A DNA stretch of 64,000 nt from Ascidia mentula. Its lineage: Eukaryota > Chordata > Ascidiacea > Phlebobranchia > Ascidiidae. The notes beneath the pieces are model-generated. The model did no database searches. It was given only the letters and a program-made list of their open reading frames with translations, and was not told where the DNA came from. The position numbers were made by a program, and so were the translations under genes. This document shows, piece after piece, positions 1 to 64,000 of this stretch (position 1 is its first letter; the number at the start of each line of letters is the position of its first letter). Location of the stretch: positions 21,466,001 to 21,530,000 of the forward strand of contig OX387201.1 in NCBI GenBank assembly GCA_947561715.1, written 5' to 3'.

Positions 1-1920
1 ACATGCCGATGTGATGAAACCATTCGGGTGAGCATTTCGTGTATCAAACATATATGATGTATTGTGCGATGGGCAGGAACGATTCGTCTTAAGCAAGCAA
101 CGCTGAATACGTTTAGTTTGTGCTGGGGAGGCGCTACTTCGTTGTTGCGATATGAAATTTGATGTGATTGGTCTTTGAAGTAATTCCAAGAACTAATCAT
201 TGTCATTCCTAAATAATAACGCAGCCAAATCCAATGCATGTTTTTAACGTCAGAAAACTTGTTTTTGTTCTAACAGACATGCACGTGCTGAACCAATCCC
301 CATGAAGGGACCTTGTAAGTGTTATATTATTACTTAGATACTTTGTAGACCAATTATAAACACTAATGTTTTCGCTTTAGTTTACATGGTTGGAGAAAAG
401 GATGGAAATGAGGTAAGAAACCTTACTTGATAAATTGCCGTTGTTCAGGATGATACAAAAACTAATGATGTCATGAAAAAAATAACTAATGATGTCATGA
501 TGTGTGTAAAGGACAATTATTCAAAACAAAAGCTTCATCATAAAATCTACATTGCCATATTGATATACTTTGCAGCTAAATATGAGGAGAGTGACGGTTG
601 AAAACGGTGAAATCACCAGCGTTGTGGCAGAAACTTCGCTTTCTGTAAGTTGTAAACTGCATTTGCCCACAATTTTTTGTTACTTAAATTCTACCTTAAG
701 CTATAAAAAACATTTAATATTCTCTTTTAATATGGCCGTGTTATTATGGAAAAGTCAAAATATACGCTTCATCTATGATGAATTCGGCAAACATTACTCG
801 CAGTTTATATCAGTGAAAATATTCACAGGGAAATGAGAAAAAGGTTGGAGTATTCGAATCAGACAGACAAGACTTAACACCTGGAAGGGTAAAAGTTTAT
901 AACTTTGCGAATCTGTACATATACATTATTAAATGTTTGCCAGATTGCTTCACGAATGAAGGTAGTTGAAGAATATTATTGAAATTAAACGCTTTACGTT
1001 ATTTAGATTGCTTGGCTGCTGAAATTTCTGGACTACGAAGTTGGCATTTACACATTCAGTGAATCTTCTGTCACTCCATATCTAAAAGGAGCCATCATAT
1101 GTTTATCTGTGGCCGATGATTTAACCATGTTGGCAGGTCCATCTAACGACTGGCTGAAAAAACGAGATTCTGTAATTGTTGTGTTTGTCAACCCAAGACC
1201 GGGATCAAACAAACTTTGCACGATTCCTGAAATTCGTCAAACTGCCGGTGAGACATTTTGCTGACATGCGTCATGGAAATAATGAAAGTCCCGATAGCTT
1301 TATGTGTAACAAAGGTTTATCAACGAATTTTTTGAACAATTGCTGTACAAAATCCTAAGTCCCAAGTTTGACACGGCTTCTATTTGAATTAGTGGTGCAG
1401 ATATTGATTACAAGATGAAATAAAATGCATCAAGGAAAAACCTTGGCAAAAAACGATCTATAGGATACCTTGGAAATATTTAGAATATTTTATATTGTTT
1501 ACATGTTACGTCATAATATGTGATCTTATGAAACATGATACTGTTTAGTGAAGCCATACTTACAGATATATAGTCTTAATTGCTTCGAAAACATTACGTT
1601 GTCGCGTTGTCCGCATAGCATAGAACACGTAGTATTGTTACTGCAGCAACCACAATAAGTCACCAATTCACCGAACTCGAAAGAGAAGAAATCCTGACCG
1701 GAAATAGTATCCAGGATATCCTGGGTTCAAATCCCAGTGAGGTCAAAAATAAATAGAATATAATTTGTGACACACAGAGTCACATGGATTTCTTGGTCCG
1801 TTCTTCGACATGACGACTGAAGGATGCAGAAACTCATCTTTTCGCGAGGTTTTCTTCCAGATGGAGTTGGTCCTTCGCAGGATCATCAACCAACTCACTA
1901 TTCCTGCCATTGAAAAATAA
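1..1920 (+). CDS. Gene A, copy 1 (5' partial): unrecognised 208-aa protein
   Basis: Exons are 1-27 (cut by the window edge), 277-314, 381-412, 576-644, 829-888, 1007-1247 and 1778-1920. Each is bounded by AG/GT, phases agree at every junction, and the frame stays open to a TAA at 1918. The largest exon (80 codons) contains the segment VIVVFVNPRPGSNK; the last ends in a hydrophobic, probably helical stretch (FFQMELVLRRIINQL). There is no signal peptide or membrane segment. I do not recognise the family. An AATAAA at 1916-1921 overlaps the stop codon. A degenerate copy near 49 kb keeps part of exon 6 with its donor and part of exon 7, which supports this structure. Confidence 0.72.
1688..1756 (+). 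repeat. tRNA-derived SINE-like fragment in gene A intron 6
   Basis: The stretch around 1720-1745 reads as the 3' half of a tRNA: a stem CTGGG, a TTCAAAT loop, then CCCAG, followed by an A-rich AAATA-type tail. There is no 5' half with D-arm and anticodon, so it is not a tRNA gene. A second, weaker copy with the shared core AGGATATCCTGGGT and an (AAATA)n tail is at 2853-2910. Copies of the first are at 12567-12635 and 23446-23514. A short tRNA-derived SINE is the likeliest origin. Confidence 0.5.
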
Positions 1921-3187
1921 ATCTTGCATCAGTTTATCAGTGCTTATAATTGTATTCAACATGGAAAAATAAGCAAGCTTAATCCTCTTCCCATATCTTA
2001 CTTTAACGATTTACATTTGGACTTTATGTGTATGGCAATGATTGGGAAATATTATGCACTTTTCTTTACTAGCGTGTACTCTTATTTATGCATGCATTTT
2101 TATATTTAATATGTGTATATTTAAATACATACAATGGGGACACTATACTTAATTCAAATATGTAAACAAATGCTGTAATTTGATCTGATTTAAATAATTG
2201 TATCAACTAATTATATAGAAACCCATCTGTCTCAAATCACCAAACTGCACTATGGTGTATTGGGTATTTGAGGTTCCCACCTTCCTTCACTACTGGCCCC
2301 ATCTTAGGATTTATATTGAAGAAAATTTCTAGATCTGCAAATGCTCGTTTCGAACTCTTTTCAATGAGAATAATTGAACGCAACAACATCAACCTGTAAT
2401 GCATTGGTGCCAACCGGAAGGTTTAACGAGTACACATACATTAATAAAACAAATTCATGCATCTTTGGATGAGGTTTAGTGTAATTTTGTGGATTGCAAT
2501 AAAGCTACTGGGTGTACTGTTGGTAAAACCCAAGTATTGCAAGAAATGAATCGCAGAAGTGCTGTTAATGCACCGGTGATTATACTTTTGTTCCCGCTTG
2601 TTTTCCAAGGAAGTGTTTGTTTGGAAAAAGTTTGTATCTTTTCAATATTAGCAATGCGCCATAATTGTGTTACAACAACAACAATTGCTTTTTACTAAAG
2701 CTGCAACAATCAAACTTTTAACGCCATTTAAACAGTTCAAATCTACGTTGGTTTTTGCACTTCACACAACCACCTGAGGGCGTCAAAGATTTATATTTGA
2801 TTTCAATTGAGTGACGCGCTTTGCGTGCAAACGAAATTCCCATTTAAGGACCTGACTAGGATATCCTGGGTATTATTTAAAAAATAAATAAATAAATAAA
2901 ATATACCGAAACGTTTTTGTAAAAACCCATTTGATAAAAATTCCAATTAAAAAAACACTACAATTTGCGCATGTAAATGTACCAGGTACAAACAAATGCA
3001 GCGACGAAAACTGTGAGGACATTTTGGACATTCCGCACGAACCAATAGCAATTTTGTTGTATATACTTGCACACTTGTCTAAAGAATGAAATTCTACAAG
3101 AATCTATTTGACCAGCAAGAATCTATTTGACCAACGAATTCAGGGCCAGCACCCTAGTAAGGGAACAAGCGAACCATATTTGCTTTA
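1921..3187. other. Spacer between genes A and B
   Basis: About 1.3 kb of AT-rich DNA with frequent stops in all frames. It holds a SINE-like remnant with an AAATA-type tail (2853-2910) and otherwise no recognisable gene. The equivalents are 12800-14066 and 23679-24945. Confidence 0.6.
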
Positions 3188-3195
3188 TGACGTCA
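3188..3195. promoter_or_regulatory. Perfect CRE-like palindrome TGACGTCA upstream of gene B
   Basis: The octamer TGACGTCA, the consensus for CREB/ATF-family bZIP proteins, lies 248 bp before the gene B ATG. It recurs at 14067 and 24946. In copy 3 the KDZ transposon has inserted between it and the gene, moving the site about 11.8 kb away. That it is functional is an inference from motif and position only. Confidence 0.4.
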
Positions 3196-3442
3196 CAGTC
3201 ATGTATCGCAAACAAGAACTTTGTCCTGACAAACAATTGGTATACACAACGATAAGGAAATTTCAGCACTAACTGGCACCTGCAACATATATTGAAAGAT
3301 GCAAGCCTTAAATGCTGTTGACAAATTATTAGTATTGTAAGTTAGTAGTTTTTAGGTGTGAGTATGATTTTGATAATAAAAATACAGCTAATTAAAACAA
3401 AAGAATCTCACGAATAAACTATTGTAGAACATAATTTTGAAC

Positions 3443-6400
3443 ATGAGTAACAACATAGAATTGTTGTCGAAAGAACTGAGAGATTTGTGTGATAAGGAAG
3501 GCAAGGAGAAAGACCCAGTAGAATGTGCACAAATATTCTACAAACTGGCTCAAGAATACAGCAAGCTTCATGTGAACCTCGACTGTAAATATGACCAAAA
3601 GATGACATTCATCAGAAGTGCAATATTATTCAATGCTGCGCTTGTAAGAAATCCAGAAAATAAAGATGAAATAAAGGAAGGACTTAGAAAAGTCTGTGGA
3701 CAACTTCTTAAAGTTGCAAATGCTGCAAAATCAGAAAGTGACTTGGTACAAAAGGCACAAGAAGTTTACAGTAAAATAGAAGGTTTGAGAAACAAAGTCA
3801 AGTTTTCTCTGCAACAATTGACACCAGAAAACCTAACTAGGCAGCAACATGTGGATATTATAGAAAACATGCAGAATAGAATCAATGCAGACTACAAATT
3901 ACTTATGTCTGACATAATGGATTATTGTCTTTCTGTCATGGGCACTCCACCATGTGAGTATGCCCTGATGGGAATGGGTTCTTTGGCAAGAAATGAAATA
4001 ACCCCATACTCTGATTTTGAACACGCCTATCTATTGGAAGATAATGTTGACAAAAGAGAGGATTTTAAAGATATTCTAGAATACTTTCGATGGGTTTCAG
4101 TTATTTTTCACATGATCATCATTAACTTGGGTGAAACCATTGTTCCCTGTGCAACAATTCCACACATTAATGATTGGAAAGTTAAAGAAAACAATTGGTT
4201 TTTCGACAAACACACACCAAGAGGTGTCTCATTCGATGGCATGGTTCCTTATGCATCAAAATTTCCACTTGGAAGAAATGAAACAGAAGATAAACCGTGG
4301 AGAACTGAGTTGATTAAACCAGTGTCGGGAATGCTTGAATATCTAAAGAGTGATGTAGCAATCAAAAATGGATACCACTTAGCTGAAGTTCTCGAAAACT
4401 CTTGCTTTGTGTCTGGAAAGAAAGCAATTTATGTTGAATATAAGCAAGGGTCTAAAAACATCTTATTAAAAGAAGATGAAACTAAACAAATAAAAGAGAG
4501 TTTGAAAAAAGATTTGAAGAACTTTAATCCATTAACTACCTTGCCCATGTTTCATGAGAAATGGATTAAGAATCATGATGGGTTTCCATTCGTGTTCTCC
4601 TTTCCACGGAGTCAGGAATTCGACGTCAAACGTTTTATTTATCGGAGTACAAGTCTGTTTGTTGCTGCCCTTGGAAAGATTAATGATGTTTCAGAAACAA
4701 CGTCTTTCAACATAGTTCGAAAGTTGTGTGAGAAGAAAAAAATTACGAAACCCTTGGCGGAAAATATTCTTTTTTCATTATCTCTGGCGTGTATAGCACG
4801 GTTGCGGGTTTACACAGAGAAAAATGGTCAGTTTGATATATTTGTAGGATCTCTGACAGAAATGCTGGGTGAAGATCATGTTGTAACTTACTTTGAAACA
4901 GCTCTGCAGTTGCAATCACAATTGAAAATATCTTTTGTCATTGACGACGATCAACCTGTTTACAATGAGAATTTAAACCGGTTGGTGGTATTATATTGGT
5001 TGGGAATGAAAGAGATAGCAATAGAAGAAAGTCAAAGTTTGATGCAAAGAACAACGGACACACATGAAAAAATGTTCAGTATCAATACCATATTTCGCTG
5101 TTGTGCTGATCTTGAGAAATTTTTCGAAGCCATGAAGATTTTTGAATTGGCAAGAAACAAATTTGAAAATTGCAGCATCGACTTGGAAGGTAAGAAATTC
5201 CTTTAAAAATGAAACATGTGCTTTAACTAAACTGATTTAAAAAAGGACTTTGATAAAATCTCAAACATTGTTCCATTTTTTCAATGATTTATATTCTAAA
5301 ATTGAAATAATGAAATCTTATTTTCAGTTGCTGCGATGGTTTATGGCAAAGTAGCTTCAGAATGCCCACCTGAGGACTCAAAAGTTTATCTAGAAAAAGA
5401 GGAGCAAATCCGCAAAGAAATATTGGCTAATATGAAATTGAACGTAACCGAAAAGAAAGGAACGGTTAAAAAGAACAAACAAATGTTTGACCTTGCAAAA
5501 TGTCTTGAAAAACTTGGAAAGTATGAAGAAGCATTAAAACTTTGTGAAGAGGTCATGAGAACGTATCAAAACCCACCGAAACCAGATGAAGTAAAACCTT
5601 TCCTTCTATGCAAAATATACATTGCTCAGTGTTTACATGGACTAAATCACACAATTCAACCTATTTCCTATTTTAAAGCTGTATTAGAACACGACTCTCT
5701 CCACAAAAGCCCTGAATCACCAGAGGATGAGCAAGCAGACACAGAAAATAAGGATTACATAGGACTGTGTCACAAGGGTTTGGGACTGTCTTATTGGAAA
5801 GATAAAAAGTATGCAGCAAGTTTTGAGCATTTTGGGAAGGCAGGTGATGTTTGGGCTGAAACATTCAATTGGCAACGGCTGAATGAATTGGAAGAGTCCC
5901 TCAAGTTAGTTCGGAATTCTCTCATCCAGAAGAAATGCCATGCTGAAGCTGAATCCTGTATCGAAGTTTTAAAGCAAGTAATTGCTCATTACAAGGCATT
6001 TCGTTTTATTTCTGAACCAGAAATACTACAGAAGGAGTTGGAACTCACCCAATCTTTGATGGAAATTACATCACTTGATGAACAACAACAGACTGAACTC
6101 AAGATGGCTGATATTCTCTTCGAAAGTAAACAATATCAAGATGCTGCAAAACATTACCAACAAGTAGAAAACACGATGATAAAAGGCCTATTTTCATTTG
6201 ATAAGAAACGGCTTGCAAAATGCCAAATAGGTCGAGCAAAATGTGCACTTCAGGAACAAGAAGAAACCTTGGCAGTTACTCATTTCAATAATGCAATATC
6301 ATATTTGGAAGCTTTAAAAGAAGATAGTCAGGCAGATGAAAGTGATCTCTACGACTTGGCATTTTGTCACAGAGAACTTGGCATACTTTATGGCAAAAAG

Positions 6401-7375
6401 CAGGATTATAGTTTATGCTTTCAACATTATGATGCATCGGTGAAGATCTCATTGCAAGTAATTGCCTTGTCAGCAACCATTGCTGAAGAAGTCATCGATG
6501 ACACTGATAAAATTTTACAGCAAATTCCTCATCAACTGGATTCAATTGGATCAAAACTAAAAAAACAAGAGATTTTTTGTGAAGCTGAACGATGTCGTCA
6601 ACTGGAGTTGGAAGTTCACTATCGAATATGGAATGCTAAATACAAAGAAGAAAACCAACTAATGTGGTGGGCACACATTAAATTAGAAATTCCTTTAAAG
6701 GAAAAGTTGATTTGTGCAACAACTTCATTCGTTGTAAAGCATGAAAATATGTTTCAATTTGCTGAAAGTCTTAGGAATTACAGATATTATCAACAAGCTT
6801 TACAATTTTACTATGAGTGTGAGGATATGATGAAAAGTGGAATTGTACCCTTGAATAAACATAGGCTTGCCAATTGTGAAGTTGGTAAAACTATTTGTTT
6901 AAATAACCTTGAACCCCATTCAGTTTTACCAGCTGGAGAAAAAACAAAAAATAAAATTGCAAATATTGATGCTGAGGTTAAGGCATACTACCACTTTAAC
7001 CTTGGCAAATTTTTCTTTGAAAGATGTGAATATGCTGTTTGCTTTGAACATTTTACCACAGCTTGTACAACCTGGATAGAAGTTAATTGTAGTGAGAACT
7101 TGAATAAACTACTCTCTACACTTAATGAAAATGGAAGGATTCTTATCAGAAGAAAAATGCATGCTGAGGCTGCACAATGTTTTGAAGTAGCTTTGCCAAT
7201 ATTTCACTGCAGAAACAAGATTGCTTGTTTGAAAGAAGCAGAACTTCGTTCTGTTTCGGTCTTAGCTGAATTGCCAATTACTTTGGCTTGTTGGTTCTAC
7301 AAGCAAAATAACATGAAAAATTTCATAAAATGGCTAAAGCATGCTGAAGAAATTTTGACTCTTGTAAAGGATTAA
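3443..7375 (+). CDS. Gene B, copy 1: GlnD/DUF294-type nucleotidyltransferase-TPR protein
   Basis: Exons are 3443-5189 and 5328-7375, joined by a 138-bp GT-AG intron in phase 1, giving 1264 aa. The N-terminal 130 residues are helical. Residues about 165-320 form a nucleotidyltransferase-like domain: GMGSLARNE (177-185) followed by SDFEHAYLLE with the paired acidic residues D191 and E193, then a TPRG-FDG-PLGR segment typical of the DUF294/PII-uridylyltransferase N-terminal family. The second half has about six TPR-like repeats (for example AKCLEKLGKYEEALKLCEE). There is no signal peptide or membrane segment, so it is probably cytosolic. The ATG at 3443 is preferred because upstream codons run straight into an acceptor-like ctattgtag. 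Substrate unknown; the family link is by motif, while the tandem expansion is directly visible. Confidence 0.88.
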
Positions 7376-9560
7376 CAATGTTTCAAACTTGTTGCAAATT
7401 GCAATGCAGTTTTTAGTTCGGTATACCATGTATTACGTAACTTTGCTTTAAATCATTCCGGAGATTCTCAATTTTTTTTACCTTGCAAACAACAACCACA
7501 GTAAAAACTATTACGTGCATATGACCGGTTAGAATAAAAACAACAATGAATAAAGAAGTTAAAAAATGTCAAACTCTCTTTAACAAACAAAGAGTTTGTT
7601 TCAACTACAAAAGAATCAATTGTAGATATCGCGCTGCATTAAAACATTGAATACCTGTGATCATTATATTTGTAACATACACTTCTGAATGTAGAGTTTG
7701 TTGTCTAACGTCAAACCTATGTAGTAATAAATGCACTAACTTGATTTGTTCCTCACGTGTGTCATTCGCATTAAACTTTGTCATGTTTAAATGTGGTTGG
7801 GAACATGCTCTATTATAACTTTTTCATCGATTTGAATTGCTGCAATAGTGATGATTCTTCTGATACAAGCCAGTGAATAGACACGCTTCTGTTTGAATGC
7901 TGTGGAATTTTATGTGTTGTTGCTTTTTTGTACATATTAACTTGTGTTGCTTTGCCACATATCACAGTATTCCATCGTGTATTTTCAGTAACGTTTATGA
8001 CAACGCAGTAATCTTTTGTGTATCGTGAGTTTTGAGCGCTGTCGTACGAAGCAAGGAAACGAAACCTACTGGGCGACTGCCTTCTATTGTTCGTTTACTC
8101 AGCAGTTTCGTTGGTAAGGCAAAGTTAATAACCATTGATATTTACTCAGCTTAAAGTGCAAACAAAACGCAGGCGGACAGGGGAAGCAAAACTACCAAGC
8201 GATCCATTATTAAGGCATGTCTATATGTACACAAAACATGCCGTCGGTCAAACATAAAGTCACAAATGACTGCATATATGATTAACTCACTTTGCTTCGA
8301 TGTTTACCTACACAAGCTGCAATTTTTTAACAAAATGTTTAAATGTTTTGGCTTTGTTGCGTGCCGGAGGTCTTTTCAACATAAATTTTTGTTTCTGTAT
8401 AGTTACAGCAAAAACTGTCTACATACCAGGGCCATTCACAATATCTCAACGAATCCTAGATGTTGTCAATCGGTCACGAAAAACAAACGTTAGTTGATCT
8501 CTAGCGACCACTGCCGGGCAATTAAAACAATGTATGTCCATTTCCCCCTTTTTGTTGTGCAACCACTTTTTTGGAGGATGTTAAGAAATCCTCAGTTTTA
8601 ACCAAAGGATATTTTCCTCAAGGTTGCTGTTTCGTAATTTACACAAAGTTCACCAGGTTGAGACTAAGTTTACAATTGATGACCCAAGTTAACTTTATGG
8701 TTTGTAATCCAACCGGCCCTACATGTAAATGTATAGTGATGCAGAGCTGTATCGAATAAACAAAACAAAACAATCAAACAAACACTTTAAAAAGTCAGTC
8801 ATTTGTTTTCATGAAAATAACAAACACGTAATAAACATCGCTACTTTTTGCACATCATAAAGGTAAGTATTTTCCCGCCTTTGTTTTGATCTTGTAAGTC
8901 GCTGTTCAAAAGACTCATATTCAGATGTATCGAAAGCACGTCCATGTTATAACGCTGATGGCCAAATGGTAAGATATATAAGCGAGACCAGGTGACATAC
9001 GTCACGTCACTATGGCAGTATAAGCTGAGATGCGACACACACACCTACCCATGTCGCAACTACATCTACGCAACACTGACAAATGCTGAATGAAGCCTTG
9101 ATACGAAGGTCCAGACACATTTTAACAGCATAGTAAAACTGTTTGCGATTATTTCATCACCAGTAAAATAACCCTAAAAAACTTTACAAATCATAAATTT
9201 CATTTTCTCGTCGCCGGTTTTCTCGAAACTTCGTGTGAAATTCATTGCATTAAAAAACTCAGTCAATAATGTCATGGCTTTCTTATACAGAATTGCTAAT
9301 GTTTGTTGCTAGCAACAAATATATCAATGATATCAATTATGAGCATGATTGTAATCTTGAAAATAAAACATTGCGACAGAACACAGAATGATTCTTGTTC
9401 CAAAATGGAAATAAACTAAAGTCTCTACTGGAATGCAAAATAAATTATAATTTGGGAATGAAAAACAAACCAAATGTGTCAATGACTTCACCACTTCAAT
9501 CAGAAATTAACACAAAAATATGAAGGAAAGATGAAGTTAAATTCCTTGGGATTTACTCAC
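7376..9560. other. 3' spacer of gene B
   Basis: The spacer is AT-rich and non-coding apart from the poly(A) signals. A consensus splice donor (AAAG then gtaagt) at 8862/8863 and a TATATAAG sequence near 8973 beside a run of CRE-like half-sites (GTGACATACGTCACGTCAC, 8993-9011) hint at a promoter or an upstream non-coding exon for the next gene A copy. No reading frame here looks like protein. The equivalents are 18255-20439 and, more diverged, 47101-48802. Confidence 0.45.
7533..7554 (+). terminator. Poly(A) signals of gene B
   Basis: Two AATAAA hexamers, at 7533-7538 and 7549-7554, lie about 160-180 bp past the gene B stop codon. The same pair occurs in copy 2 (18412, 18428) and in copy 3 near 47258 and 47274. 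Confidence 0.6.
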
Positions 9561-9707
9561 CTTGAAAGTGCTTGAAGTATTTGGGTTCTTCCCCTTTAGC
9601 TTCCTAACCATGATAGGGTAACGCACGGTGATAGAATAGTAAGCCAACGTGAACAGCATGAAAATTAACAGAAAACTCCACAGCTTTAAGGTTGCTGTGC
9701 ACGCCAT
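9561..9707 (-). CDS. Orphan first exon: signal-anchor peptide, copy 1
   Basis: On the minus strand, an ATG at 9707 opens 49 codons that end exactly at a consensus donor (AAG then gtgagtaa). Residues 8-27 (LKLWSFLLIFMLFTLAYYSI) are a strongly hydrophobic single membrane segment with basic residues after it (VRKLKGK), the look of a type II signal anchor as in Golgi enzymes. No following exon was found on the minus strand within the unit, so this is either the severed 5' exon of a gene trapped in the duplication or a gene with a very distant second exon. An in-frame ATG at 9731 is an alternative start. Confidence 0.45.
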
Positions 9708-10862
9708 TCCGCCGCTGCAATACTGACTCAAACACGTGATTAAAAGAAACCAGAAACTTTATTCGGCCGCAGGGCACAAGTTGCAAGCGACTGCTTTGGT
9801 ATCAACAAAGTTCATTATATGAATATTGGATACTAAGATTTATGAAGATTGGTCGAATTCTGTCTTCACACCTAATTACCACTATCGTAAGAGGCGGAAG
9901 TTTTGTGCAATTCTGTGAGTAATGTTACTTGTTGCTTGCTGCATTCCTCAATACTTCAAGACATTACTTATTTATTGGTTGACTCTAGTGATTGCTTGTG
10001 TGCAGTACTCTTTTGCGTAACTTTTGTTCAATGCAGTTTAATGCATGCAGTAAATGCGTGATTTAATTAACAAACTTATAATAGAAAATCACCTGTAGAT
10101 TTATCTGTGCCGTGTTAAAAACTTAAAATCCATTGGTTTCATCAGCCTGCTATGAAGAACATTAATTGAAGGTTTGGAATCATCTTCAATAATAAAGGTT
10201 GCCAGATACGGTTTTATGACAACCCCAAATCCATTATTTACCACCGATAAACTTCCTGGCTGTGAGGATAAATTAAGTCAACTCACAAATGAATGTGAGA
10301 AATGAGGAGGTTTGGACACCGACGTAACATGTTGCAACTCCAGTATGTTGAAATGACGTGAGTAGGAAGTGATACGACAGTCAGTATGGCGTGATTACCT
10401 CAATAAGTGTGACGGTGTATCTCCACACATAATAGTCTGTTTTATACGAATTGTCGCAAAATATCTGTTACGACACAGTTTATGACAAGACAAGTGCATT
10501 TGGGTTTACTGATGCAGGGAAGAATGATGAGAAATGCAACCATAGTGCATCGGTAAAGTTTGGCTTCCGTACCAAACCATTCGGGTTCTGGTAAAATGAA
10601 AATCCTTGCATTGTAGTCAACGAATCGCGTCATGAATAATAAAAAAAGCATCTTTGCCGATGTATTTTGATTGTGATCCTGTGACCACCAGCCTCCATAA
10701 TATGACGTCAAGCAAAGTGTTTTTGGAACGCCTGCACATGTTGCAACTAAACCCACGTTATCCCACGCATTAACTGTCTATATATGAAGGCTCAGATACC
10801 ATGAAGCCAGTATTTGAAAATTGGGTTTTGAAAAATATTTGCAGTGAAAGGAAGACTTGGAA
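9708..10862. other. Unit spacer before gene A
   Basis: No convincing gene was seen. On the plus strand, 10431-10612 after an acceptor-like cataatag stays open to TAA and could be a 3' exon (it contains NICYDTVYDK), but nothing upstream joins to it. The minus-strand frame 10442-10756 across the same DNA has no recognisable feature. The equivalent in copy 2 is 20587-21741. Confidence 0.4.
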
Positions 10863-12799
10863 ATGGAAAACTATTCTCAACATGCCGATGTGATGAAACC
10901 ATTCGGGTGAGCATTTCGTGTATCAAACATATATGATGTATTGTGCGATGGGCAGGAACGATTCGTCTTAAGCAAGCAACGCTGAATACGTTTAGTTTGT
11001 GCTGGGGAGGCGCTACTTCGTTGTTGCGATATGAAATTTGATGTGATTGGTCTTTGAAGTAATTCCAAGAACTAATCATTGTCATTCCTAAATAATAACG
11101 CAGCCAAATCCAATGCATGTTTTTAACGTCAGAAAACTTGTTTTTGTTCTAACAGACATGCACGTGCTGAACCAATCCCCATGAAGGGACCTTGTAAGTG
11201 TTATATTATTACTTAGATACTTTGTAGACCAATTATAAACACTAATGTTTTCGCTTTAGTTTACATGGTTGGAGAAAAGGATGGAAATGAGGTAAGAAAC
11301 CTTACTTGATAAATTGCCGTTGTTCAGGATGATACAAAAACTAATGATGTCATGAAAAAAATAACTAATGATGTCATGATGTGTGTAAAGGACAATTATT
11401 CAAAACAAAAGCTTCATCATAAAATCCACATTGCCATATTGATATACTTTGCAGCTAAATATGAGGAGAGTGACGGTTGAAAACGGTGAAATCACCAGCG
11501 TTGTGGCAGAAACTTCGCTTTCTGTAAGTTGTAAACTGCATTTGCCCACAATTTTTTGTTACTTAAATTCTACCTTAAGCTATAAAAAACATTTAATATT
11601 CTCTTTTAATATGGCCGTGTTATTATGGAAAAGTCAAAATATACGCTTCATCTATGATGAATTCGGCAAACATTACTCGCAGTTTATATCAGTGAAAATA
11701 TTCACAGGGAAATGAGAAAAAGGTTGGAGTATTCGAATCAGACAGACAAGACTTAACACCTGGAAGGGTAAAAGTTTATAACTTTGCGAATCTGTACATA
11801 TACATTATTAAATGTTTGCCAGATTGCTTCACGAATGAAGGTAGTTGAAGAATATTATTGAAATTAAACGCTTTACGTTATTTAGATTGCTTGGCTGCTG
11901 AAATTTCTGGACTACGAAGTTGGCATTTACACATTCAGTGAATCTTCTGTCACTCCATATCTAAAAGGAGCCATCATATGTTTATCTGTGGCCGATGATT
12001 TAACCATGTTGGCAGGTCCATCTAACGACTGGCTGAAAAAACGAGATTCTGTAATTGTTGTGTTTGTCAACCCAAGACCGGGATCAAACAAACTTTGCAC
12101 GATTCCTGAAATTCGTCAAACTGCCGGTGAGACATTTTGCTGACATGCGTCATGGAAATAATGAAAGTCCCGATAGCTTTATGTGTAACAAAGGTTTATC
12201 AACGAATTTTTTGAACAATTGCTGTACAAAATCCTAAGTCCCAAGTTTGACACGGCTTCTATTTGAATTAGTGGTGCAGATATTGATTACAAGATGAAAT
12301 AAAATGCATCAAGGAAAAACCTTGGCAAAAAACGATCTATAGGATACCTTGGAAATATTTAGAATATTTTATATTGTTTACATGTTACGTCATAATATGT
12401 GATCTTATGAAACATGATACTGTTTAGTGAAGCCATACTTACAGATATATAGTCTTAATTGCTTCGAAAACATTACGTTGTCGCGTTGTCCGCATAGCAT
12501 AGAACACGTAGTATTGTTACTGCAGCAACCACAATAAGTCACCAATTCACCGAACTCGAAAGAGAAGAAATCCTGACCGGAAATAGTATCCAGGATATCC
12601 TGGGTTCAAATCCCAGTGAGGTCAAAAATAAATAGAATATAATTTGTGACACACAGAGTCACATGGATTTCTTGGTCCGTTCTTCGACATGACGACTGAA
12701 GGATGCAGAAACTCATCTTTTCGCGAGGTTTTCTTCCAGATGGAGTTGGTCCTTCGCAGGATCATCAACCAACTCACTATTCCTGCCATTGAAAAATAA
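10863..12799 (+). CDS. Gene A, copy 2 (complete): unrecognised 208-aa protein
   Basis: This is the full version. The ATG at 10863 opens MENYSQHADVMKPF. Exons are 10863-10906, 11156-11193, 11260-11291, 11455-11523, 11708-11767, 11886-12126 and 12657-12799; the summed length of 627 nt is 208 codons plus stop. An in-frame TGA sits just upstream of the ATG. A good acceptor (tttgcag) 18 bp before the ATG suggests either a 5' UTR intron or a spliced-leader trans-splice site, as tunicates use; that is inference. The gene precedes gene B by about 1.5 kb in the same orientation. Function unknown; a single long ORF would never reveal it because no exon exceeds 241 bp. Confidence 0.75.
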
Positions 12800-14321
12800 A
12801 TCTTGCATCAGTTTATCAGTGCTTATAATTGTATTCAACATGGAAAAATAAGCAAGCTTAATCCTCTTCCCATATCTTACTTTAACGATTTACATTTGGA
12901 CTTTATGTGTATGGCAATGATTGGGAAATATTATGCACTTTTCTTTACTAGCGTGTACTCTTATTTATGCATGCATTTTTATATTTAATATGTGTATATT
13001 TAAATACATACAATGGGGACACTATACTTAATTCAAATATGTAAACAAATGCTGTAATTTGATCTGATTTAAATAATTGTATCAACTAATTATATAGAAA
13101 CCCATCTGTCTCAAATCACCAAACTGCACTATGGTGTATTGGGTATTTGAGGTTCCCACCTTCCTTCACTACTGGCCCCATCTTAGGATTTATATTGAAG
13201 AAAATTTCTAGATCTGCAAATGCTCGTTTCGAACTCTTTTCAATGAGAATAATTGAACGCAACAACATCAACCTGTAATGCATTGGTGCCAACCGGAAGG
13301 TTTAACGAGTACACATACATTAATAAAACAAATTCATGCATCTTTGGATGAGGTTTAGTGTAATTTTGTGGATTGCAATAAAGCTACTGGGTGTACTGTT
13401 GGTAAAACCCAAGTATTGCAAGAAATGAATCGCAGAAGTGCTGTTAATGCACCGGTGATTATACTTTTGTTCCCGCTTGTTTTCCAAGGAAGTGTTTGTT
13501 TGGAAAAAGTTTGTATCTTTTCAATATTAGCAATGCGCCATAATTGTGTTACAACAACAACAATTGCTTTTTACTAAAGCTGCAACAATCAAACTTTTAA
13601 CGCCATTTAAACAGTTCAAATCTACGTTGGTTTTTGCACTTCACACAACCACCTGAGGGCGTCAAAGATTTATATTTGATTTCAATTGAGTGACGCGCTT
13701 TGCGTGCAAACGAAATTCCCATTTAAGGACCTGACTAGGATATCCTGGGTATTATTTAAAAAATAAATAAATAAATAAAATATACCGAAACGTTTTTGTA
13801 AAAACCCATTTGATAAAAATTCCAATTAAAAAAACACTACAATTTGCGCATGTAAATGTACCAGGTACAAACAAATGCAGCGACGAAAACTGTGAGGACA
13901 TTTTGGACATTCCGCACGAACCAATAGCAATTTTGTTGTATATACTTGCACACTTGTCTAAAGAATGAAATTCTACAAGAATCTATTTGACCAGCAAGAA
14001 TCTATTTGACCAACGAATTCAGGGCCAGCACCCTAGTAAGGGAACAAGCGAACCATATTTGCTTTATGACGTCACAGTCATGTATCGCAAACAAGAACTT
14101 TGTCCTGACAAACAATTGGTATACACAACGATAAGGAAATTTCAGCACTAACTGGCACCTGCAACATATATTGAAAGATGCAAGCCTTAAATGCTGTTGA
14201 CAAATTATTAGTATTGTAAGTTAGTAGTTTTTAGGTGTGAGTATGATTTTGATAATAAAAATACAGCTAATTAAAACAAAAGAATCTCACGAATAAACTA
14301 TTGTAGAACATAATTTTGAAC

Positions 14322-17300
14322 ATGAGTAACAACATAGAATTGTTGTCGAAAGAACTGAGAGATTTGTGTGATAAGGAAGGCAAGGAGAAAGACCCAGTAG
14401 AATGTGCACAAATATTCTACAAACTGGCTCAAGAATACAGCAAGCTTCATGTGAACCTCGACTGTAAATATGACCAAAAGATGACATTCATCAGAAGTGC
14501 AATATTATTCAATGCTGCGCTTGTAAGAAATCCAGAAAATAAAGATGAAATAAAGGAAGGACTTAGAAAAGTCTGTGGACAACTTCTTAAAGTTGCAAAT
14601 GCTGCAAAATCAGAAAGTGACTTGGTACAAAAGGCACAAGAAGTTTACAGTAAAATAGAAGGTTTGAGAAACAAAGTCAAGTTTTCTCTGCAACAATTGA
14701 CACCAGAAAACCTAACTAGGCAGCAACATGTGGATATTATAGAAAACATGCAGAATAGAATCAATGCAGACTACAAATTACTTATGTCTGACATAATGGA
14801 TTATTGTCTTTCTGTCATGGGCACTCCACCATGTGAGTATGCCCTGATGGGAATGGGTTCTTTGGCAAGAAATGAAATAACCCCATACTCTGATTTTGAA
14901 CACGCCTATCTATTGGAAGATAATGTTGACAAAAGAGAGGATTTTAAAGATATTCTAGAATACTTTCGATGGGTTTCAGTTATTTTTCACATGATCATCA
15001 TTAACTTGGGTGAAACCATTGTTCCCTGTGCAACAATTCCACACATTAATGATTGGAAAGTTAAAGAAAACAATTGGTTTTTCGACAAACACACACCAAG
15101 AGGTGTCTCATTCGATGGCATGGTTCCTTATGCATCAAAATTTCCACTTGGAAGAAATGAAACAGAAGATAAACCGTGGAGAACTGAGTTGATTAAACCA
15201 GTGTCGGGAATGCTTGAATATCTAAAGAGTGATGTAGCAATCAAAAATGGATACCACTTAGCTGAAGTTCTCGAAAACTCTTGCTTTGTGTCTGGAAAGA
15301 AAGCAATTTATGTTGAATATAAGCAAGGGTCTAAAAACATCTTATTAAAAGAAGATGAAACTAAACAAATAAAAGAGAGTTTGAAAAAAGATTTGAAGAA
15401 CTTTAATCCATTAACTACCTTGCCCATGTTTCATGAGAAATGGATTAAGAATCATGATGGGTTTCCATTCGTGTTCTCCTTTCCACGGAGTCAGGAATTC
15501 GACGTCAAACGTTTTATTTATCGGAGTACAAGTCTGTTTGTTGCTGCCCTTGGAAAGATTAATGATGTTTCAGAAACAACGTCTTTCAACATAGTTCGAA
15601 AGTTGTGTGAGAAGAAAAAAATTACGAAACCCTTGGCGGAAAATATTCTTTTTTCATTATCTCTGGCGTGTATAGCACGGTTGCGGGTTTACACAGAGAA
15701 AAATGGTCAGTTTGATATATTTGTAGGATCTCTGACAGAAATGCTGGGTGAAGATCATGTTGTAACTTACTTTGAAACAGCTCTGCAGTTGCAATCACAA
15801 TTGAAAATATCTTTTGTCATTGACGACGATCAACCTGTTTACAATGAGAATTTAAACCGGTTGGTGGTATTATATTGGTTGGGAATGAAAGAGATAGCAA
15901 TAGAAGAAAGTCAAAGTTTGATGCAAAGAACAACGGACACACATGAAAAAATGTTCAGTATCAATACCATATTTCGCTGTTGTGCTGATCTTGAGAAATT
16001 TTTCGAAGCCATGAAGATTTTTGAATTGGCAAGAAACAAATTTGAAAATTGCAGCATCGACTTGGAAGGTAAGAAATTCCTTTAAAAATGAAACATGTGC
16101 TTTAACTAAACTGATTTAAAAAAGGACTTTGATAAAATCTCAAACATTGTTCCATTTTTTCAATGATTTATATTCTAAAATTGAAATAATGAAATCTTAT
16201 TTTCAGTTGCTGCGATGGTTTATGGCAAAGTAGCTTCAGAATGCCCACCTGAGGACTCAAAAGTTTATCTAGAAAAAGAGGAGCAAATCCGCAAAGAAAT
16301 ATTGGCTAATATGAAATTGAACGTAACCGAAAAGAAAGGAACGGTTAAAAAGAACAAACAAATGTTTGACCTTGCAAAATGTCTTGAAAAACTTGGAAAG
16401 TATGAAGAAGCATTAAAACTTTGTGAAGAGGTCATGAGAACGTATCAAAACCCACCGAAACCAGATGAAGTAAAACCTTTCCTTCTATGCAAAATATACA
16501 TTGCTCAGTGTTTACATGGACTAAATCACACAATTCAACCTATTTCCTATTTTAAAGCTGTATTAGAACACGACTCTCTCCACAAAAGCCCTGAATCACC
16601 AGAGGATGAGCAAGCAGACACAGAAAATAAGGATTACATAGGACTGTGTCACAAGGGTTTGGGACTGTCTTATTGGAAAGATAAAAAGTATGCAGCAAGT
16701 TTTGAGCATTTTGGGAAGGCAGGTGATGTTTGGGCTGAAACATTCAATTGGCAACGGCTGAATGAATTGGAAGAGTCCCTCAAGTTAGTTCGGAATTCTC
16801 TCATCCAGAAGAAATGCCATGCTGAAGCTGAATCCTGTATCGAAGTTTTAAAGCAAGTAATTGCTCATTACAAGGCATTTCGTTTTATTTCTGAACCAGA
16901 AATACTACAGAAGGAGTTGGAACTCACCCAATCTTTGATGGAAATTACATCACTTGATGAACAACAACAGACTGAACTCAAGATGGCTGATATTCTCTTC
17001 GAAAGTAAACAATATCAAGATGCTGCAAAACATTACCAACAAGTAGAAAACACGATGATAAAAGGCCTATTTTCATTTGATAAGAAACGGCTTGCAAAAT
17101 GCCAAATAGGTCGAGCAAAATGTGCACTTCAGGAACAAGAAGAAACCTTGGCAGTTACTCATTTCAATAATGCAATATCATATTTGGAAGCTTTAAAAGA
17201 AGATAGTCAGGCAGATGAAAGTGATCTCTACGACTTGGCATTTTGTCACAGAGAACTTGGCATACTTTATGGCAAAAAGCAGGATTATAGTTTATGCTTT

Positions 17301-18254
17301 CAACATTATGATGCATCGGTGAAGATCTCATTGCAAGTAATTGCCTTGTCAGCAACCATTGCTGAAGAAGTCATCGATGACACTGATAAAATTTTACAGC
17401 AAATTCCTCATCAACTGGATTCAATTGGATCAAAACTAAAAAAACAAGAGATTTTTTGTGAAGCTGAACGATGTCGTCAACTGGAGTTGGAAGTTCACTA
17501 TCGAATATGGAATGCTAAATACAAAGAAGAAAACCAACTAATGTGGTGGGCACACATTAAATTAGAAATTCCTTTAAAGGAAAAGTTGATTTGTGCAACA
17601 ACTTCATTCGTTGTAAAGCATGAAAATATGTTTCAATTTGCTGAAAGTCTTAGGAATTACAGATATTATCAACAAGCTTTACAATTTTACTATGAGTGTG
17701 AGGATATGATGAAAAGTGGAATTGTACCCTTGAATAAACATAGGCTTGCCAATTGTGAAGTTGGTAAAACTATTTGTTTAAATAACCTTGAACCCCATTC
17801 AGTTTTACCAGCTGGAGAAAAAACAAAAAATAAAATTGCAAATATTGATGCTGAGGTTAAGGCATACTACCACTTTAACCTTGGCAAATTTTTCTTTGAA
17901 AGATGTGAATATGCTGTTTGCTTTGAACATTTTACCACAGCTTGTACAACCTGGATAGAAGTTAATTGTAGTGAGAACTTGAATAAACTACTCTCTACAC
18001 TTAATGAAAATGGAAGGATTCTTATCAGAAGAAAAATGCATGCTGAGGCTGCACAATGTTTTGAAGTAGCTTTGCCAATATTTCACTGCAGAAACAAGAT
18101 TGCTTGTTTGAAAGAAGCAGAACTTCGTTCTGTTTCGGTCTTAGCTGAATTGCCAATTACTTTGGCTTGTTGGTTCTACAAGCAAAATAACATGAAAAAT
18201 TTCATAAAATGGCTAAAGCATGCTGAAGAAATTTTGACTCTTGTAAAGGATTAA
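14322..18254 (+). CDS. Gene B, copy 2: GlnD/DUF294-type nucleotidyltransferase-TPR protein
   Basis: Exons are 14322-16068 and 16207-18254. The predicted 1264-aa protein is identical to that of copy 1, including the nucleotidyltransferase motif, its acidic pair and the C-terminal TPRs. The gene is intact, with the same flanking CRE-like site at 14067 and poly(A) signals near 18412 and 18428. No coding difference from copy 1 was seen. Confidence 0.88.
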
Positions 18255-20439
18255 CAATGTTTCAAACTTGTTGCAAATTGCAATGCAGTTTTTAGTTCGG
18301 TATACCATGTATTACGTAACTTTGCTTTAAATCATTCCGGAGATTCTCAATTTTTTTTACCTTGCAAACAACAACCACAGTAAAAACTATTACGTGCATA
18401 TGACCGGTTAGAATAAAAACAACAATGAATAAAGAAGTTAAAAAATGTCAAACTCTCTTTAACAAACAAAGAGTTTGTTTCAACTACAAAAGAATCAATT
18501 GTAGATATCGCGCTGCATTAAAACATTGAATACCTGTGATCATTATATTTGTAACATACACTTCTGAATGTAGAGTTTGTTGTCTAACGTCAAACCTATG
18601 TAGTAATAAATGCACTAACTTGATTTGTTCCTCACGTGTGTCATTCGCATTAAACTTTGTCATGTTTAAATGTGGTTGGGAACATGCTCTATTATAACTT
18701 TTTCATCGATTTGAATTGCTGCAATAGTGATGATTCTTCTGATACAAGCCAGTGAATAGACACGCTTCTGTTTGAATGCTGTGGAATTTTATGTGTTGTT
18801 GCTTTTTTGTACATATTAACTTGTGTTGCTTTGCCACATATCACAGTATTCCATCGTGTATTTTCAGTAACGTTTATGACAACGCAGTAATCTTTTGTGT
18901 ATCGTGAGTTTTGAGCGCTGTCGTACGAAGCAAGGAAACGAAACCTACTGGGCGACTGCCTTCTATTGTTCGTTTACTCAGCAGTTTCGTTGGTAAGGCA
19001 AAGTTAATAACCATTGATATTTACTCAGCTTAAAGTGCAAACAAAACGCAGGCGGACAGGGGAAGCAAAACTACCAAGCGATCCATTATTAAGGCATGTC
19101 TATATGTACACAAAACATGCCGTCGGTCAAACATAAAGTCACAAATGACTGCATATATGATTAACTCACTTTGCTTCGATGTTTACCTACACAAGCTGCA
19201 ATTTTTTAACAAAATGTTTAAATGTTTTGGCTTTGTTGCGTGCCGGAGGTCTTTTCAACATAAATTTTTGTTTCTGTATAGTTACAGCAAAAACTGTCTA
19301 CATACCAGGGCCATTCACAATATCTCAACGAATCCTAGATGTTGTCAATCGGTCACGAAAAACAAACGTTAGTTGATCTCTAGCGACCACTGCCGGGCAA
19401 TTAAAACAATGTATGTCCATTTCCCCCTTTTTGTTGTGCAACCACTTTTTTGGAGGATGTTAAGAAATCCTCAGTTTTAACCAAAGGATATTTTCCTCAA
19501 GGTTGCTGTTTCGTAATTTACACAAAGTTCACCAGGTTGAGACTAAGTTTACAATTGATGACCCAAGTTAACTTTATGGTTTGTAATCCAACCGGCCCTA
19601 CATGTAAATGTATAGTGATGCAGAGCTGTATCGAATAAACAAAACAAAACAATCAAACAAACACTTTAAAAAGTCAGTCATTTGTTTTCATGAAAATAAC
19701 AAACACGTAATAAACATCGCTACTTTTTGCACATCATAAAGGTAAGTATTTTCCCGCCTTTGTTTTGATCTTGTAAGTCGCTGTTCAAAAGACTCATATT
19801 CAGATGTATCGAAAGCACGTCCATGTTATAACGCTGATGGCCAAATGGTAAGATATATAAGCGAGACCAGGTGACATACGTCACGTCACTATGGCAGTAT
19901 AAGCTGAGATGCGACACACACACCTACCCATGTCGCAACTACATCTACGCAACACTGACAAATGCTGAATGAAGCCTTGATACGAAGGTCCAGACACATT
20001 TTAACAGCATAGTAAAACTGTTTGCGATTATTTCATCACCAGTAAAATAACCCTAAAAAACTTTACAAATCATAAATTTCATTTTCTCGTCGCCGGTTTT
20101 CTCGAAACTTCGTGTGAAATTCATTGCATTAAAAAACTCAGTCAATAATGTCATGGCTTTCTTATACAGAATTGCTAATGTTTGTTGCTAGCAACAAATA
20201 TATCAATGATATCAATTATGAGCATGATTGTAATCTTGAAAATAAAACATTGCGACAGAACACAGAATGATTCTTGTTCCAAAATGGAAATAAACTAAAG
20301 TCTCTACTGGAATGCAAAATAAATTATAATTTGGGAATGAAAAACAAACCAAATGTGTCAATGACTTCACCACTTCAATCAGAAATTAACACAAAAATAT
20401 GAAGGAAAGATGAAGTTAAATTCCTTGGGATTTACTCAC

Positions 20440-20586
20440 CTTGAAAGTGCTTGAAGTATTTGGGTTCTTCCCCTTTAGCTTCCTAACCATGATAGGGTAA
20501 CGCACGGTGATAGAATAGTAAGCCAACGTGAACAGCATGAAAATTAACAGAAAACTCCACAGCTTTAAGGTTGCTGTGCACGCCAT
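20440..20586 (-). CDS. Orphan first exon: signal-anchor peptide, copy 2
   Basis: This is identical to the exon in copy 1, with the same hydrophobic anchor and donor site. Copy 3 ends before this point, so the window has two copies only. Confidence 0.45.
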
Positions 20587-21741
20587 TCCGCCGCTGCAAT
20601 ACTGACTCAAACACGTGATTAAAAGAAACCAGAAACTTTATTCGGCCGCAGGGCACAAGTTGCAAGCGACTGCTTTGGTATCAACAAAGTTCATTATATG
20701 AATATTGGATACTAAGATTTATGAAGATTGGTCGAATTCTGTCTTCACACCTAATTACCACTATCGTAAGAGGCGGAAGTTTTGTGCAATTCTGTGAGTA
20801 ATGTTACTTGTTGCTTGCTGCATTCCTCAATACTTCAAGACATTACTTATTTATTGGTTGACTCTAGTGATTGCTTGTGTGCAGTACTCTTTTGCGTAAC
20901 TTTTGTTCAATGCAGTTTAATGCATGCAGTAAATGCGTGATTTAATTAACAAACTTATAATAGAAAATCACCTGTAGATTTATCTGTGCCGTGTTAAAAA
21001 CTTAAAATCCATTGGTTTCATCAGCCTGCTATGAAGAACATTAATTGAAGGTTTGGAATCATCTTCAATAATAAAGGTTGCCAGATACGGTTTTATGACA
21101 ACCCCAAATCCATTATTTACCACCGATAAACTTCCTGGCTGTGAGGATAAATTAAGTCAACTCACAAATGAATGTGAGAAATGAGGAGGTTTGGACACCG
21201 ACGTAACATGTTGCAACTCCAGTATGTTGAAATGACGTGAGTAGGAAGTGATACGACAGTCAGTATGGCGTGATTACCTCAATAAGTGTGACGGTGTATC
21301 TCCACACATAATAGTCTGTTTTATACGAATTGTCGCAAAATATCTGTTACGACACAGTTTATGACAAGACAAGTGCATTTGGGTTTACTGATGCAGGGAA
21401 GAATGATGAGAAATGCAACCATAGTGCATCGGTAAAGTTTGGCTTCCGTACCAAACCATTCGGGTTCTGGTAAAATGAAAATCCTTGCATTGTAGTCAAC
21501 GAATCGCGTCATGAATAATAAAAAAAGCATCTTTGCCGATGTATTTTGATTGTGATCCTGTGACCACCAGCCTCCATAATATGACGTCAAGCAAAGTGTT
21601 TTTGGAACGCCTGCACATGTTGCAACTAAACCCACGTTATCCCACGCATTAACTGTCTATATATGAAGGCTCAGATACCATGAAGCCAGTATTTGAAAAT
21701 TGGGTTTTGAAAAATATTTGCAGTGAAAGGAAGACTTGGAA

Positions 21742-23678
21742 ATGGAAAACTATTCTCAACATGCCGATGTGATGAAACCATTCGGGTGAGCATTTCGTGT
21801 ATCAAACATATATGATGTATTGTGCGATGGGCAGGAACGATTCGTCTTAAGCAAGCAACGCTGAATACGTTTAGTTTGTGCTGGGGAGGCGCTACTTCGT
21901 TGTTGCGATATGAAATTTGATGTGATTGGTCTTTGAAGTAATTCCAAGAACTAATCATTGTCATTCCTAAATAATAACGCAGCCAAATCCAATGCATGTT
22001 TTTAACGTCAGAAAACTTGTTTTTGTTCTAACAGACATGCACGTGCTGAACCAATCCCCATGAAGGGACCTTGTAAGTGTTATATTATTACTTAGATACT
22101 TTGTAGACCAATTATAAACACTAATGTTTTCGCTTTAGTTTACATGGTTGGAGAAAAGGATGGAAATGAGGTAAGAAACCTTACTTGATAAATTGCCGTT
22201 GTTCAGGATGATACAAAAACTAATGATGTCATGAAAAAAATAACTAATGATGTCATGATGTGTGTAAAGGACAATTATTCAAAACAAAAGCTTCATCATA
22301 AAATCCACATTGCCATATTGATATACTTTGCAGCTAAATATGAGGAGAGTGACGGTTGAAAACGGTGAAATCACCAGCGTTGTGGCAGAAACTTCGCTTT
22401 CTGTAAGTTGTAAACTGCATTTGCCCACAATTTTTTGTTACTTAAATTCTACCTTAAGCTATAAAAAACATTTAATATTCTCTTTTAATATGGCCGTGTT
22501 ATTATGGAAAAGTCAAAATATACGCTTCATCTATGATGAATTCGGCAAACATTACTCGCAGTTTATATCAGTGAAAATATTCACAGGGAAATGAGAAAAA
22601 GGTTGGAGTATTCGAATCAGACAGACAAGACTTAACACCTGGAAGGGTAAAAGTTTATAACTTTGCGAATCTGTACATATACATTATTAAATGTTTGCCA
22701 GATTGCTTCACGAATGAAGGTAGTTGAAGAATATTATTGAAATTAAACGCTTTACGTTATTTAGATTGCTTGGCTGCTGAAATTTCTGGACTACGAAGTT
22801 GGCATTTACACATTCAGTGAATCTTCTGTCACTCCATATCTAAAAGGAGCCATCATATGTTTATCTGTGGCCGATGATTTAACCATGTTGGCAGGTCCAT
22901 CTAACGACTGGCTGAAAAAACGAGATTCTGTAATTGTTGTGTTTGTCAACCCAAGACCGGGATCAAACAAACTTTGCACGATTCCTGAAATTCGTCAAAC
23001 TGCCGGTGAGACATTTTGCTGACATGCGTCATGGAAATAATGAAAGTCCCGATAGCTTTATGTGTAACAAAGGTTTATCAACGAATTTTTTGAACAATTG
23101 CTGTACAAAATCCTAAGTCCCAAGTTTGACACGGCTTCTATTTGAATTAGTGGTGCAGATATTGATTACAAGATGAAATAAAATGCATCAAGGAAAAACC
23201 TTGGCAAAAAACGATCTATAGGATACCTTGGAAATATTTAGAATATTTTATATTGTTTACATGTTACGTCATAATATGTGATCTTATGAAACATGATACT
23301 GTTTAGTGAAGCCATACTTACAGATATATAGTCTTAATTGCTTCGAAAACATTACGTTGTCGCGTTGTCCGCATAGCATAGAACACGTAGTATTGTTACT
23401 GCAGCAACCACAATAAGTCACCAATTCACCGAACTCGAAAGAGAAGAAATCCTGACCGGAAATAGTATCCAGGATATCCTGGGTTCAAATCCCAGTGAGG
23501 TCAAAAATAAATAGAATATAATTTGTGACACACAGAGTCACATGGATTTCTTGGTCCGTTCTTCGACATGACGACTGAAGGATGCAGAAACTCATCTTTT
23601 CGCGAGGTTTTCTTCCAGATGGAGTTGGTCCTTCGCAGGATCATCAACCAACTCACTATTCCTGCCATTGAAAAATAA
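21742..23678 (+). CDS. Gene A, copy 3: unrecognised 208-aa protein
   Basis: Exons are 21742-21785, 22035-22072, 22139-22170, 22334-22402, 22587-22646, 22765-23005 and 23536-23678. They match copy 2, all splice sites are preserved and the frame is open, so this copy appears intact although the following gene B copy is destroyed. The nearest insertion, the KDZ element at 25037, lies 1.36 kb past its stop codon. Confidence 0.73.
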
Positions 23679-25036
23679 ATCTTGCATCAGTTTATCAGTG
23701 CTTATAATTGTATTCAACATGGAAAAATAAGCAAGCTTAATCCTCTTCCCATATCTTACTTTAACGATTTACATTTGGACTTTATGTGTATGGCAATGAT
23801 TGGGAAATATTATGCACTTTTCTTTACTAGCGTGTACTCTTATTTATGCATGCATTTTTATATTTAATATGTGTATATTTAAATACATACAATGGGGACA
23901 CTATACTTAATTCAAATATGTAAACAAATGCTGTAATTTGATCTGATTTAAATAATTGTATCAACTAATTATATAGAAACCCATCTGTCTCAAATCACCA
24001 AACTGCACTATGGTGTATTGGGTATTTGAGGTTCCCACCTTCCTTCACTACTGGCCCCATCTTAGGATTTATATTGAAGAAAATTTCTAGATCTGCAAAT
24101 GCTCGTTTCGAACTCTTTTCAATGAGAATAATTGAACGCAACAACATCAACCTGTAATGCATTGGTGTCAACCGGAAGGTTTAACGAGTACACATACATT
24201 AATAAAACAAATTCATGCATCTTTGGATGAGGTTTAGTGTAATTTTGTGGATTGCAATAAAGCTACTGGGTGTACTGTTGGTAAAACCCAAGTATTGCAA
24301 GAAATGAATCGCAGAAGTGCTGTTAATGCACCGGTGATTATACTTTTGTTCCCGCTTGTTTTCCAAGGAAGTGTTTGTTTGGAAAAAGTTTGTATCTTTT
24401 CAATATTAGCAATGCGCCATAATTGTGTTACAACAACAACAATTGCTTTTTACTAAAGCTGCAACAATCAAACTTTTAACGCCATTTAAACAGTTCAAAT
24501 CTACGTTGGTTTTTGCACTTCACACAATCACCTGAGGGCGTCAAAGATTTATATTTGATTTCAATTGAGTGACGCGCTTTGCGTGCAAACGAAATTCCCA
24601 TTTAAGGACCTGACTAGGATATCCTGGGTATTATTTAAAAAATAAATAAATAAATAAAATATACCGAAACGTTTTTGTAAAAACCCATTTGATAAAAATT
24701 CCAATTAAAAAAACACTACAATTTGCGCATGTAAATGTACCAGGTACAAACAAATGCAGCGACGAAAACTGTGAGGACATTTTGGACATTCCGCACGAAC
24801 CAATAGCAATTTTGTTGTATATACTTGCACACTTGTCTAAAGAATGAAATTCTACAAGAATCTATTTGACCAGCAAGAATCTATTTGACCAACGAATTCA
24901 GGGCCAGCACCCTAGTAAGGGAACAAGCGAACCATATTTGCTTTATGACGTCACAGTCATGTATCGCAAACAAGAACTTTGTCCTGACAAACAATTGGTA
25001 TACACAACGATAAGGAAATTTCAGCACTAACTGGCA

Positions 25037-25073
25037 GAGGCGGGCTTGTAACCATTTTTATGACACGTGTCAC
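25037..25073 (+). repeat. Left terminal inverted repeat of the KDZ element
   Basis: It reads GAGGCGGGCTTGTAACC followed by a T-rich spacer and TGACACGTGTCAC, and pairs with the reverse complement of 36556-36592. The outermost bases differ between the two ends, so the exact boundary is set by the target duplication. Confidence 0.8.
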
Positions 25074-25290
25074 TAAGTGACATATGTCACCAAATCGAGC
25101 ATGTCACTATGCATGTCACCAAATTTCAGCATGTCACATTGCGTGTCACCGCATGTCACATTGCGTGTCACCAGTATGTCACATTGTGTGTCACCAACAT
25201 GTCACATTGCGTGTCACCAGTATGTCACATTGTATGTCACCAGTATGTCACATTGCGTGTCACCAACATGTCACTTTGTATGTTACGGAG
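25060..25290. repeat. Left subterminal TGTCAC repeat array
   Basis: At least fifteen TGTCAC motifs recur at roughly 10-22 bp spacing, mainly as alternating CATTGCGTGTCACC and AGTATGTCAC/AACATGTCAC words. The right end has a smaller equivalent (about 36451-36570, as GTGACATGCAAAGTGACA). Subterminal repeats of this type commonly serve as transposase binding sites; here that role is inferred. The frames open across this array are only the repeat read in different registers. Confidence 0.75.
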
Positions 25291-25291
25291 A

Positions 25292-26446
25292 GACACCAAA
25301 TTCAAAAACATTTAGTCTTGATGTAGCAATATATTTTAAGACATATAACTTATTACTTATTGTAGCTTGATGTGTATGTAATGAAGCTCACTTTCTGATG
25401 TTTTCGTTTTTACCTTGATGGATTAAACAAAAAACAACCATTTGGAAAAAACTTTTATTGGCAATGTTGCAATTGAAGGCAAATAAGAGCTACAGGGAAA
25501 GACAATACTGCGTTCAGTTAATTGACATAACTGCGATTTGCCTGGAGTTTACCTTTAACACAGAGCAACCCACCAAAATGCCCACCAACAAAAAATCATG
25601 AATAGTAATTCACTTTTCTGAAAATTAAATATTGTGTGACATCTACTTACAATAAAATAGTAAAGCATTTCGTTGCAATATAGTGGACAAATACTTGCAA
25701 GTTTTGTTAATGCAGATATTACATAGGAAAATCTAGGTTACAAAAATCACTGTAGTGTCATGATATTGCAGTACAAGCAGTAAAATAGAATGGGTTGAGT
25801 GCAAAACATGTGGAGCATATAATTGTACAGACAAACGCCAAAGCTAATAACGTGCTAGCAGACATGAGCAAACGTTTCGACCTTGCACACAACATGCCCG
25901 ACAAGCTTGTTTACCCCTTTCTGGGCATAGCCATTCATTCCTTCCATGTACAATGCTTGCTCATGTCTACTAGCACATTGTTAGCTTTGGCGATCTTTAA
26001 AAGAATGGGTTAAGGTTTGCAGTTTTGGTGTAAAATTTTAGCACCTTTTTGGGCAACATACATTGGCAGATTTTTATAATGCTGAGGTAAACACACTTGT
26101 AGCAGGTGATAGTATTCACTCATTTTCATCTTAGACAACATCCAGTTAATGCGCTAACAACACTTTGCAAAAGTTGGTGGATGTAAAGTGCCATTCCATG
26201 CTGAAAAATTCTATATTCATATACTACTAAAAGGAAGAATTATGAAATATATGGAAGAATTATGTGTGTACTAAACCATGTTTAAAGCAGTTTAAAGCTC
26301 AATAAATAGTATAAAAAATTAAAATTTTCATTGGTGGTAATGTCACAGCACAGTCAAAAATATAACATACACTTTCACATTTAACAAATCACATTTAGAA
26401 ACACGGAAGCATTTAAAATATCACACAATGGTAGATGTAGAAACGG
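25292..26446. other. Left non-coding part of the KDZ element
   Basis: AT-rich sequence between the subterminal array and the palindrome. Apart from the inverted repeat at 25836-25992 I see no feature or gene. Confidence 0.5.
25836..25992. repeat. 36-bp inverted repeat with 85-bp loop inside the KDZ element
   Basis: Bases 25836-25871 pair with 25957-25992 with about three mismatches. The transcript would form a long stem. No gene is recognisable around it. It may be a short foldback insertion or a structured regulatory segment of the element. Confidence 0.7.
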
Positions 26447-26824
26447 TATATACTTTTAGTTTGGGAAACAGTAGTCTTCTTGGAATCATTTCTAACTGCT
26501 ACCCCGACACCTGCATTATAAGGTTGCTTTATTACATAGGAATATGCAGTAAATATGGGGTGCTTCTAAGAAGACATTCAGCCAAGAGGAATCATAGGCA
26601 ATGGGCATAGGTGTGCCCACCATTCCTACAATGCTGAGGCTCAATGCCTACATTAACCGGTAAATACACACACAAATACAGATCTTAGGTGTGGTGTTTC
26701 TCAATTGAACTTTGCAACTATTATAGTTATATCCATATTCAAATTAACCATATTTTCACAACTGTGTAGTTTACTTACCATGTAATTTATAAGTAAAGTG
26801 GCATATCCAACATAACACTGCAAC

Positions 26825-27085
26825 TTGCACTTGAATACCCCAGTACAATACACCATTGCACATGCTCTTGTCATTCTGGAAAACTTTCATCCAGAATTGG
26901 TGAAAATCCAAAATATTCACATTGTTTCCCTTTTCCAAAAAATGATTGCAATCAGCCGTGTGTCACATGCAGATTTCCAAGTTGTAGATGATCTGCTAAA
27001 TCAAGAAGGTTTGAGGAAAATAACCCCCAAAGCTCCAATTTTATGTTTGTTTCATCTGCAGCAGGCAGGATTAAATACAAGCTAG
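26825..27085 (+). other. Reading frame in left palindrome arm
   Basis: An 86-codon frame from MHLNTPVQYTIAHALVIL to a stop. The mirrored frame in the right arm (27863-28150, minus, 95 codons) differs by a 27-nt in-frame segment and a few substitutions. Open frames preserved in both arms suggest a former exon, but I do not recognise the product and cannot exclude chance. Confidence 0.3.
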
Positions 27086-27862
27086 TAAGATGGGCACTAG
27101 CAGCATTTCACTACACAATAACTGTTTCTAAAGGCACCTCCTGATTTACTTACAAACATTAAAAGTTATGTGTCTGTTGTAGCCTACTGTTCACATGAGA
27201 AATTTTATTCCTCGAAATCGCCTATAACCTAAATCGTAGCATTCTAATTATCTTAATTCCACTAAATAAAATGATTTAGTTAGTAGTCGAGCCCTTTCTT
27301 GCTTCAAAACGTAGATATCAAAACACTGCAAGCAACAAAGTGGTAAACTACGCAAATTCAACCTGTTTGAAAAGTGACATGCAAAGTGACATACAGTTGT
27401 TGAGTTTGGTTGTGAACAACATGTCACATGTCACCACTAGGGGCGCTGTTGAGCTAAACCTAACATCGGTATGTCCATAAGTATGGATAAGTAGCTCAAC
27501 AGCGCCCCTAGTGGTGACATGTGACATGTTGTTCACAACCAAACTCAACAACTGTATGTCACTTTGCATGTCACTTTTCAAACAGGTTGAATTTGCGTAG
27601 TTTACCACTTTGTTGCTTGCAGTGTTTTGATATCTACGTTTTGAAGCAAGAAAGGGCTCGACTACTAACTAAATCATTTTATTTAGTGGAATTAAGATAA
27701 TTAGAATGCTACGATTTAGGTTATAGGCGATTTCGAGGAATAAAATTTCTCATGTGAACAGTAGGCTACAACAGACACATAACTTTTAATGTTTGTAAGT
27801 AAATCAGGAGGTGCCTTTAGAAACTGTTATTGTGTAGTGAAATGCTGCTAGTGCCCATCTTA

Positions 27863-28150
27863 CTAGCTTGTATTCAATCCTGCCTGCTGCAGATGAAACA
27901 AACATGAAATTGGAGCTTTGGGGGTTATTTTCCTCAAAACTTCTTGACTTAGCAGATCATCCACAACTTGGAAATCTGCATGTGACACACGGCTGATTGC
28001 AATCATTTTTTGGAAATGGGAAACAATGTGAATATTTTGGATTTTCACCAATTCTGGATGAAAGTTTTCCACACTTCCGGATTCTGGTGATGTTTCCAGA
28101 ATGACAAGAGCATGTGCAATGGTGTATTGTACTGGGGTATTCAAGTGCAA
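27863..28150 (-). other. Reading frame in right palindrome arm
   Basis: Mirror of the frame at 26825-27085, longer by nine codons (a repeat-like SPESGSVE insertion). No domain is recognised. The right-arm sequence carrying it is continuous with the palindrome, so it need not be an independent gene. Confidence 0.3.
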
Positions 28151-28525
28151 GTTGCAGTGTTATGTTGGATATGCCACTTTACTTAAATTACATGGTAAGT
28201 AAACTACACAGTTGTGAAAATATGGTTAATTTGAATATGGATATAACTATAATAGTTGCAAAGTTCAATTGAGAAACACCACACCTAAGATCTGTATTTG
28301 TGTGTGTATTTACCGGTTAATGTAGGCATTGAGCTTCAGCATTGTAGGAATGGTGGGCACACCTATGCCCATTGCCTATGATTCCTCTTGGCTGAATGTC
28401 TTCTTAGAAGCACCCATATTTACTGCATATTCCTATGTAATTAAGCAACCTTATAATGCAGGTGTTGGGGTAGCAGTTAGAAATGATTCCAAGAAGACTA
28501 CTGTTTCCCAAAGGAGTATACTATG

Positions 28526-29749
28526 GTATGTCACTTGTAAAATATGTTAGAATGCCGTTTGTAATGTACACATCTGTAGCTAGTTTGGGGACACATCGGG
28601 AGAATTGCATTATGCTTGCAGCAGCAGCAGCAGCACAGAAGTGCAATGTTGGCAGTTGAAGGTAAAGAAAAAGCTTGGCAATTAATAAAATTATTTTACT
28701 TTGTACAAGTAATCTATTAAAAGAAAAAATCTATAGGAAGTGTACAGTGCAACATCTCAAAGAGGTGCATATTAATAAAACCAAAATGTTTACACACCTA
28801 TAGTTGAACGAATTTAGTGCAAAGCTAGCCAATGAAAAATATTCTTCATAAATACCTTTGCTACAAAAGGAAAATAAATGGATTTGTACAAGGTTTTTGT
28901 GTTATTTACTGTTAATAATAGTCGTGTTTAACGGACTGAAACTGTCCGGGTTGCAATTTTTTGGCCTGTGCTGAGGCCGCATCACTTTTATAAAATTTAC
29001 TGATAATCTGTGCAAAAATAATTAACAAATATAATAACATACAAAACAAATTCGGATAATCCTTATTGTTAACCAAAAAACATCAAAATTGGCTGATTAC
29101 ATTTATGTTATGTGTTTCAGTATCACCACCACTAACATTAGAAATGTTTCAAGTGGAATACTGTTTCTCAACATATTTGCAGATGGTTAAGGTGGAATTA
29201 TGAAACAGCCAATTCCTGGATACTTTCTTGTGTTTCATCCTTGTGTTTCATCACTGTGTATCTCCTGTTCCAATTTTACTTCTAAATGAACAATGGTGCT
29301 CACCCTTTGTATTTCATGCAATTTATCAGTTGGACAATCCTTCCCCTATTTTGTTCATAAGCTTTTAAATGTTCGAATCATGGGTAACATTAAGGTTACT
29401 ATTTGTCATACACATATACAGCATGTTTTTTGCAATTTGTATTCCACACGTCAAAGACGGCAAATATCACAAAAAAAATCTGATTGGCTCAAATTTAATG
29501 AAGCAATTGATGCACATTCCTTGTGTGCCCATCTACCACATCCATCACACAATACCTGCAATGGTTAAAACATTTGTTGGAATTTATGTGTTGGGAGTAT
29601 TTCGCATCAAGTTACACAAAATAAATACCCATTCCACATTTCGCTTCTTTGATGCAGGCGGAATTTCATTGCTGCAGTTTATGCATAAATTTTTTACTGC
29701 ATTAATATCTAACATAAAATATTTAGTTTAGCCCTAATATAAAATGATG
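28526..29749. other. Segment between palindrome and transposase 3' end
   Basis: AT-rich, with a short (GCA)n run near 28618-28636. Two overlapping plus-strand frames at 29293-29731 have no recognisable motif and no supporting splice structure, so no gene is called. Confidence 0.45.
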
Positions 29750-32700
29750 CTATTTGAGGCACAAAATGACAACTGTACCAGAAGAATCTAATAATAGATT
29801 TCCAATTTCTATTCTATAATTGGCACAAGAAGCTTTGTCAGTTTTTGGAAAACTGTTGTTGTTAAGGAAATTCATAGCTTGCTGCAAAAAAAAATGTTTT
29901 TTAATCTCATTTCCTGCACAAGCACATGTAAATTTAGGTAATTTTATTACAATTGCCTACCTTCAAAACTAGTGGGCCACAGTTGTGTCCATCAATCTGT
30001 ACTGCATGTTTGTCGTAATTTACTTTCCACTCACCCAAACTTCGAATTTTTTTATAAAATTTGCACATTGATCTAAAAATTTGTACACAGCACGCCATTT
30101 GAAAACCGACCAGTAAGTAGTTCACATGGTGAAGCAAAGATATATATGTACATACATACATATGCACATAATAAAACTGTCAATCTACATCTACCTGACT
30201 ACCTCACACTGCAATAACTCTGTTTAATGCTATATTATTTAGGTATACAGTCCAAGGTTCTGAAAGCATTTCATACGAAATAAATAAAAACTTCCATACT
30301 TCCAGTTTTCAATTGTTTGGTCCGAATAAGAACGTTCATGTCCCAGGGGGTCATACATATGCATGATTTTTTGTTCATTATCTTTTATCTGAAACATTAC
30401 AACTTTAATATCTTAGAAATGTAAACAATTTCACCTTTTTACGAGAAGAATCCAGTGGTTTGAATTTACATGCAGTGGTGTAATAAATGAATTCTCCATG
30501 ATTGATTTTGCCTGCACGAAGTAATACAATGAAATATGTTTGACAAAGCGCAGAGAAGACTTATTTTTACACTAACCAGGGTTCTTGTAATCATTGTTCT
30601 AAATTTACCCTTCCACAGCCACGCAGTTGAATAGAGAGTGGATATGGCTTTGATTTTTTTCTGTACGACCCAGTACGTTATAAAAGTTTTCAAAAGAACA
30701 TTTAGCTGCTAGTCATATACATACAAGTTACTGGCTTTAATTTCAAAACAGGTCATTAGCTTTTACATTATCTTACCTCTTTACAGATCACTTCAACAAC
30801 AGCATCCATTATCTGCAGGCACAAAAAAAAGGTTTTAATTGATGACAATTTGTACATTTAACCTACTCTGTCATCAAGCCAATTGCCTTCAATCCCTAAA
30901 AGTGCTTTACTGTCAAATATCATATCTTCCACCACTGCCTCCACTCGATTTACATTACTTTTTTTTAGTGTATTCCATGCTTGTGATATGTCTAAACAAC
31001 TGCAATAGGTGATGATTCTGCATACCACTTTGCAAAACTCTACCTTCAAAATGGTGTGGTAATTTGTAAATATTTCTGGTACTGTCACACTTGGTTATAG
31101 TAACTGCACTGGATGCCTGCATGGAAGAAATATCTTTGTTCTGTTTAAAAGTAATGATTAATGTTTGTCATACAAATTTACTAAAGTAACCTTTTCTATC
31201 GCATCTGCACTGGATGCCTGCATGGAAGAAATATCTTCGTTCTGTTTAAAAGTAATGATTAATGTTTGTCATACAAATTTACTAAAGTAACCTTTTCTAT
31301 CGCATCTGCACTGGATGCCTGAATGGAAGAAATATCTTCGTTCTGTTTAAAAGTAGTGATTAATGTTTGTCATACAAATTTACTAAAGTAACCTTTTCTA
31401 TCGCATCTGCACTGGATGCCTGCATGGAAGAAATATCTTCGTTCTGTTTAAAAGTAATGATTAATGTTTGTCATACAAATTTACTAAAGTAACCTTTTCT
31501 ATCGCATCTGCACTGGATGCCTGCATGGAAGAAATATCTTCGTTCTGTTTAAAAGTAATGATTAATGTTTGTCATACAAATTTACTAAAGTAACCTTTTC
31601 TATCGCATCTGCACTGGATGCCTGAATGGAAGAAATATCTTCGTTCTGTTTAAAAGTAGTGATTAATGTTTGTCATACAAATTTACTAAAGTAACCTTTT
31701 CTATCGCATCTGCACTGGATGCCTGCATGGAAGAAATATCTTCGTTCTGTTTAAAAGTAATGATTAATGTTTGTCATACAAATTTACTAAAGTAACCTTT
31801 TCTATCGCATCTGCACTGGATGCCTGCATGGAAGAAATATCTTCGTTCTGTTTAAAAGTAATGATTAATGTTTGTCATACAAATTTACTAAAGTAACCTT
31901 TTCTATCACATCTGCACTGGATGCCTGCATGGAAGAAATATCTTCGTTCTGTTTAAAAACAACAGTTACCAAAAGTCAAAAATCACTGTTACACTATAAA
32001 GAGCAACCTTGTTCAATTTATCACTTTGAGCATTGTTCTTTCCAACAATTCTCCTGTCTACAAACAAAATTAGTCACACAAATTAGAAATTGCAATTTTA
32101 TTGGTATTGATGAAATGTACTAAACCAGGTAAAAGACAAAAAGTTATAATACCTTTCACAATTGGAGTTACAATTCCCAAACAGTCAGTTGTAATGTTTG
32201 AAAATCTCCTTTTTAGCTTTTTTACAAATTTTTCATTGATGTCTTGGTTACGCAGGTGTAGTGTAAGCCTGCTTATGAAAATGTAGTTCACAAAATTCAT
32301 TCCACACACTGAATACCTAAAATAATAAAAAATTAAAAAAATTTGTTGTTGTACTACAGGTAGTAGATCTTACCGATCCTTTGACATATCTGCATTTGTT
32401 TGCTCACAAATGCTTGTGTTTACCATTAAATTTGTGTTTTTAATGTCCCTGAATGTTGTTGCTGGACCACGTTTCTTGGATTTTATGTGAAAAGAATCAC
32501 AAAGACTGTAATGATTTTTGGAAGAAGAATGCATGTCCACTTTTACAGTTGGCAACATGCCCTCTTTCTCCAACTTTAAATTTTCATCATTCCATTCATA
32601 CAACATGCCATTGTATGGCCAAAACATATTGGCCAGTCTGTTTTCTCCATGCAAGGCAACCTTTTTTCATATGACATGTTTCAAATGTAAATAGGCCATT

Positions 32701-35700
32701 GCAACATAAAACACTCACCTGGGATGCAATGTCACAAATTATAAATTTTGGTCTTTGTGCAAATGACAAAAGTCCATCTATATAATCCCTGGCACTTTCC
32801 TGGCGCAGAAGGCATTTCATATACACACAAATTCCATGGATGCATCTAAAATGCACAATCCCACCTACAAGTGAATTACATCACAAAAACTTATAAAATA
32901 ATAGCTAAGTAATCTTTGGTTAAATTAAATTACTGTAGAACTGTGTAACCCACCTCCACATTTCTTAATGCTTCGAAATGCTTTCGGAAAAAAATCCTTG
33001 AAAAGAAGCAGTTCCATCAGCTCATTTATAATGTCGTCACTACTTCCATCACATTTAAGGCCAAATTCAGTGCACAACTGCTTAAGATTGTGGGCATTTC
33101 CCTGTATGAAAAATTTAGCAGTGGTCTGAGTCAATAAATAATTTTTAACAGCAGTAAAAAATGCAGTTATATTATTTTGTATACATCAGCAAGCACAGAA
33201 GTTTGCTTTAAAATTCAATAATATCATGTACATTGACAGTCTTGGTAATTTGTTTAGAGATGTTTTTTTCAATTTACTTTGTTTCCACTAAACAAACTGT
33301 TCATTATGTCTTCATGAGACAAATTCTTGTAAAAACTAGATTTTTGGCTTAATGGTTTTGCTTTGTTCAGAACATTTCCCTTTTTAAATTCTGTGTTGGG
33401 GATTTCATTCGAAATCCTTGATTTGTGTCCAATCCAGGGCGAAATTGTTTCGTAATTTATAGGTACCTTCCAAGGATTGTTCGAAGGGGCTATTACAAAA
33501 ATACAAACAAATTAACTAAGAAACATGCTAAACTATGTATTTGTACATGTGATTAACAGTACCAACCAATTCACAAATTTAGTAATTAACTAATTACTAA
33601 TTAACTATTACCGAAAAATCCTCTTCCTATAATCTCTTTTTCATATAGAAGCCACAGATTGTCCATGTTAACAGTTTCTTTCCATTGTGTTTGCACTTTT
33701 TTGACAGACTCAACTTGAACACACACAAAAAAGCACAGATAGGTTTTAGCATGGTTATGTGATGACAGTTATTTAGCACCTGGTCTTAAACAAGTGTTTT
33801 TCCAGTTACCATCTCCAACAATTATTATTGGATTATATCCACATTTGTGACACACAAAATTGTATTCAAGCTCTTGTAAAGCTACAAAATGGTACACACC
33901 ATTTCGTATATCGTTTACTGGTACACTTTTGTCGCCAAAAATTAACTTGAGGCTTCTTTCAACTGCGACATGATTCTGAAAGCGAAAAAGGTTTGCCAGA
34001 TCCCAGGATAAATGTTGCACAAAAATTACTGACTTTTATGCCTCTAACAAAATATGAGCAAAGCTTTGTTGTCAAAAATACTGAATTGTTGAAATTGTGA
34101 AAGCCACTTTTGTAATCCTGGAATCGAAACTTTATATCACATTTGTTACATTTTTTTCCAGCGACTTGAACATCTTCCAAGGACAAAATATGTGATAAGT
34201 TGTGCACCACAATATTATAAAAATTGTTTATTACTTTTCCAAATATTGCCGAAACCATACACAGTAGCATTAAATTCTCTTAACAATGTCAAAGAACTGA
34301 AGCAGGCTGGGCAGCTCTTTTCAGTGGCAATGAGTGGACCTAATGGTGGATTCTCATTCAGAAGTTCTGGAGGTAAATTTGCCGGAATTCTCTTGCATTT
34401 AAGATAATAATCCATCAAAAAATGGTCCGATTTTGATGGAGTAAAACCACCAAACCTACAAAAAGTCATGTACTTGTATCTGTTAATAATACTTTGTTAT
34501 TTTAGCACATTGACTACTGGATAAAATTCAAACCTGTCCCTTTCTTCTCTAAATATATCTCCCTGAAATTGCATCATATACCACTTTGCAACTGCTTCAT
34601 GTATACATGATCGATTGCATTTGGAAGTGGGACACTGGCAAGACCAGTAACCACTTGCCCTTTCAAATGAAACTCTAATCCTTTGCAGACGGCAAAAATA
34701 TTTCACCTGACCAGTATAGACAGAGTAATAAAATGTGTTTAGGCTGTAACCTAAACTTTGAAAATCTAGGTACACAACCAAGGGGGTGGACTCATTTTCA
34801 CTTGTGCTAAACATTTTTTCGACAGAATTTTTTGTTTCCTTTGATATTAAATGGATTTCCACCAACTTGTGCAAAAATTCTAGCTTTAACAGTTTTTTTT
34901 CCGTCTCCATTTGTGCATTTTCCAGTGCCCTCAAATGTTCGCATTCCAAGGATGGGTTGGATAAACCAATGGCATTCATTAGGTCCTGACATTCTGTATT
35001 GGAGCAAAATATCATTTGCTTGGCAATATTTTTTTGCACATGTATGGGTGCAGCCAATCCAACAGAAGATTTTGCTACAGCAAAAATCCCTCTGCTTTGA
35101 TCTATGGAAATGCTTGGAAATTTATTCTCCAGTATTTCATGATTTTGCTGGGCATGTCTTCGCAAAGACGAAAGATGATTGTAGCTTTTATCGCAGTGTA
35201 AGCAATTGTACAGTTTGTTTTGTTTGCTTCCTGCAAATTTGTTTACAATTTTATTAAATAACTGTGCTATTCATTATTGTTTTCTTTTAAATATGTTTCT
35301 TGCTCAAAAACCTTCTTGAACAACATTATGCCCTACCTTCACTCACTGTATTCTCTGACTTTGCAGTAAAAGTTTGTTGCTGTCCTTTGCATTTTTCTAA
35401 AACATAACTTCTGCTGCAATAAATACTTTATTCAAGTTGTGCATGTTGATTATCACTACACTTTAGTGCTTGTATACAGCAACCATGGGACATTGGTCTC
35501 TTAACACTTTTTCTTACAAGCAGTTTTCGGTAATTATTTACAACTGGTATTGGTAAAAACTAACTTATCTATAAAACATAATTTCCAGCAACATGGCCAA
35601 CCAATAACTTACTTATATGATTTTTGAAGTTAGGCATTCTAGTTATTATTTTTTTGCATTTTGGACAATGATAGTGACCTCGTTTTATTTTTTTGTCCGT

Positions 35701-35903
35701 GTAATCAATACACGTCTGGTCATAACACGGCATCTCTGCATAGATAAAAGTGAATGTCATAAATTGTCAATCTTCACAAAGCTTGTAGGGTATGTACCTT
35801 TTTTGTTATCCATTTCTTTGTTGCACAATTTGTATACCTTTAGCATTAATTTTATTTCAAAATCCACTGTATCACACAAAAGACAACAAAATTTTATATA
35901 CAT
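29750..35903 (-). CDS. KDZ/Zisupton-like transposase with SWIM, SAP and Ulp1-like protease regions
   Basis: Exons (5' to 3'): 35798-35903, 35613-35735, 34534-35230, 34235-34455, 34034-34173, 33780-33975, 33612-33713, 33278-33489, 32954-33101, 32719-32864, 32374-32660, 32153-32316, 32008-32057, nine mini-exons (31105-31948), 30867-31043, 30777-30812, 30577-30705, 30435-30511, 30300-30388, 29961-30072, 29750-29881; about 1262 aa. Order: C2H2 fingers (YNCLHCDKSYNHLSSLRRH), SWIM finger (CQCPTSKCNRSCIH), Cys-rich region, first acid in IIIVGDGNW, SAP-like NLKQLCTEFGLKCDG, second acid in FIICDIASQV, third in SICEQTNAD, 17-aa repeats, then Ulp1-like protease with NHW, YDPLG and QIDGHNCGPL supplying His, Asp, Gln and Cys. 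The 30435/30388 junction is one base out of frame with the splice sites I see. First exon and one or two acceptors are uncertain. Confidence 0.8.
31104..31957 (-). repeat. 101-bp tandem array of in-frame mini-exon plus mini-intron
   Basis: Nine units start at 31104, 31205, 31306, 31407, 31508, 31609, 31710, 31811 and 31912 (the outer two partial). On the transposase strand each is a 51-bp exon encoding NEDISSMQASSADAIEK and a 50-bp intron starting gttactttag and ending taaacag. Full exons are 31191-31241, 31292-31342, 31393-31443, 31494-31544, 31595-31645, 31696-31746, 31797-31847 and 31898-31948; a ninth (31105-31140) is shortened to 12 codons. Since 51 is a multiple of three and all join in phase 0, any number can be included or skipped. 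The 31306 and 31609 units share the same variants, giving a 303-bp higher-order repeat. Confidence 0.9.
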
Positions 35904-36555
35904 AATTATATATAAAATATATATATAATTGTAAGTCACACATAATTAAAATGGATCCTTGCAACACCTTATGCTTTTGGAATGCTAGATATCACCACCG
36001 AATACTTCATAACGTTTAAATGACCTAAACTTAATAATTGTGTACCTCATTCAAATGCCTCATTTAAATAACGGTATATAGCCTATTACAATTTAACACA
36101 ATGTCCAATATGTAGCTTTTTGAACCCTGTTTAATAAAAATGTATCAACATAACATAAGCTTGGACACAAATGTTTTAAATAATAGGCAGAACAAAAACA
36201 ATATAATAGTTCATTTGAAGTCATTGTATCGTGATGGTTGTCATCTTATTCGTATGCTGCAGGTAAGCAGTCAGTTATATGTCCAATGTTCTACTACATC
36301 TGCTCTGTCACCTTTGCGAAACCATTCTCTTTTGTCATAGAATTGAAAGTTCATCTTTGCAGCAATATGAGCAATTTGATGTATTGTTCTTATTTCTTCA
36401 AGGCTTAATTTCCACCTTTTTGATATCACCCAGTACCACAAACAAACAAACTGACATGCAAAGTGACACGCACCAACGGTGACATGCAAAGTGACATGCT
36501 GAAGTTTTGTGACACGTGAAGTGACATGCTTGGAAAAAGTGACATATGTCACCGT

Positions 36556-36592
36556 GTGACATGTGTCACGAAAACGGTTACAGCCCCTGTTG
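36556..36592 (-). repeat. Right terminal inverted repeat of the KDZ element
   Basis: On the minus strand it reads CAACAGGGGCTGTAACCG, a short spacer, then TGACACATGTCAC. It is the same length as the left end and best conserved at GTAACC and the TGACAC palindrome. Confidence 0.8.
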
Positions 36593-37992
36593 AACTGGCA
36601 CCTGCAACATATATTGAAAGATGCAAGCCTTAAATGCTGTTGACAAATTATTAGTATTGTAAGTTAGTAGTTTTTAGGTGTGAGTATGATTTTGATAATA
36701 AAAATACAGCTAATTAAAACAAAAGAATCTCACGAATAAACTATTGTAGAACATAATTTTGAACATGAGTAACAACATAGAATTGTTGTCGAAAGAACTG
36801 AGAGATTTGTGTGATAAGGAAGGCAAGGAGAAAGACCCAGTAGAATGTGCACAAATATTCTACAAACTGGCTCAAGAATACAGCAAGCTTCATGTGAACC
36901 TCGACTGTAAATATGACCAAAAGATGACATTCATCAGAAGTGCAATATTATTCAATGCTGCGCTTGTAAGAAATCCAGAAAATAAAGATGAAATAAAGGA
37001 AGGACTTAGAAAAGTCTGTGGACAACTTCTTAAAGTTGCAAATGCTGCAAAATCAGAAAGTGACTTGGTACAAAAGGCACAAGAAGTTTACAGTAAAATA
37101 GAAGGTTTGAGAAACAAAGTCAAGTTTTCTCTGCAACAATTGACACCAGAAAACCTAACTAGGCAGCAACATGTGGATATTATAGAAAACATGCAGAATA
37201 GAATCAATGCAGACTACAAATTACTTATGTCTGACATAATGGATTATTGTCTTTCTGTCATGGGCACTCCACCATGTGAGTATGCCCTGATGGGAATGGG
37301 TTCTTTGGCAAGAAATGAAATAACCCCATACTCTGATTTTGAACACGCCTATCTATTGGAAGATAATGTTGACAAAAGAGAGGATTTTAAAGATATTCTA
37401 GAATACTTTCGATGGGTTTCAGTTATTTTTCACATGATCATCATTAACTTGGGTGAAACCATTGTTCCCTGTGCAACAATTCCACACATTAATGATTGGA
37501 AAGTTAAAGAAAACAATTGGTTTTTCGACAAACACACACCAAGAGGTGTCTCATTCGATGGCATGGTTCCTTATGCATCAAAATTTCCACTTGGAAGAAA
37601 TGAAACAGAAGATAAACCGTGGAGAACTGAGTTGATTAAACCAGTGTCGGGAATGCTTGAATATCTAAAGAGTGATGTAGCAATCAAAAATGGATACCAC
37701 TTAGCTGAAGTTCTCGAAAACTCTTGCTTTGTGTCTGGAAAGAAAGCAATTTATGTTGAATATAAGCACCCCATTAGTCGACAATTAGTCGTTAGATAGC
37801 GCACGTTAGCTGACACAATTAGCGATTTAAACGGGAAAATAGAATCTATCGCTCTATTGTTGGACGCTATCACCGTTTCGTGTTGTATTTTACTAATGGT
37901 CAACGGTCATATCTGTGGATGTGTAATGCAATAATATTGACGATGAATTAATTCAGGTAATTCAACCCTTAAATTAAAATAACAGATATAAC

Positions 37993-38211
37993 GTGGAACT
38001 GGCAAGTATAAGAGCGCATAAACCATGTAAAAAATATACATGGTATTCTCATGTATCGACTGTTTCACCTCGTGATAGGGCACTAATATTTTCATTGGAA
38101 AATATAAAACAACTTCCTGGAAAAGTCATAGGTAGCTTAAACTGCCATATGGAGGATATTAAAGAAGGATTCCAGGTATATATGTATCTACTTTTATTGT
38201 TATTGTGCTGA
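37993..38211 (+). other. Reading frame conserved in both inverted repeats of the 5.2-kb element
   Basis: Seventy-two codons from MELASIRAHKPCKKYTWYSH, with a possible splice donor after KEGFQ (gtatat). The mirror copy at 42529-42747 on the minus strand encodes the same 72 residues although the arms differ elsewhere. It may be a terminal exon of the parental transposase or a captured host exon. No family recognised. Confidence 0.35.
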
Positions 38212-38865
38212 AAAGAGTTGGGATTGACACTACATTGCAACTGAGTGTATTTTTTATTATAATTGAAAAAAAGCATTTTTGCTACTCTTTCAGCCCACAT
38301 TACATATGGTCAAACAAGGGGCCAATAATGTGTCTCACAGACCAACAGTCTGCAAATAGAGAGTTGCAGCCCAAATTTGAATCATAAAACCATAACCATC
38401 TATCCACTTGGGTTGCTAATTAGATGTAAATGCAATGATGTTTTTTTACAGTATCCCAATGCTTACATATTCGAAAGTCTTAGTGTTGTCAATATTGCAG
38501 AACAGTCAGTTAATTTTTCTTACTATTTAACCTTTGTAATATGTAGGTCACCATCAATTTTGACAATAGTTGGTGATCGAAACGTTGTTTGGAGCTGCAT
38601 TATGTTTATTCTTCCTTGAGCATCAGCTGTTTTGGGCCTGGGTGGACAAGAACAAACAAGCTTAGAAAATTGTGGTAATTATGTTGCTAAAAGTTGTAAT
38701 GTAAATTTGATATCAGTACCTCCTAATACATATTTACAGTGCATGTATAATTTAGGCTTGATATTTTTTGTGTGGTACAAGTACAATTGTTATTGAGCCT
38801 GGCATAAATGTGGCCAAGTCTTGGTTCATTTTTTTTCTAATTTGTGCACGATAATACTGTACAAG

Positions 38866-40484
38866 TATTTTGTTCTATTGCTATATTTTGTTACTTAAAG
38901 GAAAATATGATTTTACTGTCACATAGATTTTGAGTTTTCATACAATGGCTGTGAACCGAATTTGTTAATTTAAAGTTACCATTTTGTTAACCTCTTTTCT
39001 GTAAATACGTATAATTTTGCTAATCAACTGATATGTAGTAAAATATATTTTATATAAATCTAATACCTGAACAAAAATTAGAAAAATTCGTTACTTGTTA
39101 ACAGCATAGGCCTTTGATAACGTTAGCTTTCACAAATTATAATTTTATGCACATGTTCAAATACTTTTTGCAAACATGTTTTGGCAGGGAATTAATGTCT
39201 GTTAATAATAAGGAAACATGGGGAAAGAAAAGCTCAAATGGAAGCATTTTTTTTTCAAATACTGATCTAGTGCTGTAGACAAGAAAGAAGAGCCACAATC
39301 AAGTGCCAACTATATTTCACATACTGGTGGGTGTGCTTCAAGTAAAAAATAAAAAACCTATGTTGCTACAAAGTTAAATTACCTCTATTGAAATAAAATC
39401 ATGTGTATTTTGCACAACAAAACACAAAGAAATGGGCACCGATAAAACCATAGGTTATCGAGTCAGGTATCCTTTATTAATCTCACTGTATTTAACACTA
39501 ATTATTTTAGGTGGTCAAGCAATAGATGGTCGGCTAGCTGAAAGCCCGTGCCACACAACTACAAATATAAGAAGGGAAGTTTAGCAGCATTTGAAATGAA
39601 GTGTGCCCTGAGGCGGAATATTTCATAATTTTGCAATTCAAATCATATTGAAAAAATACCAGCTGCAACTCCAAACACAGCTTTTCCGCAAGTAGCACAG
39701 GGCAACAATTAACATGAAAACAATGGAGGAAATGGGAATGGTAAAGCAGGAGGAGTACCAAGCTTTCAAATGCATGTGAATTTCCCACAACCCAATGGAT
39801 TAACCGAGTTCTACTGTATGCGTAATGAGTATTTACTTTATGTTGTTTATGTGGCAGTAGTAGTGGTGGGATTAAGCCGATTCCTGCAAACCTGTTCTTG
39901 AAATTGTAATGACCTCCGTAAATCAGTTATCCCGGTTAGGAAGCGTATGTACAGGCCTATGTTTCACTTCATGTATTGTATTCTGACTGCTAATTACATG
40001 CTATTGATAGCTTACAACTTTTACAACGTATTGTGCAGAGACAATACATTAGAACTCGTATATAACCAATGGCATAGTGAAAGAATCCCACTACTGGTCA
40101 ATAACAATAATTTTCGTCGAAATTGGCATTTTGTTTGATTGAATAGGTTTCGTTTTTCGGTGTCTATTTGCATGTTTAATGCATTTGCTATTCTGCCAAA
40201 AATCTTTTGCCGGCAAGGTTTTTAACCCTTTTTTGTCGTTTTATAAATTTATAATATGTGCAACTGTTGTTTAGTATCGCTGACGCTGCTTTCTATTTGA
40301 ACAAGAAAATCGAGCGATATTGTTGTGTGTTCAAATCTTCATCAAATTGTGCCTGGGTCTTCGAATATTATATACACAGAATTTCCCAGCACTGGCTGTT
40401 GCGACGCCATTGGTATCAGTGAAACCTGTTGACAGAACAACTCCTATTTTTTTGTAAATTATGGTTTACGTGATAAGCAAGGGA
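38866..40484. other. Inner left part of the 5.2-kb element
   Basis: AT-rich DNA with no gene, no transposase motif and no obvious repeat. Confidence 0.5.
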
Positions 40485-41345
40485 CAATGGGCAAGTGTTC
40501 ATGCGCTTCAGTTTCCTGCATAAAATTTGCGGAATTAAAATGAAAACGGCTTAGTAGGACAACTCGAATTACCTTGTAGTTTGTGTTTTAAAATTTTCAA
40601 GCTAATTGAGTAATAAACAAGAAAACTATAGCGCCACATCATGGTTGCATAAAGGGGCATGACCATTGAGGGTTAGCCTGCTTCGGAAGACAGTAGGCAA
40701 GCGCTGCTCGCTTCTGTCTCATGCATAAAATTAACAGCGTTTTAAACGAAAACGGTTTAATAGAACAACTCTAATTACCTTGTAGTTTATGTGTTGAAAG
40801 TTTCAAGCTAATTGAGTAATAAACAAGAAAACTATAGCGTCACATCATGGTTGCATAAAGGGGCATGACCATTGAGGGTTAGCCTGCTTCGGAAGACAGT
40901 AGGCAAGCGCTGCGCGCTTCTGTCTCATGCATAAAATTGAGAACGTTTAAATAAAAATTGTTGGGTAGGACAACTCGAATTGCCTTGTAGTTGTGTGTTG
41001 AAAGTTTCAAGCTAATTGAGTAATAAACAAGAAAACTATAGCGTCACATCATGGTTGCATAAAGGGGCATGACCATTGAGGGTTAGCCTGTTCGGCAGAC
41101 AGCAAGCAAGTGCTGCGCGCTTCTGTCTCATGCATAAAATTAACAGCGTTTATACGAAAACGGTTTGGTAGGACAACTCGAATTACCTTGTAGTTCATGT
41201 GTTAAAAATTTCAAGCCAGTTGAGTAGGAAACAAGAAAACTAGAGTGTCACATCATGGTTGCATAAAGGGGCATGACCATTTAGGGTTAGCCTGTTTCGG
41301 TGGGCGGTAGGCAAATGCTGCGCGCTTTTGTCGCTTGCATAAAAT
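40485..41345. repeat. Four-unit ~205-bp tandem repeat inside the 5.2-kb element
   Basis: The phrase AGGACAACTCGAATTACCTT recurs at about 40556, 40762, 40967 and 41170. It is followed each time by a block containing AACAAGAAAACTATAGCG, CATCATGGTTGCATAAAGG and GGGTTAGCCTG. Units differ by about 5-10 percent. No coding content was seen. Confidence 0.85.
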
Positions 41346-43281
41346 AACATTATTCTTTTGCGTTGTTCACAAATGGGGTGAGCGATTTTGGGGTGCTTTA
41401 TTTTCGATGCTCGGGGATTAGTACGAACTGCGAAGTTACAAACCACATCAAAATCTTTACTTCAACATCCTTTGTGTGTCTATTGTTGTTGTTTGTGACG
41501 TGAATATCGATAACAATGATGATTATAAAAATAATATGCAGAAATAATTTGTGTCACACTGTCACTTTCGTCGGGCTGTTCTTTGTTGTCTACAGCATTT
41601 TCTAAGAAATGCTTGCATCCCACGTGTTTCCTAAAACATATTTTTTACATCATTTGGCTCATAGCCATCATAAAAAAAATTTAATTAATCTAAGACTCAA
41701 AATTGATCCAATCCGTGCAACAGTAAAATCATAACTTAATAATCTGTTCTTCTGGCATATATAAAACGTAACTTTATTCACCGACGTTTTCGCCTGTTAT
41801 TCAACAAGGCTTCCTCAAGGTGTAAAATCATATTTGCCTCAAGTATCAAAATATACAAAAACTACCAATAAAACAAAATATTTCCACAGGATGATCGTGC
41901 ACAAATTAGTGACCTATCACAATCCCACCTGGAAATAAACCACAATTATGCCAGGCTGAATACCAATTGTAGTTCGCAAAAAATATCAAGCCTTAATTAA
42001 AAAAGGAATACATGCACAGTAAATTTATTTTATGAGGTACTGATATCAAATTTAGTTTACAACTTTTAGCAACAGAATTACCACAATTTTCTAAGCTTGT
42101 TTGTTCTTGTCCATACAGGCCCAAAACAGCTGATGCTTAAGAAAGAACAAACATAATGCAGCTCCAAACAACGTTTCCATCACAAACTATTGTCAAAATT
42201 GATGGCGACCTACATATTATAAAGGTTAACAATAAGAAAAATTAACTGACTGTTCTGCAATATTGACAACACTAAGACTTTCGCACATGTGAACATTGGG
42301 ATACTGTAATTGCATTTACAGCTAATTAGCAACCCAAGTGGATAGATGGTTATGGTTTTATGATTCAAATTTGGGCTGCAACTCTCTATTTGCAGACTGT
42401 TGGTCTGTGAGACACATTATTGGCCCCTTGTTTGACCATACATGGGCTGAAAGAGTAGCAAAAATGCTTTTTTTCAATTGTAATAAAAAATACACTCAGT
42501 TGCAATGTAGTGTCAATCCCAACTCTTTTCAGCACAATAACAATAAAAGTAGATACATATATACCTGGAATCCTTCTTTAATATCCTCCATATGGCAGTT
42601 TAAGCTACCTATGACTTTTCCAGGAAGTTGTTTTATATTTTCCAATGAAAATATTAGTGCCCTATCACGAGGTGAAACAGTCGATACATGAGAATACCAT
42701 GTATATTTTTTACATGGTTTATGCGCTCTTATACTTGCCAGTTCCACGTTATATCTGTTATTTTAATTTAAGGGTTGAATTACCTGAATTAATTCATCGC
42801 CAATATTATTGCATTACACATCCACAGATATGACCGTTGACCATTAGTAAAATAGAACACGAAACGGTGATAGCGTCCAACAATAGAGCGATAGATTCTA
42901 TTTTCCCGCTTTAAATCGCTAATTGTGTCAGCTAACGAGCGCTATCTAACGACTAATTGTCGACTAATGGGGTGATATAAGCAAGGGTCTAAAAACATCT
43001 TATTAAAAGAAGATGAAACTAAACAAATAAAAGAGAGTTTGAAAAAAGATTTGAAGAACTTTAATCCATTAACTACCTTGCCCATGTTTCATGAGAAATG
43101 GATTAAGAATCATGATGGGTTTCCATTCGTGTTCTCCTTTCCACGGAGTCAGGAATTCGACGTCAAACGTTTTATTTATCGGAGTACAAGTCTGTTTGTT
43201 GCTGCCCTTGGAAAGATTAATGATGTTTCAGAAACAACGTCTTTCAACATAGTTCGAAAGTTGTGTGAGAAGAAAAAAATT

Positions 43282-44462
43282 ACATGCGGATACAGACAGA
43301 CCAGTAACCATAATTTTATCCACTAAGTGGCGCAATTTTTCCAGCAACTTTTTTAAAATTTTATTGGTCGGGGTGCATTCCTTGAGATCGACATCCATTT
43401 CAATGCGAAAACTTTTCTTGGAGTAAAAAATTAACAAACATGTCCAAAACACATTAAAAAAAACTTTGTGCCACTCCGAAATACATGGTTGTATTACTTT
43501 TTTTTGCAATTTATTACACGTTCCGCCATTCTAAGCGCTGCGAAACTCACCCAACCATCTATGAAAAGTTACTTGAAAATTATGGCAACCTTAACAAGTT
43601 GTTATCTGATGTCGCATACATAAAAAAGCATATCAAGCACTTCCATATTTAAACTCTGCAACTGAGCTATATGCCAATTGTGCCCAAACAAAGGCTGGAT
43701 TGTTTTCTCACTCATGAATTACAGTGACAATAGACAGTGAGAGATTTTTGTATCGCAATCAAGTTATAACAAGAAATAGGAGTTACGCGGGGTTTTGTAA
43801 AGCTCCATTGTTGCCTGAGGGCACCTCTACAAATTTCAATTAATTTGAAAACATTTGCCGAACTAACAACTAATAGCAAAACAACAACTAATATCTTGTA
43901 AGTAAAGGTTGATTCCCGCCTATCTGTGGGGTGGCTCTTTAGCATCTACCCTACCAACTGATTGGTCGGTTAAAAAATTAACGCTACACTCCTGGTAATC
44001 AGTAAGTTGAGACAGAAATACGCGTGGCTAGTATCACAACAGTATACTTTAATGTAAGTTCCATATGAGGCAAAAATTGACATATAGCTCAGTTGCAGGG
44101 TTTAAATGTGGAAATGCTTGTTCTGCTTTTTTATGTATGCGACATCAGATAACAACTTGTTAAGGTTGCCATAGTTTTTAAGTAACTTTTCACAGACGTT
44201 TGGGTGAGTTTCGCAGCGCTAAGAATGGCGGAACGTGTAATAAATTGCAAAAGAAAATTAATTTAACCATGCCGTTCGGAGTGGCAGAAAGTATTTTTTT
44301 TTAATGTGTTTTGTACATGTTTGTTAATTTTTTACTCCAAGAAAAGTTTTCGCGATCTTACAGATTGCACCCCAACTAAAAAAAATTCTAAAAAAATTGC
44401 TGAAAAAATAGCGCCACTTAGTGGATAAAATTATGGTTACTGGTCTGTCTGCATCCGCATGT
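43282..44462. mobile_element. 1.18-kb foldback element in gene B copy 3
   Basis: The ends read ACATGCGGATRCAGACAGAC and inverse, flanked by a 9-bp duplication AAAAAAATT (43273-43281 and 44463-44471). The terminal inverted repeats extend about 390-400 bp (43282 to about 43685 and about 44075 to 44462), leaving a short unique centre. There is no coding capacity. A 9-bp duplication with long inverted repeats suggests a non-autonomous Mutator-like element. The A-run at the target makes the duplication length slightly uncertain. Confidence 0.85.
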
Positions 44463-47100
44463 AAAAAAATTACGAAACCCTTGGCGGAAAATATTCTTTT
44501 TTCATTATCTCTGGCGTGTATAGCACGGTTGCGGGTTTACACAGAGAAAAATGGTCAGTTTGATATATTTGTAGGATCTCTGACAGAAATGCTGGGTGAA
44601 GATCATGTTGTAACTTACTTTGAAACAGCTCTGCAGTTGCAATCACAATTGAAAATATCTTTTGTCATTGACGACGATCAACCTGTTTACAATGAGAATT
44701 TAAACCGGTTGGTGGTATTATATTGGTTGGGAATGAAAGAGATAGCAATAGAAGAAAGTCAAAGTTTGATGCAAAGAACAACGGACACACATGAAAAAAT
44801 GTTCAGTATCAATACCATATTTCGCTGTTGTGCTGATCTTGAGAAATTTTTCGAAGCCATGAAGATTTTTGAATTGGCAAGAAACAAATTTGAAAATTGC
44901 AGCATTGACTTGGAAGGTAAGAAATTCCTTTAAAAATGAAACATGTGCTTTAACTAAACTGATTTAAAAAAGGACTTTGATAAAATCTCAAACATTGTTC
45001 CATTTTTTCAATGATTTATATTCTAAAATTGAAATAATGAAATCTTATTTTCAGTTGCTGCGATGGTTTATGGCAAAGTAGCTTCAGAATGCCCACCTGA
45101 GGACTCAAAAGTTTATCTAGAAAAAGAGGAGCAAATCCGCAAAGAAATATTGGCTAATATGAAATTGAACGTAACCGAAAAGAAAGGAACGGTTAAAAAG
45201 AACAAACAAATGTTTGACCTTGCAAAATGTCTTGAAAAACTTGGAAAGTATGAAGAAGCATTAAAACTTTGTGAAGAGGTCATGAGAACGTATCAAAACC
45301 CACCGAAACCAGATGAAGTAAAACCTTTCCTTCTATGCAAAATATACATTGCTCAGTGTTTACATGGACTAAATCACACAATTCAACCTATTTCCTATTT
45401 TAAAGCTGTATTAGAACACGACTCTCTCCACAAAAGCCCTGAATCACCAGAGGATGAGCAAGCAGACACAGAAAATAAGGATTACATAGGACTGTGTCAC
45501 AAGGGTTTGGGACTGTCTTATTGGAAAGATAAAAAGTATGCAGCAAGTTTTGAGCATTTTGGGAAGGCAGGTGATGTTTGGGCTGAAACATTCAATTGGC
45601 AACGGCTGAATGAATTGGAAGAGTCCCTCAAGTTAGTTCGGAATTCTCTCATCCAGAAGAAATGCCATGCTGAAGCTGAATCCTGTATCGAAGTTTTAAA
45701 GCAAGTAATTGCTCATTACAAGGCATTTCGTTTTATTTCTGAACCAGAAATACTACAGAAGGAGTTGGAACTCACTCTCTTTGATGGAAATTACATCACT
45801 TGATGAACAACAACAGACTGAACTCAAGATGGCTGATATTCTCTTCGAAAGTAAACAATATCAAGATGCTGCAAAACATTACCAACAAGTAGAAAACACG
45901 ATGATAAAAGGCCTATTTTCATTTGATAAGAAACGGCTTGCAAAATGCCAAATAGGTCGAGCAAAATGTGCACTTCAGGAACAAGAAGAAACCTTGGCAG
46001 TTACTCATTTCAATAATGCAATATCATATTTGGAAGCTTTAAAAGAAGATAGTCAGGCAGATGAAAGTGATCTCTACGACTTGGCATTTTGTCACAGAGA
46101 ACTTGGCATACTTTATGGCAAAAAGCAGGATTATAGTTTGTGCTTTCAACATTATGATGCATCGGTGAAGATCTCATTGCAAGTAATTGCCTTGTCAGCA
46201 ACTATTGCTAAGGAAGTCATCGATGACACTGATAAAATTTTACAGCAAATTCCTCATCAACTGGATTCAATTGGATCAAAACTAAAAAAACAAGAGATTT
46301 TTTGTGAAGCTGAACGATGTCGTCAACTGGAGTTGGAAGTTCACTATCGAATATGGAATGCTAAATACAAAGAAGAAAACCAACTAATGTGGTGGGCACA
46401 CATTAAATTAGAAATTCCTTTAAAGGAAAAGTTGATTTGTGCAACAACTTCATTCGTTGTAAAGCATGAAAATATGTTTCAATTTGCTGAAAGTCTTAGG
46501 AATTACAGATATTATCAACAAGCTTTACAATTTTACTATGAGTGTGAGGATATGATGAAAAGTGGAATTGTACCCTTGAATAAACATAGGCTTGCCAATT
46601 GTGAAGTTGGTAAAACTATTTGTTTAAATAACCTTGAACCCCATTCAGTTTTACCAGCTGGAGAAAAAACAAAAAATAAAATTGCAAATATTGATGCTGA
46701 GGTTAAGGCATACTACCACTTTAACCTTGGCAACGTTTTCTTTGAAAGATGTGAATATGCTGTTTGCTTTGAACATTTTACCACAGCTTGTACAACCTGG
46801 ATAAAAGTTAATTGTAGTGAGAACTTGAATAAACTACTCTCTACACTTAATGAAAATGGAAGGATTCTTATCAGAAGAAAAATGCATGCTGAGGCTGCAC
46901 AATGTTTTGAAGTAGCTTTGCCAATATTTCACTGCAGAAACAAGATTGCTTGTTTGAAAGAAGCAGAACTTCGTTCTGTTTCGGTCTTAGCTGAATTGCC
47001 AATTACTTTGGCTTGTTGGTTCTACAAGCAAAATAACATGAAAAATTTCATAAAATGGCTAAAGCATGCTGAAGAAATTTTGACTCTTGTAAAGGATTAA

Positions 47101-48802
47101 CAATGTTTCAAACTTGTTGCAAATTGCAATGCAGTTTTTAGTTCAGTATACCATGTATTACGTAACTTTGCTTTAAATCATTCCGGAGATTCTCAATTTT
47201 TTTTACCTTGCAAACAACAACCACAGTAAAAACTATTACGTGCATATGACCGGTTAGAATAAAAACAACAATGAATAAAGAAGTTAAAAAATGTCAAACT
47301 CTCTTTAACAAACAAAGAGTTTGTTTCAACTACAAAAGAATCAATTGTAGATATCGCGCTGCATTAAAACATTGAATACCTGTGATCATTATATTTGTAA
47401 CATACACTTCTGAATGTAGAGTTTGTTGTCTAACGTCAAAGCTTTGTAGTAATAAATGCACTAACTTGATTTGTTCCTCACGTGTGTCATTCGCATTAAA
47501 CTTTGTCATGTGTAAATGTGGTTGGGAACATGCTCTATTATAACTTTTTCATCGATTTGAATTGCTGCAATAGTGATGATTCTTCTGATACAAGCCAGTG
47601 AATAGACACGCTTCTGTTTGAATGCTGTGGAATTTTATGTGTTGTTGCTTTTTTGTACATATTAACTTGTGTTGCTTTGCCACATATCACAGTATTCCAT
47701 CGTGTATTTTCAGTAACGTTTATGACAACGCAGTAATCTTTTGTGTATCGTGAGTTTTGAGCGCTGTCGTACGAAGCAAGGAAACGAAACCTACTGGGCG
47801 ACTGCCTTCTATTGTTCGTTTACTCAGCAGTTTCGTTGGTAAGCCAAAGTAAATAACCATTGATATTTAACCAGCTAAAAGTGCAAACAAAACGCAAGCG
47901 GACAGGGGAAGCAAAACTATCCAGCGATCCATTATTAAGGCATGCCTATATGTGTACACAAAACATGCCGTCGGTCAAACATAAAGTCACAAATGACTGC
48001 ATATATGATTAACTCACTTTGATTCGATGTTTACCTACACAAGCTGCAATTTTTTAACAAAATGTTTAAATGTTTTGGCTTTGTTGCGTGCCGGAGGTCT
48101 TTTCAACATAAATTTTTGTTTCTGTATAGTTACAGCAAAAACTGTCTACATACCAGGGCCATTCACAATATCTCAAGAAAACCTAGATGTTGTCAATCGG
48201 TCACGAAAAACAAACGTTAGTTGATCTCTAGCGACCACTGCCGGGCAATTAAAACAATGTATGTCCATTTCCCCCTTTTTGTTGTGCAACCACTTTTTTG
48301 GAGGATGTTAAGAAATCCTCAGTTTTAACCAAAGGATATTTTCCTCAAGGTTGCTGTTTCGTAATTTACACAAAGTTCACCAGGTTGAGACTAAGTTTAC
48401 AATTGATGACCCAAGTTCTTAACTTTATGGTTTGTAATCCAACCGGCCCTACATGTAAATGTATAGTGATGCAGAGTTGTATCGAATAAACAAAACAAAA
48501 TAATCAAACAAACACTTTAAAAAATCAGTCATTTGTTTTCATGAAAATAACAAACACGTAATAAACATCGCTACTTTTTGCACATCATAAAGGTAAGTAT
48601 TTTCCCGCCTTTGTTTTGATCTTGTAAGTCGCTGTTCAAAAGACTCATATTCAGATGTATTGAAAGCACGTCCATGTTATAACGCTGATGGCCAAAGGGT
48701 AAGATATATAAGCGAGACCAGGTGACATACGTCACGTCACTATGGCAGTATAAGCTGAGATGCGACACACACACCTACCCATGTTGCAACTACATCTACG
48801 CA
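47101..48802. other. Diverged 3' flank of unit copy 3
   Basis: Corresponds to unit 7376-9072 but carries many substitutions and small indels (for example near 47440, 47840-47890, 48175 and 48418). Homology ends abruptly at 48802. Non-coding. Confidence 0.85.
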
Positions 48803-48905
48803 TTCTTGTGCGCCCTGAAATAATGCTAAATTCATTGAAATAAAACTTCTCGTGAAAAAATGCCATTGCACATTTGCCCATGCTTCTCTATGTTAACAAT
48901 ACGCT

Positions 48906-49650
48906 ATTTACACATTCAACAACAACTTCGTGACCAGATATCTGAGTGTTGCAATCATCTGTTTATCAGTGTTTGACGATATTGTCGTGTCAGAAAATCA
49001 ATTGAAGCACGATTCCTGAAATCCGTCGTCGGTTGGTCGGTAAGGTATTATCAAAGTTCATGGATATGCTAATACTGGAAGTTCCATTACATCCAATTCT
49101 ATTAGTTCGGTAATTTTTACTGGATTCGTCGAAATATTGGTTGACCGCAAGTTTTTAAAGTTTGTAGAATCTCGAAAAATATCTTACTAATTTTACATCT
49201 TAACCCTTGTTGTAACTTGTGTATTCACACCGCGTGTATCCAAACATATACAATATTGGGCGAGAACATGAGCTCGTATGGATGCAGGCAACTTGCGGGC
49301 AATTAGTCAGGTGGTTACAATGTTGCAGGGAACAACACAATTAACCCAGTATTGGCTGCAACAAAATCGAGGTGAATGAGCTACTGATGTCCGGAATATT
49401 TAAAGAAAATCTTCTCACACATAACTGGTAGTTTCTTATATGAAAAAAATACTTCAAACCAACGAATCTGCTTCTAGTATTTTTAGTTGCCATAAAATTA
49501 AAGAAACACATCAAATATTTCCTTACACATAGAATTTCATTGGTTCCTTAGCCCGTTTTTCGACATGAAAAATGCGGAATTCAGCGAGGTTTCTTCCGGA
49601 TGGAGCGCAGGATCACCAAACAACGCACCATTTATGCCATTGAAGGATAT
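48906..49650 (+). pseudogene. Decayed fourth copy of gene A (exons 6 and 7 remnants)
   Basis: Segment 48906-49039 aligns with part of gene A exon 6 (shared TTTACACATTC, ATCTGTTTATC and CACGATTCCTGAAATCCGTC), has lost an internal stretch, and keeps a splice donor at the same place (gtaagg, 49040). Segment 49536-49650 aligns with exon 7 (TTTTTCGACATGA, GCGAGGTTTCTTCC, GCCATTGAA) with deletions and stops. The spacing is much shorter than in the intact genes. It is an older relic of the same duplication series. Confidence 0.7.
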
Positions 49651-49941
49651 ATCATGCACCTGTATATCAGTGCTTAACCATTATCTATAATAAGTATGTA
49701 CAAGCATGCAATATTTATCTGCACTTCCCATCTGTTAGTGTAACGGTTGGACGTTGTAACCATCCATGCACTTTGCCATTGTATGCGATAAACTTTACTT
49801 CCTATTCATCATTTATATTTACTACCACATGAATTTCTGTAATAAATTCCCGGTTAAATACAAATCTTGATAAAAAAAAAGAAAAAGTCTTGATGAAGAA
49901 ATGAGTTGCAGGGCTCTTGCGATCTTTTTGAGGCGACCAAC

Positions 49942-50285
49942 CTAATAGTTGTAGGTGATTGCAAGTGGTAAACGCGTTGGGTTCTTCCTTTGATTGTTGT
50001 ATTGTAGACGACGGTCTCTTGGGATCTTTGCTGCTCTTTTCATTTCTTTATCTACCAAGCTAGCCGGGAAGCCAGGAATACATCCCGCAAAGGACGTAAG
50101 TGTGTGTTGCAGTCGACGTAACGAGAACATATCCGTCTGTATCGCAGCGTTTGGGAATGTATTATGGACTGATACACATGTATGGGGTGGGAACTCGAAG
50201 GGTGTAGATACGTACCTCGATCCGTCGGTTTACGGTAGATGGAGGTAAAGAGTTCACCGTTTTGCAGTGTGACCGTTACATCCAC
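49942..50285 (-). pseudogene. Penelope-like reverse transcriptase C-terminal fragment
   Basis: Minus-strand frame 50285-50052 includes GELFTSIYRKPTDRGTYLHP followed by SSSHPIHVYQSIIHSQTLRY, typical of the thumb end of Penelope-like reverse transcriptases. The homology continues in a second frame to about 49942 (PASLVDKEMKRAAKI), so there is at least one frameshift around 50060-50130. Only this end of the enzyme is present. It lies head to head with the GIY-YIG piece, which would normally follow it on the same strand. Confidence 0.65.
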
Positions 50286-50302
50286 ATTCAGAAAGTGGAC
50301 AC

Positions 50303-50692
50303 ATGTGCAATGGATTATTCAGTTGCAAATCAACGAACATGGTGCACGCAATAACATGTGCACACTGCCCACATGCTCTGTACATTGGACAGACAGGGCG
50401 AACTCTACGAAAGCGAATGAATGGCCACAAGAACGATGTCCGACATAATAACACTGAAAAGTCAGTGGGGGCACACTTTAACGAGCCCGAGCATAGCGTG
50501 GACGATATACGGGTAATGGTCTTGCAAAAAGTCAAAGGGAAATCAAGACTAGCATGGGAGACGGCCGAGCAACACCACATAAACCGCTTCAACGTCATCA
50601 AAGATGAGCTCAACAGAGATTGGGGATTCATGAGCCATTATCACCACGACGATGCCGCAGGAACGATGCCGCAACACGACGACGCCAACTAA
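50303..50692 (+). pseudogene. Penelope-like GIY-YIG endonuclease fragment
   Basis: The frame contains VHAITCAHCPHALYIGQTGR followed by TLRKRMNGHKND, the nuclease core of Penelope-like elements: a Cys pair, the YIG motif, and a downstream Arg/His region. It then runs on to a stop at 50690. The plus orientation is opposite to the neighbouring reverse transcriptase fragment, so the element is rearranged or represents two copies. The start is ill-defined; probably inactive. Confidence 0.75.
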
Positions 50693-51118
50693 CGACAGCT
50701 AGGTAAACTCGCGAAAGCTAGTTTTCACATTGAGACAAAAGTCAGTCTTTTTAAAAGAGTGCAAAATAAAGATAATAATGTTCTTAGACTTATAAAGACT
50801 GATGCGGCACGTTTAATAACTCTTTGTTTAAGTCGGCTAAGTTTGCATGTTTGCAAGGAAAAGACAGCATTTCTTGGTTGACAGAGGTTGCAGAACAAGA
50901 TGGTCGTGAGTCTTTGTTCGGGACGAATGTTGGCCTCCCCGGTGTGAGCTCGCGATGTGCGAGGGGGCCGTTACGATGCGTTGCAATCAACCACGTTTCC
51001 GGAGGCAACCAACAATGAACAATGCAATGAGCGCTTCAACATAACATAATATTCACTTGTGCATCAGTCGTACTGGCTAGACATAGAAATAGGATCTGTG
51101 TTAATCAATCCAATTAAT
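50693..51118. other. Spacer between retroelement remnants and the ZP gene
   Basis: Slightly more GC-rich than average, probably residual retroelement sequence. Short frames on both strands (50790-51018) show no recognisable domain. Confidence 0.4.
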
Positions 51119-54100
51119 ATGAGGGGAATTCGTGTTGTTTTGTGGCTATTTGCCGCATTAATCAGCTTCAAACTGAACGGTGAGTTATTTATTTGTCTGT
51201 TTACCTTGATACAAATACTGGAAAGTATCAGGCTGTTGGTAAATGGTGTCCATCGTTGTGTGTTGTGAAAATTTTCGTGTGTTTGCACCATCGAAGCATC
51301 GGAAACCCAAAAAATTGCCTAAAGAACTTTTTTTACGGGAGATGTTGCCTAAAAATCATTCCATGATTTACCCGCGATCAATCTTATTTGTTCAGGTGTC
51401 GGAGCCGTTTGCGGACTCAATCTCAGCTTTGGCGTCGCCACTCTTTCATTATCCATTGGCAACAACTGTCGCCAATTGTCAGTTTCATTCACAGCAACAG
51501 AGGCTGATCCAAAAATATTTTACATCGAAAGCGGGGATCTTCTCAACGACATCTGCAAGGTTGTAAAATTACTACTAATGTTTTTGCGAATCCGTAAAAA
51601 ACTGCAAACTCTTTTAACAACTTTCAGCATTCTAGTAAACTAACAATAAAGTGGATGTTCTGGTTAAAAGTAATTCTTACTTTCCCTAAAAGTTTACTTC
51701 GCCTTGCACCAAAACAAACAACATCATTTGAGATTTTTGATGTTAAACTAAACTAAGGGTTATTATGCAGCTTTATAATGGAACTTCCGCATCAGGAAAT
51801 GTTCTGAGGAGCTTTACAGGAGACGGCAGGTCGTCTGGTTTTAACAGGGTGACTGGAAACCGTTTTCTAGAATGCGTTCTAACACAAGATCGCACTGGTA
51901 CGCCACTGGGCTTCGCTCTGAAACCTGGTAAGGAAACTTTGACGAGTTACAAAAGGTTTCTTCTTCGGGAAGGTTTTAGTTTGTGTCGATTGATATAACC
52001 GAGCGGTGTGTTGTAAAAATCTTGAAACAAACCAGTCTCGAATTTGGGGAAATGAAAGTTGCAAATGCTCTTTGCTGTTATATATCAAATATAAGCATGC
52101 CTGTAGACACGATTCGTCAGAAATTAAAATAATTACTCCACTACTTGTACGTCACATCCACAGTTACTCCAACCTGTAATCAAGTTTTCACCGGTCTGCC
52201 CGTTGTGGCTGAAAAACCAACCACTCAAATAAGAGGACCACCGGACGTCTGTAGTTGGGTGGTTGATTTACCATCTCCCACGAACGTCTATCGTCTTGTT
52301 TTCAGACCGATGTTTCTTGTGGCCGGTGCTCGTTTGTTTGTGAGTACATTTCATGATTGGAGTAACATTACGGAACAATATCGCTTAATACGGCACAAAA
52401 TAGGAACAGGCCTTGTAGAATATCTGTTTAACGTATAGGTCTCAAACAAGTCACACTTGAATGCGCAAGGTGGCCACGTAAGCAACGCCACGTGATTCGA
52501 AGATAACACCGGTGAAAAATTACAGACGTCTCTAACGTAGAGCGGAAAACGATTGTATAGGCTCCCATTGTTCCGCTATGCTTTGTGACTAATGTGCAAG
52601 CTGAACAATGCAGGAAAATGGAAGGGTTTTGCACATACTAAAGACTCTGCACTGCGTACTATTGACACAGTGTAAAACGATTACAATTTACCAATTGTTG
52701 TCAGCACTGCTTCTAGCTTCAAATATCGATCATGATGGCTTTTGCAGCTGAATCACGACAAAAAAGTTCCAATTCAATAACAGACCCATTGGATTCGTGA
52801 AAATCAAAGAAACATTGTTGTTTTGTGATTCCAGGTGCAGGATGATGACACCGCAACACACTTTGAAGGAGATTATGAAGATTACAATTTTCAGATGAAC
52901 TTTAATGGCCGCTTCGAGATTTTCGTGATGTCACCCGCAACAACAGCAAGGGTCGCCTTCACAGTTATTGATGGTAAATTTGCAGAATAATGCGGAATAA
53001 TACAAATACTACCAACAACGTTAGGTTTACAAGCGTCGCATTTTAACTCACGACCCTGGGCTAACCAGGCCCAACGCTCTACCAACTGAGCTACAGGAGC
53101 TCGGCGGTTTCACGGGGGTGTATTGTGGCCAAGGTACACTGGTGCGCAAGCGCACAACTTGTCAGGCAACCTTCACATATACGTAGGGGATCTCTACCAC
53201 TATTATCAAATAAGTACCTGCGCAGTGGGGCGATCCTGCCAATCATGCGATTGCATGAAATATTATTGCGTTTCCCAACAACGGTTTCCGATCCCCATTT
53301 TGTTTGTTATCCAACAGACAATAAAGATGATTAGTTTTCGTATTCAAATGCCGATTTTTGTGTATGTGAATCCACAACAACCTGTTTTTATCACCAGGAC
53401 CTGTGGAATCGTGTGGCAACCTGGCCGCATTCGATATTAACGGAAAGCTGATCATCGATAACACGTGTTTGTCCATAGACGTAAGAGTGGGACGAAGTAA
53501 CGTATTGTTTTTGTATCAAACGAGTGGAGATATTGGAAATAATATGTGCCGGGTATGTAGTTGTATACAATATACTTGTAAACCATCATCAATTGTTTAC
53601 AACCAATTGCTTAAACGCAAACCTCATGCGCACTCCTGGCCCTGAACAGCCAGGAGTGCGCATGGGGTTTTCGTTTTTTCCGCAAGAAGTATTTTCTCTA
53701 ATGGAAACGTACACCTGTATGTCTTAAACCTTTCCGCTCAGCCACCATTAATCTACCTTGTTTTGTGATTAATCAATAAACGTTCAGGTTCATAATGAAG
53801 GAACCGATTTGGCGACGTTCACCGGCATGTCTGGTGAAGTGCACGCTGTATCCAAGGTTGGAGCTGAATTGTTTTCCTGCTCGTTCGGGCAGCCACGGTC
53901 AGGAGAGCCGGTTACTTTTCAAGTTAAAAAAAGTAAGAAAGTGAACATTTGTATTTGTCATAAGTTAGTTGTTTGTTTTTGGATCAGATTTTGTTGCGAT
54001 TGAACATCAGGAAACTTAAATACTCTCAAAAACACAGATCGATTTGAACTATTGTCATTTTTCCATCAACGAAAAAATCATTCCTGTATCTTACGCAGAT

Positions 54101-56959
54101 ACAGCGGGTTGTGGGAACTCAGTAACCGCCAATAATATTCCTGCAACCATTCAAGATCGTGGCGATTCCACACAAGACTACGCCTGCGTATGGTCTGCCA
54201 CGGCCTCTAATGCAATCGATGTTCGAGTAACAACTCAACCAATCACACTTTCATCAGGAGCTTTGCTGAGTGTAAGTGATCTTGAAGGATGAAAAACTCT
54301 CTTGATTCTTTGTCAATACTGCATGAAACTTAGATTAAACCAGAGAAACCCGATGGACCCACAATTCACTGGAGAGGACCAACCAGCGTTGATTTAACGG
54401 CAACTGAACTCATGCAAACTACATTTTTCAATGTCTACTACATAAATTCGGCAACTTCCGAAAGATTTTCCGCACTTCTGGATATATGTAACAACTTATG
54501 TTAAAATGATTTAATGCAGTTCATTGACTGCATTAGTTTCATTAAAATAAAATATTTTTGTAGTTGCTCCGGAAAAGATCTGCAGCATAGCCGGAATAGA
54601 AATACCGTAAGTTGCAAAAAAATCATATTTGTTCACGTGTGTCAATATCAAGCTTCTGGTAAATTAGACAAAACTAATAGCATGCGAAGTGAGTAAGCGG
54701 ACGTCGTAGTTAGACATGGTGAGAAAATAAATATAGTAAATAGAAAAGCAACATTTTGCAGATCAATATGTAGGATGTGGTTTCTGTCATCTCATATCTC
54801 GGTAAAATTTAGACTTTTCGACGAAGATCTGACTTCACTGAATGCGACCTCAGGCGACCACCTTTACATCTCAACACATTCAGTTGAAAACCTGGACCAG
54901 CTTGACCCTGAATGCCGTTCCACTGTTGACGACGCATTCTTTAAGTTCAACATCTCCCAATGCCCCGCCATAACCAATGTACAAAAACAACTACCAATTG
55001 ATTGCATATTAACTTTTCACTCAAGTAAAATTGTAGCAGCATTCACAACAACGTATTTGTCGAATTTTTCAATAAATTTGTCCACCAGGTGGCGACAGAA
55101 CTCTATGTTTAAACACATGTCAGCATTTTTCTCATCACATCTCGACTACATCGTTACGAAAATAGGAATGCTGCCTCCCATAATTCCCAATACGGGTTTT
55201 CAGCATCCAAATCTTTATTTTCCCTGAACGAACATTTAAAATCACGACATGTTTCCAATATTGCTTTGTTCTTTTCTTAGTGTTGGAATATTCTCCTGCT
55301 TTCTTGTTGTGTAAACAACGTGTTTTTCACAGCCTGCAGGTTCTGATGTGATTGAGATGACTTACACAATATGGAACCAAAAACAAACAGATCTCTCCGA
55401 TCCAGTGCAACGTTACATTCGATACGCCTTGAACTTTACTTGTATGTTCAACGCCACAGCTGAGTTGACATCCGTCAACATTCTGCCACAGATGGAGTAA
55501 GTAATGGTTATTCTCCAATTTTAACTTACATTTGACGACTCTATTTGTTTAACCTCAGTGAAGTTATGGCTGCACTGGATTCAGTTTCCGGGGAATTCGA
55601 AATGTCCCTCCAACTTTACGACAACGACGCCTTCTCTTCTGCTCTGCCAGCAGACGCTTCCATCACCGTTCCCGACTTCTTGTATGGAAAGGTTGCTCTT
55701 AATCAAGTTACTGACGGGGAATTTATTGTTGAGGTAATCATGAACAAACCAACTCCACTTATTACATGTGTAATGCCTTCTTTCATTTAAGCTTGAAACG
55801 TGTTGGGCGACGCAGACTTCGGACCCGAACGCAGAACCTTCTTACCCCATCATATCTGGACAGTACGTTTACTTCATATAAAATATTTGTTTGCGGTTTT
55901 GAGGTAGCTGTATCTAAAAAATGCGGAAATCCTGGTGAAAATGTATAAGTAATTAAGATAGAACGCTTTGATTAAGTGTCGGGTTCACCAAACAGTTTTA
56001 TGGACAACAATGACTTTAAGTTATGAAAGAAAAAAACTCATTGGTGGTTTAACGTTGATCCCCCTAAGAAATATCATATTTAGCATTAACCTGTACTGTT
56101 TTACCACCAATAATTCGATGACACATCAGTGCAACACTTTATTAACACCTTACAGTTGTGCCGATACCAGTGGTGATGAACCAACTGGAACCAGGGAGAT
56201 GTTGAGAAACTTCCAGACCGATAATTCAACCTTCAGGTTTCAGACCTTTGTGTGGACCAACGTTAGTGACGCGCAACAAATTATATTCGTCCATTGTTAT
56301 TCAACAATTTGCCAGAATTCAACTGGAGCCTGTGTTGACCCTGTAAGTATGCAAACTGTAATACTTCATATCGTGCGTTAACAATTACATCAGTGGACAT
56401 TTAACGAAAAAAGTTTTGTAAACGTATATTTTTTCATGTAAATTATTATTCCTTTGCTAGGGTTGCAGCAAGAAACGTCGTTCTGTTGATCCAGACCACC
56501 ACAGACGCCTAACATTCGGACCCATAAAAATCGTACAAGCTGAAAAGTGTTACAACGTAAGAAATAACAGTTATTGAAATAATATTGAGTAATCATAGAT
56601 TTTTGTTTATTTTTGAAGGAAATGTGTTCGGACGTTTGTGAAATTGTTGATGGAAAAGCTGAGTGTTCGTGTTTCGAGGGAAGAAAACTTACTAGAGGAG
56701 GCAAAATTTGCACAGGTAATAAAATCCTCGGCGATCCAAACAAGCTCTGAATACATAGAAATAATATAACAAGTTTCATCCTGCCTTGCTATGCGAAAGC
56801 ATGGTATTCTAAGTTTTCATGTGTTTAGATGTGGAAATGAAAACAACAGAGGACATCAACTTTACACTTACTCTACTGGCTGTCGGGTCTCTTCTCCTTA
56901 CCGTGGGAGTGATTCTGTATTTTAATCACAAAAAACCTTCTGTGTACAACGTTATATAA
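51119..56959 (+). CDS. CUB-like/ZP-domain/EGF-like single-pass membrane protein
   Basis: Exons: 51119-51179, 51396-51559, 51771-51927, 52164-52339, 52835-52973, 53398-53552, 53788-53940, 54038-54271, 54334-54487, 54564-54606, 54762-54978, 55333-55496, 55559-55733, 55792-55862, 56156-56342, 56461-56556, 56619-56715, 56829-56959. They sum to 857 aa with consistent phases. Residues 1-20 are a signal peptide (VVLWLFAALISF). Several CUB-like segments with Cys pairs follow (about 21-410). A ZP module spans about 470-760, with LETCWATQTSDP and CADTSGDEP marking ZP-C and a dibasic KKRRS as a probable furin site. Then an EGF-like Cys cluster (about 784-815), a membrane helix (LTLLAVGSLLLTVGVILYF) and a short tail. 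Expected to be secreted or surface-anchored and to polymerise through ZP. The exon 7 donor (53940) was chosen for phase. No orthologue named. Confidence 0.85.
52436..52640 (+). repeat. Dispersed repeat, copy in ZP-gene intron 4
   Basis: About 190 bp sharing blocks CACGTGATT, GAAAAATTACAGA, CATTGTTC and TTTGTGACTAAT with 57985-58165 in the same orientation, at perhaps 75 percent identity. No coding content or terminal repeats were found. It is an old interspersed element of unknown class. Confidence 0.6.
53038..53102 (-). pseudogene. tRNA-Thr-like (anticodon GGT) pseudogene or SINE head in ZP-gene intron 5
   Basis: On the minus strand it has an acceptor-like GCTCCTG, a standard D-arm (GCTCAGTTGGTAGAGC) and an anticodon stem TGGGC/GCCCA around loop CTGGTTA. 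The T-arm is broken (no TTCGAAT) and the 3' acceptor strand is missing. It therefore cannot be a functional tRNA. It is a tRNA relic or the head of a tRNA-derived SINE. Confidence 0.65.
53616..53673. repeat. Near-perfect 25-bp hairpin in ZP-gene intron 6
   Basis: The left arm, 53616-53640, pairs with 53649-53673 around an 8-base loop with only two mismatches; the inner 18 bp containing CATGCGCACTCCTGGC are perfect. The stem is GC-richer than the surroundings. It could be a tiny foldback insertion or a structured intronic RNA; it is shorter than a usual animal pre-miRNA. Confidence 0.75.
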
Positions 56960-57280
56960 TCAACCGCATGAGGGCGCACGCACACAAACACACTGGTTTG
57001 GTTGGATGGCCAAAATATTTGTAAAAACTCATGTTCCATTGCTTAATTCGAAATCTGTAAAGTAGTTTTGATTTTTCCGTGCTCCCTTAAGCGCTGTTTA
57101 ACTTTCAATATTACATGGATCAATGGGAGGATGCATTCCTACTAAGTACAACAAATTTAAATTCTTTCTCAAACTAAGTGAATTATCTTACATATGAAAA
57201 ACGAATATGTTGTTAAAATGCATTTAATGTTAATTTTTTGCTTGTAGTTTTTTTGAGTTTAGTGAATTTTGGTGAATTGA

Positions 57281-57286
57281 AATAAA
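57281..57286 (+). terminator. Poly(A) signal of the ZP gene
   Basis: AATAAA about 320 bp past the stop codon; the first such hexamer downstream that I see. Confidence 0.5.
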
Positions 57287-59487
57287 ATCAAACGGAAAAA
57301 ATGAATTGTAAAAACTAAAGAAAGGTTTTTGAACACCAGATAACCTGATGAATTCTAAACTGTTCGTTTACTTCGGTGAAAAAACGACCAAAATACACCT
57401 TTTGTTTAGAAAGAATATAATTTGACGTTTCGAATGATTAGGCTAACTCAGAGAATCAAACAAACGCAGTAGCGAACCCAAAGGCAAGGAAATAACGCGG
57501 CGAAAAAGGCAAAGGCCGAAACAGCGGAACACAGCGGAACATAAATCAGTAGATATCATCAACCACGGGTCAATCGGTCAAACATGGGAAACAAGGGTCA
57601 TGCAAACCCCTGGTGCTTTTCCATGTTGACCAAAACAATTATTTTCATTGTGACGCGACAAAGGGTTGTTATTAGGTTAACTTGAATAATGGTGACGACC
57701 AGGTTTTATCACAACGTTAGAAAATCAAGTGTTTAAGCAGGGTGAGGGCTCAGATGCGTTGAAAAGCAGGGTGAGGGCTCAGCAGAGGGTGGAGCAACGA
57801 GCTTTATTGCGTAACAAAGCAAGTCCTATCTGTCAAATCGACCACCGACAAAAAATGTGGCTGGGAAGGATCTAATTCCGGTTAAAAATGTTTGAGAAAC
57901 AACTATTTCGGGCGGTAGTTTCATGTCTAGTTTCTAATCATACAGAAACAGTAGTTTGATGTCCGAAGCGAGGCGTAGAAGGTTGCGGGTCACGCTTGAA
58001 TGCACAAGCATGACACGTTTGCCACATCACGTGATTAGGACCTGTGGAAAATTACAGATCGCGTCTCCAAATCAGATCGGAAACTAATTAGACCGAACCT
58101 CATTGTTCTGTTGTGGTTTGTGACTAATACAGGAAACCGAACAATGCATGGGATCCTGCTCTGATCATAACAAAACGATGTTGAGACTGCAGTGGTCGCC
58201 AACCTTTTGATTATTGTGCGCTAGTCTACAAATTATGCCAAAATGTTGACGTTATTGTGTGGCAACCACGAGCACAACACCAAAATATTTGTTGATATTT
58301 TTAAGTAACCCGTGCGCTCCGCGGCATTGAATGCATTACATATGGTATTTGCAAGGGCGGTGCATCAGCCATTATAAACATGTAAATAACCTGGCCTCGA
58401 CTAAATTTCATCACCTCGTGTGTCAGGGATTGCCCACCGTCGAGATCTACCAAAGGAAACATTTCTGGACCCAACGCGATGAACTGACCATAAAATGTTA
58501 CCGCCCTTCTGAACATTTAGCCATCTGTTGAATACGTTGTTATATTTTATTTCAAAGTAAAACATTTTATTCCAATAACACAAATTCGTGCACAGAAAAC
58601 CATCATTTTAAATTGCAAACTTTTGTCATTTTCATGTTGTTATAACTTGTTACGTCACAAGAATACTGGGATATCTTGGTTTTCACTTCAACCCAACTCA
58701 GTATAGTTTTGCTCAACACGTTTTACATGAGGCCCCTATGGATGATATAAACTGGGCAGCTGAGGTCGAACGAGAGTTCAAACCATCCACACGTTAAGAC
58801 TTCCACACGAAACAGTTCGATAGCGCCACCTAGCGGTTTCAAGCTAAGTCGACCGCATAAAGATTACGGAAAAGGGGTTTGTTGGCTTGACGTTTTAATG
58901 CAGGTAGCATAATCAGTAGTAAATATCAACGTTTGTATTGAAAAAAATTCGCGGACAAGGCCCTCAATTCAATCCTAAGCATGAAGCTGTGGGACGTTAT
59001 ATACTTTAAACGTCTTCACAAATAATAACAATGGGGTATATCTGACTCCTGATAAAAAGGCTGCTATCAAATCCCAAGTCAATCGATCAGTTTAATACAT
59101 AATAAACAAGCGCACGAGGATTAACAATAACACGTTACAAACCACGCGTACTAAAGTCTCTGTCTGTTTCAATAGAATAACCATTTACCCAAAGATGTGT
59201 GGCTTATATAAAAAATGCAAACAGGGTCGTTTGAGTTCGGATTAATCCGTGACTCCTTTGAAAAGACAGCTTGTTGCTGGAAGTTGTCACAATGTAGGTC
59301 GGCATTTAGTTGTCTTCCCTGCAAACGAATGAATAGCACGCTCGCCGTAAATGAGTTGATACGGGTTGAGGACGTGATTATTATCCGACATTAATAAAAA
59401 TACAGTTGAGGCCACGAAAACACAACTTAACATAGGAGAAATATGACATGGGATACAAAGTTTTGGAGGTTATTTGTCTTTATGTAG
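57287..59487. other. Gene-poor interval between the ZP gene and the Cys-rich exon
   Basis: It contains a short direct duplication of AAAGCAGGGTGAGGGCTCAG (57737-57785), the second dispersed repeat (57985-58165), and a transposon-like phrase GCAGTGGTCGCCAACCTTTTG near 58190. A minus-strand frame at 58301-58516 has no recognisable domain. I see no gene. Confidence 0.5.
57985..58165 (+). repeat. Dispersed repeat, intergenic copy
   Basis: Counterpart of 52436-52640, in the same orientation, with shared blocks CACGTGATT, GAAAATTACAGA, TCATTGTTC and TTTGTGACTAAT. The flanks differ, so this is an interspersed element rather than a segmental duplication. Confidence 0.6.
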
Positions 59488-59910
59488 CTGGTGACAATTT
59501 CTCTCGATTGTCAAAAATTATCTCTTGTTCTTATGACTTATGAAGGGGGACTACTGTTGCTGAACAGCACAAAAATTGATTGCAGCTGCAGTAAGAAATA
59601 CAGTGATAATGGCCGTCAAGAAGAAGGCGAGCAATTCCAAATACGCGTGTATGAAGGACCTATATGGGTATTCAATTGGAGAAATCCTGTTTTCAAGGCC
59701 CGCAGCTGTAATGCATCCAGCGACTGTTCCGCTTGTTTCCCAATGACCGTTGATGGATCTTGTGACTTACACAACGACCTAATATTCTTCAAAGTTCAAA
59801 AAAACAAAATTTTGCTCCTGGATCAGACTGTACAGAGCAAGGACTTGTTGAGCCTCCTGGAAGGTCTTGTGAACATTTTTCAGCAAACTAAAATTGATGC
59901 CATCGCATAG
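59488..59910 (+). CDS. Cys-rich exon of an unrecognised protein
   Basis: An open stretch of 140 codons ending TAG, entered through an acceptor-like tttatgtag. It has Cys clusters (DCSCSKKY and SCNASSDCSACF), a strongly amphipathic beta-like centre and a leucine-rich C-terminus (LLSLLEGLVNIF). Upstream in the same frame a hydrophobic FWRLFVFM after an ATG at 59444 is separated only by that TAG, so the start may be a spliced signal-peptide exon or a nonsense mutation. Family unknown; a small secreted factor is a guess. Confidence 0.4.
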   Translation: MVTISLDCQKLSLVLMTYEGGLLLLNSTKIDCSCSKKYSDNGRQEEGEQFQIRVYEGPIWVFNWRNPVFKARSCNASSDCSACFPMTVDGSCDLHNDLIFFKVQKNKILLLDQTVQSKDLLSLLEGLVNIFQQTKIDAIA

Positions 59911-60741
59911 AGAAGAGTTGAAACTTACAAAATATGCAAATGAGTGGGTAGTTGAACGATTCATTTTTCTACGAAATCCAGTTCCAATTTATCTGCTTTC
60001 TTGTCAAAATATTGACTAACCAGGGGAGGGGCAAATGCCCCCAGGGGCAGGCTAAACCATTTTTCTAGTGACTAATTTTGATCAAAATTTGTAGATATGG
60101 GATGGATCTTTCATAAAATCACAAATGATCGGCCACTTAAACAATTCATTTTTCCAAACAGCCTGAATTCTGTGCTCCATTCTACCGAATTTTTAGCAAC
60201 ACCCACCAGCCACCACCAAGTAACTACCTGATAGTAACTGCCCCAAACACCCTAAAATTCACCATGGCAACAGCACTGCACGCATGTGTGCTCATTCAAC
60301 CGAAAAATGGGTATTTCCTGCCACCGAAACATATTTTCATGGAAATACTAATCTGCATCCTAAAGCGACAACCGCGACACGAGAAAAAAGGAAACGTCAC
60401 GCTTCGATGCACAGGTGAACACTGCAGTTCGCCATAGGCCCCCCTTCAGAAGCGGGTAAGTCTCACGCTGGATAACTTGCGCCGAGGTCTTACACCGACT
60501 GTGAGGAATTAGGTCAACTTGTCCGAGTTTAACCCGCCTGTTTTCTTCTCAAGTTCGATTTCGCTTCGACTTGTCGGGAAAAGTGGTTGATCCAGCTCGA
60601 CTTCAATGCCTCGGCTGCGAAGCCTGTGAACTTCATGATTGAAATAAGGGAGCTGTGATCGCCAAATAACGAGGGACCTGTGCAGTGAGGCTTTCCTTAC
60701 TTGCATAGTAACACTTCTGCTACTCGACTGTGTACATAAAA
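59911..60741. other. Interval before the BSDC1 3' end
   Basis: No gene is recognised. The part 60390-60720 is clearly GC-richer and carries a 65-codon minus-strand frame (60509-60706) without known motifs; an old transposon or decayed exon is possible. Confidence 0.45.
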
Positions 60742-60747
60742 TTTATT
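60742..60747 (-). terminator. Poly(A) signal of BSDC1
   Basis: AATAAA on the minus strand about 52 bp past the stop codon. Confidence 0.6.
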
Positions 60748-60798
60748 TGCACGTAATCCTTCAACGAACTTAAATTTCACCAAAAACATAAAATGACG

Positions 60799-63700
60799 TC
60801 ACTCCCATTCTTCCCAGCCCTCTACCTCCTCCTGCGGAAAAAAACGTGCTTTGTAAATATATTATTTCTATTGTAGTTGTGATGAATTACTTCGTCAATA
60901 TTTTCAACGTCCTCCAGCAAAGCTTCTTTAATTTCGTCCTCGGTCATTTCCAAATCAAACTCCTTTTCCCAATCCGAACTTCCGCCACTAGATGACTCTG
61001 TTCGACACAATTATTTGTGAAACAATCGTTGATCGGGAATTTTGGCTAAAATACCGATTTTCGTATCCTGTGGTTCTTCAATATTACCAAGCAGCTAAAG
61101 CCTACCTTTAACCGTGACCTCAGAACTTGCGGATTTTACATCAGAAGCGGGTGTGACGTCATTAGCGGTGACGTCGATCGTCGGCCTTGGAGGTTCTTCT
61201 TCTGTCACAACTTTCGTTTGTTTAGAATTGTTCGACGCCGTGTCGAGGTTGGTTTTCTCATCAACCAATGTTGGGTCTTCGATGTTCTCTGGGCCGACAT
61301 CTAGCAGGATTTTCGGCTGCTTATCAACGTCGTGTGTTTGAGTGTCCGAACGTGGGGATAGGGCGGTCTCTGTGGCGCCATCTTGCGGTGGAGTGATTAT
61401 AGTGTCAGTTGTGACAGGTGAATGTTCGGCGACGTCACTCAACTTTTCTGGAATTTTCTCTTCAACTTTACCTTCAGGTGTTTGTGGAGATTCAGCTTCA
61501 AATTCATCTATAAATAAAGGCATTTGTGTTTCTGGTGGGACTTAAATAACTTCATTCATTTTAACAGAAACTTCGATTAAACCTTGGTAATGTAATTAAT
61601 TTCCAGTATTTGTTAAAAATCTTTTGATCTTATCAGGAATTATTGCAGTATCCATATATGTAATGGTGAAACCAAGGTTGCTTGGTTATAAATACCCATA
61701 TGTAATTAAGTACCCAAACATCACCTTCATCATCCCATGTTAACTCCGTATCTTTCTCTTCTGCCCGTTGAACAATCTCAGCTCGTCGTGCTTCAGCCTG
61801 CTCAACAAAAAAATATATTTCACAACACAGAATTCCACTCTTGTTTTGAACTTGGGCAGAAAATAATATTACACCAAGAAAGACATGGACAAAAACCACC
61901 ACTGTTATATTTGGTGTCCAAAACTTATATGTAATCTAATCTCCAAAAGTTTGTATTTTTAAAACATTGTATTCACCTTCTTAAATGCATTGATTTTAAA
62001 GAAATAACGTGTCCAGAAATTATGGTGAGTCACTGCATCGGGTACCAGTCTGGTGTAAAGAGCTCGGATCTGCAACATTAAAAACAATATTACCTAATTG
62101 AGGTTGGAGCTGGTGTTATCATAGTTCAGAAATTCAATCTGTCTAGTTTATTAAATCCCCATTGTTACCTTTCTTGCGACAGGGGACTATGTGTTGTGTT
62201 TTATTAAATTTGCTAATTTACTCAAAGTATGTGATTAATACCAAATACATTCCTTCTGTTTTAAATATGGTAACTTTTCACTGACTTTCAATAAAAATAT
62301 ATTTTTTTTTTCACTGACTTTCAATAAAAAATATAAAAAAAAACATATATATTGTTGTTTTTTGAACAATAAAGTTTTTCAAATAAACTCCACACCTCCT
62401 TGCAATCCAACATCAACAACGATATTTCCTCACGTTTTCCTTCCAAGTTAAACCTCTCCTCCCATAATTTGAAGTCGGTGGAATCTGAAGTTCATAATAT
62501 CATTACAAAAGTTTCAGAACACAATTTCACCACAATCCTTCATTAACAGAAGTAACCAAGATTTGTATAAAAAGCCTTAACAACAGACCACTGACATCTG
62601 GGTATTTCTATATTTAAATATTAACAAAATATTGTTTTTAGTAATGTGTTTTATACATCAGCAATCAGTATATAGTTTGTTTGGTCTTGACCTAGTATGA
62701 AGAACACAAAACCTACTATCTGGTTCGTTACAATAAGTCCCAGGGTCAGTTTGTATCGCGAATAGACGAGCCTGAATATAAATAGATTCAATAAATAATA
62801 AAGTGTTTTGGAACAAATATTTAAGGGTGATGATTTTATGTCCATTATGTAAAAATAATTATGTAAATTATCTAAGACACAAAAAGGATCAAAGTAGGTT
62901 TTCACCTCAGCCGGAGAAAATATTTTGACACCAGATGTTGTTCCGACCAAAACTGTTGAGTCTTCATTTTCTGGAAGATATGAACGGAAGTTAGAGGATA
63001 TATAACAAACATATGCACACTAGCAAACATTTAGGAGTAGTTTAGGCTGAGGCTTCTCTGTATATGTGGTGGACAAGTTTTGGGAAATGTGACACCGGTG
63101 TCGATCCTATCCACAAATCAGGTTTTCAAACTTTTTGTTTTAGTCTGCCATTTATAAGTAAGAAAGCAATTTATGACACCTTCATGGGTAGCCAACAAAA
63201 CAATGATGACAGTAATGAAAATCCCAAAGTGGTATTTTTGTTTTGCTGCCCAAAATAATATGTAGGTACCCAACATGGGCATACAACCCATAGACTGAGA
63301 AGCTTTGAAGTGTGGATATGTTGAATACCATTGTCTGATGGAGGTTGTGGTGTGACGTGGTTCACTACAGTTCCTAGGAACCCAGTCAGTGTGTTAGTTA
63401 CAACCTTGGTGGCCTGAGATGCTTCGTTCATGTCAACCTGAAAAGCATTCTTTGTTTAAATAAAGTTTGGATGGACCAAGTGTAAACTGATTGTAGGCTT
63501 TTAAACTTGGTCCCTTAAATGAAGTCGTTTAATGTTACTGGGTAAATACAAAAATTTAAAAAGAATTTCAGCTTCTGTTATTGGTCAAGTATCTATAAAT
63601 TTTTGTGACGAGTTTTTACGAACTTTTCGTGATACACGTTATGTTAATGGTGGAACTTTCAAGGTGATTGACCTCAAAATTTTTTAGGTTGAACACCAAG

Positions 63701-63902
63701 GACAAAACGTATGCGGGCAATCAAAACAAGGGCCTTATGACCTTGCAGACAACATGGAAAAGTTGGTGCACACAACCACCTTAATGTTAAGCTGGTCCTT
63801 CATAGAAGTAGCAGTTGCAGCAACAAGCTTGGAAGTGTCAGTTTTAACCGTTTCCGTGAATTCCTTCATATCCCGCATCATGAACTCGTTCGTCTCGGCC
63901 AA
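60799..63902 (-). CDS. BSDC1: BSD domain-containing protein 1 orthologue (5' partial)
   Basis: Exons (5' to 3'): 63780-63902, 63329-63437, 62906-62970, 62717-62771, 62396-62484, 61977-62069, 61725-61797, 61106-61507, 60891-60997, 60799-60831; 382 codons in consistent phase. The first exon shown is entered through an acceptor, so the N-terminal exon is beyond the window. The order follows vertebrate BSDC1: an N-terminal FMMRDMKEFTETV segment, LTGFLGTVV, LFAIQTDPGTYCNEPD, a BSD domain with RALYTRLVP and FWTRYFFKI, an acidic, Pro/Thr-rich linker (61106-61507), and the diagnostic C-terminus DWEKEFDLEMTEDEIKEALL then GWEEWE. The molecular role in animals is poorly known; it is probably cytosolic. 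Confidence 0.93.
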
Positions 63903-64000
63903 CTGTAAGTAACAGGTTGAAATGTTTTACATCTGACCCAATTTTAAAATTTAACATTTTCACATTGTAAAAATAAAAAAGATGAATTAAATGTATTTCT

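What the first reader, a model, noticed from the sequence alone, without database searches (positions are those of the whole stretch)
31104..31957. Tandem array of an in-frame mini-exon with its own mini-intron inside a transposase gene
Each 101-bp unit is exactly one 51-bp exon plus one 50-bp GT-AG intron on the transposase strand, and all joins are phase 0. The repeat therefore adds 17 residues per unit without disturbing the frame. It sits between the transposase core and the Ulp1-like protease, so copy number or exon skipping would tune the linker between two enzymes. Shared variants at 31306 and 31609 show a 303-bp block duplication, implying recent expansion. A minisatellite whose unit is a complete exon/intron module is uncommon.
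Basis: seen in the sequence. Interest (0 to 1): 0.9.

Follow-up and report, generated by a model that had tools for sequence, protein, structure and literature searches.

The report
Repeated mini-exons in a sea-squirt transposase
A jumping gene of a sea squirt carries a string of near-identical small exon-plus-intron copies in the stretch between its transposase and its protease part, and related jumping genes carry different-looking repeats at the same spot, so this looks like a stretchable joint that is repeatedly rebuilt; no RNA evidence has yet been examined.

Summary
The array is real: 101-bp period, 31104-31958. It lies in an 11,556-bp DNA transposon (25037-36592) with an 8-bp target duplication AACTGGCA, whose empty sites survive in two neighbouring genomic repeats. 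A hand-built 32-exon, 1312-aa minus-strand gene is open throughout: C2H2-like fingers, CxC4, transposase-like core, linker, Ulp1/C48, PHD-like end. The array supplies eight exons, plus the start of a ninth, in the linker. Its phase-0 joins follow automatically from copying a segment around one phase-0 intron; what counts is a length divisible by three and comparison with relatives. A family 56% identical in its core has a 90+55-bp exon-intron array at the same place; its 71%-identical sister has a 36-bp array in one open frame there; a decayed relative has a two-copy duplication; a Clavelina homologue has eight 24-residue repeats. The 51+50 split is not certain: an in-frame acceptor 24 nt downstream scores better and gives 27+74. 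Residues drift freely; frame persists. Best reading: a length-tolerant spacer that repeatedly acquires repeats. Splicing and tuning are untested. New variant of a known kind (repetitive exon-intron genes).

The parts
25037..36592 (-). DNA transposon (11,556 bp) inserted in the third copy of a 10,879-bp genomic tandem repeat; gene on the minus strand
   Evidence: breakpoints against copies 1 and 2, which are empty sites
25029..25036 (.). left target-site duplication AACTGGCA
36593..36600 (.). right target-site duplication AACTGGCA
25037..25280 (.). one end: imperfect terminal inverted repeat and CATGTCAC-type subterminal repeats
   Evidence: 35 of 48 terminal positions match the other end; local alignment of about 135 columns; TRF 25127-25278
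36447..36592 (.). other end, same kind of repeats inverted
29451..35813 (-). 32-exon gene, 1312 aa, no stop, all introns GT-AG (hand-built model; 1296 aa if exon 26 starts at 30660 instead of 30708)
   Evidence: relatives aligned
34534..35813 (-). exons 1-4: C2H2-like fingers (by eye; only sub-threshold Pfam matches)
34034..34455 (-). exons 5-6: CxC4 cysteine cluster
   Evidence: Pfam CxC4 40.5 bits at aa 346-427; exon mapping
32153..33975 (-). exons 7-13: transposase-like core
32008..32057 (-). exon 14 (50 nt), ends phase 0; start of the linker
31949..32007 (-). intron 14 (59 nt)
31104..31958 (-). 101-bp tandem array; the 50-nt introns lie between the array exons listed below
31898..31948 (-). 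array exon 1 (exon 15, 51 nt; 27 nt if the inner acceptor is used)
31797..31847 (-). array exon 2 (exon 16)
31696..31746 (-). array exon 3 (exon 17)
31595..31645 (-). array exon 4 (exon 18; shared variant at 31625)
31494..31544 (-). array exon 5 (exon 19)
31393..31443 (-). array exon 6 (exon 20)
31292..31342 (-). array exon 7 (exon 21; shared variant at 31322)
31191..31241 (-). array exon 8 (exon 22)
31044..31140 (-). exon 23: start of a ninth unit running into unique linker sequence, ends phase 1
29779..30991 (-). exons 24-30: Ulp1/C48 protease-like region; the Pfam match (aa 1127-1240) covers exons 27-30; H, D, Q, C align with a solved homologue
   Evidence: Pfam C48 27.6 bits; ChlaDub2 9qte alignment; mapping
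29451..29708 (-). exons 31-32: PHD-like finger (just under Pfam's curated cut-off)
   Evidence: 23.2 bits against 24

Best explanation
This is the linker-coding part of an apparently intact, recently inserted CxC4-class (KDZ-like) DNA transposon. A segment spanning one phase-0 intron with a piece of exon on each side was once duplicated in tandem, creating a new internal exon whose two ends necessarily have the same phase and whose length happened to be a multiple of three. Unequal exchange or slippage then amplified this exon-intron unit, including one three-unit (303-bp) block. If all units are spliced in, the eight full units add 136 residues (17 each; 72 in all if the inner acceptor is used) of polar, probably disordered spacer between the transposase-like core and the Ulp1-like protease. 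The protein appears to tolerate, and in this transposon clade repeatedly acquires, repeats at this point. Shown by sequence: array, frame, splice dinucleotides, position, fresh insertion, and different repeats at the same place in relatives. Inferred: splicing into mRNA, disorder, founding duplication, spacer role.
For: Array and variants. Gene open through 32 exons, with CxC4 and C48 above Pfam cut-offs. Array donors score 5.3 bits against a median of 5.0 for the 23 other introns of the gene. Relative L023 (56% core identity over 225 columns) has six 90-nt units separated by five 55-nt introns; in my model its linker is stop-free from exon 13 to exon 24, with the first unit fused to the exon before it, and ends in the same phase-1 ...PHHF(K/E)|D junction. 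L025, sister of L023 (71%, support 0.999), has ten 36-bp units inside one open frame of the same linker. L026 (66%, decayed) has a two-copy exon-intron-like repeat there: 29 bp, 93%, 116 bp apart. Clavelina P0001 has eight 24-residue repeats there. L003, a truncated close copy, has two units with an intact intron. The unit sequences look unrelated between families (by eye). The insertion is young: 2 mismatches in 4,454 bp of flank against copy 2, 3 against copy 1.
Against: No RNA was examined. Splice sites were chosen by hand. In the small matrix the 51-nt acceptor is weaker than an inner in-frame one at 9 of 9 window sites. In L023 the outer acceptors score low and in 6 of 6 units the best inner AG would leave 22 nt and break the frame: either the matrix is poor or the L023 reading is wrong. 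Residues are not conserved: in L023 12 of 13 variable codons change the residue, and exon sites vary (16 of 90 over six units, 12 of 90 over five) about as much as intron sites (8 of 55). All three codons at which each L003 unit differs from the window unit change the residue, though L003 is a dead copy. Homology of exon 14/intron 14 to the unit tail, as the founding duplication predicts, is not significant in the window (199 and 660 of 2000 shuffles as good) and only suggestive in L003 (27 of 2000). Two Styela homologues and intronless L033 have this linker without tandem repeats (best self-match 11-14% against 70-75% in P0001 and window), so repeats are not required.
Confidence: 0.63

Rival explanations
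1. The array is an intronic minisatellite: exon 14 is spliced straight to exon 23 (both phase 0) and the units are removed as one intron of about 870 nt or skipped as exons. The open frame of the units is a relic or chance.
For: Exon 14 to exon 23 is itself in frame, so frame alone cannot tell the two apart. A 17-codon open unit of length divisible by three is not very unlikely by chance. Unit residues show no constraint. In L023 the acceptor the matrix likes best would break the frame.
Against: Such an intron would far exceed the other 23 introns of the gene (52-227 nt). Array donors are as good as the others. Relatives carry open in-frame repeats at the same place, including one in a single open frame needing no intron (L025) and one in a predicted Clavelina protein.
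Confidence: 0.2
2. The unit is a 27-nt exon (ASSADAIEK) plus a 74-nt intron, because the inner acceptor CCATGCAG|GCA is the one used, or both acceptors are used so that 8 residues per unit are optional. (A variant within the best explanation, not exclusive of it.)
For: The inner acceptor outscores the outer at 9 of 9 window sites for three matrix widths. A 74-nt intron is typical for the gene (median 68), and 50 nt would be its shortest.
Against: The matrix rests on 22 introns and in L023 prefers an acceptor that would break the frame, so it may mislead. Window and L023 units both start AAC or AAT after CAG at the outer acceptor. In one of two L003 units the two acceptors score alike.
Confidence: 0.35
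3. Linker length is selected: copy number sets the distance between transposase core and protease, and arrays are kept because they allow fast adjustment.
For: Repeats at the same point in all five linkers examined of two joined clades (window, L026, P0001; L023, L025), with different units. Unit length divisible by three and no stop in 24 of 24 units judged (8 window, 6 L023, 10 L025).
Against: Freely drifting, unselected spacer repeats predict the same. No copy-number series within one family is available; the only close copy found is truncated. Other homologues do without repeats.
Confidence: 0.2
4. Assembly artefact: units collapsed or multiplied by the assembler.
For: Tandem repeats are error-prone in general.
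Against: The array is under 1 kb. Units carry patterned variants, and other loci show the same design.
Confidence: 0.03

Closest known systems
Repetitive exon-intron pairs of spider silk genes (Argiope MaSp2, flagelliform spidroins; PMC9779670, passages read)
   Same: Tandem exon-intron units with homogenised introns, larger ensemble repeats, independent evolution in two clades, rapid unit turnover.
   Different: There the repeats are the bulk of a structural protein. Here they are a linker between two enzyme-like domains of a transposon protein, and a sister family (L025) has a repeat without introns at that place.
Internal tandem repeats (minisatellites) in human genes, e.g. morpheus/NPIP (PMC2812944, outline and sections 9 and 11 read)
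   Same: Minisatellite expansion changes gene structure and copy number differs between paralogues.
   Different: In the sections read the morpheus repeats lie within one exon; here each unit carries its own intron.
KDZ (Kyakuja-Dileera-Zisupton) transposons (PMC12730594, passages read)
   Same: 8-bp target duplication as reported for Zisupton and a Dileera element; CxC4 cysteine cluster associated with KDZ transposases (Pfam description).
   Different: No KDZ-core Pfam model matched; multi-exon animal gene with C48 and PHD-like parts; no TET/JBP match.
Intron gain by tandem genomic duplication (PMC4974935; search listing and start of abstract only)
   Same: A tandem duplication that changes exon-intron structure.
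   Different: Here an existing intron appears to have been copied with its exon flanks; this is inferred, not shown.

Membership tests
KDZ transposons | 8-bp target-site duplication (Zisupton and a Dileera element; Kyakuja 7 bp) | tested here: met
   AACTGGCA on both sides, single copy at two empty sites; literature values
KDZ transposons | KDZ-associated cysteine cluster (CxC) | tested here: met
   PF18717 CxC4, 40.5 bits, cut-off 26.9
KDZ transposons | Match to a curated KDZ transposase-core profile | tested here: not met
   No KDZ-core model among the 7 families listed at E up to 1; that Pfam holds such a model is recalled. I therefore call it KDZ-like / CxC4-class, not a proven KDZ member
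KDZ transposons | Terminal inverted repeats (reported for Zisupton; the Kyakuja families described lack them) | tested here: met
   35 of 48 terminal positions, about 135-column imperfect alignment; literature
KDZ transposons | Catalytic acidic residues of the core | not tested
   No structure made; assigning the conserved D and E residues would rest on recall
Ulp1/C48 peptidases | Profile match and H-D-Q/N-C residues | tested here: met
   PF02902 27.6 bits, cut-off 20.7; H, D, Q, C aligned with ChlaDub2 9qte; activity not testable
Repetitive exon-intron genes (spidroin-like arrangement) | Tandem exon-intron units, in frame, with homogenised introns | tested here: met
   L023; exact splice sites not settled
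Repetitive exon-intron genes (spidroin-like arrangement) | Units present in mature mRNA | not testable with these tools
   RNA-seq ERR10378036 is listed but could not be reached

The most novel reading that the evidence does not exclude
In one clade of sea-squirt transposons the joint between transposase and SUMO-type protease is a hot spot where exon-intron (or in-exon) arrays arise, amplify and are replaced again and again, so that linker length changes by whole in-frame modules. Each window unit also offers two in-frame acceptors, so splicing could adjust the linker by 8-residue steps as well: a transposon-borne, mutationally and possibly splicing-tunable spacer.
Probability: 0.2. Interest if true: 0.72.

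Novelty: new variant of a known kind. Interest (0 to 1): 0.5.

Why it matters
Genes built from repeated exon-intron units are known, but I saw none described for a transposase in the listings of the searches made (openly licensed PMC papers only). Here the unit, copy number and even the design (with or without introns) differ between sister families at one homologous place, and empty sites, a young insertion and relatives sit in one good assembly. That makes it a compact natural series for two open questions: how exon-intron repeats are born and homogenised, and whether linker length between two enzyme domains is selected or merely tolerated.

Tried and rejected
Founding-duplication homology between exon 14/intron 14 and the unit: tested by shuffles, not significant in the window (199 and 660 of 2000 as good), suggestive in L003 (27 of 2000); kept only as inference.

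Copy-number comparison: the genome searches (capped lists) found one full copy, one truncated close copy (L003, two units, a lower bound) and diverged families, so no series could be made.

L046-L050 and L035, taken in as possible further linkers, match L023 by DNA only at about its first 130 bases and from its protease part onward, apart from a repeat stretch in L048, and look like internally deleted derivatives. In that call two of the seven protein queries (L023 exons 12 and 13) were translated in a wrong frame and are worthless; the conclusion rests on the DNA comparison. L024 matches L023 only to 33 bases past exon 13. L027-L032 gave core or end fragments and no linker that I could compare. 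None of these is counted as a linker. P0004 and P0005 end before the linker and P0006-P0008 are arranged otherwise or cut short; they are not counted either.

The substitute is a non-random 252,119 bases already held (window and 19 loci chosen for KDZ matches): 15 arrays with period 30-300 and at least 3 copies, 3 of them in linkers. With roughly one array per 21 kb outside linkers and about 2.75 kb of linker in L023 and L025 (window left out because it was chosen for its array), about 0.13 are expected and 2 were seen, a rough probability of about 0.01 calculated by hand; the sample is biased.

The automatic gene model preferred 27-nt exons and dropped exons that relatives support; I replaced it by hand but kept its hint about the inner acceptor.

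Literature: KDZ or Zisupton with Ulp1, none held; with tunicate, one paper on another family (listing only); earthworm metallothionein minisatellite (PMC12783039, passages) concerns an intron repeat, not an exon unit.

Full report
WHAT IS THERE. Tandem Repeats Finder places the array at 31104-31958, period 101, 8.5 copies, score 1668. On the minus strand it reads as eight 51-nt exon-like units, each followed by a 50-nt GT...AG intron, and a ninth unit start that continues into unique exon sequence to 31044. Five of 8 exons and 6 of 8 introns are identical.

WHERE IT LIES. The window contains three copies of a 10,879-bp genomic tandem repeat; copies 1 and 2 differ at one base. Copy 3 is interrupted at 25037-36592 by 11,556 bp flanked by AACTGGCA, which is present once in copies 1 and 2. 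The ends form an imperfect inverted repeat with many TGTCAC subterminal repeats. The flanks differ from copy 2 by 2 of 4,454 bases and from copy 1 by 3, so the insertion looks recent, unless gene conversion has refreshed the flanks. So the window is most likely on chromosome 5 of that sea squirt; this is inferred from lengths.

THE GENE. I built a 32-exon model by hand: 1312 residues, no stop, every intron GT-AG. Pfam gives CxC4 (40.5 bits, cut-off 26.9) and Peptidase_C48 (27.6, cut-off 20.7) above threshold, and PHD just below (23.2 against 24). No KDZ-core profile was listed, so I call the element KDZ-like. The closest proteins found are from tunicates: Clavelina 50%, Styela 41-42%, Ciona 45%. 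Through most of exons 4-13 the model aligns with them, which supports the splice sites there. Exons 2 and 3 are less certain, and exon 26 may start 48 nt later, as P0001 lacks its first 16 residues.

WHY PHASE 0 IS NOT REMARKABLE. A tandem copy of any stretch containing one intron and some exon on each side makes an exon with the same phase at both ends, and all later copies inherit it. The only coding demands are a length divisible by three and no stop. By the same logic exon 14 to exon 23 is also in frame, so the window alone cannot show that the units are spliced in.

RELATIVES. L003 is a truncated close copy with two 51-nt units and one 50-nt intron, 93% identical over 470 bp. L023 (56% core identity) has six 90-nt units separated by five 55-nt introns between its exons 13 and 23; in my model its linker is open throughout, the first unit is fused to the preceding exon, and its phase-1 junction after PHHFK matches the window's after PHHFE. 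It also shows a three-unit higher-order repeat (435 bp). L025, sister to L023 at 71%, has instead ten 36-bp units inside one open frame. L026, 66% and decayed, has a two-copy exon-intron-like repeat. Clavelina P0001 has eight 24-residue repeats there; its DNA could not be read. Two Styela proteins and the intronless L033 have the linker without repeats (best self-match 11-14%, against 75% for the window and 70% for P0001). The core tree groups window, L026 and P0001 (0.995) and L023, L024 and L025 (0.999); these two groups join at 0.861. So repeats occur in all five linkers examined in this joint group and in none of the three examined outside it (P0002, P0003, L033). With so few linkers this is suggestive, not proof, of a clade-wide habit.

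CONSTRAINT. In L023, 12 of 13 variable codons change the residue and exon sites vary as much as intron sites (16 of 90 and 8 of 55). Length divisible by three and absence of stops hold in 24 of 24 units judged in the window, L023 and L025. This fits a spacer whose residues hardly matter; recent homogenisation alone could give part of it.

THE ACCEPTOR PROBLEM. A small matrix from 22 other introns prefers an inner acceptor (CCATGCAG|GCA) 24 nt downstream at 9 of 9 sites by 3 to 9 bits. It is in frame and would make the unit 27+74. In L023 the same matrix prefers, in 6 of 6 units, an acceptor that would leave 22 nt and break the frame, while the 90-nt reading rests on low-scoring acceptors. So the matrix is unreliable, or the L023 units are not all coding; I cannot decide. 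The shared start CAG|AAC or CAG|AAT in window and L023 favours the outer acceptor. Retaining an intron in the window would bring a stop.

LIKELY MECHANISM. Founding duplication around the phase-0 intron (inferred; statistical support weak), amplification by unequal exchange or slippage with three-unit blocks (block pattern shown), tolerated or favoured because the point lies between two separately folding parts (inferred). Tuning by copy number or splicing is possible and untested.

COMPARISON. Repetitive exon-intron pairs with homogenised introns, evolved independently in two clades, are described in spider silk genes (PMC9779670, passages). This case works like those in gene architecture; what is new is the setting in a transposase linker and the presence of an intron-free repeat in a sister family. 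I saw no report of such arrays in a transposase in the listings, which cover only openly licensed PMC papers.

VERDICT. Observation confirmed, interpretation partly supported, new variant of a known kind, interest 0.5.

Noticed in passing
window 1-48802: 10,879-bp genomic tandem repeat, three copies in the window; copies 1 and 2 differ at 1 of 10,879 bases. It contains an open reading frame (36750-37799) with a DUF294 nucleotidyltransferase match. Copy 3 alone carries three insertions, and its right part is more diverged from copy 2 (32 mismatches in 4,342 aligned) than its left (2 in 3,278).
   Followed up: partly
window 37769-42974: Second insertion in copy 3: 9-bp target duplication ATATAAGCA, near-identical inverted ends (CCCCATTAGTCGAC...), with a 204-bp x 4.1 tandem array at 40503-41349.
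   Followed up: no
window 43284-44462: Third insertion in copy 3, flanked by about 11 bp (AAAAAAATTAC) on both sides, ends inverted (ATGCGGATAC...).
   Followed up: no
window 26460-28512: About 2-kb near-perfect palindrome (arms 98-100%, 35-nt centre) inside the transposon, downstream of the gene; perhaps a nested foldback element.
   Followed up: no
L033 and L034 (G000:C69:9193000-9202900, C71:6980000-6989900): Two copies of an intronless KDZ-like element (1434-aa open frame in L033, 1041 in L034), each with 57-bp tandem arrays in opposite orientation on its two sides.
   Followed up: partly
L046-L050, L035: Apparently internally deleted, probably non-autonomous derivatives of the L023 family that keep about 130 bp of one end and the part from the protease onward.
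   Followed up: partly
L023:4669-5193: Three of six L023 units (2, 3, 5) contain VKTE, which fits the SUMO-acceptor consensus as I recall it; curious beside a Ulp1-like protease, but absent from the window unit.
   Followed up: no
P0008 (protein from an ENA source): A CxC4 protein with long acidic tandem repeats (by eye) at its N-terminus rather than in the linker.
   Followed up: no
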